In this document: piece after piece, positions 1-64,000 of the stretch
How the letters are laid out: every line of letters starts with the position of its first letter
How positions within the stretch are numbered: position 1 is the stretch's first letter
Source: Stieleria neptunia
Lineage (GTDB): Bacteria > Planctomycetota > Planctomycetia > Pirellulales > Pirellulaceae
DNA length: 64,000 nucleotides
Assembly (NCBI RefSeq): GCF_007754155.1
Contig: NZ_CP037423.1
Location: 4,278,001-4,342,000 of the forward strand
Reading direction: 5' to 3'
Made by a program: the position numbers and the translations under genes
The notes under the pieces: generated by a model
Databases searched by the model: none
Seen by the model: the letters and a program-made list of their open reading frames with translations, nothing else
What the model was told of the DNA's origin: nothing

Positions 1-1197
1 GCCCGCCGAAGCGACTTCCCCTTCGCCGGTTTCGGGATTGATCCGAGCGTACAACAGCGAAACCAACTGGTCGGCGGTGTTGGTTTCCCACAGCGTGTCC
101 CCGATGCGTTGCAACATTTGTTGGGGCGTGTGTTGATAACCGCTGTGGGCCGTCAGCGCCGCTCGGGCGGTGGCGGCGATCATCGCGCCGCCGGCGCGGC
201 GGTCCAATGCTTCGGCCATCGCCAAAATCAACGACCCATCCGGCAGCACGTCCCAGACGTGCCAACCGGTCGACCAGTCGTGTGGCGATTCGATCATCCC
301 ATCGACCAACCAGCCCGGTGCCAACACGTTGCCGATCGGCAGCGACGAATACTGCCACGCCGCGATGTCGGCAATCGCTTCGACCGCATGACGATTCCGC
401 TCTTCACGCCGGACCGTTGCCGCCGACGAAAGCTCGAGCGTGATTTGCGCGGACGTCATCTGCGCGATCGCCGAAAAGGACTGGTCCAGCTGGCGCGGTT
501 CGTCGGCGAACAACCAGAGCGTGCCGATCGGCAAGTCTCCTTTGAAGATCGCCGTGCAGACCGCCGCGCCGAAGGGTTCTGGCGGCGTCCACGTTTCGGC
601 GGCGATGCCACGCAGGTCTTCCATCAGGACCGCGTCTTGGACCATCGCTTCCAAATCGGCGCGGCTGCCCCGCAACATCCGCGGCTCGCTGCTCAACCGT
701 TCCGACGGCAAACCGACCACCGCGCGGGTGTTCAAGTATTGGGTCTCGTCATCGAGCATGTAGATCGCGGCGGCGTCAAACCCCATCGCTTGGATCGCCC
801 GCTGAAGCGTCAGCTGGACGGCTTCGGATGCGGCCTCGCTGCGTTGGGGCGAAAACTGGACCGTCGCCTGACTGGCCAGTTCGATTTCTTGGCGGCGGAC
901 CAGCGACTGCAGCTCGTCGATTTCCTTGGACATCGCACGTGCGACGCTGGCCAGTTCGGTTGCGTTCTCCTTGACCACCGGCGGTTGGGACTGGGCCGGG
1001 TCATCGGCCATCACGTCCATCTGTACCGCCGGCAAGACTTCGACGTCGTCGTTCTTGTGGCGGTGATCGATCCGCCATCCCGTCGCGGCGGAGAACGCGC
1101 TCCAGAACTGGTCGCTGGAAGAGTGTCCATGGCGAGTCGCTGCGTGCGCGTCGTCGCCGAGGTGAAGTCGAAGATAAGACGGAACAGGTGTGGTCAC
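1..1197 (-). CDS. GAF and SpoIIE/PP2C-like domain protein, 3' end outside window
   Basis: This minus-strand gene enters the window from the left; 399 N-terminal residues are visible. After an in-frame TAG the first start is GTG at 1197; no clear ribosome binding site is seen. A helical segment around residues 75-105 leads into a GAF-like sensor domain (about 118-260), then a region resembling SpoIIE/RsbU PP2C phosphatases (from about 275). Family members dephosphorylate anti-anti-sigma factors in partner-switching pathways. The metal-binding signatures look degenerate: where active members have a GGDFYD-type motif this protein has STGWHVWD, and the GDVSGHG-type motif reads AEALDRRAG. It may therefore be a non-catalytic or strongly divergent member. 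Membership rests on overall pattern; the C-terminal part that would settle it is not in the window. Confidence 0.6.
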   Translation of the reverse strand, partial: MTTPVPSYLRLHLGDDAHAATRHGHSSSDQFWSAFSAATGWRIDHRHKNDDVEVLPAVQMDVMADDPAQSQPPVVKENATELASVARAMSKEIDELQSLVRRQEIELASQATVQFSPQRSEAASEAVQLTLQRAIQAMGFDAAAIYMLDDETQYLNTRAVVGLPSERLSSEPRMLRGSRADLEAMVQDAVLMEDLRGIAAETWTPPEPFGAAVCTAIFKGDLPIGTLWLFADEPRQLDQSFSAIAQMTSAQITLELSSAATVRREERNRHAVEAIADIAAWQYSSLPIGNVLAPGWLVDGMIESPHDWSTGWHVWDVLPDGSLILAMAEALDRRAGGAMIAATARAALTAHSGYQHTPQQMLQRIGDTLWETNTADQLVSLLYARINPETGEGEVASAG

Positions 1198-1598
1198 GAG
1201 AAACTACTCTGGCAAAAGGAATGCGTAAGACGAATGAACTCGCTCGGAATCCCGAGTCGACTGCTGCCTGGCGATCCTTGCCGTAAGGGTCGGATCGTCA
1301 TCGGTAGCAATCGCGCTGAACGGATTTGCCAGCAAAGTTTCCGGAGTCTGCCAACGCGCCACGCCTGGCCGGAATGATCGATAGGAACGTCGCAATGGGT
1401 GCTCAAAGCGAAATCCAGCACAGAACGATTCACCTGGCCGAATTGAAGGGGCAGGGCGAGTGCGATCGCTCGGCGCGCGGCCAGGATGGCAGCACCGACG
1501 CAACCATCGCACTGCGACCGACCGGCCCAACGTGCGGCCACCGCCGCGGGCCGGGAAAGCACGCCGAAAAATCGACTCACCGGGAAAAGGATGTCCCC

Positions 1599-2237
1599 AT
1601 GATTGATCTCAATTGGAACTGTGTTTCGACCCCCATCCGATCGCGCGGCTGCGCGGCGCTGGCCGTGTTGACGGTGGCGATGACAAGCATCGCCGCGGCC
1701 CACCACCCCGATCGCCAAAACCAACCGGTGCGGCAACGCGTCGATCTGATCGGCCCGCTGGGTAATCGGCTCGATCCAGGCTATCGCCGCGTCTATAACC
1801 GCCCGACGTACTGGGGGGGGAAGATCGCGTACCTGATCGCCCCGACCAGCCAAGAAGCGATGGCGTGGCACCGAGCCGAACATTCCGGCGCCTACGAGGC
1901 ACCCAAGAAGCACATGCGACTGGAGCAGCATTATTTCTATCCCAAGCCGTACCACGCGTTGACCGTCGGCCCACGACGGGCCACCGATCCGGCCAGCCCT
2001 TCGGCGACGAATGCCCCCGAGGCGATGCCGGAGATGCTGGAGACCGAGCCGCTGATGCCGAGCGTCGACCCGCCGTCCGAGCCGCAGTTGGAGTTGCCGG
2101 AGATCGAGCCCAACGACGAAGTGGGATCGGCGTCCGACGCCGGTGAGTTTCCCGTCTGGGATGTCCATGTTTCGAGCGTTGAAAAAGCGTCGCCTGCTGC
2201 GACAATTGCCGAACTGGTTAGCGAATCGGGGAAATAG
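1599..2237 (+). CDS. Hypothetical exported protein
   Basis: This is a 212-residue protein of unknown function. The ATG at 1599 is preferred over earlier in-frame starts because GAAAAGG lies 8 bases upstream and the following residues form a signal peptide: a short Arg-containing segment, then ALAVLTVAMTSIAAAH, with likely cleavage near residue 32. The mature part has a basic, aromatic-rich middle (around YNRPTYWGGKIAYLIAPTSQEAMAWHRAEH) and a Pro/Glu-rich, probably disordered C-terminal third. I recognise no domain. It lies divergent from the GAF protein and upstream of the TolC-like gene, separated from the latter by a repeat, so operon membership is doubtful. Confidence 0.6.
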   Translation: MIDLNWNCVSTPIRSRGCAALAVLTVAMTSIAAAHHPDRQNQPVRQRVDLIGPLGNRLDPGYRRVYNRPTYWGGKIAYLIAPTSQEAMAWHRAEHSGAYEAPKKHMRLEQHYFYPKPYHALTVGPRRATDPASPSATNAPEAMPEMLETEPLMPSVDPPSEPQLELPEIEPNDEVGSASDAGEFPVWDVHVSSVEKASPAATIAELVSESGK

Positions 2238-2252
2238 AACGGCAGCGGATCC

Positions 2253-2332
2253 CGTATCCCGGAGGGATTTCAGCGCGTAGCCGGAGGTCAGCGCAGCGCC
2301 ACCTCCGGGACGCACGTCCCCGTTCGGGGTGG
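2253..2332. repeat. Dispersed palindromic repeat, family K copy 1
   Basis: The segment reads ...CGTAGCCGGAGGTCAGCGC followed by AGCGCCACCTCCGGGACG and is self-complementary (CCGGAGGT / ACCTCCGG). Closely matching copies are at 14113-14192 (opposite strand) and 22291-22352. It occupies most of the non-coding space before the TolC-like gene (2238-2570); the rest of that gap shows nothing recognisable. Confidence 0.75.
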
Positions 2333-2570
2333 TGTTTGCTGACGAACCCGCTCGATCTCCAGAATTTTCGGTAGAACCGTCAAAGTTTGCCCACCCAGCC
2401 ACCGATACCCACTCTTGGACAAGGTCTCTCACGGTTTATGACGTAGTGAGCCGGAGCGATCTTGGTGGGGGGCTTCCGTTTGGACTGCTCGCGATTGAAT
2501 TCATTCTTCGATGTGATCCTCCTTCACGATCGAAAGGTGACCGACGTCGCGGCCTAGGGAAGCTCAGGGC

Positions 2571-5036
2571 ATGAATCGCTCGTTGTTTCGTATCGCTACG
2601 CACCTGCAACTCGTTTTGGCGATTGTATTGGCGACTGGATGTACGCCGACGCAACCGTTCTTTATGAATGAGTCGCCGGACCTGCAACATTACCTCAACA
2701 CCGCCACGTCGATCGAGTATCCAGACGTGGAGGTCGCCAGCATGCCGGAAACGACTCAGTCGTTGCCGCCGCTGACGGTGGGGAATCATAACTACGAATT
2801 CTGGAACATGACGCTGGAAGAATGCGTCACGACGGCGCTGCAAAATGCGCAGTTTCTGATGACGACCGGCGGCAACGCCGAGACGCGTCAGAACATCGCG
2901 GCACAGTTCGTCAGCGGTTCGCCGGGGCAATTCGGCAGCGTCTATGACGTCGCGCTCCAGCAGACGACGACTCAGTCGATTCCGATCACGACCGACGGCA
3001 ACGGCAACCGGTTGCTGCCGCGAGGCGCCGTTCGGGCCAACCAAATCGGCGGCGTCGAGGACGCGTTGGCGGAATTTGATGCCATCGTCAGCGGGTTCAT
3101 CGATTCGTCGACCACCGACCGGCCGCAAAACGTCGGTGACGGCAACACGATCAACCGCCAGTTCTCGGTCGCACAGAACACGACCCAACAAGCCGCGCTC
3201 AGCAAGCGACTGGCCACCGGTGGTGTCGTGACGGCACGTCAACAAGTCATCTACTCGCGCAACAACACCGAACTGAGCAGCATCTCGCGCCTGTTCGCCA
3301 GCGACTACACGGCGATCGCCGAAGTCCAAGTCCAGCACCCGCTGCTTCGCAATCGAGGCACGTACATCAACCGCATCCCCGTGATGCTGGCCAGCATGAA
3401 CGAGGACATCTCGATCGCCACGTTTGAACAGCAGATTCGCAACCTGGTCCGCGACGTCGAAGTCGCTTACTGGGACCTGTACCTCAGCTATCGTGCCGTC
3501 GCCACCGCCACGATCGCCCGCGACAGTGCTCAAGCGACTGCCGAATTCACCAAACTGAACATGGACGCCGGCACGGGGACGATTCAAGAGTTGTCGCAGT
3601 CGGTCGGACAGTACTGGAACCTGCAACGACGATTGACCGCCGCGCTGAACGGGTCGAACCTGCCCGGCGACGATCGCTTCGGCGTCTACGGCCGCGAGCG
3701 TGCCTTGCGTGAATTGCTGGGTTTGACCGCCACCGACGGACGATTGATCCGACCGATCGACGAACCAACCCAAGCACGCGTCGAATTCGAATGGACCGAT
3801 TCGGTCGCGCAAATGCTGTACCTCAGCCCCGAACTGCGCAGCCAGAAGTACTCGATCAAGCAAGCCGAACTGGAACTGGCCTTGGCCAAAAATCAAATCC
3901 TGCCCGATGTCAACTTGTCGCTGCTGTACCGCTTCGTCGGGCTCGGCGACACGCTGGGACCGCCCGGTGGCGATGACTCGTTCCCCGCGGTGGGCAGCAG
4001 TGCCCTGGCCGGGCTGACCAGCGGAGACTACCAGGAAGGCGTGGTTCGGTTGGAGTTCTCGATGCCCGTCGGACTGCGGCGAGAACTGGCACGGATTCGT
4101 CAAACCCAACTGACACTGATCCAACGACGAACATACCTGCAAGAATCCGAGCGGCTGGCCGTCAGCCAGCTCAGCGACGCGATCGGCAAATCGGCCAGCC
4201 ACTTTTCGCAGCTGCAAGACGCGGCCAACGAATGGCAAGCCGCCGAGCAAGAAGTCGACGCGCGGTTGCTGGAGTACCAAAAAGGACTCAGCCCGGTGAA
4301 CGTGGTGCTGCAAAGTCAACAACGTCGTGCCGAAGCCCAGATCAGTTACTACCGTGCCTTGGTCGAGTACAACAAATCGATCAACTACGTCGACTACCTG
4401 CGTGGCACCTTGTTGGCCAACAGCAACATCGCACTGCGGGAAGGCCCCTGGAATAGCAAGGCCTACTGTGACGCCCTGGAACGTGCCCGCGAACGATCGG
4501 CAGGCTACGAATTGCAATACGGTGTGACCCGTCCCGGCGTGGTTCGGCGAGGCCCGGTGCAAAACGCCGACGCGGCCGTCGAAGTGATGGGCTTCAGCGA
4601 TTCGTCTTCCGGAGCACTCCTCGCGCCCGGCCAAGCCGACTCGATGGGACTGTTCGAAAAGTCCTACAACGAAGTGGCTCCGGTCGAGGACGTGCCGCTG
4701 GAACAATTCGGAACGCCCAGCGAAATGCTCTCCCCGGAACCGATCAATCCGCCGGTCATGCCGGTCCCGGATCCGTCCGTGACCGCACCCGAGTCGGCCG
4801 CCCCGATGCCGAATGCCCCGATGCCGGCGGCTCCGACGCCCGGATCGGCCAGCCAAAGCATCCTGGTCCCCGGACAGCCGGCTGGTTCGATCGCCCCGAT
4901 CAGCTACCAGACCGAACGGGTGATCGAGCGAGCCGAGGCCGAATCGGTCGACGCCGCTTCGGGGGCTCCGATCCCGGTGCGTCGAAAAGCGATCCCCCAG
5001 ACTCCTCATCGGGCAGCTGCCCAATCGGCGCGCTGA
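2571..5036 (+). CDS. TolC-family outer membrane efflux lipoprotein
   Basis: This 821-residue protein starts with a lipoprotein signal (LVLAIVLATGC, lipobox Cys near residue 24), so it should be lipid-anchored. The body (about residues 60-640) has the features of outer membrane efflux proteins: long amphipathic helices with repeated heptads, such as RNLVRDVEVAYWDLYLSYRAV and ARLRQTQ-type stretches. Such proteins form trimeric channels that take substrates from ABC or RND pumps. The last 180 residues are a Pro/Ala/Met-rich low-complexity tail, unusual for TolC and common in planctomycete versions. It is longer than typical TolC (about 430-500 residues) because of extended loops and this tail. 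No pump or adaptor gene is adjacent. ATG at 2571 follows AGGGAAGCTCAGGGC. Family assignment is firm; the substrate is unknown. Confidence 0.85.
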   Translation: MNRSLFRIATHLQLVLAIVLATGCTPTQPFFMNESPDLQHYLNTATSIEYPDVEVASMPETTQSLPPLTVGNHNYEFWNMTLEECVTTALQNAQFLMTTGGNAETRQNIAAQFVSGSPGQFGSVYDVALQQTTTQSIPITTDGNGNRLLPRGAVRANQIGGVEDALAEFDAIVSGFIDSSTTDRPQNVGDGNTINRQFSVAQNTTQQAALSKRLATGGVVTARQQVIYSRNNTELSSISRLFASDYTAIAEVQVQHPLLRNRGTYINRIPVMLASMNEDISIATFEQQIRNLVRDVEVAYWDLYLSYRAVATATIARDSAQATAEFTKLNMDAGTGTIQELSQSVGQYWNLQRRLTAALNGSNLPGDDRFGVYGRERALRELLGLTATDGRLIRPIDEPTQARVEFEWTDSVAQMLYLSPELRSQKYSIKQAELELALAKNQILPDVNLSLLYRFVGLGDTLGPPGGDDSFPAVGSSALAGLTSGDYQEGVVRLEFSMPVGLRRELARIRQTQLTLIQRRTYLQESERLAVSQLSDAIGKSASHFSQLQDAANEWQAAEQEVDARLLEYQKGLSPVNVVLQSQQRRAEAQISYYRALVEYNKSINYVDYLRGTLLANSNIALREGPWNSKAYCDALERARERSAGYELQYGVTRPGVVRRGPVQNADAAVEVMGFSDSSSGALLAPGQADSMGLFEKSYNEVAPVEDVPLEQFGTPSEMLSPEPINPPVMPVPDPSVTAPESAAPMPNAPMPAAPTPGSASQSILVPGQPAGSIAPISYQTERVIERAEAESVDAASGAPIPVRRKAIPQTPHRAAAQSAR

Positions 5037-5195
5037 CGCCTGACCCTTTCCCCCCTGCACCTGATCACATCAATCCATCCGTAGGGCGGAGGAACCGTGT
5101 GGCCGTTCCCGAGACGCTTCGGGAGTAATGGGCGGCCACGCCAACGACTAGCTCGAGTCGCACTCACAAGGTGCCTCGGGCTTTTCGTCGTGAAC

Positions 5196-5465
5196 AAGTG
5201 GCGTAAGCTTCCAGCTTGCTGAGGAGCCTGGGAGTGGAGTGGCGTAAGCTTCTAGCTTGCGCTCCCCTCAGCTTGCTGAGGAGCCTGGGATTAAGCCAAT
5301 GGGGGAGCAAGCTGTCGCTTGCCGTGGGTCGCAAGCTGGAAGCTTACGCCACTGGGGTCGCAAGCTGGAAGCTTACGCCACGGGGATCGCAAGCTGGAAG
5401 CTTACGCCACTGGGGGGCAAGCTGAAGCTTGCCGTGGGTCGCAAGCTGGAAGCTTACGCCACTTC
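5196..5465. repeat. Clustered palindromic repeats, family C
   Basis: Seven or so copies of a unit containing GCAAGCTGGAAGCTTACG or its complement lie head-to-tail and in inverted order. The last four are near-direct repeats of about 29 bp separated by short G-rich linkers. A related inverted pair is at 31712-31768. With a hairpin-forming stretch around 5095-5150, this fills the non-coding gap between the TolC-like gene and the next one. Confidence 0.8.
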
Positions 5466-5470
5466 GTCGC

Positions 5471-5878
5471 TTAGGCGACTTCGTCGTAGATCAGTTCGTC
5501 GGCGATCCAGATTCGGAAGCGGCGGATGCGGAGCCCGCGGGTGAAATCGATCTCCATGCGGCCGGGCCGACGTGCCGGGTCGACCGACTCGGGCAACGTG
5601 AATTCGGCTTCTTTCTTCAGGTCCAGCCAGCTGATCTGGCCCCACACCCGCTCGCCGGAGATGTCGATGGTCTGGCGGAACCACCAACCGGAATAAACGA
5701 ACTCGGCCGCAATCGGGTGCCGAATTTCGACCACCCGATAGAGGAACGCCCCGTCCTTTCGACGCGAATGGTCTCCAAAGTACCCCTTCTCCAGGGGCGC
5801 GGCGGCTGTGACGGAATATGGATTAATGATCAATCTGTTCGCTTGCCCGAGGAAATCCCTCAAGCTAGTATGGCTCAC
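5471..5878 (-). CDS. Small hypothetical protein
   Basis: The reading frame encodes about 121-135 residues ending in RRFRIWIADELIYDEVA. Its composition is protein-like (GAFLYRVVEIRHPIAAEFVYSGWWFRQTIDISGERVWGQISWLDL) with a probable beta-rich fold. No ATG is available before the divergent plus-strand gene at 5923. Candidate starts are GTG at 5878, TTG at 5863 and TTG at 5833; GTG at 5878 is used here. No domain is recognised. The stop codon abuts the family C repeat cluster. The upstream extension of the frame over the neighbouring gene is a shadow and is excluded. Confidence 0.5.
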   Translation of the reverse strand: MSHTSLRDFLGQANRLIINPYSVTAAAPLEKGYFGDHSRRKDGAFLYRVVEIRHPIAAEFVYSGWWFRQTIDISGERVWGQISWLDLKKEAEFTLPESVDPARRPGRMEIDFTRGLRIRRFRIWIADELIYDEVA

Positions 5879-5922
5879 CGGCTCGTCTTTTACCCAGTTT
5901 AACCGCCTGTCAGAGTGTTCCG

Positions 5923-7107
5923 ATGCGTTTTTCACCACTGGCCTGTTCAGCTCTGGCCCTTGCGCTGACAAGTCTGTTCCTGACCAGCTCTCTCGTGCGC
6001 GCCGACGGAGACGGACAACACCTGGTGGTTCAGCAATGGGTCGCGGCGACCCCCGAAGGCCGACTGGACGCGGTGATTGTAGCGCCGGACGTTCCAACGG
6101 ACACCCTTCAAGCGGGCAGCGTGAAGATTGCCCTGGTCTCCCAAGAGGGTGCGATTTATCGGGCCCAACCCTCGGCCGAATCAAATGTCCAGTATTCCTT
6201 CGTCGGCGTTCCCGCGGGGGTCTACACCTTGGTGACGCGTGCCCCGAATCTGGCCGCGTGCTATGCCGTTCACGTTATCGAAAGCCAAGGAGAAGCAGTC
6301 GACCCGCGTCATCATCGACTGGAAATCAACGCCGCCCCGCTGCGGATCAACAAGATCAGGAACGCGGTCATCCGCTACATGCCCTCGACGATTCCCTTTG
6401 TCGCGGATTTTGCCGGTGCCGACGGGGCGAAGACCATGTCCGCCCTGCAAGCGTCCGGGACGTTTCGGGTCGGACAAACCGCGGGCGGGCTTCGCGGCCA
6501 AATTTATCGGGCCGGGTCTGCGGAAGCCCAGTTGACCGGTGCCGCCGAGACCAACGTTCTGCTGTACCAAAATCGTGAGCTGATCGCCCAAGCGATCAGC
6601 GGCCAGGATGGCACGTTTTCGATCGAAACGCTAACCCCGGGCAATTATTCCGTGATCGCGATCGGCCCCGACGGGATCGGCGTGGTCGGTTTTCAGTTGG
6701 TGGAAGAATCGCTGGCCAGCCGCAGCCGATCGGGCGTCGACGGACATCAGTTTGTCACCCTTCAATCACCGACGCTGCAGCCCCAGTTGCAACTGCAGCT
6801 GGCCCCCAGCGGACTGGAATCGCCCGCCATTGATGAGCTGATTCAAGACGAAGCGTCGCAGCCCGAAACGCTTCCGCCAGGCGAAGCGGGGCTGCCCGTC
6901 GAACCAGCCGCCATGCAAGGTCCTCCCGGTGGCAGTGTCGCCGGGGGCGGCGGAGGCGGAGGTGGCGGCGGCGGAGGGATCGGAGGTCGCGGAAGCCTGT
7001 TGCCTGTGCTGGGATTTGCTGCCGCCGGAGCCGCCCTTGGTGCGTCGTCGGACGATGATGATGGCGCCTTCGCAACGCCGCCGGTCACCAGCCCGATCAC
7101 CCCGTAG
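5923..7107 (+). CDS. Exported Gly-rich protein, paralogue 1
   Basis: This 394-residue protein has a signal peptide (cleavage near LVRA, residue 27). Two beta-sandwich-like modules follow, resembling carboxypeptidase-regulatory or SpaA-type domains. The first is at about 38-115 (GSVKIALVSQEG...YSFVGVPAGVYTLVTRAP); the second at about 190-265 begins LRGQIYRAG and holds NVLLYQNRELIAQAISGQDG then FSIETLTPGNYSVIAIG. The C-terminal tail is ordered as 12 consecutive Gly (about 341-352), a short hydrophobic helix (LLPVLGFAAAGAALGASS), a run of Asp, then TPPVTSPITP. The gene at 7751 encodes a paralogue with the same layout. Function is unknown; a surface or envelope role is inferred from the signal peptide. 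The tripartite tail recalls sorting signals, but no known signal is matched. Confidence 0.75.
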   Translation: MRFSPLACSALALALTSLFLTSSLVRADGDGQHLVVQQWVAATPEGRLDAVIVAPDVPTDTLQAGSVKIALVSQEGAIYRAQPSAESNVQYSFVGVPAGVYTLVTRAPNLAACYAVHVIESQGEAVDPRHHRLEINAAPLRINKIRNAVIRYMPSTIPFVADFAGADGAKTMSALQASGTFRVGQTAGGLRGQIYRAGSAEAQLTGAAETNVLLYQNRELIAQAISGQDGTFSIETLTPGNYSVIAIGPDGIGVVGFQLVEESLASRSRSGVDGHQFVTLQSPTLQPQLQLQLAPSGLESPAIDELIQDEASQPETLPPGEAGLPVEPAAMQGPPGGSVAGGGGGGGGGGGGIGGRGSLLPVLGFAAAGAALGASSDDDDGAFATPPVTSPITP

Positions 7108-7201
7108 TGTTGTGTCGAGCGGAAAACTGATCCGGCAACCGTTGGCGTTTAGCCTTCAGGCGATTTCCGATCGCTGCATCGCCGCGACAGTGGGCGGCTA
7201 A

Positions 7202-7389
7202 AGAGACCGTCCAGCTTAGGACGAGCGCGAAACGCGACAAATCTGAATGATCTGACCGAATGGGTGAGAGGTGGTCGGCGGAGGGGTGTACGACGTCCTT
7301 TCTAGGTTGTCGCGCAGAGCCCCACGGGCGACGGCCCGGAAGGGCCATCGTACATCAGAAAAGCGATCGCCTTGAGCTGGACGGTCTCT
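7202..7389. repeat. Inverted-repeat-bounded segment enclosing repeat family G copy 1
   Basis: A perfect 15-bp inverted repeat (AGAGACCGTCCAGCT at 7202-7216, its complement at 7375-7389) encloses 188 bp. Inside, 7287-7354 is a 68-bp element that recurs inverted at 61950-62016; its own ends are complementary (TACGACGT... / ...CATCGTAC type). The rest of the 7108-7750 gap shows no gene. Confidence 0.7.
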
Positions 7390-7750
7390 CAAGCCTGCAC
7401 ACCAACACGTGTGACCGCGTCGTTCGGGTCAGGGATCCCCAAATTAAGAGTTGACGAAGTTTTGGGGCGGGGAGGCTGACCAAGCGTTGTCACGAGCGGC
7501 CAGGTCCATCGAGCGTCGAGACGATTTTCGCTTTTGTTTTCCGCAGGATTGGCATTCAGCCCCGGATTTAGCTCCTTCGGTGGAGGGGTTGCGGATCTGT
7601 CATTCGGGCTGTGAGTCGGGTCGTCCTAGCTCTCCTAAATTGCCAAATCGCCGTCAAGAGCGTTGAATTCCTTAATTGCTGCTCTTATAGTCTGGTGCAG
7701 AGGTATGTTTTCCCTCTGCAACATCGCTTAATCTTGATTGGAATCTGGAA

Positions 7751-8890
7751 ATGCAACGTTTGATCTGTTCCATCGCCACGTTAGCGCTGGTCTGTGCTTC
7801 GGGCTTGGCCTCCGCGGCGGATGTCGCCCAACAACAATGGGTCCGCGTTTCGGAGAGCGGATCGGTTCAGGGACGCGTGATCGTTCCGCGCAGCGAAGGT
7901 ATTTCGGCGGCGCGTGGCGCGAAGGTTGTCTTGATCGACCAAATCGGCAAGCCAGCCACTGCCGCAACCGAATCGGACAAAACGGGTCGGTTCACGCTGA
8001 CCGACGTGAAACCAGGTGTCTACACGCTGATGATTCGCGGCGAAGGCACCTTTGCCTGCTGTGCGATGCACATCGTCAGCAAAGAAGTCCCGATCAGCGA
8101 CCAATTTGAAATCGCCGCGGGTGCGGTGGAGTTCAGCGTGGTGCGAAATGCCATCCTGCGTTACATGCCGTCCGGCCAAGCGAGTCAGGTCGATTTCGAT
8201 CCGAGTAGCAACCCGATGGCCACCGATCGTGCCTTCACCGGAGAATCCGTCCGGCTGAGCCAGTACGAAGGCGGATTGCGAGGTCGTTTGACTCGCGCCG
8301 GATTCACCGACAACCCTGGCGCCCAAGGGGCTAACGTCGTGATTTATCGCGACGGTATCGAAGTCGCCCGAACATTGACCGACCAGTCGGGGCACTTTCA
8401 AGTCAACGACCTGGAGCCCGGAAGTTACTCGGTCTTGGGTTCTGGAAAGGACGGTTTCGGTTTGATGGGCATTGAACTGGTCAATCCCTTGATGGTGCAG
8501 ACCGCGTTGGGGACGACCGACGGCGACACCACGCTGGTCGCTCAAACCGAATCCGGTTCGGACACCTTCATCATGCAGGTCGCCCCGGGGCCGATCACGG
8601 TCATCGAGGATCGATTGATCTCTGAGGAAGAGCAAGACGGTGGTTTGGTGCTGCCCGATGGCGGATACGACCCGACTGCGATGAGTGGTTCGTACGGCGG
8701 CGGCGGTGGAGGCGGCGGCGGTGGCGGCGGAATCGGCGGCGGTGGCAGCCTGCGAGGCATCGCAGTCCTGGGCGGAATCGGAGCCGCGATTGCAATTGGT
8801 GCCAGCGATGACGACGATTCGATCGATACTCCGCCGGTCATCAGCCCCGCGTTGCCGAATCAAGTTCAGCAACCGGTTGTCAATCCGTAG
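7751..8890 (+). CDS. Exported Gly-rich protein, paralogue 2
   Basis: This 379-residue paralogue of the protein at 5923 has a signal peptide (ALVCASGLASA, cleavage near residue 22). A QQQWVRVSESGSVQGRVIVP motif follows, matching QQWVAATPEGRLDAVIVAP of the first copy. The first regulatory-like module contains FTLTDVKPGVYTLMIRG; the shared segment VRNAILRYMPS matches IRNAVIRYMPS. The second module begins GGLRGRLTRAG and contains FQVNDLEPGSYSVLGSGKDG. The tail again has poly-Gly, a hydrophobic stretch (IAVLGGIGAAIAIGAS), DDDD, then TPPVISPALP. The pair arose by duplication. They are separated by 640 bp of repeat-bearing DNA, so each probably has its own promoter. A terminator at 8955 follows. Molecular function is unknown. 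Confidence 0.75.
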   Translation: MQRLICSIATLALVCASGLASAADVAQQQWVRVSESGSVQGRVIVPRSEGISAARGAKVVLIDQIGKPATAATESDKTGRFTLTDVKPGVYTLMIRGEGTFACCAMHIVSKEVPISDQFEIAAGAVEFSVVRNAILRYMPSGQASQVDFDPSSNPMATDRAFTGESVRLSQYEGGLRGRLTRAGFTDNPGAQGANVVIYRDGIEVARTLTDQSGHFQVNDLEPGSYSVLGSGKDGFGLMGIELVNPLMVQTALGTTDGDTTLVAQTESGSDTFIMQVAPGPITVIEDRLISEEEQDGGLVLPDGGYDPTAMSGSYGGGGGGGGGGGGIGGGGSLRGIAVLGGIGAAIAIGASDDDDSIDTPPVISPALPNQVQQPVVNP

Positions 8891-8954
8891 GATGGACCGA
8901 ACGCAAACTCGCCTGATTCAGGAACCACCTGGCAGGAAAGTTTGCCGAAAGATC

Positions 8955-8988
8955 AAAAAGCCGCGCGTGAGTCACGTGCGGCTTTTTT
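8955..8988 (+). terminator. Rho-independent terminator
   Basis: The sequence AAAAGCCGCGCGTGAG / TCACGTGCGGCTTTTTT forms an 11-bp stem with one G-T pair, followed by six T. It lies about 65 bp after the stop of paralogue 2. Confidence 0.85.
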
Positions 8989-9162
8989 CGTTCTCGATAA
9001 ATACGGATTCAGGCTGCCCTGGGATCTTTCGTCGCACTTTGCTGAAGGCAACAATAGGGTCCTTCACGATTCACGCAGCAGAGTTCTCTGGAGACCGGTC
9101 AGGTTGCACCCAGAAGTAAACTCCCCGCCTGTCCCCTCACCGCCCGCGAGACGACCAAACGA

Positions 9163-10296
9163 ATGAGTGCCGCCCAGACTTCGATTCCCGAAGATGTCGC
9201 CAAGAGTGCTTCGGAAGCCAGAGATCGATTGAATGAACACACTCTCAAGATTGTGCATTGGCACTTTAGTGAGGAAACAGGAAGCCCGTTTTGGTTGGAA
9301 AAGAAGGCGGAGCTGGGCTTTGATCCCCTGACCGACGTCAAGTCCTTTGACGATCTGAAAAAGTTTCCGAACTTCGAAGACGAATGGCTCCGCGGTGGTC
9401 CGATCCAACGCTGGGTCCCCAAGGGGCATGCCGGCAAACCGGTCTACGTTTTCGAAACCGGCGGCACGACGGGGGTTCCGAAAAGCCGGATGGTGATCGA
9501 AGATCATTGGAAGGATTACGAGCTGTTCAGCGATACCCTGCCGGACGAGCATTTCCCGCCGGGATCGAACTGGCTGATGCTGGGCCCCAGCGGTCCGCGA
9601 CGTCTGCGTTTGGCCGTCGAGCACTTGGCCCAACATCGCGGCGGCATCTGCTTTTGCATCGACTTGGATCCCCGCTGGGTCGTCAAGCTGATCAAAAAAG
9701 GCTGGATGGAGCATCTGGAAGAGTACAAGAAGCACTGCATCGACCAAGCCGTCACGGTGCTGACCGCGGGACACGACATCAAGTGCATGTTCGCCACGCC
9801 GAAGTTGCTCGAATCGCTCGGCGAGGCCCTGGAAGACCGTGGCACCAGCCTGCAAGAAGTCGGCATCAAGGGAATCTTTTCCGGCGGCACCGAGTTCACA
9901 CCGCAGTGGACACGATTCTGTGTCGAAGAGATGCTCGGTGGGCCGGTGGAAGAGGGGGGCGTCTACATGACCCCGACCTACGGCAATACGTTGATGGGAC
10001 TGGCATGCAGCAAACCGATCACGGCCGCTGATGGGTACAAGATCAGCTACTACGCCCCCCAGCCTCGCGCGGTGACCGAGGTGGTCAGTTTCGACGACTA
10101 CAACCAGGTCGTCGGATTCGGCGAAACCGGACGCGTCAAGCTGTACACGTTGACCGACGAGTTCTTTGTCCCCGGGTTCATGGAACGCGACGAAGGCGAA
10201 CGAGAAGCGCCGTTCGACATGTACCCTTGGGACGGTGTCAGCGGCGTGCGGCCGTTCCACGAATTGGCAAGTGCGACGACCGTCGGCGTTTATTAG
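9163..10296 (+). CDS. Adenylate-forming enzyme, LuxE/PaaK-like
   Basis: This 377-residue protein belongs to the acyl-adenylating superfamily. The nucleotide-binding loop is FETGGTTGVPKSRMV (about 97-111), and a second core motif is YMTPTYGNTLMGLACS. Its length matches LuxE acyl-protein synthetases (about 370) better than PaaK phenylacetate-CoA ligases (about 430), and the usual PaaK C-terminal lid looks shortened. The family activates a carboxylate with ATP and passes the acyl group to a thiol. The next gene encodes an aldehyde dehydrogenase-fold protein, so together they could reduce a carboxylic acid to an aldehyde, as LuxE and LuxC do. That pairing is inference: the two genes are 234 bp apart with an A-family repeat between them. 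ATG at 9163 is the first plausible start. Fold assignment is confident; substrate is unknown. Confidence 0.7.
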   Translation: MSAAQTSIPEDVAKSASEARDRLNEHTLKIVHWHFSEETGSPFWLEKKAELGFDPLTDVKSFDDLKKFPNFEDEWLRGGPIQRWVPKGHAGKPVYVFETGGTTGVPKSRMVIEDHWKDYELFSDTLPDEHFPPGSNWLMLGPSGPRRLRLAVEHLAQHRGGICFCIDLDPRWVVKLIKKGWMEHLEEYKKHCIDQAVTVLTAGHDIKCMFATPKLLESLGEALEDRGTSLQEVGIKGIFSGGTEFTPQWTRFCVEEMLGGPVEEGGVYMTPTYGNTLMGLACSKPITAADGYKISYYAPQPRAVTEVVSFDDYNQVVGFGETGRVKLYTLTDEFFVPGFMERDEGEREAPFDMYPWDGVSGVRPFHELASATTVGVY

Positions 10297-10333
10297 TGCC
10301 AATTTCGAAAGCAACCATTCGTCCCCTGTCCCT

Positions 10334-10499
10334 AACGCTTTGAAGCATTGATTAGCTGTGTTTGACACGCTTTTTAGCGGTAGGGCGTGAGTGCTTCGGT
10401 TACGCATTCGTACCAAAACACCGGAGGGCTCGCGCCCTGCCGCTAACAAATAAAACCGGAGGGCTCGCGCCCTGCCGCTAAGAAATGCTTCACCGCGTT
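10334..10499. repeat. Palindromic repeat, family A (double-core copy)
   Basis: Ends are complementary: AACGCTTTGAAGCATT at the left and AAATGCTTCACCGCGTT at the right. Inside are a degenerate inverted core (TAGCGGTAGGGCGTGAG) and two direct copies of the core CCGGAGGGCTCGCGCC plus CTGCCGCTAA, at 10421-10446 and 10456-10482. Compare the cleaner copy at 13031-13160. Confidence 0.8.
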
Positions 10500-10530
10500 G
10501 TCCGCTCCCCCTCAAATTCAACCTATCGAT

Positions 10531-11970
10531 ATGATCACACTGCAACCGCTTCGCTGGGGCAAGCCCTACGAATCGATGGAAATCAAGGACGTCGTTCACT
10601 TTGACACCGGGGAACCGATTGCAAAGTTCGGCAGCGTCGGTGGCGGCATCGTCGCCCGTGATATGAAGCAGGCTCACAAGGCTCGCGCCGCACTGCTGAA
10701 ACACTCGACGGCCGATCTGATCGCGATGTCGAAAAAGGCGGCCGAGCTGTTTGAGAACGCCGAACTACCCGTCGGCGATTCGATGCAATCGGTCGACCAG
10801 TTCGTGCACCAGCAATCGGCCAGTACCGGATTGCCGGAGCACATGTGTCGCTCGAACTTGAAAAAGAACAGCTTTGTCCTCAGTCACATCGACGAGATCT
10901 TGGATTGTCTGACCCGTGGCTTGGATCTCAACATCCTCAGCAACGGTTATGGTGAAGAAGGCCGAGGGGTGATCGTCAGCTACCAGGCACAAACGCCGGT
11001 GTTGGGCGCCATTTTGCCGAACAATTCACCGGGGGTTCACACCCTGTGGCTGCCGGCGATCCCGCTGCAAATCGGCTTGGCCCTGAAACCGGGCTCGCAA
11101 GAACCGTGGACACCGTACCGCATGGTGTCGGCGTTCATCCAAGCCGGTGTTCCCGCCGAGGCGTTCGGTTTGTATCCCGGTGGGCACGACGCCGGCGGTG
11201 CGATCATGACCAAAACGCCTCGCAGCATGATTTTTGGAAGCGCCGAAACCGTCGCCCAGCACGCCGGCAATCCCCGCGTGCAAGCCCACGGACCGGGTTG
11301 GTCAAAGATCTTGATCGGCGACGATGTGGTCGATGATTGGGAATTGTATTTGGACGTGATGGTCGAAAGTGTGCTCAGCAATTCGGGTCGCTCCTGCATC
11401 AACTGCAGCGGGATCTGGGCCAGTCGACACACCCGCGAAATCGCCCAAGCGATTGCCGAGCGGATCGGCCCGGTCGATGTGTTGCCGCCGACCGATGACA
11501 ACGCTCAGTTGGCTGCCTTCACGGTTCCCGCCATGGCGACCGGAACCCATGCGATGGTCCAGCAAGACCTGGCCGAGAGCGGTGTCACCGACATGACGGC
11601 CGAATTCGGTGACAAACTGATCGAGCGCGAGCACTGTGCCTACCTGCGGCCGATGGTCGTCCACGCCGATTCGCCGGACCGCGGCGTCGCGATGAAGGAA
11701 TACATGTTCCCCTTCGTCAGCGTCGTCGAATGCCCCCAAGCAGAAATGCTGCGTCGCATCGGCCCGACACTTGTCGGAACCGTGCTGACCAAAGACCCGG
11801 AACTGGTCGCCGCGGCAGGGGCCTGTGTCGACATCGATCGCGTGAACTTCGGGCCGATCCCGACCAATCGCCTGAACTGGTTGCAGCCGCACGAAGGAAA
11901 CATCATCGATTTCCTGTTCCGTTCGCGAGCCTACCAGGTGGCCGATCTGCCCGTCGCTGCGACGGCGTAG
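10531..11970 (+). CDS. Aldehyde dehydrogenase-superfamily protein (possible acyl-CoA/acid reductase)
   Basis: This 479-residue protein of the aldehyde dehydrogenase superfamily has the nucleophilic-cysteine region SNSGRSCINCSG (first Cys about residue 289). The cofactor-binding part contains GLALKPGSQEPWTPYRMVSAFIQAGVPAEAFGLYPGG and a GSAETV loop. The frame is open back to TTG at 10498, but that codon lies in the conserved end of an A-family repeat, so ATG at 10531 (MITLQPLRWGKPYES) is preferred. The family oxidises aldehydes with NAD(P), or runs in reverse on activated acyl groups as in LuxC. The adjacent acyl-adenylating gene favours the reductive reading. A very strong inverted repeat follows the stop. 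Superfamily is certain, direction and substrate are not. Confidence 0.75.
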   Translation: MITLQPLRWGKPYESMEIKDVVHFDTGEPIAKFGSVGGGIVARDMKQAHKARAALLKHSTADLIAMSKKAAELFENAELPVGDSMQSVDQFVHQQSASTGLPEHMCRSNLKKNSFVLSHIDEILDCLTRGLDLNILSNGYGEEGRGVIVSYQAQTPVLGAILPNNSPGVHTLWLPAIPLQIGLALKPGSQEPWTPYRMVSAFIQAGVPAEAFGLYPGGHDAGGAIMTKTPRSMIFGSAETVAQHAGNPRVQAHGPGWSKILIGDDVVDDWELYLDVMVESVLSNSGRSCINCSGIWASRHTREIAQAIAERIGPVDVLPPTDDNAQLAAFTVPAMATGTHAMVQQDLAESGVTDMTAEFGDKLIEREHCAYLRPMVVHADSPDRGVAMKEYMFPFVSVVECPQAEMLRRIGPTLVGTVLTKDPELVAAAGACVDIDRVNFGPIPTNRLNWLQPHEGNIIDFLFRSRAYQVADLPVAATA

Positions 11971-11987
11971 TGGCGAAGGGGTAGGGC

Positions 11988-12048
11988 AAGTGGGATAGGC
12001 TTCCAGCCTGTCGGTGCCGAAATGACAGGCTGGAAGCCTATCCCACTT
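11988..12048. terminator. Perfect 25-bp inverted repeat between convergent genes; likely bidirectional terminator
   Basis: Arms 11988-12012 and 12024-12048 are perfectly complementary around an 11-base loop and are followed by T residues on both strands' downstream side. The core is GATAGGCTTCCAGCCTGTC. It separates the convergent aldehyde dehydrogenase and ABC ATPase genes. The wording resembles the family C palindromes, so it may be a repeat co-opted as a terminator. Confidence 0.7.
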
Positions 12049-12063
12049 TTTCCCGCTGACGGC

Positions 12064-13011
12064 TCAGCCGACAAACCAGAAAATGCGATCGTGATCCACG
12101 GTCGCGTTTCGCTGGTGGTCGAACCAGCGGCCGGCAATCGCCGAACCCTCTCCCGATTCAGCCTTCTCAAGCGGCTGCAGGTCTTCCTCGTAATAGCCCA
12201 GCACCGCCGATGAACCGGTCGCCGCGTCGGGGCCACCAACACGCCGGCCGTCTTCGGACACCCAGGCCCCGTCGATTTGCGTGACCGGTATGGTGATCAG
12301 GGCCGATCGACCGAGTGCCGAAGCGACTCCGGGGGTGGCGGGGCGAGTTCGCAACTGCTCCGGCGTGTCGAACTGCGCAATTCTGCCGTCTTCGATCACC
12401 GCAACCCGGCTGGCCAGGCGCATCGCCTCGGCGCCATCGTGGGTCACGTGAAGGGTGACGCCCGGCGATTGGTGGTGCAGTCGCAGAAGATCCTTTTCGA
12501 TCTGGAACCGTAAATTGGCATCGATCGCCGAAAGGGGTTCGTCCAGCAATCTCACCGAGGCTCGGCTGGCAATCGCCTTCGCGACCGCCGCGCGGCGCAA
12601 TTGCCCACCGCTGAGCTGTTCCGGCAGCCGGTCCAAAAGCGATTCCAGGTCCACCATCTGCGCCGCTTCTCGAATCCGTTGCTCGCGATCGGCGCGGGAG
12701 AGGCGTCCTCGGACCCCCATTCCGATTGATCGGCCGATAGGCCAATGGGGGTAAACGCCGGCCTGCTGGGGCACCAGGGCGACGTCGCGATGTCGGGGTG
12801 CCACCCGGGTCACATCGCGGCCGCTCAAAAAAATGGTTCCGGACGTCGGGGCAATCAGCCCGGCGATCATTCTCAGTAGTGAAGTCTTCCCGCAGCCACT
12901 GGCTCCCAAAATCACGACATATTCGCCCTCATGGACCGAAACGCTGATTTCATCCATGACGTTGTCGTGGTCGTATCGGAGAGAAATGTTGTTTAGCTGG
13001 ACGACCTGCAT
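12064..13011 (-). CDS. ABC transporter ATP-binding protein, MalK/UgpC-like
   Basis: This 315-residue ATPase has Walker A GASGCGKTS (36-44), Q-loop region VPQQAG, signature LSGGQ (133-137), Walker B VRLLDEPLS (153-161) and switch His in VTHD (191). The order and the C-terminal beta-rich part (from about 235) fit the MalK/UgpC branch, which powers uptake of sugars or related solutes. ATG at 13011 is chosen (MQVVQLNNISLRYDHD); ATG at 13023 is also possible. Longer in-frame starts only translate the upstream A-family repeat. No permease or binding-protein gene is nearby, so the partner must be encoded elsewhere. It is convergent with the aldehyde dehydrogenase gene. Confidence 0.85.
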   Translation of the reverse strand: MQVVQLNNISLRYDHDNVMDEISVSVHEGEYVVILGASGCGKTSLLRMIAGLIAPTSGTIFLSGRDVTRVAPRHRDVALVPQQAGVYPHWPIGRSIGMGVRGRLSRADREQRIREAAQMVDLESLLDRLPEQLSGGQLRRAAVAKAIASRASVRLLDEPLSAIDANLRFQIEKDLLRLHHQSPGVTLHVTHDGAEAMRLASRVAVIEDGRIAQFDTPEQLRTRPATPGVASALGRSALITIPVTQIDGAWVSEDGRRVGGPDAATGSSAVLGYYEEDLQPLEKAESGEGSAIAGRWFDHQRNATVDHDRIFWFVG

Positions 13012-13030
13012 ACAATCAACCATAGTGGAC

Positions 13031-13160
13031 AACGCTGTGAGGCATTTTTCCCATGTGTTTCGTGAGGTTTTAGCGGCAGGGCGCGAGCCCTCCGGTTCTT
13101 CCTCTCTGCCAAAACACCGGAGGGCTCGCGCCCTGCCGCTAAAAAATGCATCACAGCGTT
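13031..13160. repeat. Palindromic repeat, family A (complete copy)
   Basis: The outer ends AACGCTGTGAGGCATTTTT and AAAAATGCATCACAGCGTT are complementary with one mismatch. The inner arms 13068-13095 and 13116-13143 are a perfect 28-bp inverted repeat containing TAGCGGCAGGGCGCGAG. It sits at the 5' side of the ABC ATPase gene. No other element is seen in the 13012-13328 gap. Confidence 0.85.
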
Positions 13161-13328
13161 GCATCGTGGGGTCTGGGGGCAGCGTAGACCGAGCGGTCCC
13201 GCGCCGTTGGCGAGCGGTCGGTTGATTGAAATGATGTATCACGATCAACAGGCCGCAGGCCGATCCGTCCGGTGCTTGGGCGCCGGACTGATGATAGCGA
13301 AAGTAGTGACTGCATAGTTGGAGCCACC

Positions 13329-13967
13329 ATGAATCATTCCATCCATCACGTCGATGCCAAGCGGGGGTTCGTCTTCCTGTTGGTAGCCATCCTGGTCGCG
13401 ATCGGGTTGCGGCAGGCCGACAGCCAGGATGCCGTCACCGCAGAATCCGTGGCCGAGGCGGCAGACGCTGGGGGGGCGAACGCCGATGCGTCGGCGGCGA
13501 TTGAGTCGGACAGCGAAGCGGACGAAATCGACGACCCGCCCTACACTCCCAAGACCGTCTCGCAGCTCCAAAAGGCTCTCAGTCCGATTCAGTTCAAAGT
13601 CACCCAGAACGAAGAGACCGAACCGGCGTTCCGAAACAAGTATTGGGACAACAAGAAAGAAGGCCTGTACCGGTGCATTGTGTGCGGCCAGTCACTGTTC
13701 ACCAGTGAGACCAAGTTCAAGTCGGGAACCGGCTGGCCGAGCTTTTACGACCCGATCAGCAAGGACCGCATCGGGATGAAGCTCGATTTCCGGCTCATCT
13801 ATCCGCGTCAAGAAGTGCATTGCAGTCGTTGCGAAGCCCACTTGGGACATGTCTTCAATGACGGCCCCCAAGACAAAACGGGCAAGCGCTATTGTTTGAA
13901 CAGCGCCGCGCTGCGGTTCGAAGAGGCCTCGGAGAAATCGACGTCTGCGAAAGACAAGAAACGTTAG
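13329..13967 (+). CDS. msrB: Peptide-methionine (R)-S-oxide reductase, exported
   Basis: This 212-residue protein joins a membrane-anchoring or signal segment (GFVFLLVAILVAIGL, 13-27) and an acidic Ala-rich linker (about 30-75) to a complete MsrB domain (about 78-200). Zinc ligands are CIVC (116, 119) and C165/C168 in HCSRC; the resolving fold motif is GTGWPSF. The catalytic Cys is in RYCLNSAALRF (189). MsrB reduces methionine-R-sulfoxide in proteins, and the leader places it outside the cytoplasm for envelope repair. The start at 13329 gives the signal segment directly; an earlier in-frame start at 13272 adds unrelated residues. A B-type repeat begins one base after its stop codon. Confidence 0.92.
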   Translation: MNHSIHHVDAKRGFVFLLVAILVAIGLRQADSQDAVTAESVAEAADAGGANADASAAIESDSEADEIDDPPYTPKTVSQLQKALSPIQFKVTQNEETEPAFRNKYWDNKKEGLYRCIVCGQSLFTSETKFKSGTGWPSFYDPISKDRIGMKLDFRLIYPRQEVHCSRCEAHLGHVFNDGPQDKTGKRYCLNSAALRFEEASEKSTSAKDKKR

Positions 13968-13968
13968 T

Positions 13969-14084
13969 GGGCTGTCGTTTTAGTCGGGATCTGCTGAGTC
14001 AATGGTGAGCCGCTGGCCGTAAGGCCTCGGGCAGCGTCGCAGTGCCCGGCCGCTTACGTGTCGCGGCTCACAAAACGACAGCCC
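13969..14084 (-). mobile_element. MITE-like palindromic element, family B copy 1
   Basis: The element is bounded by GGGCTGTCGTTTT and AAAACGACAGCCC (perfect inverted repeat) and has inner arms GTGAGCCGC / GCGGCTCAC. It is in the orientation opposite to copies 2-4. It begins one base after the msrB stop. Its right flank GCTGGCGCCCTACCGCTAAAAAATGC resembles the right half of an A-family repeat; the left half is missing. Confidence 0.8.
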
Positions 14085-14112
14085 GCTGGCGCCCTACCGC
14101 TAAAAAATGCTT

Positions 14113-14192
14113 CCCAGCGCAGCCCCGGAGGACGTGCGTCCCGGAGGTGGCGCTGCGCTGACCTCCGGCTACTCGCTATCATCCCTTCGGGA
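14113..14192. repeat. Dispersed palindromic repeat, family K copy 2
   Basis: This is an inverted copy of the repeat at 2253-2332, sharing CCCGGAGGTGGCGCTGCGCTG and GACCTCCGGCTA. It directly follows the A-family remnant. The remaining gap up to 14403 shows no gene. Confidence 0.75.
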
Positions 14193-14403
14193 TCGTCAGT
14201 TCGCTTCCGTTCGTCGATTGGGAAACCTTGACGATTGCAGGGGATCGACCTGTCGTGCCCATTGTTGCAATCAAACGCATCCTGCGTGTTGTGCTTGTCA
14301 TCCGCATTCTGGCGTGTTTGTTCTCGTTTCGAATCCGATCGGTCGAACCAGATAATGGGAATGAATCTGGTTGTCCGTCCAAACGGAGCATGCGAGAAAA
14401 ACG

Positions 14404-15258
14404 ATGTTTTGGAATCAAACGAGCAAGTTAGTGCAAATGGCGAATTCGACACCGCGTGCGGCATCGACGGCGCGGTGCTGGAAAGCTGCGGCGAAGATCA
14501 CGGCTTGTCTTGCGCTGGCCTCGGTCGCCCCCGCGACTCCGGTCTTCGCGGCGGACCCGGATCAGGGCAGCCTGCCTTCGTATCTGGCGGAGGCGCCGCT
14601 GACGTTTGCGGCATTGGTGCAGGGTGACGGTCAAGGTGACGGTCAAGCGAGCGCGACCGTTGACGCACCGACCGATGTGTTGGTCGCGGTACCGCAAGAC
14701 GACGCGGTGACTGGCACCAACGATGTCACCGATCCCGTCGAACAGGTTGCCAATCGCTCCCTGTTCTCGGATCGTCAAACGCAAATGGCCGACGGCAAAT
14801 TCGTGCTGCCGCCGATCGCGGCCCTGACCACAGGCACGGCGGAAATTGGCAACGGTGAGGTTCCGCTCGGATTTCGCCAAGGGGAAGCCGCCCCGTTGGT
14901 CCGGTTGCCCGAATCGGGGACCGACCGCGGGCTGCCTTGGCAATGGACCGCCCGCCACTGGGCCGCCCCCAACACGTTTTCCCACCCCCTCTACTTTGAG
15001 GACCGGATGCTGGAGCGTCATGGCCACCAGCGATACGGGTGTCTTCAGCCGTTGGCGAGCGGCGGACGGTTTTTGGCCCAGGCGGTCTCGCTGCCGTACC
15101 TGACCGCGATCGCCCCGCCGTCGGAGTGCCAGTACAGCCTGGGGTATTACCGCGCCGGGTCTTGTGTTCCCGCCCTCAAGCAGCGACCGCCGTATCAGCG
15201 CAAGGCGGTCGTTTCGCAGGTGACCGCGGCCGGTGTGGCGACCGCCATTTTGCAGTGA
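14404..15258 (+). CDS. Secreted planctomycete protein of unknown function
   Basis: This 284-residue protein has a long N-region and a signal peptide core ACLALASVAPATPVFAAD (cleavage near residue 50). ATG at 14404 (MFWNQTSKLV) is chosen; an in-frame ATG 33 bases upstream only adds residues. The middle is low-complexity and acidic. The C-terminal third is conserved-looking: PWQWTARHWAAPNTFSHPLY, then FEDRMLERHG, then PPSECQYSLGYYRAGSCVP with two Cys. From memory, a SHPLYFED...LERYGH pattern recurs in planctomycete proteins, but I cannot name a family. The protein ends with a short hydrophobic segment. The next gene starts 106 bp downstream and may be co-transcribed. Confidence 0.65.
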   Translation: MFWNQTSKLVQMANSTPRAASTARCWKAAAKITACLALASVAPATPVFAADPDQGSLPSYLAEAPLTFAALVQGDGQGDGQASATVDAPTDVLVAVPQDDAVTGTNDVTDPVEQVANRSLFSDRQTQMADGKFVLPPIAALTTGTAEIGNGEVPLGFRQGEAAPLVRLPESGTDRGLPWQWTARHWAAPNTFSHPLYFEDRMLERHGHQRYGCLQPLASGGRFLAQAVSLPYLTAIAPPSECQYSLGYYRAGSCVPALKQRPPYQRKAVVSQVTAAGVATAILQ

Positions 15259-15364
15259 CGGCGAAAAAATTCGTTCGCCGTGGCAACCGCGGTTGGGACT
15301 TTCGAAACGGTTGGCAAGTCGCTAAAACGGTGGGAGTCAAGTCTCTCCTACCGATCGGTAAAAA

Positions 15365-15913
15365 ATGATCTACTTGCTGACCCTCGCAATCGCCGCGACT
15401 CGTTTTCTGCCGCACCCGCCCAACTTCGCCTGTCTGGGGGCACTTGGGTTGTTCGCGGGTTGTTATTTCGCCGGTCGAAAGGCCTACTTGGTCCCGGCCG
15501 CCGCGCTGCTGATCAGTGATGCGGTTTCGCACCTGATGGGGACTCCCGGAATGGGGTTTTACAACCCGATGGTGATGGCGGCGACCTACGTCGGGGTCAC
15601 CTTGTCGGTCCCACTCGGTCGATTCGTTCGCGCCCACGCTGAAACCGGTGGTGTGAACTGGCGAAGACTTCCGGTGGGCGCGTTTGCCGCCTCCACCCTG
15701 TTCTTCGTCGTCAGCAATCTCGGTGTTTGGCTGGGGCCCTGGTATCCCGCCAGCATGGCAGGCTTGGTGGGGTGTTTCACCAACGCGATTCCATTCTACG
15801 GCTACACCGTCGCCGGCGACCTGCTGTTTGCCGGTGTCATGTTCGGAGCTTACGAGCTCTCCGGCGTGAAGCGGTCGGTCCCCGCCCGCGCGGTCGCTCA
15901 AGCGGCCTCGTGA
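15365..15913 (+). CDS. DUF6580-type membrane protein
   Basis: This 182-residue protein has about five transmembrane segments. The N-terminal TRFLPHPPNFACLGALGLFAGCYF is the hallmark I associate with the DUF6580 family of putative transport proteins, which share topology with ECF-transporter S components. Other features are ALLISDAVSHLMG and FFVVSNLGVWLGPWYPA. The family has no established substrate. The ATG at 15365 follows a purine-rich stretch. It may be co-transcribed with the secreted protein upstream. Repeats follow the stop. Confidence 0.75.
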   Translation: MIYLLTLAIAATRFLPHPPNFACLGALGLFAGCYFAGRKAYLVPAAALLISDAVSHLMGTPGMGFYNPMVMAATYVGVTLSVPLGRFVRAHAETGGVNWRRLPVGAFAASTLFFVVSNLGVWLGPWYPASMAGLVGCFTNAIPFYGYTVAGDLLFAGVMFGAYELSGVKRSVPARAVAQAAS

Positions 15914-15948
15914 TTCGTCAGCTTTGATGTTCGGGTTGCGTTTGTCGA

Positions 15949-15975
15949 CCGGAGGGCTCGCGCCCTGCCGCTAAT
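15949..15975 (+). repeat. Family A core copy
   Basis: The core CCGGAGGGCTCGCGCC plus CTGCCGCTAA is followed by a diverged inverted A' core (TAGCGGAACGGCGCGAGC, 15980-15997). Together they form a hairpin interrupted by the B element at 15998. Confidence 0.75.
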
Positions 15976-15997
15976 ATCGTAGCGGAACGGCGCGAGC

Positions 15998-16114
15998 GGG
16001 CAGTCGATTTTGTGAGCCGCGACGCGTAAGCGGCCGGGCATCCCGCCGTTGCCCGAGGCCTTACGGCCAGCGGCTCACCATTAACGCAGCAGATCCCGAC
16101 TGAAACGACAGCCC
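15998..16114 (+). mobile_element. MITE-like palindromic element, family B copy 2, with 6-bp flanking direct repeat
   Basis: This 117-bp element has ends GGGCAGTCG and CGACAGCCC. Flanking direct repeats GCGAGC lie at 15992-15997 and 16115-16120. Removing the element and one repeat restores an A'-type sequence (TAGCGGAACGGCGCGAGC then CATCCGGTC), the reverse complement of the family at 26465. The target is thus an existing repeat. Confidence 0.85.
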
Positions 16115-16129
16115 GCGAGCCATCCGGTC

Positions 16130-16726
16130 TGACCCCTACGAATAAGCGTTGACGATCCACGCCCCGGAAAACGGACCGACGCTCGAAAACTCGCTCCCAA
16201 TCGCCTCGGCGGGGCTTTTCTGCCCCCGGGGAGCTTCCTCCTGGCCTGTTTTTTCGCCGCCGTCGATTCAAAAACGTCCCGTTTGGGTCGGGCAGAATCG
16301 GCCGCGCAGCGATTTTGGGGTCGATATTGACCGATAATGCCGGATTTGGCCGGAACTCTTCGCAAACAAGCGGCGTCAGATAGGCCACGATTCGTTGACA
16401 CGGTTATCGGCCCAACTAGAATCGCAGCCATTCCTTATCCAATCGCCTCATACTTCGCATTTTTCCCATCTTCCCGGTTGGGCGAGCCCTACTTAAATAG
16501 CAATGATCTGGGTTGAGTTCGTCCGATGCATACGAACGAGCGAATCCCCGCGCTGCGGCAATCCATGCAAAGTTTACGGCCGCGAACGATGAGAAAATGG
16601 AATTAAATGGATAGGCGGGCGTCTCAGAATTACACTCTGCAGAACCCGCAACTTGTACGACCGACCCGCGACACCGCCGCTTTTCGTCAAGGCCCTAGAG
16701 GCCGGCACGTTTGGTAGAGACCCTCG
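16130..16726. other. Non-coding gap upstream of the giant exported protein
   Basis: No convincing coding frame, RNA gene or known repeat is seen. The region presumably holds the promoter of the gene at 16727. Confidence 0.4.
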
Positions 16727-19700
16727 ATGATCCAACGAACTGAATCGAAATTCCTTAGTCCCAACGCTTCTAACAACGAGATGAGCGACATGAACGTCGA
16801 TGGCTCGCGGAAACAAAGAAAGACGCGACGAAGCCGCGGGGGCCAACGCCGACAGCGTCGGCGTTTATTGATGGAGGGATTGGAGAGCCGCAAACTGCTC
16901 GCCGCCGTGAGCAGTCTGGGTAGCAGCAACGCTCCGGTCGACACGGATTTGTTTCTACCGTCGGACCCGCGGAATATCGGAACCGTGCCGGCGTTCGTAG
17001 TCAATGAAGCGGAAACGGCGAATGAAACGGGCGTGAACGATTCGCGTTTCAGCGCCCAGTTTCTTCCGCTGGGGACGGGGCCTGGTGAAGAGGACACGAT
17101 CGACATCAACGGCAGCATGCCGGTGACGATCAGCAGCCAGGGGAACGTCAACGCGGACATCGACACGTATGCATTTAACCTGCGTGCCGGTGACATTTTG
17201 GACGTGTCGGTGATCGGTGCGGGGGCGAACCTGACGGTGCTGTACGGCCCGTCGGAGTCTGGCACGACGTACAACCCGCGGGCGACCAACGGGGCGTTTT
17301 GGTTCGGGACCGACTCCAATCAAGGGCTCATTCACCCCGATCCTTCTCCGCTGATGACGACCGGTAATGCCGTCGCGGCGCAGGTCGTGCCGCACACCGG
17401 AACGTATTACCTGATCGTTGCTCCCTCGACCACCTCGGTCAACTACACCGCGGGGCTTCGTGTTTATCGACCGATCGCGGAAAGTCTGCCGATCGGTGCC
17501 CAGCAAACCATCTACCTGGATTTTGAGGGCGGTTTCTATCCGAGCACGATGTTCCCGGGCAGCACCAATCCGTTTGGGATCATTCGATTCTCCTCGCTCC
17601 GTGAGAATCTGGCCGCGTTGGGACTGCAGGACACTTCCGAAGCGGCTTACAACGAGTTGATCGACAAGACGATCGACTTGGTCCACAGCGACTTCTATTC
17701 CGTCATCACCGGCGGACAAAACGGCGACTACAACAACACCGGCAACCCGGGTGAATTTGCGATCCGGATTCTCAACAGCCGCGACGCCGCGCTGGGGTAT
17801 TATCCCGAACCGGCGTTGGATGATCCGTTGGTAACGCGTTTGTTCATCGGCGGCACGATCGCGGATGCCGGGATTGCTGACATTTTGGGGGTCGCCCAGT
17901 CGCTGGACATCGGCAACTTTGACATGAACGAGAACTCGATCCTGCCGATCGACTTCTTCCTTGCCGCCGCGACGCAGTTCCCGATCGCCAACAACAAGAG
18001 TGTGTTGGATGCGGTGGCCCGCTCGATGGCTTGGACGGTTTCTCACGAAGCCGGTCACACGTTTGGACTGCGTCACACCGACGGGACCAACGCCGTCGGT
18101 TCGATCATCGATGGCGTCGGCAACCGCCGCGATGAGTTTGGCATGGGCGTCGGCTTTGACGGGATTTTCGGAACGATCGACGATACGGTGCCGGAATTCT
18201 CGATCGATCGCTTTGATCTCAACGAGGGCTTGTTCGGGTTCCAGGACACCGCCAACGCGCTGGCCTACAGTCTTTCGACCGGCACCGTGGGTTCGGGCAT
18301 CAGCGGGCGTGTCTTCAGCGACGTCAATCGCGACGGCAGCGGAACCGGCGATCCGGGGTTGCCCGGCGTCACGGTCTTTGCCGACACCATCCAAAACGGC
18401 ATTCTCGATCCGAACGAGCCTGTCGCGGTGACCAATGCCAACGGCTTGTACACCCTGAATGTTGCCTCGGGCACGGCGTTCAGCGTTGTGGCGATGACAC
18501 CGGCGCAATATGCCCCCACCCTGCCGACCCAACGGTTTGCGACCGGCGGTGACAGTGGGGTCGATTTCGGATTCACCAAAGTGATTTCGGACATCACGGG
18601 AACCAAGTTCGCCGACACCAACGGCAACGGGGTCTTTGACTCCACCGAGTCGGGGATCGAAGGGGTCTACATCTACCTGGACTTGGACGGCGACGACAGT
18701 CCGGACATCGGCGAACCCTCCGCCCGCACCGACGCGAATGGTCGCTATTCAATCGATTTCCCCGGCCCAGGCACTTACGCGATTCGGGAAGTCATTGGAC
18801 CAGGTTATGTGCAGACGTTCCCCACCAGCGGCGAGCACATCGTCAACTTCAACGGGGTCGCGCTGACGGACAACTACAACTTCGGGAACCTGCCCTCACG
18901 CGACTACGGTGATGCCCCGGATACCTACCAAACGACGGTCGCGGCCGGTGGTCCCAGCCACGGAATCAGCACCGCGTTGGGGCTCGGTGCATCGGTCGAT
19001 CGTGAGAGCGACGGCATTCCGACCGCATCCGCACTCGGCGACGATCTGAACAACATCGACGATGAAGACGGTGTCGTGCTGCTGACGCCCTTGGGACCGG
19101 GCGGCACGGCGAACCTGGCCGTCACGGCACGCAACACCACCGGCAGCCCGGCCTACCTGCAAGGCTGGATCGACTTCAACGCCAACGGTGTCTTTGACGC
19201 GTCCGAGAAAGTCTTCACAGACCTGGAACTCGGTGCCGGCACGTCGACCCTGTCCGTCAATGTCCCCGCCAGCGCGGTGGTCGGATCGACCTACGCCCGG
19301 TTCCGCTACAGCCCGACTGCCGGTCTGGGTGTCGGCGGGGAAGCCGATTCGGGTGAAGTGGAGGATTACCAGTTTGACATCCTGCAGCAAGCGGCTGTCG
19401 CCAACGACGATACCTTCACCGTTTCGAGAAACTCACTCTCGAACCGACTGGATGTGCTGGCCAACGATTTCGAAACCAGCATCACCCAGCTGAGGATCAT
19501 CTCGCTCAACTCCACCGGATCCCAAGGGACTCAGGGAGTCGTTTCGATCATCGAAAACGGTCGCGCACTTTCCTACACGCCGCCCAACGGCTTTACCGGA
19601 CGTGACGTGTTTCAATACGTGGTGGTCGACCAGACCGACACGCAGTACACCGCCACTGTTGTGGTCAATGTCAACTTCCAATCCAACGTGCCGATCGCGG

Positions 19701-21829
19701 TGGATGACACGTTTGACATCCCCCAGGGATCGTCCAACCGAGCGTTGAATGTTTTGGACAACGACGTGCCGAGCATCTTCGGCGGCATCTCGATCACCAG
19801 CGTAACCGCGGGTGACCAGGGTGGCCAAATCACGTTGGAAGGCGGCGGCCAGACGATTCGTTACACGCCGCAACCCGGATTCGTCGGAACCGAACAGTTC
19901 ATCTACAGCATCGAAGATGCCAACGGATCGATCAGCACGGCACAGGTCACCGTCAATTCGCAACCGGGTGCGATGATTGATGACATGGTTGACTTCACGA
20001 TCGGAATCTACGACGTCGTCAACAATCAGCCGATCAGCAGCGTCCAAGTCGGACAACCGTTCTTTGTCCGCGTTTTCGTCGAAGAATTGAACAACCCGAA
20101 CTTCAGCCCCGAAGGCGTTGCCTCGGCGTTCTTGGATCTGCTTTACACCGACGAATTGGTGGCCACCCGAGATACGATCACCACCGATGAATTCGGATTC
20201 GACATCACCTTCGGTGAGAACTTCCAAGGGGGTGGTTTCAAGCTTGGTGACGCCATCACGCCCGGCTTGATCAACGATGTCGGTGCGGTCCAGCCCATTC
20301 CCGGTGACGGCAACCTGATCACGCACGCCGATCCGGCCGAATTGTTCACGCTGACCATGACCGGGATTTCACCGGGAGTCGCACTGTTCGCCGCCGATCC
20401 TGCTGACAGCCCCGTCGCAGAAACGATCTTGGTCGGTGAAGACGTCGCGTTGACGCCCGCTCAACAACGACTCGGTCGTACGGAACTGACGATCTTCCCG
20501 GCCAGCGACAACTTCGCCAGCGCGATCGACGATGCCTTCGTCGACGGTTTCGACTCGGTCGGCAATCCGATCCAACAAGGCGTACTGCCCAACACACTGG
20601 ATGTCCTGGACAACGACATCTTCGGCCCCACGGGAACGATTCAGGAATTTGGAATCGTGACCGCGCCATCGCTGGGAACCGCTCAAATCAATAACAACGG
20701 GACGCCGTTGGATCCTAGCGACGACACGATCGACTACTCGGCATTTGTCGACGCCAACGGGTTCGACAGCTTCACCTATGTGATCGTCTCTGGCGATGGC
20801 GTGCGAAGCGTTGCCGAAGTCACGATGGCGATCGGCGACGCGGACAGCGACGACATCGTCGAAATCTCCTTCGGCTTGGTCGACGAGTTCGGTAATTCGA
20901 TCACCTCGGTCGCCTCAGGCCAGACCTTCGGCGTGCAGGTCTTCGTGAAAGACCTGAGATCGGAATTCGAGGGCCGCGAGTTTGTGTTTGCCGCCTACTT
21001 GGACATGCTCTACGACACCGGAATCATCAATCCGGCGCCGGCCGCGGGTGGCGGACGCTATGATTTCCGAGTCGCGTTTGACGCCGATTTTGATGCCACC
21101 GCTGGCGTCGGTACCGCCGTCCGCCGCGGAATTATCGATGAATTCGGCTCGTTGCTGCAGCAAACAGTTGCCGAAGGTGGAGGAGTATCGGAGCCGAATC
21201 TGATGGCCACCGTGTTCTTCACTGCGGGAACCGTTTTCGAAGACACCGTCACGCAAGTGATCGGCAGCCCCGCCGATGCGTCGCCCTTCCAAGACACCTT
21301 GCTGTTTGACCGCGATGATCCGGTCGAAGTCTCGCAAATCCTCTACAACTCGTTGAACGTGACCGTTCGAGCGGCCAGTGCGTTGCAGAACCCGGCGATG
21401 GCCGAAGACGTCAATAACGACGGCTTCGTGACGCCGTCGGACGCCCTGACCATCATCAACGCCCTGGCCCGCGAAGGCGAAGGGGAAATTCAATCGCTGG
21501 GAATGTACACCGACGTCAACGGTGACATGAAGACCACCGCCCTGGATGCCCTGACGGTGATCAACCACTTGGCATTGCTCGCAGCCCAAAGCTTCGAAAC
21601 CGAATCGGTGGTCAGCGACCAGCTCGCGTCGAACGCTCCCGCAGGTGATGAAGTGACGCGTGACGAAGCGTTTGCGGACCTCAGTCAGCAAACCAAAGTG
21701 GTGAGCGTCGGTGATTCCAGCAAATCCCTCCTGGCCAGCCAACCGGTCGCGTTGACCTTCGCCGATGCCGACGACAAAGACGACGATCTGCTCGCCCTAT
21801 TGGCCGATGACCAAAGCGAGTTGGCCTAA
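16727..21829 (+). CDS. Giant exported protein with metalloprotease, SdrD-B, GEVED, tandem-95 and dockerin-like modules
   Basis: This protein has 1700 residues. A very basic N-terminus (RKTRRSRGGQRRQRRR) precedes LLMEGLESRKLLAA (47-60), the planctomycete LEPR-XLL-type exported-protein motif. A metalloprotease-like part follows with SHEAGHTFGLRH (about 439-450), an HExxHxxGxxH zinc site as in metzincins. Two SdrD-B-like modules (about 525-720: GRVFSDVNRDGSGTGDPGLPG, GTKFADTNGNGVFDSTESG) lead to a GEVED-like domain (about 725-885: RDYGDAPDTY...SGEVEDYQFD). Cadherin or tandem-95-like repeats occupy about 890-1085, with further beta modules to 1540. Two dockerin-type calcium motifs end the fold (about 1560-1620: EDVNNDGFVTPSDALTIINAL, TDVNGDMKTTALDALTVINHL). 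ATG at 16781 or 16790 is an alternative start. It should act outside the cell, perhaps in adhesion or polymer breakdown; no substrate can be named. Confidence 0.85.
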   Translation: MIQRTESKFLSPNASNNEMSDMNVDGSRKQRKTRRSRGGQRRQRRRLLMEGLESRKLLAAVSSLGSSNAPVDTDLFLPSDPRNIGTVPAFVVNEAETANETGVNDSRFSAQFLPLGTGPGEEDTIDINGSMPVTISSQGNVNADIDTYAFNLRAGDILDVSVIGAGANLTVLYGPSESGTTYNPRATNGAFWFGTDSNQGLIHPDPSPLMTTGNAVAAQVVPHTGTYYLIVAPSTTSVNYTAGLRVYRPIAESLPIGAQQTIYLDFEGGFYPSTMFPGSTNPFGIIRFSSLRENLAALGLQDTSEAAYNELIDKTIDLVHSDFYSVITGGQNGDYNNTGNPGEFAIRILNSRDAALGYYPEPALDDPLVTRLFIGGTIADAGIADILGVAQSLDIGNFDMNENSILPIDFFLAAATQFPIANNKSVLDAVARSMAWTVSHEAGHTFGLRHTDGTNAVGSIIDGVGNRRDEFGMGVGFDGIFGTIDDTVPEFSIDRFDLNEGLFGFQDTANALAYSLSTGTVGSGISGRVFSDVNRDGSGTGDPGLPGVTVFADTIQNGILDPNEPVAVTNANGLYTLNVASGTAFSVVAMTPAQYAPTLPTQRFATGGDSGVDFGFTKVISDITGTKFADTNGNGVFDSTESGIEGVYIYLDLDGDDSPDIGEPSARTDANGRYSIDFPGPGTYAIREVIGPGYVQTFPTSGEHIVNFNGVALTDNYNFGNLPSRDYGDAPDTYQTTVAAGGPSHGISTALGLGASVDRESDGIPTASALGDDLNNIDDEDGVVLLTPLGPGGTANLAVTARNTTGSPAYLQGWIDFNANGVFDASEKVFTDLELGAGTSTLSVNVPASAVVGSTYARFRYSPTAGLGVGGEADSGEVEDYQFDILQQAAVANDDTFTVSRNSLSNRLDVLANDFETSITQLRIISLNSTGSQGTQGVVSIIENGRALSYTPPNGFTGRDVFQYVVVDQTDTQYTATVVVNVNFQSNVPIAVDDTFDIPQGSSNRALNVLDNDVPSIFGGISITSVTAGDQGGQITLEGGGQTIRYTPQPGFVGTEQFIYSIEDANGSISTAQVTVNSQPGAMIDDMVDFTIGIYDVVNNQPISSVQVGQPFFVRVFVEELNNPNFSPEGVASAFLDLLYTDELVATRDTITTDEFGFDITFGENFQGGGFKLGDAITPGLINDVGAVQPIPGDGNLITHADPAELFTLTMTGISPGVALFAADPADSPVAETILVGEDVALTPAQQRLGRTELTIFPASDNFASAIDDAFVDGFDSVGNPIQQGVLPNTLDVLDNDIFGPTGTIQEFGIVTAPSLGTAQINNNGTPLDPSDDTIDYSAFVDANGFDSFTYVIVSGDGVRSVAEVTMAIGDADSDDIVEISFGLVDEFGNSITSVASGQTFGVQVFVKDLRSEFEGREFVFAAYLDMLYDTGIINPAPAAGGGRYDFRVAFDADFDATAGVGTAVRRGIIDEFGSLLQQTVAEGGGVSEPNLMATVFFTAGTVFEDTVTQVIGSPADASPFQDTLLFDRDDPVEVSQILYNSLNVTVRAASALQNPAMAEDVNNDGFVTPSDALTIINALAREGEGEIQSLGMYTDVNGDMKTTALDALTVINHLALLAAQSFETESVVSDQLASNAPAGDEVTRDEAFADLSQQTKVVSVGDSSKSLLASQPVALTFADADDKDDDLLALLADDQSELA

Positions 21830-21857
21830 GGCAACTCGCCCGAATCGGATCACGATC

Positions 21858-21895
21858 AAAGGGGACGCAGCATTTCGATGCCGTGTCCCCTTTCG
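21858..21895 (+). terminator. Probable terminator after the giant gene
   Basis: Arms AAAGGGGAC and GTCCCCTTT enclose an inner hairpin (GCATTTCGATGC). Only three T follow, so it is weaker than the one at 8955. It starts 28 bp after the stop codon. Confidence 0.6.
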
Positions 21896-22004
21896 CGTTC
21901 ACGGATTCTCATCGATCCCGTCGGGGTCGGAGCAGATCGAGTATCCCGAAGGGACGTCAATTGTATTACTGAGCATTTGCGTTTCTACCGAAACGCCACA
22001 CCGC

Positions 22005-22165
22005 AAAGCGGTGTCACAACACAGCCCGGGGTCGCGGAGCGCACCCCGGGTTGTGCCGAAATGGGAACTGGAACCCCAGCGGGGTTCAACAAACGACGCG
22101 ATGCGATCCGGGGGCAAGCTGCGCGAATCCGGCAAAACGCCTTTTTCAACCCCGCTGGGGTTGGC
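22005..22165. repeat. Dispersed repeat, family F copy 1
   Basis: The block contains ACAACACAGCCCGGGGTCGC, GCGCACCCCGGGT and GGAACCCCAGCGGGGTTCAA. The same order recurs inverted at 62095-62225 with scattered differences. Confidence 0.75.
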
Positions 22166-22290
22166 GGCCTCATGATGGTCGGAACTTGGGGTGCGCTAAC
22201 GCGACCCCAAGCTTTGATGTGGCACGCCTCTGGCGTGAAACCGCTGCCGCGGTGGAACGAGAAATGCGTCAGTCATACAATTGACGTCCT

Positions 22291-22352
22291 AAGGGATTTC
22301 AGCGCGTAGCCGGAGGTCAGCGGAGCGCCACCTCTGGGAGACAGGTCCCTGA
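22291..22352. repeat. Dispersed palindromic repeat, family K copy 3
   Basis: It shares GGGATTTCAGCGCGTAGCC and GGAGGTCAGCGNAGCGCCAC with 2253-2332. Confidence 0.75.
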
Positions 22353-22381
22353 TTCCCATCGACCCCGGGACGGGGTCACAG

Positions 22382-22549
22382 CGATTCAATCTGCCGGCGG
22401 AGGGGCAGAGGGCGATTCAGGACGAGCTGATCGGGACGCTGGTCCACGCGGGCGGCAGGGGCCGGGTCTGGCCCGTCAAAAACGAATCCACGGCGCGAGT
22501 TTGGGAGCCCTATCAGGCAACTCGCAATCCGACGAACCCTCGGTCGTGA
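22382..22549 (+). pseudogene. Possible 3' fragment of a decayed gene
   Basis: An open stretch encodes RFNLPAEGQRAIQDELIGTL, then VHAGGRGRVWPVKNESTARV, then WEPYQATRNPTNPRS and a TGA. Residue use looks protein-like, but there is no start and the frame begins at a K repeat. I recognise no family; it may be a remnant truncated by repeat insertion, or chance. Confidence 0.2.
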
Positions 22550-22633
22550 AACTCGATCGATGGCGCTCGGCTCACCGACGTTGCCCGCTCCATCGACCGT
22601 TTTGCATTGATGAAGGCACATTACTTGGAACAT

Positions 22634-22951
22634 GGCTCCCCTCTCCCCAAAACAGATCGCGCGAAAGCCATTTGTTCGCAGAGTGACGTTGACCGCGATC
22701 TGTTTTGGGGAGAGGGGCTGGGGGTGAGGGGCTCAGCATTGAGACGCTTCACATCGATTGACGTGCAAAATCGCCGATCATTTTGAGGCGTGATTGTTGT
22801 CGGGTTTCACCGCTTGGTTATCAAGTATCGCCTTCGGGGCTTCTCTGCTCATCTGTGTCACGATGGATTGGAATCCCCCTCACCCCCAGCCCCTCTCCCC
22901 CAATTCCTGACTCGCTTAGGCTCGCCAAGAATCGGGGGAGAGGGGAGCCAG
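22634..22951. repeat. Pair of long hairpin repeats, family H
   Basis: At 22634-22731, CCCCTCTCCCCAAAACAGAT and its complement ATCTGTTTTGGGGAGAGGGG enclose about 45 bases. At 22868-22951, CCCCTCTCCCCCAATTC is partly mirrored by GAATCGGGGGAGAGGGG. The right flank of one and left flank of the other carry CTGGGGGTGAGGGG or its complement. The remainder of the 21896-23076 gap shows no gene. Confidence 0.7.
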
Positions 22952-23076
22952 AATCATTAGGTGACTGTGAAACTGCTGCTCCAATTGGGGGAGCTTACGG
23001 TGGTCGCTGCAACGTTTTTGACGGTCCAGGCCGGGGCCGTGGGCTTGGCGTCAATCGGCTGATCACCGTTTTGAGA

Positions 23077-24087
23077 TCAGCCGCGTGGGTCGAATTTGGC
23101 GAAAATCATCTTGCCGGCGTTGGTCTGTAGCGTGCTGGTCACACGCACTTCCAGTTCCTGGCCGATTCGGTTTCGCGCCCCTTCGACCACCACCATCGTC
23201 CCGTCATCCAAGTAGCCGATGCCTTGCTCGGCGCCTTCACCCGGCTTGATGATTTTGACATTGAAGGACTCATCGGGAAGATACACCGGACGCAGTGAAT
23301 TGCTGATCTCGTTCAGATTGATCACCGGCACGTTGTGCAGCTTGGCGACCTTGTTCAGATTAAAGTCACCGGTCACCACCTTGCCTTCGAGGTGTTTGGC
23401 CAACAGCACTAACTTCAGGTCAACCGTTTGGCCGGCCAATTCCGGCAAGTCGCGATCAAAGATCATCAGGTCGACGTTGTCATCGGCCCGCATCCGATTC
23501 AGCACATCCAAGCCGCGGCGGCCACGGACGCGACGGAGTTTGTCGCTGCTGTCGGCGATCGCTTGGAGCTCGCTGAGGGCGAAACGCGGCATGATCAACT
23601 GGTTGTCAAAGACGCCGGTGTTGACCAGATCCGCGATCCGGCCATCGATCACCACGCTGGTGTCCAGCACCAAGGGCTTAAACCCTTTGACTTCGCGAAC
23701 AAACTCGACATACGGAATCAGGAAGCGAAAGTCGTCTTTGGTTTGAATCAGAATGCTGACACAGACATAACACAACAGCATCCCCATGATCAGTTTCACC
23801 GCGTTGCCGACCAGCAACGATTGGGCGAACAGCGGCGCGATGGCGATCCACAAGATATAGCTCAGCAAAATTCCGATCAGCACCCCGAAGTAAACCGCCG
23901 AAATGGAATCGATGCGTTTGCGCGGGATAAAGATATCCCCCATGATCGCAACGACGGCGATCCCCATCACGCCGGCAAAGACGACATAGGGATTGATGTC
24001 CGCATCACTCGGCAGCGCCGTGTTGATGATCCACGACACCCCGCCGGCGCAAAGTAAGAAAACGCATCGAAGGATGATCAATTCCAT
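23077..24087 (-). CDS. PIN/TRAM domain membrane protein
   Basis: This 336-residue protein has four N-terminal transmembrane segments (about 5-25, 32-52, 62-82, 90-112). A PIN nuclease domain follows (about 140-260), with LDTSVVIDGRIADL, the acidic ALSEL and VVTGDFNLNKVA. A C-terminal TRAM domain (about 272-334, ending VTSTLQTNAGKMIFAKFD) is the RNA-binding part. This order is that of YacL-type proteins found across bacteria, which are thought to act on RNA at the membrane; their substrates are not established. The acidic residues expected for metal binding are present. ATG at 24087 gives a hydrophobic N-terminus. It is separated from the cytochrome cassette by a 259-bp gap in which I see nothing. 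Confidence 0.88.
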   Translation of the reverse strand: MELIILRCVFLLCAGGVSWIINTALPSDADINPYVVFAGVMGIAVVAIMGDIFIPRKRIDSISAVYFGVLIGILLSYILWIAIAPLFAQSLLVGNAVKLIMGMLLCYVCVSILIQTKDDFRFLIPYVEFVREVKGFKPLVLDTSVVIDGRIADLVNTGVFDNQLIMPRFALSELQAIADSSDKLRRVRGRRGLDVLNRMRADDNVDLMIFDRDLPELAGQTVDLKLVLLAKHLEGKVVTGDFNLNKVAKLHNVPVINLNEISNSLRPVYLPDESFNVKIIKPGEGAEQGIGYLDDGTMVVVEGARNRIGQELEVRVTSTLQTNAGKMIFAKFDPRG

Positions 24088-24346
24088 AAGACTAGCTGGT
24101 CACGGGATCAATGTATTGGGTTGGTTTTGGAAATCGAAATCGCCGCACTGGCACCGTTGGCCAACGCACAGTCTAGATGACGCAGCGATCAGTCCCCAAG
24201 GGGACTCGGAAATCGAAACCCGATCACAGGGAGAAAGTGCCCCGAAAACCCCGAGAAACGGGAGAATTGGCACAATGTGATGTCCGCTTCCGGTTGCCAA
24301 ATGAACACGGATCCCCGGGGCAAGCAAGAAACTCACCCCACCTTCG

Positions 24347-26344
24347 CTATTTGATCTCGGCCAGCAATCGATCCATCTTCGATTGGATTTTCGAGGCGAC
24401 TGCGGCGATCTCGTCGTGGGCTTTTCGCGCCGCTTGTGCCAGCGATTGGGCTTGCTCAAGTTTCTTCTGCAGCTCCCCGCGGGTGGCCAGCAGTTTGTCG
24501 GCTTCGGCTTGACGCGCTGCAGCGGTTTGCCGGTGCGTCTTGATGGCATCGATCAGGGCGACACGGTTTCGGCGTTGTTTGGCCATGTCGGTCAATTTCG
24601 CCGCCAGTTTTTCTTCCGACTCCGCGACCGCAACCATCTTCGACGGATCGGTTTTTAGGGCCACACGCAGCGCCGTCACTTCGTCTTGAAGATCGCGAAC
24701 GGAAGTGGTCAGCGCCGGGAGTTGTTGGTCGAAGGTTGCGCCCTGTTGTTCAGCTGTTTTTGCGGCAGCATCATTTTCGGCAGCCTGTTGCTTGAGCGCG
24801 GCGACCTTCTGGTCCAGCTCCGTCAGCGTCTTTTGGGCGGCGGTCACCGCGGCATTGGCCTGGTCCAGCTTCGCCTTCGCCGGCGTCAGTTTTTCTTGGA
24901 TGGAAACCAGGGTCGTCTTGACGGCTTCGACACGTTTGGCAGCCGGTTCGGGGTTGGCGGCCAAGCGGACCATGGCGTCGGGGGTGTCGACCGGTGTGTT
25001 GAACACGGATCCGGCCCAGTCGCCATAGATCAGTCGTTTTCCGTCGTGGGTGATGGCGACTTCCAGCATGTCTTCACCGGCGTGGTTCAGCGACTTCAGT
25101 TCCTTGCCGGATGCATCCCACAATTTGGCCCGATTGTCGCGCCCGGCGGTGGCCAGTCGGGCTTGGTGATCGAACCGGACCGCGGTCACGCCGCCACCGT
25201 GGGCGTTGATCGATTTGATCGCTTTGCCGGAAACCATGTCCCAAAGTTTGACGGACCCGTCGTCGCTGGCGCTGGCCAAGACGTTCGAATCATCGCGCCA
25301 GGCGAGTGAGTTGATGCCGCCCTTGTGACCGGCGAGATCCAGGTACTGGCGCCCCGTTTCGGCTTCCCAAACGATCAGCCCGCCCGAGCGGTCACCGGAG
25401 GCGAGCAGCACTCCATCGGGGCTGTAGGCGACGGTGTAAATCCAATCGGTGTGTTTTTTGATGTCGAACAGCTTTTCACCGCTGCTGACATCGAAGATCC
25501 GCAACATCTTTTGCGGTCCGCCCATGGCGACTCGCGACAGGGTGTCGTTGGCGTCGGCGCCGAACACGATGTCCAATTCGTCGCCGACGGTCGCGACGCG
25601 CTCGCCGGTTTTGACGTCATAGATCGCGACCACTCCGAGCACGGAGTGTTCCCCGCCGCCGGCAATCAGGTACGAACCGTCACCGCTGAAGCGGAGTTCC
25701 TGGGCGACGCCTTCGGGGAACGGCAGAATGCCCAACAGTTCGGCGGTGTCGCTGTGGTACATCACGATCTGGTTTTGACCGGCGACGGCAACCAGCGGGG
25801 CCCAGGGACTGGCCGCGATCGCGGTCACCGCTGCGGCCCGCGAGGTGACGACCGGGGTTTCCAACGGCAGCGTTTCGGGCATCGCAACGGGGCCATCGGG
25901 TTTCCCGCCGGTGGGGGCGACAAAGGCCAACGCGTTTGATTTTTTTACTTTGGCTTTGGATCCGGAGTTCTCCAGGATTCCGCCTTCGATCCAGGCACGA
26001 ATGATCGCCAGCTTGTCTGCCGGCAGCTTGTCTTGCTTGGGGGGCATCACGGGTGTGTCGTCGTGATTGACCAGTTGCCACAGCCGACTGCTCTCGGCAT
26101 CACCATCGTCATAGACGACTTCACCGCTGCCGCCGCCTTCGACGACCGATCCGAACGTGTCCAGTGCCAGTCCGCCCTTCTTGTCGCTTTGCTGGTGACA
26201 GTTCAGGCAGTACTGCCGAAAGATCGGTTTGACGTCGTCTTCGTAGGTGACCTTTTTCGGAGCCGCGTCGGCCGCTTGGCAGACCGAAACAGCCGACAGC
26301 GTCGAGAGTGCAGCGAATCGAACAAATGCAGATCGGACAGACAT
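24347..26344 (-). CDS. Planctomycete-type cytochrome c with WD40 repeats
   Basis: This 665-residue exported protein has a signal peptide from ATG 26344 (FAALSTLSAVSVCQA). A planctomycete cytochrome (PSCyt1-like) domain holds one haem-binding motif, CLNCH (VKPIFRQYCLNCHQQSDKKG), and the later conserved TPVMPPKQDKLPADKLAIIRAWIEGG. A WD40 propeller follows (about 170-460: DWIYTVAYSPDGVLLASGDR, INSLAWRDDSNVLASASDDG, VKLWD). The final 190 residues are a long coiled coil. It is the last gene of the minus-strand cassette 33087-24347. These proteins are typical of planctomycetes, probably periplasmic and likely electron-carrying; the actual reaction is unknown. An in-frame ATG 39 bases upstream is less likely because it delays the signal peptide. 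Confidence 0.85.
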   Translation of the reverse strand: MSVRSAFVRFAALSTLSAVSVCQAADAAPKKVTYEDDVKPIFRQYCLNCHQQSDKKGGLALDTFGSVVEGGGSGEVVYDDGDAESSRLWQLVNHDDTPVMPPKQDKLPADKLAIIRAWIEGGILENSGSKAKVKKSNALAFVAPTGGKPDGPVAMPETLPLETPVVTSRAAAVTAIAASPWAPLVAVAGQNQIVMYHSDTAELLGILPFPEGVAQELRFSGDGSYLIAGGGEHSVLGVVAIYDVKTGERVATVGDELDIVFGADANDTLSRVAMGGPQKMLRIFDVSSGEKLFDIKKHTDWIYTVAYSPDGVLLASGDRSGGLIVWEAETGRQYLDLAGHKGGINSLAWRDDSNVLASASDDGSVKLWDMVSGKAIKSINAHGGGVTAVRFDHQARLATAGRDNRAKLWDASGKELKSLNHAGEDMLEVAITHDGKRLIYGDWAGSVFNTPVDTPDAMVRLAANPEPAAKRVEAVKTTLVSIQEKLTPAKAKLDQANAAVTAAQKTLTELDQKVAALKQQAAENDAAAKTAEQQGATFDQQLPALTTSVRDLQDEVTALRVALKTDPSKMVAVAESEEKLAAKLTDMAKQRRNRVALIDAIKTHRQTAAARQAEADKLLATRGELQKKLEQAQSLAQAARKAHDEIAAVASKIQSKMDRLLAEIK

Positions 26345-26464
26345 GGCGGGAGAGGGTAGGCGGGGGAGGGGGGCCTGGGGCACAGGCCCGATTCGAACTC
26401 GGTACTCGATCCAGTTTAATCAGCGTCGCCCGATGAGCGACGCGTATTTTCTCGTTGAGCGTTT

Positions 26465-26546
26465 GATGCGACCGGACGGCTCGCGCCGTTCCGCTAACAC
26501 ATTGAGAGCCAAAGTAAGTGACATTGGGCGCAAGCCCTCCGGTCGG
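26465..26546. repeat. Palindromic repeat, family A' (uninterrupted copy)
   Basis: GACCGGACGGCTCGCGCCG plus TTCCGCTAAC is followed by a conserved tail (AGAGCCAAAGTAAG) and a degenerate inverted core (GCGCAAGCCCTCCGGTCGG). This is the uninterrupted form of the site that carries a B element at 52057 and, in reverse, at 15998. Confidence 0.8.
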
Positions 26547-26570
26547 AGTAACCCTATCGTTGGCAAAGCC

Positions 26571-29039
26571 CTAGTGGTTGAACACAAATTCGCGACTGTT
26601 GAGCATGGCCCAGAAGATGTCTTCCAAGGCGGCCGTCTTGTTTTCCGCCTTGTCGACGGTGGCTTTCAAGTCGGCCAGCTCGGTCGCCGAAGGGCTGCGT
26701 GAGAGACAGCGGACGAAGATCCGGTCGATCACTTGTTCTTCGGTCAACTTGTCGGTCTCGATCCAACGCTTGATCTTGTTTCCCTGCGCGACCTTGCTGC
26801 TGACGCTGCTGCCGTTGAGCAGGTGCAGGGCCTGGGAGAGCGAGGGATCGGTCGACGCCTCGCAGTCGCAGACCGTCGCTCGTGGGGCCCGGCCGAAGGT
26901 GGTCAGGAAGTAGTTGCTCGTCTTGCCGTCGGCGATCTGCACCGCACGTGCCCCGATCGGCAATCCGGTGAACTTGTCCGGTGCCTCGGTGACTTGGCAA
27001 ATGCAGTCGAGCAAGCTTTCCGCAGGGATTCGTCGGATGGTTGCGTGGGCGTAGTTGCGATTGTCGTGGGCGTTGGTTTCGTTCGTTTCGCAGCTGCGTT
27101 GGTAGGCTTGGCTGTTGCAGATGTCGCGCACCAGTCGACGGAAATCGAAGTCGTATTCGACCAGTTTTTCGCCCAACAGTTCGAACAGCTCGGGATTGCT
27201 AGGCGGATTGCTGACACGAATGTCATCGACCTGATCGACCAGTCCGACGCCCATGTAGTGGGCCCAAACTCGGTTGGCGATCGACTTGGCGAAGAACGGG
27301 TTTTCCGGGCTGGTCAGCCACTCGGCCACCACCGCACGGCGATCTTTGCCGCGGGTCTCGGGCGCTTCGCCGCCAAGGAACTTCGGCGGGACGGGCTTTT
27401 TCGTCACCAAGTGATTGACTTCGCCACCGCCTCGGTTGTAGACAATTTTCTCACGGTAGTCTTCGGCGTTCTTGCGGCCGATCTGCGAGAAGAACGACGC
27501 GAACCCGTAGTAATCGTCCATCGTCCAACGGTCGAACGGATGGTTGTGGCACTGGGCACATTGGGTGCGAATCCCCATGAACACCTGGGCCACGTTTTCG
27601 GCGGTCTTGAGGGTGTCACGCTCGATCTCATAAAAGTTGGTCGCCGGTGAGGTAAACGTTCCGCCGGTGCTGGTCAACAAATCGCGAACCATTTGATCGA
27701 CCGGAACGTTCTTGGCGAACTTGTCGGTCAACCAGTTTGCGTACAGGAAGGCGGACTTGTAACTGACCTGGTTGGTGCTTTTGATCATCAACAACTGGGC
27801 AAACTTCATCGCCCAGATTTCGCTGAACTCCTTTCGCTCGAGCAATTGATCGATCAGGGCGGCGCGTTTGTCGTCGGCCGGGTCCGAGACGAAACTGCGG
27901 TACTCTTCTTCGGTCGGCAGCATTCCGGTGATGTCGATCGTCACACGGCGGATGAACTCTTCGTCGCTGCACAAACCACTCGGCAGAATCCGCAGTTGCT
28001 GGAGCTTCTTGCCCACCGATTGGTCGATGTAATTGCCGGTGATTTGCGGCGGGGTGTAGTCCAGGTCGGTCGGCAGCGCCAGGACTTGGCTGCCCACGGT
28101 GTGCGTGTCAAAGCGGGCCATCACAAACGCTTCACCGCGTCGACCCGCGGTCACGTTTCCGGTGTCATCAATGGCGGCGGTGCCGGAGTTGTTGGAGGTG
28201 AAGGCGGCCAAGCGTGTGACATCACGCGTGGTTCCGTCGCTGTACGTTGCCACGGCGACGAACCGTTGGGTGGAACCTTCGCCTTCGATGACCGCTTGTT
28301 CGGGATAGATCGCGACGGCGTCCACCGTCGGCGGCTTGTTGTCGGCCGGATCGGCCAACGCCCCACCGGACAACCATTCCAGGACGGTCGCGTAGTAATC
28401 CGAATCGACGTCAAACAGCTTGCCGCCGGTGTGCGGAACCGCGCCGATCGACTTCTTCAGAAACAGGCTTTCTTCGGGGATGGCCAGGTTGATGCGGCGA
28501 ACACCGATTTCACGGGTGATGCGCAGGTAGTCGCCATCGGGATCGAAACCGAACAAGCTCATCCGGAATCCATCTTTTCCGCGGGCGGCTCCGTGACACG
28601 AACCCGTGTTGCATCCCGATCGCGTCAACACCGGCATCACGTCGTTGGTGAAACTGATCGGCGGTTTGGTTTGCGAATTGGACACCGTGACGGGAATACG
28701 GACTTCGGTGCCGAGGTATTCGGCGATCAACTCGGTCGCCCCGTCGGCCAACGGCAGCAGTTGGAACTTGTCGCGTTTGACCTTGGATTCGTCAGCAATT
28801 TTCCAGATCACACGATCGCTGGCGTCTTCGGTGATCCCGTCGTCGCGTCGAATCACGGCGACAAAGGACTGGAAATCACGAGCCGAGTTGAGCTTGATTT
28901 CAGGCGGGTAGACCGCAAGGTCAGGCTTCCGCGGAGAATCCGAGGGACGGGACGCTGCTTCGTCGGCCGGTGTCACGCCGAGGGACGGCATGGCCAGTGC
29001 AAGCAGGAGCAACAAGGATGCGGCGGGGCGAGTTTTCAT
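26571..29039 (-). CDS. DUF1549/DUF1553 exported protein
   Basis: This 822-residue exported protein has a signal peptide (SLLLLLALAMPSLGVTPA). The N-terminal part has an Ig/BIG-like segment and a Cys/His motif, SGCNTGSCHGAARGKDGF, which may bind haem. A second BIG2-like domain (VAVATYSDGTTRDVTRLAAF) follows. DUF1549 (about 355-510) begins CSDEEFIRRVTIDITGMLPT and ends with CAQCHNHPFDRWTMDDYYGF, another CxxCH motif. DUF1553 (about 560-820) completes the protein, with LTSPENPFFAKSIANRVWAH and CLSRSPSATELADL. This domain pair is a planctomycete hallmark and is found with DUF1501 genes, as here. Redox function is inferred from CxxCH only. It lies 147 bp after the PPC-domain gene and 187 bp before the cytochrome gene. 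Confidence 0.88.
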   Translation of the reverse strand: MKTRPAASLLLLLALAMPSLGVTPADEAASRPSDSPRKPDLAVYPPEIKLNSARDFQSFVAVIRRDDGITEDASDRVIWKIADESKVKRDKFQLLPLADGATELIAEYLGTEVRIPVTVSNSQTKPPISFTNDVMPVLTRSGCNTGSCHGAARGKDGFRMSLFGFDPDGDYLRITREIGVRRINLAIPEESLFLKKSIGAVPHTGGKLFDVDSDYYATVLEWLSGGALADPADNKPPTVDAVAIYPEQAVIEGEGSTQRFVAVATYSDGTTRDVTRLAAFTSNNSGTAAIDDTGNVTAGRRGEAFVMARFDTHTVGSQVLALPTDLDYTPPQITGNYIDQSVGKKLQQLRILPSGLCSDEEFIRRVTIDITGMLPTEEEYRSFVSDPADDKRAALIDQLLERKEFSEIWAMKFAQLLMIKSTNQVSYKSAFLYANWLTDKFAKNVPVDQMVRDLLTSTGGTFTSPATNFYEIERDTLKTAENVAQVFMGIRTQCAQCHNHPFDRWTMDDYYGFASFFSQIGRKNAEDYREKIVYNRGGGEVNHLVTKKPVPPKFLGGEAPETRGKDRRAVVAEWLTSPENPFFAKSIANRVWAHYMGVGLVDQVDDIRVSNPPSNPELFELLGEKLVEYDFDFRRLVRDICNSQAYQRSCETNETNAHDNRNYAHATIRRIPAESLLDCICQVTEAPDKFTGLPIGARAVQIADGKTSNYFLTTFGRAPRATVCDCEASTDPSLSQALHLLNGSSVSSKVAQGNKIKRWIETDKLTEEQVIDRIFVRCLSRSPSATELADLKATVDKAENKTAALEDIFWAMLNSREFVFNH

Positions 29040-29151
29040 GTCAAAAACGCTGTTTGGGGGGACACTCGATCAGCGCGGTGGCCGTGTCGAGGTGAGTCAC
29101 CGAAGGGCGTGGGCCATTCGGAACCAAAACTGTGGTGGTGTCTAAACGAAA

Positions 29152-29174
29152 GCACCCGCGGATTCGGCGGGTGC
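29152..29174 (-). terminator. Hairpin between PPC-domain and DUF1549 genes
   Basis: GCACCCGC and GCGGGTGC form an 8-bp stem with a 7-base loop, 13 bp after the upstream gene's stop. The T run is poor, so it may attenuate or stabilise mRNA ends rather than stop transcription. Confidence 0.4.
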
Positions 29175-29186
29175 CCTCGTCGCTGG

Positions 29187-31634
29187 TTATTTCTTTTGCC
29201 GAAGCTGTTCCAGGCGGCTGAGCGGCTTGGGCTTGGCCGGTGCTTTGGCAGCCGGTTTCGGTGCGGCCGGTTTCGGCGCGTCGACCTTCGGCGGCAAGGG
29301 TTTATCGATCCGAAGCTCACCCGTGCCGTTGGTCTGGACGATCGTTTCGTCACCGACTTTGACGCGAGCGATGCAGTTGAGTGTCCGGTGCGTTCCGACC
29401 TTGGCCTTGGCGTCGATGACCAGCGGAAATGTCACGCTTTCGGATTCGGGGGTGACCGGTTGCGTGGCGGCAGGGCTGGTCACACCGGCCGGGATTCCGA
29501 CCAACTGCACCTCGGCTTCGCCAGGGTATTCACGCAGGATTTCGAGCGGGATCGAGACGCTGATTTCGGTGCCCAGTTCGCCGGCGGACTTGGGGAAGGT
29601 GTACTTGAAGATCGAGTTTTCGACTTCGAGCATGATCGGCGGTGTGGCCGTCATGGCGGACCCCGTTTTGGTGTTGTAGGTGGCCACGAAAATGATCGGC
29701 CAGGTTCCGATTCCGGCACCGGTGTTGGCGGTGATCGGAATGTCGACTTCGGTTTTGCCCTTGGCGATCGAACGACTGTTGTTGATCGAGATTCCCGGCG
29801 GGTTGTAGAGCGTCCGGATGGAGACGGTGTCGTCGAATCCTTCTTTTTTGGTAATCCGCACCTTCAAACTCTTGGATCCGCTCCGCACGATCGGTGTCTT
29901 GGGCTGGACGACTTCGATCGTGAAGGGGACTTCGTCGGTCACGGCCATCGCGGCACGTTCGGTATCGTAGCCCCACATTTCGCGGCGGTTTTGTCCCAGC
30001 ACCAGTTTGTGGTGTTGAGAAAGTTTGCCGCCGATCAACGGGTTCTTGTCATCGCCCTTGGCAAAGATGGTGTAGAGAGACGCGTTGTGCGTGGCATCCG
30101 GGGCCGCGGTCAGCAAGACGGGGACTTCGGGGCGTCCGGCGGGCATCGGGAATGTCGTCGCCGTCACACCCTTGGGAAGTCCTTCAAACGACAGATTGAC
30201 TTCGCCGTTGTACCGGTCGCGGGCGGCCGAGACGACCATGCCGACACTTCCGCCGATCGGAACCGCGACGACTTGGGCTTCGTCACGACGGAGTTCTTTG
30301 AGCGACAGGTTGACCGCCGGCGTTGGCGTGCTGACTTCGATTCGATAGGTGTAGGTCGGTCCGCCGCCACGAAGGTGGTCGTAGACTCGAACCGTGTGCT
30401 TGCCGTCGACCTTGGCATCAAACTCGAGGAACGGATCGATTTTTCCACGGCTGTCGTCGCTTGACGTGAGCGTCGCATGCTTCGGATCGAACACGTTCAG
30501 CACGGCATCCAAGGGGGAACGCAACACGTCTCGGGCAAACACTTCGACCCGGTACTTGGTGCCCTTTTTGGCTTCGAACGTAAAGCAATCGTAATCCTCG
30601 GGTTTTTCGATCACACCACAGTAGGCACCGGGAACCGGAACCACGGGGGCGGATCGGCGATCATCATTGGGTTCCTTTTCCATCGCGACGGGCAAGTCGT
30701 TGACGCGAATCCAGTTCGGCGACGGGGTGACCCCGTTTTCGTCTTCGGTCGTCACGCCCCATTGCGGATAGGTTTCGCTGGGAAGCGGGATCTTGGCCGA
30801 GCGTTCGCTGCCGTCGGACAGAATCAACTTGGCATCCAACACGGTCGACGGCGGGCCGCCGGCGGGGATCACCGCGACCGGTCGCGGGTAGGTGCCGACA
30901 TGCAACCGGTATCCACCCAGGTTGCTGCCCAGGAACGAACTGTCGCGGACCAGGATGGAATACTTGCCGTCGGCGGGAGCGGTGAAGCTGCACAAGCCGT
31001 CTTGCTGGAACAGCGAGGAGTCGTCACTGGAGGCGACTTCGAAGCGGCCTTCGTCCAGGATCGCGATGTAGGGATCCAGGATATCTCGGTTGCGCAACGA
31101 GTTGGCGATTCGAATGCCTTCGATTTCGACGTTCAGCGTCTGCCCGGCTTTCAGTTCGACCTGGTAATAATCGATGTCTTCCCGCTTCACCACGCCGTCG
31201 ATCGTCGAGTTCAACGCGATCACCTGCGGTGCAGCAAAATCATTATTGGGTTCGACTTCGGCGACCACGGGCATCGCGCCAACGCCCAGCAGACGCAGGT
31301 TGGCGATCCCGCTCTTGGTGATCAACCGGATCGGGTACAGGCCCGGCGTCAGGTCAGCTGCGGCACGGAGTTTGACTTCGGTCGCACTGTTGCTGACCGC
31401 TTTGACTTCCAAGATTTCAATGCCGGGCAAGTCGCAGAGGACTTCGGAGGCATCACTCAGACGTGTTCCTTTGAAGGTGACGACCGCTTCTTCCCCACGG
31501 ACAACGCCGCGCGGTTCCAAGCTGGTGACGACGGGGAGTGTCGCGGATGCGGATGGGATCAGCATCGTTCCGATCAGGAACGTGAACACCCACGCCGCAG
31601 CATGCGGCCGGAGAGTTGTGTGTTGTTTCATCAT
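29187..31634 (-). CDS. Exported protein with PPC (pre-peptidase C-terminal) domains
   Basis: This 815-residue protein has a signal peptide (FTFLIGTMLIPSASA). An IPT/TIG-like N-terminal domain (VTSLEPRGVVRGEEAVVTFKG) comes first. Two bacterial PPC-type beta domains follow, each introduced by an 'EPND' motif: VAEVEPNNDFAAPQVIALNS and EKEPNDDRRSAPVVPVPGAY. Each contains the D-Y-Y/D-C-F core seen in PPC modules (DIDYYQVELKAGQTL; DYDCFTFEAKKGTKYRVEVF). Later segments resemble Ig-like beta repeats. The C-terminus is a Lys/Pro/Ala-rich tail ending RLEQLRQKK. No peptidase domain is visible. Its place between DUF1501 and DUF1549 genes suggests a shared envelope complex; function is unknown. ATG at 31634 or 31631 both fit. 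Confidence 0.82.
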   Translation of the reverse strand: MMKQHTTLRPHAAAWVFTFLIGTMLIPSASATLPVVTSLEPRGVVRGEEAVVTFKGTRLSDASEVLCDLPGIEILEVKAVSNSATEVKLRAAADLTPGLYPIRLITKSGIANLRLLGVGAMPVVAEVEPNNDFAAPQVIALNSTIDGVVKREDIDYYQVELKAGQTLNVEIEGIRIANSLRNRDILDPYIAILDEGRFEVASSDDSSLFQQDGLCSFTAPADGKYSILVRDSSFLGSNLGGYRLHVGTYPRPVAVIPAGGPPSTVLDAKLILSDGSERSAKIPLPSETYPQWGVTTEDENGVTPSPNWIRVNDLPVAMEKEPNDDRRSAPVVPVPGAYCGVIEKPEDYDCFTFEAKKGTKYRVEVFARDVLRSPLDAVLNVFDPKHATLTSSDDSRGKIDPFLEFDAKVDGKHTVRVYDHLRGGGPTYTYRIEVSTPTPAVNLSLKELRRDEAQVVAVPIGGSVGMVVSAARDRYNGEVNLSFEGLPKGVTATTFPMPAGRPEVPVLLTAAPDATHNASLYTIFAKGDDKNPLIGGKLSQHHKLVLGQNRREMWGYDTERAAMAVTDEVPFTIEVVQPKTPIVRSGSKSLKVRITKKEGFDDTVSIRTLYNPPGISINNSRSIAKGKTEVDIPITANTGAGIGTWPIIFVATYNTKTGSAMTATPPIMLEVENSIFKYTFPKSAGELGTEISVSIPLEILREYPGEAEVQLVGIPAGVTSPAATQPVTPESESVTFPLVIDAKAKVGTHRTLNCIARVKVGDETIVQTNGTGELRIDKPLPPKVDAPKPAAPKPAAKAPAKPKPLSRLEQLRQKK

Positions 31635-31711
31635 CGATTCGTCAACGATTGTGGAACAGGCGGGGTTCGAACGCTCGGTCTTGCGAGCGTTTGGGTAGGA
31701 TTGGCAGGTGA

Positions 31712-31768
31712 TGTAAGCTTCCAGACGCGTGGTGGGGAATCGCGAGCTGGAAGCTTACGCCACGCGCT
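31712..31768. repeat. Family C inverted repeat copy
   Basis: GTAAGCTTCCAG and CTGGAAGCTTAC face each other around about 25 bases, matching the cluster at 5196-5465. It lies between the DUF1501 and PPC-domain genes. Confidence 0.7.
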
Positions 31769-31785
31769 GCAAGCGTTTTTTTCGT

Positions 31786-33087
31786 CTACACCATCAACGG
31801 TTCGATCAGCTTTCCGCCGTCGACGATTTCGATCGGTCGATCGCCGGGGGCCATCAATTCCTTGTCGGCAACGATGCCGAGCAAGCGGTACATGGTGGTC
31901 GCCAGGTCGGCCGGTGAAACGGGATGGTCTTCCGGTTCGGCTGCGGTCGAATCGGACGCACCGTGGATCATCCCGCCCTTGATTCCGCCGCCGGCCATCA
32001 AGACGCTGAACACCTTGGGCCAGTGGTCACGGCCCGCGTCGTTGTTGATCTTGGGGGTACGGCCGAACTCGCTGCTGACCATCACCAAGGTCTCGTCCAT
32101 CATGCCGCGTTCGGTCAGGTCGTCGAACAACGCTGCCAGGGCGGTGTCGAGCGCGGGCATCTGGCTTTTGAAACTTCTGGTGATGTTGGCGTGCATGTCC
32201 CAGCCGCCGTAGGTCAGCGTGACCAAACGGGTGCCGGCTTCGACCAGACGACGAGCCATCAGCAACCGCTGTCCGGCCTGGTTGCGGCCGTAGCGGTCGC
32301 GCATTTTGGCGTCTTCTTTGTCGATGTCGAACGCTTCTTTGGCCGCCGGGGTGTCCAGCAGACTGTAGGCTCGCTCGTAGAACGTGTTCATCGCTCCGAC
32401 GTTGTCTGCCGCCGTCGCCGAAACAAAACTCTTGTTGACCGCCGCCAACGCTTCTTTGCGTCGCATGAATCGGTCGGCATCGACCCCGCCGGCCAGATCC
32501 AAGTCGCGTACCTTGAATCCGCTTTGCGCCGGATCCGAGCCGAGGGCAAAGCCGCCGTAGCTGCTGGGCAGGTATCCGGTCCCGGCGAATTCGTTGGGGA
32601 CGTTCGGAATGCAGACGTAGGGAGGCAGGTTGTTCCGCGGTCCATATTCGTGGCTGACGACCGCGCCGAACGAGGGGTATCGCAGCGCCGGGCTGGGCTT
32701 GTACCCGGTGAACATGTTGTGGGTGCCCCGCTCGTGGGCGGCTTCGCCGTGGGTCATTGAGCGGATCACGCTGAACTTGTCGGCCCGCTTGGCCAACTGC
32801 GGCACGGCTTCACCGAACACTTCACCCGTGTTCGTTTTGATCGTCCGCATCTCGCCCCGGTATTCCAACGGGCTGTACGGTTTGGGGTCGAATGATTCCT
32901 GCTGGGCCATCCCACCAGGCAGATAAACGTGGATCACGCTTTTCGCTTTGGCTTCGACAAAATCATAATGCTTCTGCTCGGCCATCGCCTGACGCATCAG
33001 CAACTCGGGCAACGATAGCCCGATCCCTCCGAGAGCTCCGGCGGCCAAGAATCCGCGACGGCTAAATGGGTTTCCTTCGCAACGCAT
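31786..33087 (-). CDS. DUF1501 protein with Tat signal
   Basis: This 433-residue protein begins with a twin-arginine signal (FSRRGFLAAGALGGIGLSLP), so it is exported folded, probably with a cofactor or metals. The DUF1501 domain, related to the alkaline phosphatase/sulfatase fold, covers the rest. Motifs include VIHVYLPGGMAQQESFDPKP, RSMTHGEAAHERGTHNMFTG, LTYGGWDMHANI and SSEFGRTPKINNDAGRDHW. The His/Asp residues in GWDMHAN and GRDHWP are the kind that bind metal in this superfamily. It is the first gene of the 33087-24347 cassette. Whether it is an active hydrolase is not established. Upstream, 33088-33568 is non-coding apart from an E repeat and presumably holds the promoter. Confidence 0.9.
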   Translation of the reverse strand: MRCEGNPFSRRGFLAAGALGGIGLSLPELLMRQAMAEQKHYDFVEAKAKSVIHVYLPGGMAQQESFDPKPYSPLEYRGEMRTIKTNTGEVFGEAVPQLAKRADKFSVIRSMTHGEAAHERGTHNMFTGYKPSPALRYPSFGAVVSHEYGPRNNLPPYVCIPNVPNEFAGTGYLPSSYGGFALGSDPAQSGFKVRDLDLAGGVDADRFMRRKEALAAVNKSFVSATAADNVGAMNTFYERAYSLLDTPAAKEAFDIDKEDAKMRDRYGRNQAGQRLLMARRLVEAGTRLVTLTYGGWDMHANITRSFKSQMPALDTALAALFDDLTERGMMDETLVMVSSEFGRTPKINNDAGRDHWPKVFSVLMAGGGIKGGMIHGASDSTAAEPEDHPVSPADLATTMYRLLGIVADKELMAPGDRPIEIVDGGKLIEPLMV

Positions 33088-33519
33088 CGAACGACTCCGT
33101 GAATCAGTGATGGGTGGGGGTGAATCTCAGCGGCTTCAAACACGAACAATCAGATGCAACGGTGACACATCGCATTGGTTTCACGTTTCAAACAGCATCG
33201 GAGCATCCGATGTCGCTGAAATGTTTTGGTAGGCGGGGACAGCGATCAACGCCGAAGGCTTTCGTCGTGGTGCTGTTGGGGTGGGGGTGGTGTTCAGACA
33301 ATTCGTCGCATGCTTGCACAAACGGATACTATCTGAACGACAACGAGTCTATCGTCCGGATGAACCCTAGAAAATCACGTAACCGGAAAAATTATCCTTT
33401 CCGGATTGCGGACGTAATCCTCCTAAGGTTCGCCCAGCGTAGCGGTAACCGCCAATGGAGTCAAATTACACTAGCTGGCGGGCGGTTCTGGGTTGGGCCG
33501 ATGGGGCGGGGCGGCGGCA

Positions 33520-33568
33520 GTAGGTCACGCTGTGCGTGACAGCTGGCATGCACAGCATGCCCTACCGC
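33520..33568. repeat. Palindromic repeat, family E copy
   Basis: GTAGGTCACGCTGTGCGTGAC and GGCATGCACAGCATGCC are two consecutive palindromes. The reverse complement of the whole segment matches 48915-48963. Confidence 0.75.
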
Positions 33569-33871
33569 TTACCACTGCAATTTCCACGTCTCGGGAGATT
33601 GTTCCAGGTCGTACCAGCCGTCGAAGTGTTCGGGGCGATCGGCTGCGGACAATTCGATCGAGCCTTGTTCGGCCAACTGGTGGATGAATTCGCCGAGCTG
33701 TCGGCTCGAGCCGAATTCCCAAGCGATCAGCTCTTCGCGGCCCGATTCGGCGAAGTGGTCGACCGCCAATTCCAGCAGGACACGACAGACGCCTTCGGCG
33801 GTGACGTGTCCGGCTTGTCGCAGCGCGGGGTCTTTCATGGCGACCCGGATCGTGTGGCGGACAAACTCCAC
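33569..33871 (-). CDS. Small conserved-looking protein downstream of valS
   Basis: This 100-residue protein starts at GTG 33871, the only usable start after the valS stop in this frame, preceded by AGCGAGCGG. It contains FVRHTIRVAMKDPALRQAGH, VTAEGVCRVLLELAVDHFAE, and WEFGSSRQLGEFIHQLAEQG, and ends FDGWYDLEQSPETWKLQW. The helical pattern and final YDxxxxPE resemble the Minf_1886 family of small proteins, shorter at the N-terminus; that match is from memory and tentative. The frame stays open upstream into valS without a start. It is 38 bp after valS and on the same strand, so it is probably the last gene of the cimA-valS operon. Confidence 0.6.
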   Translation of the reverse strand: MEFVRHTIRVAMKDPALRQAGHVTAEGVCRVLLELAVDHFAESGREELIAWEFGSSRQLGEFIHQLAEQGSIELSAADRPEHFDGWYDLEQSPETWKLQW

Positions 33872-33909
33872 CCGCTCGCTGTGGCCTGAATCAAATTCGG
33901 GGGCGTGAT

Positions 33910-37008
<3,099 letters not shown>

Positions 37009-37016
37009 GTCTATGC

Positions 37017-38612
37017 TTATGTTGCCGGTGTAACGTTTTCTTTGTGCAATTTGTATTCGACGGAATCGATCAACGCCTGAAAACTCGCTTCGATGATGTT
37101 GTCGCTGACTCCGATCGTTCCCCAGGATTCGTGGTGATCGGCACTTTCGATGTTGACGCGGGTGCTGGCCGCGGTCCCGGCGCCGTTATCGACCACACGG
37201 ACTTTGTAATCGACCAGCCGCATGTCACGTAGTTGGGGATAAGACGGCAACAGGGTTTCGCGGAGGGCGGTGTCGAGCGCGTTGACCGGGCCGTGGCCTT
37301 CGGCGGCGTTGAAACAGTCCTGATCGCCGACGCGGATTTTCAGAATCGCTTCGGCGTAGACGTCTTTTTCGTCGGCCGAGGTTTCGCCCGCGACGACTCG
37401 ATATTTGATCGGGCTGAAGTGCGGCGTGAACGTTCCGAGCACGCGTTTGATCAGCAAATCGAACGAGCCGCCGGCGTTTTCGAATTGGAACCCTTGGTTT
37501 TCCAGCCGAACGACTTCGGCCAGGATCTTGTCTTGGATTTCGCGGTCGTCTTCGATGCTGTGCTTGTTGGCCACGGCAACGATATTGCTGCGGCCGGACA
37601 GTTCGCTGACCAGGATCCGCCGTTCGTTGCCGACCAGTGCGGGATCGATGTGTTCGTAGGTCGATGCGGCCTTGTTGATCGCGTGGACGTGCATGCCGCC
37701 CTTGTGTGCGAAGGCGCTTTGTCCGACAAAGGGTTGCCCGCCGCGCCACTGCAAATTGGCGGTCTCGTAGACGAACCGGCTCAGCTCGGTCAGCGGTTGC
37801 AGGCTGCGGCCGCCCAACACGGAGTAACCTTTTTTCTTCAGCGCCAGGTTGGCCATCACGGAGATCAAATCGGCGTTCCCGCAGCGTTCTCCGATGCCGT
37901 TGATCGTGCCTTGCACCTGGGTCGCGCCGACATCGACGGCGGCCAGCGAATTGGCCACGGCAAGCTCGCTGTCGTTGTGGCAATGGATTCCAAACGTCAC
38001 GCCCGGGTAGTCGCGTAGCGAGTCGATCGCGGCGCCGGTGATCTCGGCGATTTGCTCCGGCAGCGAACCGCCGTTGGTGTCACACAGCGACATCACGGTG
38101 GCGCCGCCGCTGGCGGCCGCCCGCAGCGTCTGGAGGGCATAGTCGGGGTTGGCGCGATAACCGTCAAAGAAGTGTTCGGCGTCGTAGATCACCGCGGAGT
38201 GTCCGGCCAAGAACTGGACGCTTTCGCCGATCATCGCAAGGTTTTCTTCCAGCGACACGCGGAGGACTTCCGTGGCGTGGTAGTCCCAGGTTTTTCCGAC
38301 CACGGTGATCACCGGGGTGCGGGCCGCGACGAGCGCTTTCATGCCGGGGTCGTCGGCGGCGTCGACCCCGCGGCGACGGGTCATGCCGAACGCACAGACC
38401 TGGGTGTCGCCCAAGTCATGTTCTTGGATTTCCTGGAAAAACGCGACGTCTTTTTCGTTGCTCAGCGGATAGCCGCCCTCGATAAAATCGACGCCCGTTT
38501 CGGCCAATCGCAGCGCGATCTGAAGTTTATCGTTGAGCGAAAAACTGACGCCTTCGCCCTGGGATCCGTCCCGCAGCGTGGTGTCGTAAATGTGGATCGG
38601 TTTTGAAGTCAT
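37017..38612 (-). CDS. cimA: Citramalate synthase
   Basis: This 531-residue enzyme of the LeuA/CimA (DRE-TIM) family condenses pyruvate and acetyl-CoA to (R)-citramalate, entering the threonine-independent route to isoleucine. Motifs are YDTTLRDGSQGEGVSFSLND at the N-terminus, VMSLCDTNGGSLPEQ, and the metal-binding HCHND in FGIHCHNDSELAVAN. QSAFAHKGGMHVHAI is typical of the family. The C-terminal regulatory domain (about 385-520) is present and should bind the feedback effector. The length and N-terminus match the long CimA type rather than LeuA. The start at 38612 lies 18 bp downstream of an intrinsic terminator and 135 bp after a short Val/Ile/Leu-rich reading frame, which together look like an attenuator. 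valS follows 8 bp downstream. Confidence 0.93.
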   Translation of the reverse strand: MTSKPIHIYDTTLRDGSQGEGVSFSLNDKLQIALRLAETGVDFIEGGYPLSNEKDVAFFQEIQEHDLGDTQVCAFGMTRRRGVDAADDPGMKALVAARTPVITVVGKTWDYHATEVLRVSLEENLAMIGESVQFLAGHSAVIYDAEHFFDGYRANPDYALQTLRAAASGGATVMSLCDTNGGSLPEQIAEITGAAIDSLRDYPGVTFGIHCHNDSELAVANSLAAVDVGATQVQGTINGIGERCGNADLISVMANLALKKKGYSVLGGRSLQPLTELSRFVYETANLQWRGGQPFVGQSAFAHKGGMHVHAINKAASTYEHIDPALVGNERRILVSELSGRSNIVAVANKHSIEDDREIQDKILAEVVRLENQGFQFENAGGSFDLLIKRVLGTFTPHFSPIKYRVVAGETSADEKDVYAEAILKIRVGDQDCFNAAEGHGPVNALDTALRETLLPSYPQLRDMRLVDYKVRVVDNGAGTAASTRVNIESADHHESWGTIGVSDNIIEASFQALIDSVEYKLHKENVTPAT

Positions 38613-38630
38613 GGCTCGCTATTCATTACG

Positions 38631-38663
38631 AAAAAACCCCCGGAGCTGGAAAGCCACGGGGGT
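38631..38663 (-). terminator. Terminator hairpin in the cimA leader (attenuator)
   Basis: On the minus strand ACCCCCG (38663-38657) pairs with CGGGGGT (38642-38636), followed by six T ending at 38631. It lies directly upstream of the cimA start, with no gene of its own to terminate, so it is best read as a conditional stop. Its 5' arm can instead pair with CGGGGG at 38744-38739. Confidence 0.8.
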
Positions 38664-38746
38664 CAAAGTTTCTTCCAAAGGCTGTGCTTGAACGGCTCGC
38701 TCGGCGGGCACAACGTGCCGGCGACGAAGCCGATCGGTCCCCCGCG

Positions 38747-38803
38747 TCATCGCTGGCAAACGGTGCCAGGGACGCGGCAAATAATGACAGGTTGAATCAG
38801 CAC
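38747..38803 (-). CDS. Putative cimA leader peptide
   Basis: The reading frame GTG...TGA encodes 18 residues, MLIQPVIICRVPGTVCQR if GTG is read as Met. Eight of the 18 codons are for Val, Ile or Leu, including GTC ATT ATT in a row. It is preceded by an in-frame TAA, so GTG at 38803 is the only standard start. No Shine-Dalgarno sequence is seen. CCGCGTC inside it (38777-38771) is perfectly complementary to GACGCGG at 38748-38742, which overlaps its stop codon. The arrangement matches ribosome-stalling leaders of branched-chain amino acid operons. Too short to be proved from one sequence. Confidence 0.5.
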   Translation of the reverse strand: MLIQPVIICRVPGTVCQR

Positions 38804-39027
38804 AGTGATCGTCGTGGATTAAATGATCGTTGCGGGGAAACGGAATCGAGGTCGTAAATTCACCCAAGAATCGAGAGAATACGGCGTTATCGATGATCCG
38901 TCAATCGCGGGGGCGTCCGGGCGGGTTGCATCTCGGCACGTGGCGTCAGCCCGTGGCGCGTGTGAGGATCAAAATCGCACCACGCGCCGCTCGCTGACGC
39001 TTCCCGCTGGGGTGCCGCTCGCTGACC

Positions 39028-39146
39028 GGGCTGTCGATTGAGTGAGCCGCGACGCGTCCGCGGCCGGGCATTTCGGCGCCTGCCCGAGGCCTTACGGCCA
39101 GCGGCTCACCATTGACTCCGCAGATCCCGATTCATTCGACAAGCTG
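39028..39146 (+). mobile_element. MITE-like palindromic element, family B copy 3 (diverged)
   Basis: GGGCTGTCGATTGAGTGAGC begins the element, and GCGGCTCACCATTGACTCC lies near its right end. The right end (ATTCGACAAGCTG) is diverged, and no clear flanking direct repeat remains. Nearby CGCTTCCCGCTGGGGTGCCG and GCGTCCCGCCGGCGTGCCG are another short repeat type, seen again at 39662-39690 and 39842-39862. Confidence 0.75.
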
Positions 39147-39172
39147 TGATGCGTCCCGCCGGCGTGCCGCGG

Positions 39173-39562
39173 TCACGGTGAGGCCGCCGAGCGTCGTCCA
39201 CGCTGCCGCCCGGACTGGACCACCGTCCAGAGGTAGCTGAGCGAAAACACGATGCAAATCGCCACCATCAGCGAGACAATTTGGGTCGAATGCAGGTTCA
39301 CCACACCCTGCTTGCGCCAGATGGAAAAAAAGTGAGCCAGTTGGCCGAAGCCGATCAGGCAGCCGAAGGCACCGAGGGTCGCCGCGGTCGCCAACGCTTG
39401 ACGGCGACGGTGTGGATTGAGTGCAACGACGCCGAAAAACAGGATCGGAATTCCCAGCATCATCGGAATAAACAGCATCGGAGCCTTGTTCAGCGAACCG
39501 AACAGGGCGATCGCGGTGTCGATGCACAACAAAATACCGGAAACAATGCCAAATCGAGCCAT
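39173..39562 (-). CDS. Small integral membrane protein
   Basis: This protein has 129 residues from ATG 39562 (MARFGIVSGILLCIDTAIAL). Longer in-frame starts only add repeat-derived residues. Four transmembrane helices are apparent: GIVSGILLCIDTAIALFG, LFIPMMLGIPILFFGVVAL, LATAATLGAFGCLIGFGQLA and IVSLMVAICIVFSLSYLWTV. The C-terminus is short and basic. No family is recognised. It lies 316 bp beyond the TPR gene of the exopolysaccharide cluster with repeats in between, so co-transcription is uncertain. Confidence 0.6.
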   Translation of the reverse strand: MARFGIVSGILLCIDTAIALFGSLNKAPMLFIPMMLGIPILFFGVVALNPHRRRQALATAATLGAFGCLIGFGQLAHFFSIWRKQGVVNLHSTQIVSLMVAICIVFSLSYLWTVVQSGRQRGRRSAASP

Positions 39563-39711
39563 CAATCGCTTTCGAAAAAGGGGGTCCCATCGCCGCCTGA
39601 GCAAGTTCAATCCTAGCTCTCTTTTCTCGGCAATGTCAGCCCTCTGCCCACCGCAGGGGTGATGCTCAATGACGCATCCCGCCGGGGTGGCGCGACTTTC
39701 GCAACTCGTGA

Positions 39712-39830
39712 CGAGGCTCCGCCTCGTCACGCGATTCACTTGAGGCTCCGCCTCGCGATCGACCGCCGTGCCAGTGGAGGCGGAGCCTCCAGGACACTGC
39801 GTTCCCAGGCGGAGCCCGGGAACGAGGGGG
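39712..39830. repeat. Palindromic repeat cluster, family I
   Basis: GAGGCTCCGCCTCG occurs twice, then GGAGGCGGAGCCTCC and GTTCCCAGGCGGAGCCCGGGAAC. All are self-complementary units of the same type. The 39563-39878 gap holds this cluster and nothing else recognised. Confidence 0.7.
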
Positions 39831-39878
39831 ATGCGCCGGTCGCTGACGCGTCCCGCTGGGGTTTTGGCTCGGGCCCGG

Positions 39879-41417
39879 CTAGTCCCTTGCCGGGGCGTCT
39901 TCGCGCTTGGTTTCCAGCACGTCGGTGGGCGATTGCTCGGCGTTCGTCATCGTCTCGGCGGTTTCTCGGTGCCCACGGGCTAAGTCCGTGTCACCGACCT
40001 TGTCGTAGCAATCGGCTAGCATTTGATGTGCCCGAAGCTCCAAATCGGGCGCGGGCAATGCCCGTTCGAGATCGCTGATCGCTTCGCGGAACCGCCCCAT
40101 GCGAAACAGGATTTGTCCGCGTGTCTCGTAGAAATGCGGCGTCGGGGAGGGGACGTTGTCGATCGCCGCATTGGCGACCTGGAGCGCTTTTTCGTAGTCG
40201 GGTTCCTGCTTCATCGCCAGCGCGACGGCCAGGTTATTCAGGATCGCAGCGCTTCGCGGCATCTGTTCGGCCGCCTTCTCCAGGTGCAACTCCGCCATCG
40301 CTAAATCCTCATTCATCAGAGCGGTGGTGCCTTTGATGAAGTGGGCAATGCCGGCCGGCGATCCCGAGATCAACGCTTCTCGAACGGTTGAAATCTGTTC
40401 GTCATCTTCGCTCAAACTGGCCAGCACATGGTCGGCCACCATGGTCACGACGCGCGGATTGTTGGGGGCGATTTTGACCGCGGCGTCAAGCATCGTGAGC
40501 ACCCGCAACCGTTCCTGAACGGTGTTGGTCGGTGATTTTTCGATGTAGGTCACATAAGCGACGATCGCGTCCCCGAGGGCTTGGGTCAGCATCCGTCGCT
40601 CTTCTTGTGTTTTGGCGACATCGATGCTCCGTTTCAGCGTTCGGATCGCATCGGAATGGCGTTCCAGAAAGATCTGGTTGCGGGCGATGCTCATCGCAAT
40701 TTGGGAATTGGTCGGATCGTCCTTGTGCATTTCTTCGACCCGTTCCAACGCCGCGGACGCATACTGCTCGGCGGCCTCCGATTCATTCAGGTGACGCGCC
40801 AACGACGCCGCCTGCAGACCACGCATCGGTTCGACTTCGGCCAGTTCCAACACGACGGGAATCGCGGAGCTGAGGCGTTGTTCAAAGATCAGATACTCGG
40901 CGTACATTCGTTTCGCACCGAGATTTTTGTCTTCTCGCTCGGTGATCAACTGCAAGACCCGGCCGACTTCGTCCAGTTCTTCGGAGGAAAAGTCGGTCAG
41001 CTTCTTTCCGATGATCTCGTTTTCCAGCAACCACTTGGCGGCCGGTAGATGGCGACGCGTCATCAGTTGACGCATCAACGCTTTGGCTTCTTCTTCAAAC
41101 GACTGGGCTTCGCGGACGAGCGCGAAACGGTGGATCAGTTCGACGTTTTTCGGATCGGCTTCCAGTTGCCGCCGGATCACGATCTCTGCGGTGGGGAAAT
41201 CTTCGCGTTCCAAGGAAACTTGTAACTGGCGGTCCAGCAACCGGTTTCTCCATCCCGCGCCGCCGCTAAAGGCGATAAACGCCGTCGTGAACAGGACCAT
41301 CGACAAGATCACCGCCGGGATCGCTTTGGGCGCGTCGCGCCAGGGAATTCCCAGGAACCAACAGCGGATGAACTCACCCATCCAGCGAAACCAGGTCAGT
41401 GGGTTGAATGCATGCAT
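39879..41417 (-). CDS. Membrane-anchored TPR protein
   Basis: This 512-residue protein has one transmembrane segment near the N-terminus (AIPAVILSMVLFTTAFIAF, about 32-50). The rest is helical tetratricopeptide repeats, with clear TPR-type units such as AEIVIRRQLEADPKNVELIHRFAL and YETRGQILFRMGRFREAISDLERAL. The C-terminal 25 residues are disordered. It starts one base after the exosortase stop, so the two are translationally linked. TPR proteins next to exosortase genes are common in exopolysaccharide clusters and are thought to scaffold assembly. The specific partner is unknown. Confidence 0.85.
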   Translation of the reverse strand: MHAFNPLTWFRWMGEFIRCWFLGIPWRDAPKAIPAVILSMVLFTTAFIAFSGGAGWRNRLLDRQLQVSLEREDFPTAEIVIRRQLEADPKNVELIHRFALVREAQSFEEEAKALMRQLMTRRHLPAAKWLLENEIIGKKLTDFSSEELDEVGRVLQLITEREDKNLGAKRMYAEYLIFEQRLSSAIPVVLELAEVEPMRGLQAASLARHLNESEAAEQYASAALERVEEMHKDDPTNSQIAMSIARNQIFLERHSDAIRTLKRSIDVAKTQEERRMLTQALGDAIVAYVTYIEKSPTNTVQERLRVLTMLDAAVKIAPNNPRVVTMVADHVLASLSEDDEQISTVREALISGSPAGIAHFIKGTTALMNEDLAMAELHLEKAAEQMPRSAAILNNLAVALAMKQEPDYEKALQVANAAIDNVPSPTPHFYETRGQILFRMGRFREAISDLERALPAPDLELRAHQMLADCYDKVGDTDLARGHRETAETMTNAEQSPTDVLETKREDAPARD

Positions 41418-41418
41418 C

Positions 41419-43284
41419 TTAATTCAACTCCTTTGCCGTCATGGCCCGATCTGATTTTGCCACCGCCGACGCAGGCGCCGGGCCGTCGACTCGCAAGGCT
41501 TGGGCGGGCAGCGTGCGGCCGGCGTTCTCCAAGATCGCGTCCGCGATGCGGGCGCGGGCGGCGATGAATTCCTCCTGCAGTTCCTGCAACTTGCGCGGAT
41601 TGATCTTGGTGGCCGAGGTGATCCACATCTGCAACATGATGACTTCGTTTTGATCCCAGACACCGGTTGAATCGATCCGATTCCAAACGCGGTGCGTGAA
41701 CGCGGACAAGCTGTCCGGTGCGTCGACCAACGTCCCGTCGCTACCGATGCCGGCAAAAACCAGGTAGCCGTGCTGCGTCGGGCCGCGTTTGAATCGGGCC
41801 AGCACGTAGGTGGACGTCAGGGCGTCCGGGTTGTTTGCAACGACTTCGATCGATTCGAATTGGTCGGGCGCCTGGATGTCGCGATCCAACAGGGTCCAAT
41901 CCAGTCGCTCGTAGCAGTTGCACAGTTCGTGCCAGCCTTGGTGGGGTTGGCTCAGCACGAACTGGACCGTGACGTCATCCCACTGGCATTCCCAGATGTC
42001 CGAGTTGGCTCCCAAACGTGGGTCCTCGTAACCCCGATTGGCCTTGTGCCCGACGACGGTCAGGACGTTCAGCGAATCGTTGATCAGATCCGGTGCCGGG
42101 TCGAACACCAGTGCTTTGTCGCTCTGGACCAGGTTAGCCGGTTTGCGAGAGCGAATGACTTGGGTCAACGATGCCAGGCAAATCAGGCCGGCCAATGCGG
42201 CGAAACCGATCTGTGCGATGCGGTTGTCGACCAAACCCTGTGCCCAGCGGAACGCCCCGCTGCGTCGGTCTCGGTCCAGCAGATCCATCACGTTTCGCTG
42301 CGTGCCGCGGCCGCCGGATGCTTGCTCGTCCGATTCCAGCGACAGGTAGTTCCAGCCGGCAACCAACGGGTTGAACTCCGATTCCTCCGGGACACGATGC
42401 AGCAGCGTGGCGATCAAATAGTCGAACGAAAGTAGGAACCCGAAAGCGATCGCCAAGGCGAAATAGCCGAGCAATTGGTGGGGCCAACCCTCGGCTAAAT
42501 CGAACTGATAGGAATTGGCGACCAAGGCGACGACCGTGACCCGAATGACATTGGCAAAAATGGCCAACAAGCATGCGATCGCCAAGTAAAGCGGGGCCAT
42601 CCAGATCCGTCGTCGTCGCCACGCGATCATCAGAAAGGCAAGAAAGCTGAGCGTGAACACGGATTGAATTCCGCTGCAGGCTTCGGCGACAAACAGCTCG
42701 CGATCGGCAAGCTGAATCACATTGTTGGTCACCGCGTGTGGGATCGCCAGCGTGTCCAGCAACACGCTTGACATCCACGTCGTGACGTTCTGCAACCAGA
42801 GCACCAACAGGGCGTCGGCGCGAACCAATTGAACGATCGTCAGCAACGGCAGCACGACGACCAATAATGTTTCATCGTCCGGACCACGCATCGCGTACAA
42901 CATCGCTGCGCAAAGGATCGCCAACGCGACCGCCGCAAACCATGGAAACTGGACCACCGTTCCGAAGACAATCAGCAGCAACGCCAGTCCGACCGCCGCC
43001 CAGCTGAACCAGCCGCGCGGGGGATAGAAATGGCCGTCAAAGCGGATGTAGGCCAGCCAAGCGACCGCGGCGATCGCGAACGGAAAATAGCGATAGGTCG
43101 GATTGCCCCACATGCCGATGAAGTACGGCACCAACAACGGGGTCGCCGCGAGAAACAAACCCAACCAAAACCAACGCCAGTTGGGATGGGGTTGGGGATC
43201 GGCGGTGGTCGCGGGCTGAGACGGTTCGGCCTGGTCGAGCATGGACGTGTACAGACCTGTCGAATCGGTGGTCGACATTTGCAA
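41419..43284 (-). CDS. Exosortase with EpsI-like C-terminal domain (probably XrtU type)
   Basis: This 621-residue protein has an N-terminal polytopic membrane part with the exosortase catalytic triad: Cys203 in VAEACSGIQSVF, Arg248 in FANVIRV and His269 in GWPHQLLGYFAL. Exosortases are membrane transpeptidases that cleave C-terminal sorting signals of exported proteins. After the last helix (about 295) comes a soluble region of about 300 residues containing QSDKALVFDPAPDLINDSLN and a stretch like EpsI/DUF3485 proteins, often encoded separately beside exosortases. Planctomycete versions are usually classed as exosortase U. It is 56 bp downstream of the Wzc-like gene and abuts the TPR gene. ATG at 43278 is an equally good start. 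No canonical PEP-CTERM substrate is visible in this window. Confidence 0.85.
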   Translation of the reverse strand: MQMSTTDSTGLYTSMLDQAEPSQPATTADPQPHPNWRWFWLGLFLAATPLLVPYFIGMWGNPTYRYFPFAIAAVAWLAYIRFDGHFYPPRGWFSWAAVGLALLLIVFGTVVQFPWFAAVALAILCAAMLYAMRGPDDETLLVVVLPLLTIVQLVRADALLVLWLQNVTTWMSSVLLDTLAIPHAVTNNVIQLADRELFVAEACSGIQSVFTLSFLAFLMIAWRRRRIWMAPLYLAIACLLAIFANVIRVTVVALVANSYQFDLAEGWPHQLLGYFALAIAFGFLLSFDYLIATLLHRVPEESEFNPLVAGWNYLSLESDEQASGGRGTQRNVMDLLDRDRRSGAFRWAQGLVDNRIAQIGFAALAGLICLASLTQVIRSRKPANLVQSDKALVFDPAPDLINDSLNVLTVVGHKANRGYEDPRLGANSDIWECQWDDVTVQFVLSQPHQGWHELCNCYERLDWTLLDRDIQAPDQFESIEVVANNPDALTSTYVLARFKRGPTQHGYLVFAGIGSDGTLVDAPDSLSAFTHRVWNRIDSTGVWDQNEVIMLQMWITSATKINPRKLQELQEEFIAARARIADAILENAGRTLPAQALRVDGPAPASAVAKSDRAMTAKELN

Positions 43285-43340
43285 ATCAGTCTACTGGAGA
43301 GTGGTCAAGTCGCTGTGGTGAAACGATGGGGCAACGCGTG

Positions 43341-46004
43341 TCAGCCATCGAATTTCGGCTTGTTCGGTGAACCGTCCGACGGGGCATCCGGGCGGTCGTG
43401 TGATTCCGATTCGTCGTGACCGCTCGGCGGGTCGGCCAGCAAGGTGCCGGCGGAGAACGGACGCGACTGGCTGGACGCGATTCCCCTGGAGACCGCGTTT
43501 CCATTTTTCACAGCCGCCGTGCCGTTACCGGCCGTGCCGTTACCGGACGGGACGCTGCCGGACGGGACACTGCCGGAGGATCCGTTACCGGAGGGGACTG
43601 CCGCCGAAGCGGGCCGGGAAAGACGAACGGTGTTTTGCGACGTGACGGCGACACTGGTGCCGGAAGTTTGGCCGTTGCGTCGAGAGTAACCGCCGTAGCG
43701 CCCGTACTTGTAATAACCGTACCCGCGGTACCCGTCGCTCGCTCCGGCTTCGTCGGAATTGTTGATCACGACGCCCAGCACGTTCGCCCCGACACCGTTG
43801 AGGATGTTGAGTGCCTCGCGGGCATTGGGCTTGCTCTTGCGGCGGATCCGCAGGGTCAAGATCAACGCGTCGGACATGCTGGCGGTGATGCTCGGGTCGG
43901 TGACGACCAACAGCGGGGGCGTGTCCAGGATGATGTAATCGTATTGTTCCCGGAGATATTCGAGCAGCTCGTTCATCACCGGCAACGAAAGCGCCTCGGC
44001 CGGGTTGGTCGGGATCGGGCCACAGGGCATGATCGACAGCTTGGGCAGCGGTGTCGCATGGGCGGCGTCCAGTGGCTCGCATTCGCCGTTGAGGACGTTG
44101 GTCAGTCCCAGTTTGTCATCGCAATCGAAGTTGTCGGTCAGCTGGGGGCGACGCAAATCACAATCGATTGCCAACACCCGCTTACCGCTTTGGGCGATCG
44201 AGCAGGCCAGGTTGCAGGCGATCGTGCTCTTGCCGTCGCCCGGCAGTGGGCTGGTGATTTGGATCACCTTGCCGCCCTCGATGTTGTTGGTGTCAAAGAA
44301 CACGGTCGTTCGCAGCGAACGGATCGCCTCGGCGGCCGATGAGGACGGTTGGTGGACCACCGTCAAGTCGGTCGAGAGTGATTTATAAGGATCGATTTCG
44401 CCTTTCTTGGTCTTCCGCCGTTTGCCGCGGAAGAAGGGGATGTGCGTCAAGATCGCGACGCCCAGCATCGAACAGATTTCTTCGGGATCGCGGAACGTGT
44501 TGGCGTTCTTTTCCAGCAGCAGCGCGAGCCCGCCGCCGAGCAGCAGACCGACCAGCGTGCCGAGCCCGCCCAGTTTCAAAATGCTGGGGCCGACCAGATA
44601 CGCCTTGGTGGGTTTCATCAACTCCACCACCTGCGTCACGCTGTCGTTGTCGGACAGTTGCGTCTTGCCCAAGTTCTCTTTGAGCTGTTGCATCAGTTGG
44701 CGATACTGCTCCATCTCGCGAACCATGGATTCGTTACGGAGTTCCTCGCTGGAAACCTTTGCCGCGAGCACTTTTTCCGATGCGATCTGTTCATCCAGTT
44801 CGTCGATGAACCCCTTCAGCATCTCGACCTTGGCTTCGTGCGAGTAGATCACGGCTTGGACGGTTTGTTTGGCCCGTTCGATCGGGTCGCCCAGGTCTTC
44901 GAACCATTCCCGTCGCAGTTTCGTGATCCGGTCGGCTTGCTCACGCACCAGCCGCAGCAGCTCTTCACGCGTGGTTTCCAATTCTTGGTCGAGAGCCTTG
45001 ACGGTGGGGTGGGAGGGGCCGAATTGGGAAACGTTTTGATTTTTGGCGACGATCAGCGGCAGCAGTTTTTTCTCCAGGTCGATTTCCGCCAACAAGCTGT
45101 CGCCGACGATCGGGTCGGGTTCTCGGGAGTCGGCAATGCTGTTGACTTTGACCCCCAACAACTGGCTCATCACACTCAACGCGATCCGCGGGTCTTCAGT
45201 CTGTGCGGCGACGGTTTTCATCCGTTTGAGCACCTCTTCTTCGCGACGAAGTTCCTCGAATTGGGCAGAGCGTCGCTTCGTCAGCAGTTGTTGTTGCTCG
45301 CGGTGCGGGTTTTGCGCCCGACCGTCGGGATCCCAGGTCAGCGGCGCGTCGCGGCGAAACTCGGCGTAGCGATCTTCTAATTCGCCCAACTTGGGTCCCA
45401 GCGTCGTCATCGCCATGCTGATCAACCGCTCCAGATCGGCCTGGGCGGTCTTGTGTCGTTGGTTGTAGTATTCCTGCAGCGCTTTGCTGTAGGCCTTGAT
45501 CGCCGCTTCGCAGTGTTCGGTATTGTTGCTGTCGAAGTGCATCAACGTGATCAGCGATTGAGCGGATTTGACGTCCGTGACTTCGGGCTCGAGTTCCAGT
45601 TGTTTCTGGACCTCGACGACGAATTGATCGATGCTGTTGCCGTAGAACTCGCGGTGCGGTGCCATGTCGGGATCGTTGAACGCCATCGTGGCGACCGTGT
45701 CGCTGAACAACTGGGCCTGCAACACTTCGATATCCGGGACGCCGCCGAGGACTTCACCGGTCATGGCGTCAAAGATCGGCGGCCGATTCGATTCGACCAT
45801 CAGCCGCGTGCTGCTGCGAAACGTCTCTTCGGTTCGCAGGTAGACCAGAAACCCGATCACGCCGAACACGATGGCCGGCAAAATCACGGCCCAACGGTAA
45901 CGCCACAGGGCCCCGAGGACGTCCAGGGGCTGCGTCGCCCCAGTCGTCGCGATCTGGCGGCTGCGGCGGTTGGATGGTGAAGTCGAAGTTTGTTCTGCAA
46001 TCAT
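43341..46004 (-). CDS. Wzc-like polysaccharide co-polymerase / tyrosine autokinase
   Basis: This 887-residue fusion has a Wzz/GumC chain-length domain: first transmembrane helix about 37-56, long periplasmic coiled coils, second helix about 478-500. A cytoplasmic BY-kinase follows, with Walker A SPLPGDGKSTIACNLA, Walker A' VLAIDCDLRRPQ and Walker B YDYIILDTPPLLVV. The substrate region is a Tyr cluster (DGYRGYGYYKYGRYGGYSRR). Such proteins set polymer length and phosphorylate each other's Tyr tails. After the Tyr cluster there is an unusual extension rich in Gly/Ser/Asn repeats (VPSGNGSSGS...GTAGNGTA), likely disordered, then an acidic Asp/Ser tail. It is the first gene of the cluster with exosortase and TPR genes. 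Confidence 0.93.
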   Translation of the reverse strand: MIAEQTSTSPSNRRSRQIATTGATQPLDVLGALWRYRWAVILPAIVFGVIGFLVYLRTEETFRSSTRLMVESNRPPIFDAMTGEVLGGVPDIEVLQAQLFSDTVATMAFNDPDMAPHREFYGNSIDQFVVEVQKQLELEPEVTDVKSAQSLITLMHFDSNNTEHCEAAIKAYSKALQEYYNQRHKTAQADLERLISMAMTTLGPKLGELEDRYAEFRRDAPLTWDPDGRAQNPHREQQQLLTKRRSAQFEELRREEEVLKRMKTVAAQTEDPRIALSVMSQLLGVKVNSIADSREPDPIVGDSLLAEIDLEKKLLPLIVAKNQNVSQFGPSHPTVKALDQELETTREELLRLVREQADRITKLRREWFEDLGDPIERAKQTVQAVIYSHEAKVEMLKGFIDELDEQIASEKVLAAKVSSEELRNESMVREMEQYRQLMQQLKENLGKTQLSDNDSVTQVVELMKPTKAYLVGPSILKLGGLGTLVGLLLGGGLALLLEKNANTFRDPEEICSMLGVAILTHIPFFRGKRRKTKKGEIDPYKSLSTDLTVVHQPSSSAAEAIRSLRTTVFFDTNNIEGGKVIQITSPLPGDGKSTIACNLACSIAQSGKRVLAIDCDLRRPQLTDNFDCDDKLGLTNVLNGECEPLDAAHATPLPKLSIMPCGPIPTNPAEALSLPVMNELLEYLREQYDYIILDTPPLLVVTDPSITASMSDALILTLRIRRKSKPNAREALNILNGVGANVLGVVINNSDEAGASDGYRGYGYYKYGRYGGYSRRNGQTSGTSVAVTSQNTVRLSRPASAAVPSGNGSSGSVPSGSVPSGNGTAGNGTAAVKNGNAVSRGIASSQSRPFSAGTLLADPPSGHDESESHDRPDAPSDGSPNKPKFDG

Positions 46005-46585
46005 CGTGGGGAGTGAATCTGTTTCGGCAGAGCGTGGGGGAGTACCGACACCGAGGCGTGCCGGCCGGGCGCGAGCAGTCTGGTCGCGGTGAAGCTTATA
46101 AACAAGGATCCGTGGAACGAATCTGTCGTGATGGGGGGAAACCGACAGCGTCCGGGAGCATGCTGTCGGCCCGCCGGCGACAACGTCGGCAGGCCGTTTT
46201 CGATCGAATTCCTTTCCAAAACGCGTTTTCCCGAAGGCCGGTCGATGGAGTCACCGCTCAACACCTACCGGGAATCCGTGCCGATGTAGTTTAACCCTCA
46301 TCCGATGACGTCCATAGCGCTTTCGCAAATCGTGCCCCGCAAAAACCCTTCCCGGTCGGCAGAATCGACGTCACCGGCAAAATGTTGGCGGTTTCCGGAC
46401 ACTTGCGCGATCGCGGTAAACACTTGAGTCTGACTTGATGAAATACTGATGGTTCCTTGAATTCCGAATGCTCGGCACCATTTTTGCCTCACACTTGGTT
46501 GCGATGGCCACCTCGGAATCGGGCCTGGCGGCCGGCACGACGGCGCCGCAATTTTGATACACCTGCCTCACAAAAAGTTTTCTTC
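46005..46585. other. Divergent intergenic region between wzc-like and epimerase genes
   Basis: No coding frame, RNA gene or listed repeat is supported here. It presumably contains back-to-back promoters. Confidence 0.4.
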
Positions 46586-47572
46586 ATGATCGCTCCCATC
46601 ACGCTTCCCGATGCCGCTTTGCCACTCGCCGGAAGGACCTGTCTGGTCACCGGAGGGGCGGGTTTTATCGGATCGCACCTGGTCGATGCCCTGCTCAGTC
46701 ACAAGGCGACGGTCCGTGTGCTGGACAATTTCAGCACCGGTTATGAGTCCAACTTGTCGCATCTGGCCGATCACCCCGGCGTGGAAGTCATTCGCGGCGA
46801 CGCGGCGGACCCGGCGGTGACCGAGAAAGCGGTGGCCGGCTGTGACGCCGTCTTCCACCATGCCGCGATGGCCAGCGTGCCCCGCAGCATGCGCGAGCCG
46901 GCGCTCTGCCACGCCTGGTGTGCGACCAGCACCATCAATCTGTTGGCCGCGGCCGAGGCCGCCGGGGTGCGGCGGATGGTGTTGGCCAGCACCAGCGCCG
47001 CCTACGGTGATTCCCCCTATGTCAGCAAACGCGAAGAAGATCCGCCGGCGCCGCTGTCGCCCTATGCCGCCGCGAAGCTGGCCGCCGAAGCCTACATGCA
47101 GTCGTTTTCGCGAACGTCCAAGCTGGAAACCGTGATCCTGCGTTATTTCAACGTCTTCGGCCCCCGGCAGGACCCACAGAGCGAATACAGCGCCGTGATC
47201 CCACGCTTCGTTTCGATGATTTTGTCTGGGAAACGACCGGTGATTTACGGCGACGGGTCCCAGTCACGTGACTTTGTGTTCGTCCGTGACGTCGCCAAGG
47301 CGAACCTGTTGGCCGCGACGATTCCCGCGATCAACGGCGGCATCTTCAATATCGGCCAAGGCCAACGCACCACGCTGTTGGAACTGCTGACGACGCTCCG
47401 CGAGATCCTCGGCCAAGACATCGAACCGATTCATGATCCGCCCCGGTTGGGCGATGTGAAGGATTCGCTGGCCGATATCACCCAAGCCCGAACGCGGCTG
47501 CAATTCGAACCCGACGTCGAGATGAAAAGCGGATTGGAGCAAAGCGTCGATTACTATCGATCGATCTGCTGA
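46586..47572 (+). CDS. NAD-dependent sugar-nucleotide epimerase (extended SDR)
   Basis: This 328-residue enzyme starts at ATG 46586. The Rossmann motif is VTGGAGFIGSHLV, and the catalytic YxxxK is in SPYAAAKLAAEAYM with Ser in LASTSAAYGDS. The segment RYFNVFGPRQDPQSEYSAVI fits WbpP/GalE-type C4-epimerases acting on UDP-sugars (UDP-GlcNAc or UDP-Glc). Such enzymes supply precursors for surface polysaccharides, in keeping with the divergent Wzc/exosortase cluster. Substrate preference cannot be read with confidence. Its TGA (47570-47572) directly abuts the stop of the convergent gene, forming TGATCA with no spacer. Confidence 0.88.
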   Translation: MIAPITLPDAALPLAGRTCLVTGGAGFIGSHLVDALLSHKATVRVLDNFSTGYESNLSHLADHPGVEVIRGDAADPAVTEKAVAGCDAVFHHAAMASVPRSMREPALCHAWCATSTINLLAAAEAAGVRRMVLASTSAAYGDSPYVSKREEDPPAPLSPYAAAKLAAEAYMQSFSRTSKLETVILRYFNVFGPRQDPQSEYSAVIPRFVSMILSGKRPVIYGDGSQSRDFVFVRDVAKANLLAATIPAINGGIFNIGQGQRTTLLELLTTLREILGQDIEPIHDPPRLGDVKDSLADITQARTRLQFEPDVEMKSGLEQSVDYYRSIC

Positions 47573-47989
47573 TCACATCGGTCCGGTCATTTCCCAAACC
47601 ACACCACGGGTCGTGGCCGGGTCGATGAACCCGGCCTTGCGGCCACGCGGGGCGTCGTGCGGCGTCTCGGATTTTGCCCGCATCCCACGCGACGGCAATC
47701 CGGCGAGCGATTCGCAGACGTCGTTGGTTTGGAAACACAAATGGTGCAACCCCTCGCCGTGTTCGGCCAGATGCGCCTGCAACGGATGGTCCTCGGTCAA
47801 CGGCTCGACCAGCTGCAAGTGCACGTTGCCCATGTCCAAATGTGTCAGACGCACATTGCCGCTGGGGATCTCTTCGCTTAGCACGACGGGCAACCCCAGC
47901 GTGTCGCGATAAAACCCGAGCGCCTCCTCGGTGTCTCGTACCACGATGGCGATATGATCGAGTTGTTTGAAAAGCGGTGTATCCGGCAT
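47573..47989 (-). CDS. mce: Methylmalonyl-CoA epimerase
   Basis: This 138-residue protein of the glyoxalase/vicinal-oxygen-chelate fold has KQLDHIAIVVRDTEEALGFY at the N-terminus, where His and later Glu residues bind the metal. Conserved parts continue with VHLQLVEPLTEDHPL, GEGLHHLCFQTNDV and IDPATTRGVVWEM. It interconverts (S)- and (R)-methylmalonyl-CoA in propionyl-CoA metabolism. Length matches the family (about 135-150). No mutase or carboxylase gene is adjacent. It is convergent with the epimerase gene with zero gap. Confidence 0.88.
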   Translation of the reverse strand: MPDTPLFKQLDHIAIVVRDTEEALGFYRDTLGLPVVLSEEIPSGNVRLTHLDMGNVHLQLVEPLTEDHPLQAHLAEHGEGLHHLCFQTNDVCESLAGLPSRGMRAKSETPHDAPRGRKAGFIDPATTRGVVWEMTGPM

Positions 47990-48108
47990 TCGAAGTCTCT
48001 TTTGTGGTGGTTTGATCCGCCGATCGCGTCAGATTGAGCTGTTCGATCGACCATTCTCAATCATAATGGATCCGTCTCGCCAGCTTCACGCTCTCCGGTA
48101 CTGAATTG

Positions 48109-48819
48109 ATGATTCGTGCGCAAGTCCACCAACCCTTCTTCCGCAAATTCCTGTACGTCTTTCTCGGTTGTACCGCGTTTGCCGGATGGTGCCTGTACGA
48201 CGGGTTGATCGCCTATCCCAAGAAACTGACGATCGCCGAAGCCTACGAGGGGCTGCCCGAAGAGGGACGTCGCGAAGCCTGGAAAGAACTGGCCACCGAA
48301 AAGGGCTGGCCCACGATCACACCCTCCAAAACCGCCAGTGACATCGAGCACGACATCAGTACCCAATTCATGCAGCTGATCCTCTGCATGCTGTTCGGTA
48401 TCCCCGCGCTGATGATGTTCATGTCCGGTCAAGGCACCTGGATCGAAGGCGATGAAACCCTGATCCGTAACAGCAAGGGCCAGGAGGTGCCCATCGACGC
48501 GATCACCAAGATCGATAAACGAAAATGGGACGCCAAAGGGATCGCAAAAATCCACTACGAAGTCGACGGAAAGACCAAGAAGTTCGTGATGGATGATTTT
48601 AAATACGAACGCGAACCGATGGGCCAACTGATGAAATTCGCCGAAGCCAACTTGACCGAAGAACAAGTCACCGGCGATTTTCTCGAACGTGACAAAGAGC
48701 GAATCGCCCAACAACAAGCCGCCGAAGCGGAAGCGGAAGAATACGACGACGAAGCGGACTATGAAGACGAGGACGAATTCGAAGACGCGGAAGATGCCGA
48801 GTCGAAGTCAAACTCGTAG
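48109..48819 (+). CDS. Membrane protein of unknown function with acidic tail
   Basis: This protein has 236 residues from ATG 48109; the in-frame TTG at 48106 is less likely. Two transmembrane helices (FLYVFLGCTAFAGWCLYDGL and LILCMLFGIPALMMFMSG) flank an external loop (YPKKLTIAEAYEGLPEEGRR). A cytoplasmic domain of about 110 residues is PH-like in pattern (IEGDETLIRNSKGQEVPIDA, ITKIDKRKWDAKGIAKIHYE). The C-terminus is strongly acidic (DDEADYEDEDEFEDAED). I recognise no named family. It is monocistronic by position. Confidence 0.65.
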   Translation: MIRAQVHQPFFRKFLYVFLGCTAFAGWCLYDGLIAYPKKLTIAEAYEGLPEEGRREAWKELATEKGWPTITPSKTASDIEHDISTQFMQLILCMLFGIPALMMFMSGQGTWIEGDETLIRNSKGQEVPIDAITKIDKRKWDAKGIAKIHYEVDGKTKKFVMDDFKYEREPMGQLMKFAEANLTEEQVTGDFLERDKERIAQQQAAEAEAEEYDDEADYEDEDEFEDAEDAESKSNS

Positions 48820-48963
48820 GGCATGCGGTGCATGCCACTGGTGATCGCGTGAAGTCGTGACGGCAGGTGGCAAAACGAGGGGGGCAAAACGATGATGTGG
48901 GGAGTGATGGCAATGCGTAGGGCATGCTGTGCATGCCACCCGTCACGCACAGCGTGACCTACA
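48817..48963. repeat. Palindromic repeats, family E (two copies)
   Basis: GTAGGGCATGCGGTGCATGCC (48817-48838) and GTAGGGCATGCTGTGCATGCC with CACGCACAGCGTGACCTAC (48915-48963). The second is the inverted match of 33520-33568. They fill the space between two convergent genes. Confidence 0.75.
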
Positions 48964-48975
48964 CACTGCCGATCG

Positions 48976-51039
48976 TCACTTCAGACGCCACGTTTCGTCA
49001 AAGAACCCTTGTGCCTGGATGTCGCCGGCGTAGATCGAATCGTCTTCGGTCGCCACGTCCAACACCGCCCAGTCGGGCAACATCGCGATTTGACGGGAAT
49101 TGCTGACGTTGGAAAACTCGCGAAACGTCATCCCGCTGTTGACGACGATGTAGCGCCGCGGGTTCAGCGGATTGGGATAGCAAAACACGGGGGCATGATG
49201 CACCGGATCAAAACTCTGGTCGCCCACACGCAGCGTCTCACGCGTCCACTGGATCGGAAGCCGGTCTGCAATGTTGAACAGAAACCGATTGCTGCTGAAG
49301 TCGCCGAAGCAGATCAGGTGGCAGGTTTCGAGGTGGTCGTCGGTCACGTCCCGGTCCAGCACGACTCGTACGTCCCCACGCATCAGTCGCGACCAACGCT
49401 GCACAAAATATTCTGACTCGCGATCGATCCAGCGTTGCACCTGACCGTGTCGTGCCGGGCGACTGGGCATGACGATCACAAAGCGGTCGCAAAAGGCATC
49501 GTCGATCGGTCCCTGCAATCCCGGTCGTTTGCGGAGCGTCATGTCGTCGTCGCGGGGCGTCGTCCACTCGCCCGACGAGTCTTTGGCCAACGTGCACTGG
49601 AATCCACGCAGGTTGCCGGCGTCTTCCACCGCATAACGCTGGCCGTCGATTTCCATCTCCACCGCGCCGCGACGGCCGGGCCAACCGGATGCGGAAAAAT
49701 CAATCTCCAGATGGGTCACGCCCTCGGTCTCGATGCGAAGGCTCTCGGTTTCAAGGTTCAGTCGGGCGTTGACCGCCGCAGCCGTCCAATGTTCTTGCAT
49801 CCCGGCGATGTGTAGCCATCCCGCCCGGCAGTAGCGGAGCGTGTAAGTGACGAAATCAATTTCCGTCTCCGGACCTTCATCGGCTTCGGCGGCCCACTTC
49901 GCGATCTGGGCATCGATCTGCTGTTTCGAAGGCTCGTCGATTTTGTGTCCCATCCCAGCCCCGATCACGTAGGGAAACTTCAATCCAATTTCCTCCGCGC
50001 GGGCGACGACACGGTCGGCTGCCATCTTCTGTTTGTCGACTTCGCCGCTGTAGGCGATCGTCCGGGTTCCCTTGAGGTTCCGTGTCCATGGCAAGACGTC
50101 ATACCAACGCAGCAGTTTTTCGGCCGTCGCGGTGACGGGGAACGGCGTCGATTGCGTCCAACCCTGATAGCGGAGCGTGTCGACGAATCCGGCGCCGGGG
50201 TTGGCTGCCATCCAGTGAAAGGGATCGTGGACGGCCAGGTGCCAACAACCCGCGCCGCCCATCGAGAACCCGCGGATCGAAACTCGGCTTGGATCGATGG
50301 CGACGCGAGATTGGATGTCATCAATCGCTTCGTAAACATCCGTCTCGCCGGCAAACTTGAACGCGTTGCAGTGGCGACCAAACGGGTGCAGCACAATCGT
50401 CGCCTCGGGGGTGTATTGCCCGGCCTTCGTCATCCGCTCGGTCAGAAACGGCACTTCGGTTTTCGTGTCGCCGCGGCCATGCAGCCAGACGTCCATCCGC
50501 ATCGGCGTTTCGGTCTGAGACATCGTGAATCCCGCCGGAACGACGATGCCGTAAGGCTGAACCGAATCATCGATGCGGGAAACGAAACCGGCGACCAGGG
50601 GCTGCGGATGGTCGTTGGCGTCGGGATCAAATCCCAGCAATTCCAATCCACGCGTTCCCGCGGACGCTGCGGTGATCCGTCGCGCGGCTTCGTCGAGCAA
50701 CCGTTCCGCCGCATCGACTTCGTTCTTCTTGAAAAACAAATTCTGCTCGACCGCCAGGTGCACCGCTCGGATCAAGACGTCGACGTCGCTGCGCCACCGG
50801 GCCGCATCGTTCGATTCGGCAATGGTTCGATCGAGTTGCTGACGGATCGATTCGAGGCGTTGTTCCAGTGCGGTGCGCCGTTGCGGATCGATCTCGATGC
50901 CCGGCGGCGGCAGCGGTTTGAAAACAGGCTGCGGGGGCGTCGATTGGGCGATGCCGTCAGCGGCCAACGCCGCCGCAAGCACCAGCGCGATGATGCAGAC
51001 GCAGGCCCGTCGGCTCGCGCCAGACAGTTGAGGATCCAT
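48976..51039 (-). CDS. Exported alpha/beta-hydrolase (esterase/prolyl oligopeptidase-like)
   Basis: This protein has 687 residues from ATG 51039 (MDPQLSGASRRACVCIIALV), which places a signal peptide directly at the start; ATG at 51108, just after hisA, is possible. The nucleophile motif GFSMGGAGCWHLAV (Ser about 258) and the preceding AIDDIQSRVAIDPSRVSIRG are typical of PHB-depolymerase and prolyl oligopeptidase-like esterases. A Pro-rich linker and a helical segment (about 45-120) precede the hydrolase domain. The C-terminal half has beta-rich segments and FGDFSSNRFLFNI. Substrate is unknown; secretion suggests polymer or ester breakdown. It follows hisA on the same strand by 70 bp. Confidence 0.75.
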   Translation of the reverse strand: MDPQLSGASRRACVCIIALVLAAALAADGIAQSTPPQPVFKPLPPPGIEIDPQRRTALEQRLESIRQQLDRTIAESNDAARWRSDVDVLIRAVHLAVEQNLFFKKNEVDAAERLLDEAARRITAASAGTRGLELLGFDPDANDHPQPLVAGFVSRIDDSVQPYGIVVPAGFTMSQTETPMRMDVWLHGRGDTKTEVPFLTERMTKAGQYTPEATIVLHPFGRHCNAFKFAGETDVYEAIDDIQSRVAIDPSRVSIRGFSMGGAGCWHLAVHDPFHWMAANPGAGFVDTLRYQGWTQSTPFPVTATAEKLLRWYDVLPWTRNLKGTRTIAYSGEVDKQKMAADRVVARAEEIGLKFPYVIGAGMGHKIDEPSKQQIDAQIAKWAAEADEGPETEIDFVTYTLRYCRAGWLHIAGMQEHWTAAAVNARLNLETESLRIETEGVTHLEIDFSASGWPGRRGAVEMEIDGQRYAVEDAGNLRGFQCTLAKDSSGEWTTPRDDDMTLRKRPGLQGPIDDAFCDRFVIVMPSRPARHGQVQRWIDRESEYFVQRWSRLMRGDVRVVLDRDVTDDHLETCHLICFGDFSSNRFLFNIADRLPIQWTRETLRVGDQSFDPVHHAPVFCYPNPLNPRRYIVVNSGMTFREFSNVSNSRQIAMLPDWAVLDVATEDDSIYAGDIQAQGFFDETWRLK

Positions 51040-51109
51040 TGCCCTCAGCCGCTTCGCGCCAGCATCCGGGCGCGTGGTGTGGTCGTGTGCCCAGGGGGTG
51101 GCCCGCATC

Positions 51110-51838
51110 TCAGCTGTCTCCGGCGATCTGAATGACTTGTTCCAATTGCATGACTCCATCATAGATCGATCGCCCCACGATTGCCGCCGGCATGTGCATT
51201 TCGACCAGCTTCTGAACGTCTTCGTAGGTCGTGACGCCTCCGCTGGCAACCAACGGGATGTCGGTCGCCGCCGCCATGTCCCGCAGCCCGTCAAAATTGG
51301 GGCCGCTCATCATCCCGTCACGGGCGATGTCGGTGTAGATGATCGCCGCGATGTTGGCCGTTCGCTGTCGCAGGTCTTGGGCCAATTCGATCGCCGGCGT
51401 GGAACTGGTTTCCAACCATCCGTCGGTCGCCACCATGCCGTCGCGTGCATCGATGCCGGCGGCCAATTTGCCGGGGAATGAATCGCACATCGACGCGAAC
51501 CAATCGGGTTGCTTCAGCGCCGCCGATCCGACCACCAGACGTGCCAGGCCCAAGTCAAGCAACGCCTCGATCGCCGCCTGGTCCCGCACGCCGCCTCCCA
51601 TTTGGCAGGGCAGGCCGGTCGCCGCGACGATCCGTGCGACCGCGTCGCGGTTGGCCGTCGGGTCATCGCCCCGGGCGGCATCCAAATCCACCAGGTGCAA
51701 CCGTTTCGCCCCGGCCTGTTGCCACTGGACGGCGAACTCCACGGGGTCATCCCCGAAGACCGTTTTTCGGTCATAGTCGCCCTGCCGCAAACGGACCGGT
51801 TTTCCATGACGCAGATCGATTGCGGGCCAGATTTCCAT
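51110..51838 (-). CDS. hisA: HisA, ProFAR isomerase of histidine biosynthesis
   Basis: This 242-residue TIM-barrel enzyme starts at ATG 51838 (MEIWPAIDLRHGKPVRLRQG); the longer frame upstream is not homologous. It isomerises ProFAR to PRFAR. Catalytic Asp residues are Asp8 in PAIDL and the Asp in IYTDIARDGMMSGPN. Phosphate-binding loops are MGGGVRD, VVGSAAL and VASGGVT. Length is as expected (about 240-245). No other his gene is in the window, so it is outside any his operon here. An exported esterase gene follows. Confidence 0.95.
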   Translation of the reverse strand: MEIWPAIDLRHGKPVRLRQGDYDRKTVFGDDPVEFAVQWQQAGAKRLHLVDLDAARGDDPTANRDAVARIVAATGLPCQMGGGVRDQAAIEALLDLGLARLVVGSAALKQPDWFASMCDSFPGKLAAGIDARDGMVATDGWLETSSTPAIELAQDLRQRTANIAAIIYTDIARDGMMSGPNFDGLRDMAAATDIPLVASGGVTTYEDVQKLVEMHMPAAIVGRSIYDGVMQLEQVIQIAGDS

Positions 51839-51989
51839 GGTGATGTGGGACTCTCGTGTGGGATGCTTGGGTGGAAATGGCGGCATGACGCAGGCGGCTT
51901 GACCGTCGGCGTCGGCCGCTTGCAACGATACCGCACAGGCGGGTAGACTGACCAGCACAGAGCACAAACGATTGTGCAAGCGGAGGGAT

Positions 51990-52050
51990 TGTTTGCGGTA
52001 GGGCGCGAGCCCTCCGGTCTTTCAAGGTGTTTTTGATACGCGACCGGACG
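51990..52050. repeat. Families A and A', left part
   Basis: GCGGTAGGGCGCGAGCCCTCC is an inverted A core. It is followed by GCGACCGGACGGCTCGC, the left half of an A' element whose right half resumes at 52176. Confidence 0.75.
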
Positions 52051-52056
52051 GCTCGC

Positions 52057-52175
52057 GGGCTGTCGATTTTGTGAGCCGCGCGCCGCGTAAGCGGCCGGGC
52101 ACTGCGACGTTGCCCGAGGCCTTACGGCCAGCGGCTCACCATCGACTCAGCAGAAACCGACTAAATCGACAGCCC
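52057..52175 (+). mobile_element. MITE-like palindromic element, family B copy 4, inserted in an A' repeat
   Basis: This 119-bp element has perfect 13-bp terminal inverted repeats (GGGCTGTCGATTT / AAATCGACAGCCC). Direct repeats GCTCGC flank it at 52051-52056 and 52176-52181. The outer flanks, CCGGACG and GCCGTTCCGCTAACAC, join in the uninterrupted copy at 26465-26546. Insertion with a 6-bp target duplication explains this directly. Confidence 0.9.
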
Positions 52176-52296
52176 GCTCGCGCCGTTCCGCTAACACCTT
52201 CAGAGCCAAAGTAAGCTGACGCATGTGGGCTTTCATCGACAGGCCGTTGACGCGTTCCACAACCCCCGAAACACCAGAGCTGACGTCTCACGCGTC

Positions 52297-53469
52297 ATGA
52301 AACCACCGAATCATCGCACGCCCGACACGCCGCAGGGCTCCGCCTCTCCGGCGCCGGGGCATCCGGTGACGCTTAAAAACGTCGCGGCGCGGGCCGGTGT
52401 TAGTGTTTCAACCGCCTCGCGCGCGCTCAACGGCCAAGCGCGAAAGTATCGCATCAGCCCCACCACGGAGAAAGCGGTTCGCCAGGTCGCCGCCGACTTG
52501 GGTTTCCAAGCCAGTCAGGTGGCCCGCTCGCTCAGGCTGAAACGAAGTGGTTTGATCGGCGTGATCGTGCCGGATATCTCCAACCCGTTTTTTGCCTCGA
52601 TCGCCCGTGAAGTTTCATTGGGTGTCGAAGCGCTGGGGTTCTCGGTCTTGCTGGGAGACAGTCGCGAAGAAACGGAAATCGAACAGCGTTTGGTCGATCA
52701 GTTGCGAGCCAAGCAGGTCGAGGCGTTGTTGGTTTGTCCGGTCGGTGTTGAATCGGATCATCTGGTCAAGCTGGATCGGTCGGGATTGCCGGTCGTGGTC
52801 GCCGACCGCGTGTTTGACGGAATCGAGTTGCCGAGTGTGACGTCGGACAATCGTGCAGCGGCCCGCGCGGTGGCGGAGGTTTTGATCGAGCAGGGGCATC
52901 GCAAGATCGGTGTCCTGTCGGGGATTCGCGACAGTTTGCCCGCCAAGACCCGTCTGCAAGGCTTGACCGATGCAGCCGAACAGGCGGGATTCAACCTCGA
53001 TTCGTCGTCTCTGGCCGGAAACGCCTTTACCGAGCAATCCGGCTACGACGCGACGCTGGAATTGATGGATCGTGATCCCGAGATGACCGCGATCTTTGCA
53101 ATGTGTACGCCGGCGGCGATCGGTTCGATGCGTGCGCTGGCCGAACGTGGCTATGCGATTCCACGCGACATGTCCATCGTCGCGTTCGATGACCATCCCT
53201 TTGCCGATCTGATGAAAACCCCGTTGACCGTTTCGGTCCAGGACATTCCCCGGCTGGGGCAACTGGCCACCGCAGTCCTGCTGAAACGCTTGGACGTGGA
53301 TTCGAGCCCTCAAGCTCTGCCCCCACCGGGCACATCAGCGGACAGCCCATCCTCCGCGTCATTGTGGAAGGTCCCGACTACGCTGTTGCAGCGGTCGTCG
53401 GTCGCAGTCCCGCGTCACAAAGGCGACCGCGCCGCATCGTCGCGCGTGCAGCAAACTCGTTCTTTTTGA
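52297..53469 (+). CDS. LacI-family transcriptional regulator of the ribose cluster
   Basis: This protein has 390 residues from ATG 52297. The helix-turn-helix is TLKNVAARAGVSVSTASRALN (about 24-44), followed by the hinge helix (VARSLRLKRSG) and a periplasmic-binding-protein-like effector domain (about 85-345: GVIVPDISNPFFASIAREV, TSDNRAAARAVAEVLIEQGH, AFDDHPFADLM). The C-terminus extends about 45 residues beyond the usual end and is low-complexity. It is followed by rbsK on the same strand at 58 bp, so it probably controls the ribose genes, with ribose or a derivative as ligand. I did not find a clear operator palindrome upstream. Confidence 0.9.
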   Translation: MKPPNHRTPDTPQGSASPAPGHPVTLKNVAARAGVSVSTASRALNGQARKYRISPTTEKAVRQVAADLGFQASQVARSLRLKRSGLIGVIVPDISNPFFASIAREVSLGVEALGFSVLLGDSREETEIEQRLVDQLRAKQVEALLVCPVGVESDHLVKLDRSGLPVVVADRVFDGIELPSVTSDNRAAARAVAEVLIEQGHRKIGVLSGIRDSLPAKTRLQGLTDAAEQAGFNLDSSSLAGNAFTEQSGYDATLELMDRDPEMTAIFAMCTPAAIGSMRALAERGYAIPRDMSIVAFDDHPFADLMKTPLTVSVQDIPRLGQLATAVLLKRLDVDSSPQALPPPGTSADSPSSASLWKVPTTLLQRSSVAVPRHKGDRAASSRVQQTRSF

Positions 53470-53527
53470 CCGATCCCTGTGAACTCTTTTTCCGAACTCA
53501 CCATCATGTCGGCCGGCTGATCATTCC

Positions 53528-54472
53528 ATGTCTTCTCCCGTCACAACTACCCACGAACGCTCCAAACCGAAGATCGCCGTGTTGGGATCGATCAACATGG
53601 ATCTGGTGATTCGCTGCGATCAGTTGCCCAGACCGGGCGAGACGGTTTCGGCACGCTCGATGTCCGAAGTCCCCGGTGGAAAGGGGGCCAATCAAGCGGT
53701 CGCGGCGGCGCGGTGCGGTGGCGCGGTGCGAATGATCGGCTGTGTCGGCGACGACGGGTTTGGTCAAAAACTGCTCAACAACCTGCTGAACGAATCGATC
53801 GATTGCAGCGCCGTCTTGACCGCCCAGGCTTGTGAAAGTGGGCTTGCGATTGTCAGCGTGGAAAACAGCGGCGAGAACGCGATCATCGTGATCCCCGGCG
53901 CCAACGCGCGGCTTTCCGCCGAAGACATCCAGCGTGCCGAATCTGCCTTCGCCGACTGTGACGTGTTGATGGTTCAATTGGAAACACCCCAGCCGACGGT
54001 GCTGGCGGGAATTCAAGCGGCCAAGCGGGCGGGCGTTAAAGTGATCCTGGATCCCGCGCCGGCGGCAACGCTCAGCGACGAACTGTTTGACGTCGACCTG
54101 ATCTGTCCGAACGAATCCGAGGCCACCGCGATCGTCGGTGGCCGTTTGGAATCGATCGAAGACGCCGCGGAGATTGCCAAGCGTCTGCACGCCAAGGGGC
54201 CGGCCGCCGTCGCGATCACGTTGGCGGCCCGCGGCACGATGCTGTACGACGGCGCGACCATCGAGCTGATCCCGTCGATCAAGGTCGACGCCGTCGACAC
54301 GACCGCCGCCGGTGACGCGTTTGCCGGCGCCGTGGCCGTCCGCTGGGCGGCAACCGGGTCGCTTCGCCAAGCCATCCAGTGGGCCAATCTGGCCGGCGCC
54401 CTGGCCGCGTCCCGCGCCGGGGCGCAACCGAGTTTGCCGGCCCGTCAACAAATCGATTCCGCGTCTTCGTAG
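53528..54472 (+). CDS. rbsK: Ribokinase
   Basis: This 314-residue PfkB-family kinase phosphorylates ribose to ribose-5-phosphate. Signature 1 is GGKGANQAVAAARCGGAVRM with GCVGDDGFG, and signature 2 is DTTAAGDAFAGA, whose Asp is the catalytic base and whose GAGD-type turn is the anion hole (here AAGD). The N-terminus SINMDLVIRCDQLPRPGET is typical. Family and neighbours (rbsB, rbsA, rbsC) support ribose over other sugars. The next gene starts 40 bp downstream. The first A of GAGD is unremarkable across ribokinases. Confidence 0.92.
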   Translation: MSSPVTTTHERSKPKIAVLGSINMDLVIRCDQLPRPGETVSARSMSEVPGGKGANQAVAAARCGGAVRMIGCVGDDGFGQKLLNNLLNESIDCSAVLTAQACESGLAIVSVENSGENAIIVIPGANARLSAEDIQRAESAFADCDVLMVQLETPQPTVLAGIQAAKRAGVKVILDPAPAATLSDELFDVDLICPNESEATAIVGGRLESIEDAAEIAKRLHAKGPAAVAITLAARGTMLYDGATIELIPSIKVDAVDTTAAGDAFAGAVAVRWAATGSLRQAIQWANLAGALAASRAGAQPSLPARQQIDSASS

Positions 54473-54512
54473 TGCTTTCCTCCCCGTTTCCTTTCCCGCC
54501 AACGAGTTTCTC

Positions 54513-55475
54513 ATGCGTCACTTCTTGTTTCCGATCCTGTTCGCCGTCGCGGTGTCGGGATGTTCGTCGAAATCCGACACCTCGACTGCCCAATCGAATT
54601 CGGACGCCACCGACGATCGTCCCAAAGTCGCGTTGATGATGAAGTCGTTGGCCAACGAGTTTTTTTCGACGATGGCCGAAGGCGCCAAGACGCATCAAAG
54701 TCAACATGCCGATGAGTATGAATTGATCGTCAACGGCATCAAAGACGAACGCGACCTGAGCCGACAAGTAGCGTTGGTCGATGAAATGGTTGCCGCCGGT
54801 GCCGATGCGATTGTGATCGCGCCGGCCGATTCCAAGGCGTTGGTCCCCTCGCTGCGAAAAGCGATCAACAAGGGCGTCGTCGTGATCAACATCGACAACC
54901 AGTTGGACGCCGAAGTGCTGGCCAGCGAAGGGGTGACGGTCCCGTTCGTCGGTCCGGACAACCAAGCCGGGGCGAAGCAGGTCGGTGACTACTTGGCCGA
55001 AAAGTTAACCGCCGGCGACAAGGTCGCAATTCTCGAAGGCATTCGGACGTCGTTCAATTCCCAACAACGAGTAGCGGGGTTCGAAGCGTCGATGAAAGCC
55101 GCCGGCGTCGAGATCGTTTCCAGCCAAAGTGCCGAGTGGGAAATGGCCAAAGCGAATTCTATCGCGGCGTCGATCTTGAGCGAGCACCCGGATATCAAAG
55201 CCATTTTGGCGGCCAACGATTCCATGGCCCTCGGCGCGATCGCCGCAGTCAAGTCGGCCGGAAAAACGGGCGACGTCCTGGTCGTCGGGTTCGACAATAT
55301 CTCCGCCGTCCAACAGGCCATTCGTGATGGAAAAATCTTGGCGACGGCCGATCAGTACGGTGACAAACTGGCGGTGTTCGGGATCGAGACGGCGCTGCAA
55401 TTGATCAACGGGGAAACCGACAAGCCGAGTGACGTCGAAACGCCCGTCGACCTGGTTACGGCAGAATCACTGTGA
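54513..55475 (+). CDS. rbsB: Ribose ABC transporter substrate-binding lipoprotein
   Basis: This 320-residue type I periplasmic binding protein has a lipoprotein signal (FPILFAVAVSGCSS, lipobox Cys17). Conserved features are VALMMKSLANEFFSTMAEGA, IVIAPADSKALVPSLRKAIN, VVINIDNQLD and the hinge VVGFDNISAVQQAIRDG. These fit RbsB/D-ribose or related sugar binding. ATG 54513 begins directly with the signal peptide. Its last codons overlap the GTG start of rbsA (GTGA), indicating translational coupling. Confidence 0.92.
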   Translation: MRHFLFPILFAVAVSGCSSKSDTSTAQSNSDATDDRPKVALMMKSLANEFFSTMAEGAKTHQSQHADEYELIVNGIKDERDLSRQVALVDEMVAAGADAIVIAPADSKALVPSLRKAINKGVVVINIDNQLDAEVLASEGVTVPFVGPDNQAGAKQVGDYLAEKLTAGDKVAILEGIRTSFNSQQRVAGFEASMKAAGVEIVSSQSAEWEMAKANSIAASILSEHPDIKAILAANDSMALGAIAAVKSAGKTGDVLVVGFDNISAVQQAIRDGKILATADQYGDKLAVFGIETALQLINGETDKPSDVETPVDLVTAESL

Positions 55476-57040
55476 GCGTCTTGCTGGATGCCGCAGGGAT
55501 GACAAAACGTTACGGCAACGTGACGGTGCTGCGCGACGTCGACTTTGATCTGCGCCGCGGCGAGATTCACGCGCTGCTCGGTGCCAACGGCGCCGGCAAG
55601 TCAACCTTGTGCAAGATGATCGCCGGGCTGACCGAGGTGACCGCCGGCGGCATGCGGATCGAAGGCGACGGGTATGCGCCGCATCACAAACAGGCCGCCG
55701 AATCGGCCGGCGTGCAGATCATCCAACAGGAATTGAATCTGATTGCGACCCTCAGCGTCGCCGAAAACCTGTTGCTGAATCGTCTGCCGTCGATCGCCGG
55801 GATCGTTTCAAGTCGCACGCTGCATCGCCAGGCTCGCGCCGCACTGGACCGGTTGCAATTGGACGACGTCGACACCCACACGGTGGTCGGAGACCTGGGC
55901 GTCGGCCGTCGGCAAATGGTGGAGATCGCCGCCGCGCTGGCCCGCGAGTGCAAGATCCTGATCTTGGACGAACCCACCGCGGCACTCAGTGGCAGCGAGA
56001 CGAAGTTGTTGTTCGACCAACTCAGTCAGCTTCGCGATCGCGGCGTCGGGATGATCTACATCTCGCACCGTTTGGACGAAGTCAAACGGATCGCCGATCG
56101 AGTCACCGTGCTGCGAGACGGCCGTCACGTCGGCACCGAAGACGCCGAATCGATGAGCACCGACCAGATGGTCCAGCGGATGAGCGGCGAGCTGTCCGAG
56201 GAACGTTTCGGGGGCGAGATCCATCAACGCCCCCAGCCGTCGACCGCATTGGGCGGCGATGCCGATCGTCGCAGCAAATCGGCCGTGCTGGAGGTCCAGG
56301 GGCTTTGCTGTGGCATGGTCCGCGACGTTTCGTTTGAAGTCCTGCCCGGAGAAACGTTTGGCATCGCGGGTTTGGTCGGATCGGGGCGGACCGAATTGCT
56401 GCGCGCGATCTTTGGCGCCGATCGCGCCGAATCCGGGCACGTTTGCGTTTCGGGAAAACGTCCCACGCGGTTCGGGCATCCGTCCCAAGCGGTCGCGGCC
56501 GGCTTGGCGATGGTGACCGAAGATCGCAAGCAGAACGGATTGTTGCTGCGGCAATCGATTCGCTGCAACACGTCACTGAGTGCGATGGTCCAACGGTTTT
56601 CACGGTTCGGCGTGATCACGCCCGCACGCGAAGCGTCGGTCGCCGGGGAAATGTGTCGCGCGATGGAAACACGTTGCACCAGCATCGAACAGAGTGTGGG
56701 AACGCTCAGCGGCGGCAATCAACAAAAGGTCGCGATCGCGAAATGGCTGACCCGCGACGCCGACGTCTTTCTGTTTGATGAACCGACGCGGGGCATCGAT
56801 GTCGGCGCCCGGCGAAGGATTTATGAACTGTTCGAGGAACTGGCATCGGCGGGCAAGGGGATCTTGATCGTCAGCAGTGATTTGGACGAGCTGATGGAGA
56901 CCTGTGATCGGATCGCCGTGATGTCGGCCGGGCGCCTGGTGGAGACCCGCGAGCGGTCGTCGTGGAACGAAGATGCCATTTTGCAGGCGAGTTTTGCCGG
57001 GCATCGAACCAAAGAATCTCAAAGTTTAACCGGAACATGA
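55472..57040 (+). CDS. rbsA: Ribose ABC transporter ATPase, duplicated
   Basis: This 522-residue protein has two fused ABC modules. The first has Walker A GANGAGKST, signature LGVGRRQMVEIA and Walker B ILILDEPTAAL. The second has the degenerate loop GLVGSGRTE, signature LSGGNQQKVAIAKWL and FLFDEPTRGIDVGARRRIYE. This asymmetric pair is typical of RbsA/MglA/XylG. GTG at 55472 overlaps the rbsB stop; ATG at 55499 would shorten the first strand. Its stop overlaps the rbsC start (ATGA). It energises ribose import with RbsC. Confidence 0.93.
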   Translation: MSVLLDAAGMTKRYGNVTVLRDVDFDLRRGEIHALLGANGAGKSTLCKMIAGLTEVTAGGMRIEGDGYAPHHKQAAESAGVQIIQQELNLIATLSVAENLLLNRLPSIAGIVSSRTLHRQARAALDRLQLDDVDTHTVVGDLGVGRRQMVEIAAALARECKILILDEPTAALSGSETKLLFDQLSQLRDRGVGMIYISHRLDEVKRIADRVTVLRDGRHVGTEDAESMSTDQMVQRMSGELSEERFGGEIHQRPQPSTALGGDADRRSKSAVLEVQGLCCGMVRDVSFEVLPGETFGIAGLVGSGRTELLRAIFGADRAESGHVCVSGKRPTRFGHPSQAVAAGLAMVTEDRKQNGLLLRQSIRCNTSLSAMVQRFSRFGVITPAREASVAGEMCRAMETRCTSIEQSVGTLSGGNQQKVAIAKWLTRDADVFLFDEPTRGIDVGARRRIYELFEELASAGKGILIVSSDLDELMETCDRIAVMSAGRLVETRERSSWNEDAILQASFAGHRTKESQSLTGT

Positions 57041-57993
57041 AACAAAAGTTGACCCAATCGTTTTTGCAGTACGCCGGACTCTTGGGAGTGTTGGTGCTGC
57101 TGATCGCGGTGTTTTCGCTCAGTTCAAAGAACTTCTTTCAGACCCAGACGCTGGTCACGATTGCGAATTCCAACCCGGACCTGATCTTCGTGTCGGTCGG
57201 CATGACGTTGGTCTTGATCGTCGCCGGGATCGACTTGTCGGTCGGATCCTTGTTGGCGCTCGGATCGGCGGTGATCGGGGTGTTGATGGTGCGACACGAG
57301 TGGAGTTTGCCGGCGGCGTTTTCGGTTTGCTTGTTGGTCACGGGCTTGTGTGGTTTGTTCAACGGGTTTGTGTCGGTTTGGTTTTCGATCCCATCGTTCA
57401 TCGTCAGCTTGGGCATGTTGGAGATGGCACGCGGCGGGACGAAGGTGATCACGGATTCCCAGACGATGTACATCGGCAGTCGCGTCGAAGCGTTCGGGGA
57501 ACCGTTGCAAGGGGTGCCGTTGTCACCGGCGTTCCTGGTCGCGGTGATGGCGGTGATTGCGGGGCAGTTCCTGCTGACGAAAACCGTCTTCGGGCGTTAT
57601 TGCGTGGCCATCGGGACAAATGAAGAAGCGGTGCGGATGAGCGGGATTCGGACGGCGCCGATCACGATCGCGGCCTTCATGATTTTGGGGCTGTTGTGCG
57701 GACTGGCGTCGCTGTCGCAAACCAGCCGATTGTCCAGTGCGGACCCCAACGCGGCGATCGGGTTAGAGCTTTCGGCGATCGCGGCTTGTGTGATCGGCGG
57801 GACCAGTTTGATGGGCGGACGCGGCAGCGTGGTCGCGTCCTTCATCGGCGTCTTGATCATCGCCGTGCTGCAATCCGGCCTGGCGCAGCTGGGCGTCGAA
57901 GACGCCATCAAACAACTGATCACCGGAGCCGTCATCATCACCGCCGTCCTCCTCGACGCCCTCCGAGTCCGCTGGGGAAAAAAATCGGGGTGA
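57037..57993 (+). CDS. rbsC: Ribose ABC transporter permease
   Basis: This 318-residue permease starts at ATG 57037. It has eight to ten transmembrane helices and the family hallmarks VGMTLVLIVAGIDLSVGSLL, RYCVAIGTNEEAVRMSGIRT, the EAA-like coupling loop, and GLELSAIAACVIGGTSLMGG. It forms the membrane channel with RbsA. The start overlaps the end of rbsA by four bases. No rbsD follows. An inverted repeat begins a few bases after its stop, bounding the unrelated gene downstream. Confidence 0.92.
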   Translation: MKQKLTQSFLQYAGLLGVLVLLIAVFSLSSKNFFQTQTLVTIANSNPDLIFVSVGMTLVLIVAGIDLSVGSLLALGSAVIGVLMVRHEWSLPAAFSVCLLVTGLCGLFNGFVSVWFSIPSFIVSLGMLEMARGGTKVITDSQTMYIGSRVEAFGEPLQGVPLSPAFLVAVMAVIAGQFLLTKTVFGRYCVAIGTNEEAVRMSGIRTAPITIAAFMILGLLCGLASLSQTSRLSSADPNAAIGLELSAIAACVIGGTSLMGGRGSVVASFIGVLIIAVLQSGLAQLGVEDAIKQLITGAVIITAVLLDALRVRWGKKSG

Positions 57994-58000
57994 AGACAAG

Positions 58001-58029
58001 TAGACAAGAAAATGGGTGACAAGAAAATG
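58001..58029. repeat. Left arm of inverted repeat around the GxxExxY gene
   Basis: TAGACAAGAAAATGGGTGAC plus AAGAAAATG is complementary to 58854-58882 with one mismatch in 29 bases. The arm contains GACAAGAAAATG twice. It lies 8 bp after the rbsC stop. Confidence 0.85.
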
Positions 58030-58041
58030 TTGCTGCTCGGC

Positions 58042-58833
58042 TCAGGACCGTCGGATCGTTTGAAACGTCACGGTGTCGCTTGAGATGTTCAGCCACTGCA
58101 CGACAGGAATTTTGACGTAGCGAAGGAATCGGCGGATGTTTTCCAGGAAAGATTGCTTGTGTTTGTTGAGTGCGGTGACTTTGACGATGGAGCCTTCCGG
58201 GGTGATCCGTGTTTTCTGATTTCCGAGGAATTGGCGTCCGCAATGGACGGCTACTTCTTGCAGCGTCTTTTCAGCTCCGCCAAAGATGTGTTCCGTCGCT
58301 GATTCGTACAGATGCAAATCCAACCCCGTACCCCAGTCGCGTAGGGCGGCGACCATGAACTCTGTCCAGTCCTGTTCCGACTGGCCTTGTGGGATGAAGT
58401 CACTTCGATGGAGAGCAAACGATTGTCTCTGTTTTCGGCTGAGCGGAGAATTCACGAATTCGTGCTCTATGGTCTCGGGACGCAAGTTGACGAGTTTTCC
58501 CCGCTCGAGTTCACAGAGCATGAGGTAATTGAGCAATTGTGCTCGGTGCCTTGAATTGAGACGCTGCACCGCTTTCCACTCAAAGACAGCCACGGCGTCA
58601 AAGACAGTGTCGAGATAGTACTCCTGTCTAAACTGGTCCTGCGAAACGATGATCGGGACTTCTACTTGTGTCTGTGGAAAGCTCTCACAAATCTTCTTCT
58701 GATAGATCAGTTCTCGGAAGAACGGTCCCATCGTCTTCCGGACTGCAAACACACGCCCCATTACCTTGTAACAGACGTCCGCAAAAACCTGCTCCTCGAC
58801 CGCGCGAACTTCGCCCAAAACCTCAACCGGCAT
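58042..58833 (-). CDS. GxxExxY-related PD-(D/E)XK protein with C-terminal extension
   Basis: This protein has 263 residues from ATG 58833 (GTG at 58836 is possible). Residues 1-130 resemble the GxxExxY family of small putative nucleases. They have a helix with MGPFFRELIYQKK (a variant of the naming motif) and then YYLDTVFDAVAVFEWKAVQRLN, giving Asp75 and Glu85-x-Lys87 of a PD-(D/E)XK-like site. The motif RHRAQLLNYLMLCELERGKLVN follows. Typical GxxExxY proteins are about 125-140 residues; here 130 more follow (DWTEFMVAALRDWGTGLDLH, ENIRRFLRYVKIPVVQWLNI) with no family I recognise. The gene is noticeably more A/T-rich than neighbours and is tightly enclosed by an inverted repeat, suggesting transfer as a unit. 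Activity is unproven. Confidence 0.75.
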   Translation of the reverse strand: MPVEVLGEVRAVEEQVFADVCYKVMGRVFAVRKTMGPFFRELIYQKKICESFPQTQVEVPIIVSQDQFRQEYYLDTVFDAVAVFEWKAVQRLNSRHRAQLLNYLMLCELERGKLVNLRPETIEHEFVNSPLSRKQRQSFALHRSDFIPQGQSEQDWTEFMVAALRDWGTGLDLHLYESATEHIFGGAEKTLQEVAVHCGRQFLGNQKTRITPEGSIVKVTALNKHKQSFLENIRRFLRYVKIPVVQWLNISSDTVTFQTIRRS

Positions 58834-58853
58834 CACTTCGATCCTCCAAGCAC

Positions 58854-58882
58854 CATTTTCTTGTCACCCATTTTCCTGTCTA
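58854..58882. repeat. Right arm of inverted repeat around the GxxExxY gene
   Basis: CATTTTCTTGTCACCCATTT plus TCCTGTCTA matches the left arm in reverse complement, 28 of 29. Further degenerate copies (CCCCATTTTTCTGCC twice) follow to about 58925. Confidence 0.85.
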
Positions 58883-58934
58883 CCTTCCCCTGTCTCCCCA
58901 TTTTTCTGCCCCCCATTTTTCTGCCATCTTCCCT

Positions 58935-61889
58935 TCACCCTTCCCCGCGTCCCATCTCCGTCGCCAGCACCTTCCCTGTCTCACTCTCCGTGGACGCTGC
59001 GATCTCCGCCGGAGTGCCTGCGGCGACGACCCTGCCTCCTGCGTCTCCGGCGCCGGGGCCGAGATCGATCAGGTGGTCGGCCGAGAGCATCAGTAGCGGG
59101 TTGTGTTCGACGACCAGCAACGAGTGTCCGTCTGCGATCAGGGCGTCGAAGCAATCGACCAATCGGATCAGATCGTCAAAGTGCAGGCCGGTGGTCGGTT
59201 CGTCCATCACGAACAGCGTGCGTTTGCGTTTGGCCGACGCCAGGAACGCGGCCAGTTTCAAACGTTGGCCTTCGCCGCTGGACAGGGTCGTCGCGGATTG
59301 GCCCAGTGACAGATAGCCCAGCCCGACATCGATCATGCGTTTCAGCCGCGCCTGAACCTTGTCGGCCCCTCGGAAAAACGCGTAGGCTTCGCGGGCGCTC
59401 ATCGCCAGCACGTCGGCGATCGAGCGGTCGCGATAGCGGGCCTTCAAGATGTCATCGCGGAACCGCGTGCCGCGACATTCCGGGCACTGCATCGAAACGT
59501 CCGCCAGGAATTGCATGTCGATTTCCAGCACGCCGGCGCCTTCGCATTCCGGGCACCGTCCCTTGTCGTTGTTGAACGTGAAGTGGCTCGGGGTCAGCCC
59601 GCGGGCACGCGCCTCGACGCTGTCGGCAAACACCTTGCGAATCGGATCGAACGCCTTTAGGTAGGTCACCGGGCAGCTGCGGGGAGAGCGGCTGATCGGC
59701 GATTGATCGACCGACACGCAGTCCTGGATCTGGCCCAGTCCGGTGATCGATTGATACGGCAGCGGCTTGGCGGCCTGGTGCAGTTTCTCGTGCCGGATCG
59801 CTTCGAACAGTGTGTCCTGGACGAGCGAGCTTTTCCCGCTGCCGGAAACTCCGGTGACGACGCACAGCACGCCCAACGGAAAATCGACGGTCAAGTCTTG
59901 CAGATTGTGTCCCCGCGCCCCCCGCAACGTGATCCGGCCCTGTGATGGACGCGGGGCGTGGTGTCGCAAGGTGGAGCCGCGGCGTCCCGACAGGAATTGT
60001 CCGGTCAGCGAATCGCGGTTGCGGAGCATCTGCTTGGGCGTTCCTTCAAACACGATCCGGCCGCCGTCGCTGCCCGCCCCCGGACCGATCTCGACGACGC
60101 GATCGGCGGTTTCGATCATCGTTTCATTGTGCTCGACGACGATCACGGTGTTGCCGCGATCCCGCAGTGCGGCGATCGAATCGGCCAGCCGGCCGACATC
60201 CTTGGGGTGCAGCCCCGCGGTCGGCTCGTCCAGGACGTACAGCATGTTGACCAGGTTGCCGCCCAGGGCCGCGGTCAATGCGACCCGTTGGGTTTCGCCG
60301 CCGGACAGGGTTCGCAAGGGGCGATCGAGTTGCAGATAGCCCAGGCCGACCGATTGCAAGTAGCCGATTCGATCGCAGATTTGTCGCAGCGGTTCGGCGG
60401 CGATCTCGCGCTGCCGCGTCCCCAGCGGGGCTTGGCGAAAAAACTCGGCGGCGGCCAAACCCGACATTTCCAGCAGGTCCGCGATCGTTCGGTCGGCGAT
60501 CTTGTAGGCCAGCGCCGCTGCGTTGTAGCGCCGGCCGTGACAGGCGTCGCAGGTTCGATAGCTGCGATAGCGGCTGGCAAAGATGCGGATGTGCATCTTG
60601 TATTTCTTGCGATCCAGCCACGCGAAAAAAACATCCAGTCCGCCAAAATTCCGCTCGGGGACACCGCGCTGGATCAACTTCAAATGCTTTTTCTTGAGCT
60701 TGGCGAAGGGCACGTCGGTCGGCAGGTCATAGTCGTCGGCCAGCTCCAGCAATTCCTCCAGCTCGTGTTGATAGGAGGGCGTGTTCCAGGGCGCGATCGC
60801 ACCTTCGGCGATCGACAGCGACGGGTCGGGCACGACCAAGTCCATGTCCACGTCGACCAGCTCGCCGAACCCTTCGCATCGTTCACAGGCCCCCAGCGGG
60901 TTGTTGAAATTGAACAGTCGGGGGACGGGATCGGGGTAATCCAAGTCGCACTGATCACAGCGGCGTTGATCGCTGATCACCCGCTGCATCCAGTCGCGGC
61001 CATCGATCTCGGTGATTCGGCCCGCGGGTGTTTGTGCGGTTGCCGGCGATGCGGATTCCGTCAGCACGACCGCCCGGCCGTGCCCTTCACCCATGGCGGT
61101 TTCCAGCGATTCGGTCAACCGCGACAGCTCGGTGTCCGCAGAAACGCGGTCGACCACCACGATGCATTCCGCTCCCCCGCGTCCGATCTTCTTGGCCAAC
61201 GCGGCTCGATCGGAATCCGACAGATGAAACGTCTGGCCGCGGACGATCAAACGCAGGTACCCGGCCCGTTGCAGCCCCAGCAGAATCTCGCTGCCGGATT
61301 TTCGATTGGGCAGGTGGACTTGGAACCCGATCATCGCGCGACCCGGGGATGCGGCCAGTTCTTCGGCAATGGTGGTGGGATCGTCCGCGGAGACCTCGCG
61401 GCCGCATCCGGTGCAGTACAGGGTGGCGCACTTGGCGAACAGCAACCGCAAGTGGTCGGCGATCTCGGTCGCGGTCCCCACGGTGCTGCGATTGGTTTTG
61501 GAGCCGCCGGCGCGCGTCACCGCGACCGCCGGGGGAATGCCGGTGATCGAGTCGCAGTCGGGTTTGTCGAGCCGCTGCAGAAATTGCCGCGTGTAGGCCG
61601 AAAAGCTCTCGATGTAGCAGCGTTGGCCTTCGGCATACAGCGTGTCGAGGGCCAGCGAAGTTTTACCGCTGCCGGACAGGCCGCAAAACGCGATCAGTTT
61701 GCCGCGGGGCAGGTCCAGATCGACGTCGCGAAGGTTGTGGACCCGGCAACCGCGGACGGAGATCAGGTTGGCAGCGGCAGAGCGAGAGGGGGCAGATGGG
61801 GAGGACAAGGGGGCAGTGGGGGCGTGGTTGAAGTGAAGCGAGGGCTGATTGGAAAGTGTAGCGCATCGGCCGCCGCTGACGACCGGCAT
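58935..61889 (-). CDS. uvrA: UvrA-family excinuclease ATPase, probable paralogue
   Basis: This protein has 984 residues from ATG 61889; ATG 61919 is also open, and recognisable homology begins about 43 residues later (ISVRGCRVHNLRDVDLDLPR). It has both ABC modules of UvrA: GLSGSGKTSLALDTLYAEGQ, then LSGGETQRVALTAALGG and VLDEPTAGLHPKD; second GVSGSGKSSLVQDTLFEAI and FVMDEPTTGLHFDD. Zinc-type Cys pairs (CDQCDLDYPDPVP, CERCEGFG, CPECEGAG, CPECRGTRF) are present. The second signature reads LSSGEGQRLKLA instead of the usual SGGEAQ. Both that and its divergent linker suggest a second UvrA rather than the housekeeping one. UvrA recognises bulky DNA lesions in nucleotide excision repair. No uvrB or uvrC is adjacent. 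Confidence 0.88.
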   Translation of the reverse strand: MPVVSGGRCATLSNQPSLHFNHAPTAPLSSPSAPSRSAAANLISVRGCRVHNLRDVDLDLPRGKLIAFCGLSGSGKTSLALDTLYAEGQRCYIESFSAYTRQFLQRLDKPDCDSITGIPPAVAVTRAGGSKTNRSTVGTATEIADHLRLLFAKCATLYCTGCGREVSADDPTTIAEELAASPGRAMIGFQVHLPNRKSGSEILLGLQRAGYLRLIVRGQTFHLSDSDRAALAKKIGRGGAECIVVVDRVSADTELSRLTESLETAMGEGHGRAVVLTESASPATAQTPAGRITEIDGRDWMQRVISDQRRCDQCDLDYPDPVPRLFNFNNPLGACERCEGFGELVDVDMDLVVPDPSLSIAEGAIAPWNTPSYQHELEELLELADDYDLPTDVPFAKLKKKHLKLIQRGVPERNFGGLDVFFAWLDRKKYKMHIRIFASRYRSYRTCDACHGRRYNAAALAYKIADRTIADLLEMSGLAAAEFFRQAPLGTRQREIAAEPLRQICDRIGYLQSVGLGYLQLDRPLRTLSGGETQRVALTAALGGNLVNMLYVLDEPTAGLHPKDVGRLADSIAALRDRGNTVIVVEHNETMIETADRVVEIGPGAGSDGGRIVFEGTPKQMLRNRDSLTGQFLSGRRGSTLRHHAPRPSQGRITLRGARGHNLQDLTVDFPLGVLCVVTGVSGSGKSSLVQDTLFEAIRHEKLHQAAKPLPYQSITGLGQIQDCVSVDQSPISRSPRSCPVTYLKAFDPIRKVFADSVEARARGLTPSHFTFNNDKGRCPECEGAGVLEIDMQFLADVSMQCPECRGTRFRDDILKARYRDRSIADVLAMSAREAYAFFRGADKVQARLKRMIDVGLGYLSLGQSATTLSSGEGQRLKLAAFLASAKRKRTLFVMDEPTTGLHFDDLIRLVDCFDALIADGHSLLVVEHNPLLMLSADHLIDLGPGAGDAGGRVVAAGTPAEIAASTESETGKVLATEMGRGEG

Positions 61890-61949
61890 GCGCTGGTGTG
61901 CAGGCTTCAGCCGCCTCATTTCGCTGCTCCGCAGCGAGCGAATTTCGGA

Positions 61950-62016
61950 GTACGATGGCCCTTCCGGGCCGTCGTCCGTAGGGCTCGCCCCGACGACCTA
62001 GAAAGGACGTCGTACA
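61950..62016. repeat. Dispersed repeat, family G copy 2
   Basis: TACGATGGCCCTTCCGGGCC and CGACGACCTAGAAAGGACGT match the reverse complement of 7287-7354 with few differences. The 15-bp bounding inverted repeat of copy 1 is absent here. Confidence 0.75.
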
Positions 62017-62094
62017 ACGATCCGCTCACCGCGACACACTCAATCGACCAGATCGTTGGTCTTTATCACGTTCCGCGTCTTCCCTAAGCTGGGC

Positions 62095-62225
62095 GATCCC
62101 TTCAGCCGCCGGATCACATCGCGCTGTTTGTTGAACCCCGCTGGGGTTCCGATTTCCCTTTTCAACCCCACCCGGGGTGCGCTTCGCGACCCCGGGCTGT
62201 GTTGTGGAACCGCTCTGCGGTTTAG
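62095..62225. repeat. Dispersed repeat, family F copy 2
   Basis: This is the reverse-complement match of 22005-22165, containing TTGAACCCCGCTGGGGTTCC and GCGACCCCGGGCTGTGTTGT. The 61890-62425 gap holds families G and F; 62226-62425 should carry the promoter of the next gene. Confidence 0.75.
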
Positions 62226-62425
62226 CGCTGATCGACGTTCACCCCTCGCGAAGCGAACCGTTCGGGCGAAATGACGACAGTTCTTTTCGCTGGCGATGAC
62301 CGGTTTCGGGTGTGGGATGGTATCCTGTGTCATGTGCGGACAGGACCGGATGAACAGGATTCATCCGTCGGCACCCTTTTCCACCGTTCAACGATCCCTC
62401 CCAAAGCGCTAACGAAGGCGAAACC

Positions 62426-64000
62426 ATGGGCCAAGCTATTCAAGAATTCACCGATCTGCTGCTTCGTCAAGGCATCATCAGCTTGGACCAGCTCTCCGAA
62501 GCGGAACAGGTCTCCCGTGACACCTCGACCGATGTCGGCGACATTCTGGTCCAAATGGAATATGCCACGCCCGAGGAAGTCGCCCGGGCGATGGCCAAGT
62601 TCCACAAAATTCCCTTCGTCGACCTGCGGGAAGCACGCATCGGCGAAGACGTGATCGAACTGGTCCCCGAATCGGTCGCCCGGGAAAACATGGTGCTGCC
62701 CTACAGCGTCGAAGACGGCGCGCTGCGGATCCTGATCGCCGACCCCTTCGATCTGGAAACGATCGAAAAGCTGCGGTTCATCCTGAACCGCAAAATCGAA
62801 ACCGCTTTGGCCCCCAAAGAGGCGATTCAGGGGGCGATCAACCAGTACTACGGGCAGGTCGAAGGGGAATCGGCTGACTCGATGTTGCAGGAGTTCACCG
62901 ACACGGCGATCGACTTCACCGAAACCGAATCGGGCGACTCGGCCGAGAACGCCGAAGACGCCGATGACAGCAGCGCGCCGGTGATCAAATTGGTCAACCT
63001 GATGATCCAGGAAGCCGTCCAGCTTCGCGCCAGCGACATCCACGTCGAACCGTTCGAAGAGCGGGTGCGGATCCGTTATCGAATTGACGGCGTTTGTGTC
63101 GAACGGGAAAGCGCCCCGCGGCGGATGCTGTCGGCATTGATCGCCCGCATCAAGATTCTGTCCAAAATCGACATCTCGGAAAAACGGCGGCCGACCGACG
63201 GACGGATCAAAATCACGGTGGGGGACAAACAGCTCGATTTGCGGGTCAGTATCATCCCCACCAACCACGGCCAGTCCTGCGTGATGCGGCTGTTGGACAA
63301 GGACAACATCAAGGTCGGGGTGCGGCAGTTGGGACTCAACCAACGCGACTACCGGACCTTCAATTCACTGATCCGGCGGCCCAACGGGATCATCCTGGTG
63401 ACCGGCCCAACGGGTTCGGGAAAAACGACCACCCTGTACGCGGCGCTCAACGCGCTGAACCGGCCCGACCGCAAGGTGATCACCGCGGAAGACCCCGTGG
63501 AGTACTACCTGCCGGGGATTAATCAGGTCGAAGTCCGGCACTCGATCGGACTCGATTTCTCACGCATCATCCGCTCCATGCTGCGTCAGGCCCCCAACAT
63601 CATCCTGGTCGGCGAGATGCGTGACCACGAGACCGCATCGATGGGAATCCAGGCTTCACTGACTGGACACCTGGTTTTTAGTACTCTGCATACGAACGAT
63701 GCGCCCAGTTCTATTAGCCGAATGGTGGACATCGGTGTACCCGGCTACATGGTGGCCAGTTCGGTCATCGCGATCTTGGCCCAGCGGCTGGTGCGGACGA
63801 TTTGCCCGCGCTGCAAGGTCCGCTACCAGCCCACCGAATCGGTCATCGCCGACTCCATGTTGCCGCCCGAAATGATCGCCCAAGGGGAGTTCTCTCGGGG
63901 AAAGGGCTGCCCCTACTGTGGACGGACCGGCTACCGCGGCCGAATCGGCATCTACGAGCTGATGGTCGTCAACGGCAAGCTGCGTGAGATGATGTTCCGC
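62426..64000 (+). CDS. GspE/PilB-type secretion ATPase, 3' end outside window
   Basis: The frame is open from ATG 62426 to the window end (525 residues). The N-terminal domain (about 1-150) is of the GspE N1/MshEN type (ISLDQLSEAEQVSRDTSTDV). The ATPase core has RASDIHVEPFEERVRIRYRI, Walker A GPTGSGKTTTLYAAL (about 326-340), the Asp box AEDPVEYYLPGINQV and the Walker B region NIILVGEMRDHETASMGIQA. A His box (GHLVFSTLHTNDAPSSI) follows. Two CxxC pairs (ICPRCKVRY, GCPYCGRTGYRGRIGIYELM) form the zinc motif of this family. The Walker B stretch reads GEMRDHETA where most members have GEIRDLETA, a mild change. It powers pilus assembly or type II secretion; which one cannot be decided without neighbours. 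The gene starts after GAAGGCG. Confidence 0.93.
   Translation, partial: MGQAIQEFTDLLLRQGIISLDQLSEAEQVSRDTSTDVGDILVQMEYATPEEVARAMAKFHKIPFVDLREARIGEDVIELVPESVARENMVLPYSVEDGALRILIADPFDLETIEKLRFILNRKIETALAPKEAIQGAINQYYGQVEGESADSMLQEFTDTAIDFTETESGDSAENAEDADDSSAPVIKLVNLMIQEAVQLRASDIHVEPFEERVRIRYRIDGVCVERESAPRRMLSALIARIKILSKIDISEKRRPTDGRIKITVGDKQLDLRVSIIPTNHGQSCVMRLLDKDNIKVGVRQLGLNQRDYRTFNSLIRRPNGIILVTGPTGSGKTTTLYAALNALNRPDRKVITAEDPVEYYLPGINQVEVRHSIGLDFSRIIRSMLRQAPNIILVGEMRDHETASMGIQASLTGHLVFSTLHTNDAPSSISRMVDIGVPGYMVASSVIAILAQRLVRTICPRCKVRYQPTESVIADSMLPPEMIAQGEFSRGKGCPYCGRTGYRGRIGIYELMVVNGKLREMMFR

What the first reader, a model, noticed from the sequence alone, without database searches (positions are those of the whole stretch)
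52051..52181. Family B palindromic element inserted into an A' repeat with a 6-bp target duplication
The B element (52057-52175) has perfect 13-bp terminal inverted repeats and is flanked by direct GCTCGC. The outer flanks rejoin as the intact A' copy at 26465-26546, down to the conserved tail AGAGCCAAAGTAAG. This is the signature of a non-autonomous transposable element about 119 bp long whose target is another repeat. The element is also a long hairpin (GTGAGCCGC / GCGGCTCAC, GGCCGGGCA / TGCCCGAGGCC).
Basis: seen in the sequence. Interest (0 to 1): 0.8.

Follow-up and report, generated by a model that had tools for sequence, protein, structure and literature searches.

The report
Tiny transposon nested in palindromic repeats
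A 121-base passenger transposon has inserted into the loop of a repeated DNA hairpin in a planctomycete bacterium, and a relative of that bacterium carries a full-size transposon with nearly the same ends that mostly picks the same hairpin.

Summary
Window 52057-52175 is a small element with terminal inverted repeats inside a REP-like hairpin (A), with GCTCGC on both sides. The orthologous intergenic gap of Rhodopirellula sp. SM50 has the intact A site without the element. The genome holds hundreds of copies (324 first-look candidates, 40 scored). In a 1.66-Mb sample, 29 of 38 near-full-length copies have at least one A arm and 22 have both.

An autonomous partner was found in genome G012 of the same genus (contig length equal to CP036432.1, strain TBK1r): a 1,991-bp IS1182-family insertion sequence in 36 copies of at least 99% protein identity. 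It has nearly the same ends; 15 of 22 examined copies lie between two A arms and 5 beside one.

One correction: informative insertions (IS copies L212, L215, L216; E-type sites) fit a 4-bp duplication, here CTCG. The element then ends in C...G and spans 52056-52176 (121 bp, 14-bp inverted repeats).

So this is a REP-targeting MITE related to an IS1182-family element. No close transposase was found in this genome. MITEs, IS1182-like MITEs and REP-targeting ISs are known; their combination was not met in seven literature searches.

The parts
52056..52176 (+).
52056..52069 (+). left terminal inverted repeat CGGGCTGTCGATTT
52163..52176 (-). right terminal inverted repeat (AAATCGACAGCCCG on +)
52052..52055 (.). 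target duplication CTCG, left copy (apparent 6-bp GCTCGC 52051-52056)
52177..52180 (.). target duplication CTCG, right copy (apparent 6-bp GCTCGC 52176-52181)
52043..52051 (+). left arm of the interrupted REP-like hairpin A (ACCGGACGG)
52181..52194 (+). right arm of the interrupted hairpin A (CGCCGTTCCGCTAA)
51992..52022 (-). second, uninterrupted A-type REP in opposite orientation upstream (REPIN-like pair with the interrupted one)
   Evidence: D8, I14, I16; also present in SM50 and S. sedimenti
52071..52139 (.). internal long hairpin of the MITE (GTGAGCCGC 52071-52079 / GCGGCTCAC 52131-52139) with inner stems
13969..14084 (-). further B1 copy, A arm on one side only
15998..16114 (+). further B1 copy inside A, GCGAGC on both sides
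39028..39145 (+). further, degraded B1 copy inside a different repeat (E), TGAC on the left and TGAT on the right; empty E copies at 38984-39013 and 39833-39862

Best explanation
The element is a miniature inverted-repeat transposable element (MITE) that an IS1182-family DDE transposase moves in trans. The transposase recognises the [C]GGSCTGTCGRTTT ends and joins them across the loop of a host REP-like hairpin (GGC-TCGC-GCC) with a 4-base stagger, so that loop bases CTCG are duplicated. Shown: inverted repeats, empty orthologous site, high copy number, position-specific targeting, an autonomous IS in the same genus with nearly the same ends, mostly the same target position and the same kind of duplication, and MITE and IS side by side. 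Inferred: that this transposase, or one like it, moved the copies in this genome, where a close one was not found; and the order of strand joining.
For: Empty orthologous site in SM50 with a single GCTCGC. Abundance: 53 profile hits in a 1.664-Mb sample, 324 first-look candidates of which 40 were scored. Target: 29 of 38 near-full-length sampled copies have at least one A arm, 22 both, against 129 uninterrupted A sites in the same sample (at most 4 substitutions). Autonomous IS: 36 copies of at least 99% protein identity in G012; IS1182 equivalog NF033551, 329.1 bits against a cut-off of 270; DDE_Tnp_1_6 and DUF772; 15 of 22 copies between two A arms, 5 beside one, 2 in neither; ends GGCCTGTCGGTTTAGT against GGGCTGTCGATTTwGT in B1. 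MITE and IS lie directly next to each other in L208 and L221. All 22 IS copies have C before and G after the ends; 19 of 22 have a perfect 4-bp and 16 of 22 a perfect 6-bp duplication. The same ends occur with three different interiors in five genomes and two genera, so the ends define the mobile unit. B orientation relative to A is unrelated to B sequence similarity (nearest-neighbour agreement 0.467 against 0.50 shuffled, p 0.63, n 33).
Against: No close transposase in G000, G002 or G005, which hold many copies (best in G000 21% identity, none at all in G002 and G005, both drafts); in G049 one weak PF13751 stretch below the cut-off. Similar B copies share the A subtype more often than shuffles do (0.598 against 0.394, p 0.012, n 33), and in G049 several copies share flanks beyond the target, so some copies may have spread as an A+B unit. 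57 of 134 end pairs lack a perfect 4-bp duplication: decay, recombination, composite spread or false end pairs. No movement was observed.
Confidence: 0.9

Rival explanations
1. Composite repeat: A and B are parts of one mobile or recombining unit (as in BIMEs), and the direct repeats flanking B are simply halves of a larger element.
For: Most sampled copies lie in A; A-subtype agreement among similar B copies, p 0.012; in G049 several loci share flanks beyond the target.
Against: A occurs without B 498 times in this genome at up to 1 mismatch; SM50 has A without B at the same locus; B also sits in other targets with their own duplications (GCCAGC in L147; TGAC in L140); B orientation is independent of B sequence; the IS with nearly the same ends inserts alone into A.
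Confidence: 0.06
2. REP/REPIN-type element mobilised by a tyrosine (Y1, HUH) transposase of the RAYT/TIRYT kind.
For: Hairpin-rich and short; tyrosine transposases with flanking repeats are reported as plentiful in R. baltica (PMC3733652, passages).
Against: 8 Y1_Tnp stretches in this genome: in the about 1.5 kb fetched on either side, no A hairpin at up to 2 substitutions and no exact B end; B-end-like 13-mers with 1-2 substitutions occur in 5 of the 8. Perfect inverted ends with a duplicated target are not a feature of that family (recalled). The partner found is a DDE IS.
Confidence: 0.02
3. The duplication is truly 6 bp, and the element is 119 bp.
For: 65 of 134 end pairs have perfect 6-bp repeats, 16 of 22 IS copies too. 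At the window site both readings fit equally.
Against: 12 of 134 end pairs have a perfect 4-bp but not a 6-bp repeat, 8 of them with C and G on both sides. Three near-identical IS copies (L212, L215, L216; 1990-1991 of 1991 bases like the reference) fit only 4 bp, while C and G next to the ends hold in 22 of 22. Three of four sampled E-type sites have TGAC on both sides and, compared by eye with empty E copies, allow no 6-bp reading; these three may stem from one insertion.
Confidence: 0.1

Closest known systems
MITEPye1 of Paracoccus yeei (PMC11578231, passages read)
   Same: MITE with ends like IS1182-family ISs, flanked by 4-bp direct repeats, intergenic, able to fold into a long stem-loop, presumed to be moved by IS1182-family transposases.
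   Different: Reported at 1-3 copies per chromosome; no REP target in the passages read. The ends were not compared letter by letter here.
ISRm22 and other REP-targeting ISs (Tobes and Pareja, PMC1525189, passages read)
   Same: All copies inside REPs at one position; ISRm22 has 6-bp direct repeats and inserts at the palindrome axis; imperfect repeats there are explained by recombination, as proposed here.
   Different: Autonomous ISs, filed as IS4 (ISRm22) or IS3, IS110, IS256, IS5; the terms MITE and IS1182 do not occur in that text (counts 0).
IS1272 (IS1182 family) of Staphylococcus aureus (PMC5678879, abstract and passages read)
   Same: IS1182-family element that targets inverted-repeat structures; the paper's model includes a hypothetical pathway in which only the loop is duplicated.
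   Different: IS1272 is reported to replace the stem-loop, without duplication in its new insertions; here the loop is duplicated and the stem is kept.
REPs inserted in palindromes (Di Nocera and colleagues, PMC3733652, passages read)
   Same: Palindromic repeats nested within palindromic targets; REPs of that kind are also reported from planctomycetes.
   Different: There REPs are the inserted part; here the REP-like hairpin is the target and an element with inverted-repeat ends is the insert.
IS1111 inserted in QMITE2 of Coxiella burnetii (MITE review PMC10969869, passages read)
   Same: A MITE, a REP and a REP-seeking IS in one nest.
   Different: There the IS inserts into the REP part of a MITE; here the MITE inserts into a free-standing REP.

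Membership tests
MITE | Short, non-coding, with terminal inverted repeats | tested here: met
   121 bp with 14-bp perfect inverted repeats; too short for a transposase gene
MITE | Target-site duplication and an empty site in relatives | tested here: met
   SM50 orthologous empty site; duplications in many copies
MITE | Ends shared with an autonomous element | tested here: met
   IS in G012, same genus, nearly the same ends; none close found in the window's own genome
MITE | Mobilised in trans by that transposase | not testable with these tools
   needs a transposition assay
IS1182 family (for the autonomous partner) | IS1182-type DDE transposase | tested here: met
   P0001 (575 aa of the 605-aa frame): NF033551 equivalog 4.9e-98 above cut-off; PF13751 and PF05598 above cut-off
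IS1182 family (for the autonomous partner) | Preference for palindromic targets (reported for some members) | tested here: inconclusive
   15 of 22 copies between two arms of A, a hairpin by sequence. Non-A sites are only mildly more palindromic than background (mean 4.42 against 3.64 pairs, 19 distinct sites, p 0.0014; most single sites unremarkable and some related to each other). Empty A with flanks, as a single strand, folds no better than shuffles (z -0.36)
REP/REPIN with RAYT | Y1 transposase gene flanked by the repeat | tested here: not met
   8 Y1_Tnp loci; no A at up to 2 substitutions and no exact B end in the fetched flanks

The most novel reading that the evidence does not exclude
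The target is recognised as a structure. IS1182-type transposases join their ends across the loop of an extruded hairpin and duplicate only the loop, the hypothetical loop-duplication route in the IS1272 paper. A second element (C) attacks the same kind of hairpin at its foot and duplicates the whole 12-bp stem-loop, the companion route. These planctomycete genomes would then be a natural record of structure-guided transposition, with palindromes nested in palindromes (C in B in A, seen in L056).
Probability: 0.3. Interest if true: 0.7.

Novelty: new variant of a known kind. Interest (0 to 1): 0.52.

Why it matters
It joins three things usually treated apart: REP hairpins, the ISs that target them, and MITEs. 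REPs here act as landing sites, presumably harmless ones, for a parasite that has reached hundreds of copies although no close transposase was found in the genome. Because the same ends, with three interiors, hit the same loop, what the transposase reads in the target can be tested directly.

Tried and rejected
Y1/RAYT transposase as the mover: 8 stretches found, flanks negative for A and for exact B ends. A full-length IS within this genome: one search counted 125 B ends next to a GCTNGC-like core and listed 100; 40 loci around listed ends without a match were fetched. One search paired the ends in most of them at MITE length (one at 665 bp); the 14 loci without a pair were read. L069 and L035, which do not continue as a MITE, showed no transposase in their ORF lists, judged by eye without a family search. 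The 25 unlisted ends were not looked at. G012 L209 and G049 L205 orphan ends gave none either, again by eye. The two IS1182-like genes of this genome (21% identity to the G012 transposase) have other ends and sit at another position of A. The 665-bp copy in L056 looked autonomous but is B with a 535-bp element C inside. Structure-only targeting was tested and is inconclusive. Rows dropped: one search kept 45 usable B1 elements, of which 33 with two A arms entered the test (11 'other' and one hybrid dropped), 15 of 53 hits were left out as partial. Counts come from all loci fetched by then, many of them chosen because they hold B, and are not an unbiased sample. The sample is 80 stretches of 20 kb chosen by coordinate (about every 110 kb up to 7.5 Mb, sparser beyond) plus the window itself, which was chosen for the finding and gives 4 of the 38 copies.

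Full report
WHAT IS THERE. The window at 52051-52181 reads GCTCGC, GGGCTGTCGATTT, an interior, AAATCGACAGCCC, GCTCGC. The flanks, rejoined, match the uninterrupted A' copy near 26469-26518 (from GCTCGC on 95% over 40 nt). A is a REP-like hairpin (CCGGACGGC-TCGC-GCCGTTCCG) followed by CTAA. It occurs uninterrupted 498 times in this 10.98-Mb genome at up to one mismatch, 572 times in G002 and 805 times in G005, twice in G004, and not in the other 12 of the 16 genomes searched. Two A copies in opposite orientation form a REPIN-like pair at the window site.

THE EMPTY SITE. A genome-collection search with the neighbouring LacI-type protein gave three planctomycete orthologues at 83-85% identity (L230 Rhodopirellula sp. 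SM50, L231 Stieleria sedimenti, L232 strain TBK1r; 7 loci in all, the other four distant). In SM50 the same intergenic gap holds both A copies, and the second is intact with one GCTCGC and no B (alignment). The window flanks, joined in a script, align with SM50 over 238 columns at 87.8% identity with 13 gap positions. S. sedimenti lacks the second A, and TBK1r shows neither. So the insertion is directly supported at the locus itself by one species of three; the other two are not informative.

COPY NUMBER AND TARGET. A DNA search of the own genome gave 324 first-look candidates, 40 of them scored; 40 matches are full length or nearly so with 92-100% identity, and two more are end-only self-matches. 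In a sample of 80 stretches chosen by coordinate plus the window (1.664 Mb), a profile found 53 hits, 38 of them near full length: 29 have at least one A arm, 22 have both, 17 have a perfect 6-bp repeat and 21 one with at most one mismatch. The same sample holds 129 uninterrupted A copies (at most 4 substitutions), so roughly a sixth of the A sites are occupied (inference). Some copies have hybrid flanks (two 3' halves, or arms of different A subtypes), as recombination between copies would give; Tobes and Pareja explain imperfect repeats of ISRm22 in this way.

OTHER INTERIORS, SAME ENDS. With the pattern of the two ends, 5 of 117 genomes match: the own genome, G002, G005 and G012 of the same genus, and G049 of another genus. 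Three interiors occur: B1 (G000, G002, G005), B2 (GCCCGCACGCGTTAGC type; G012, G002, G005, and a few copies in G000) and B3 (G049, 116 bp). Of the B2 and B3 copies read, several lie in A (L086, L187, L189, L181, L170) and many G049 copies in another inverted repeat with a GCTNGC-like core; a few, such as L082 and L188, have no clear hairpin. The ends, not the interior, thus define the mobile unit and most of its targets.

THE AUTONOMOUS PARTNER. PF13751 gave 76 matched stretches in G012. The element is 1,991 bp (L208 6854-8844) with ends GGCCTGTCGGTTTAGT / ACTAAATCGACAGGCC and one transposase frame. 36 copies have at least 99% protein identity. The protein is an IS1182-family transposase above NCBI's cut-off. 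Of 22 copies examined, 15 lie between two A arms, 5 have one A arm, 2 none. In L208 and L221 a MITE lies directly beside the IS, and in L229 two ISs lie head to tail, each time with six bases between GGSC ends. No close homologue was found in G000 (best 21% identity), G002 or G005 (none); G049 has one weak PF13751 stretch below the cut-off. In a family sample of 199 genomes, with at most 6 candidates scored in each, 5 had a match at E 1e-100 or better, G012 among them. G012 is taken to be TBK1r, because the contig lengths are equal (10,769,056); that TBK1r is Stieleria magnilauensis is recalled. The window genome therefore probably belongs to Stieleria (inference; taxonomy).

FOUR BASES, NOT SIX. 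If the element ends in C...G, the duplication at the window is CTCG. At A sites both readings fit, because the loop reads G-CTCG-C. Informative cases: all 22 IS copies have C before and G after the ends, 19 have a perfect 4-bp and only 16 a perfect 6-bp repeat; L212, L215 (CATG) and L216 fit four but not six. They differ from the reference IS by at most one base, so they are recent; in L216 the neighbouring REP carries the same deviating base, so the deviation was probably there before the insertion. Among 134 end pairs of MITE size from all loci, 77 have a perfect 4-bp and 65 a perfect 6-bp repeat (which includes a 4-bp one), 120 have both C and G, 12 fit only four, 8 of these with C and G, and 57 have neither repeat. 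Three of the four sampled E-type insertions carry TGAC on both sides, the window copy TGAC and TGAT; by eye their empty copies leave no room for six. MITEPye1, an IS1182-like MITE, also has 4-bp repeats (PMC11578231).

HOW IT PROBABLY WORKS. Shown: the ends, the position in the hairpin loop, the duplication, the partner IS. Inferred: the transposase cuts at the C...G ends, attacks both strands of the REP loop four bases apart, and repair duplicates the loop. Wan and colleagues list loop-only duplication as a hypothetical route of structure-dependent transposition for an IS1182-family relative, IS1272, which itself is reported to replace the stem-loop (PMC5678879). Whether structure or sequence is read is open: non-A sites are only mildly more palindromic than background, and the A hairpin as a single strand is no more stable than shuffles.

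A SECOND HAIRPIN-SEEKER. Element C (535 bp, end AATACCGCTAAATCGAGA) sits inside a B copy in L056 with the whole stem-loop GGCCGTAAGGCC on both sides, and inside an A-like hairpin in L006 with a 12-bp duplication having 2 mismatches; these were the only two complete copies in the loci scanned. L117 and L138 show C ends against A halves. This gives a three-level nest, C in B in A.

INDEPENDENT INSERTIONS OR COMPOSITE SPREAD. B orientation relative to A is unrelated to B similarity (p 0.63), but the A subtype is related (p 0.012; n 33), and G049 shows repeated flanks. So some copies may have travelled with A.

LITERATURE. Seven searches of the open library showed REP-targeting ISs, an IS1182-like MITE and palindrome-seeking IS1182 members. 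Among the listed titles, abstract starts and passages I saw no MITE that targets REPs, and no paper holds Stieleria, transposase and repeat together (0 papers). Subscription papers are mostly outside that library. Of five papers only abstracts or passages were seen.

Noticed in passing
L056 6065-6599; L006 910-1444; [quoted passage not shown]).
   Followed up: partly
L203 6902-7261, L205 6005-6486, L178 9650-10009, L193 11320-11557 (G049): Head-to-tail arrays of the MITE with period 122 = 116 + 6 bases; internal right ends read CAGCAGGCC instead of CGACAGCCC.
   Followed up: partly
L229 98-4085; L208 6733-8844; L221: IS-IS and MITE-IS tandems with six bases between; the junction (end, core, end) is itself a palindrome with the target core on its axis.
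   Followed up: no
within L119 11519-13134 (A halves included) and L237 (G000): A second IS1182-like element (448-aa frame, ends by eye AGGCTGTGAATAATTGG / CCAATAATTCACAGCCT), two copies, both inserted into A at another position with CGGAG on both sides.
   Followed up: partly
window 39028-39145; L093 7333-7450; L140 7554-7671; L152 16543-16660: B copies in another repeat (E, GCGCCGCTCGCTGACGCTTCCCGC); three carry TGAC on both sides, the window copy TGAC and TGAT.
   Followed up: partly
L230-L232 upstream of the lacI-type gene: Presence and absence of the A repeats themselves at an orthologous locus: two in SM50, one in S. sedimenti, none in TBK1r.
   Followed up: no
L113 4073-4372: Short tandem repeat with the unit GGAAGGGCCGTCGTAC..., period about 34, seen as chance end pairs.
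   Followed up: no
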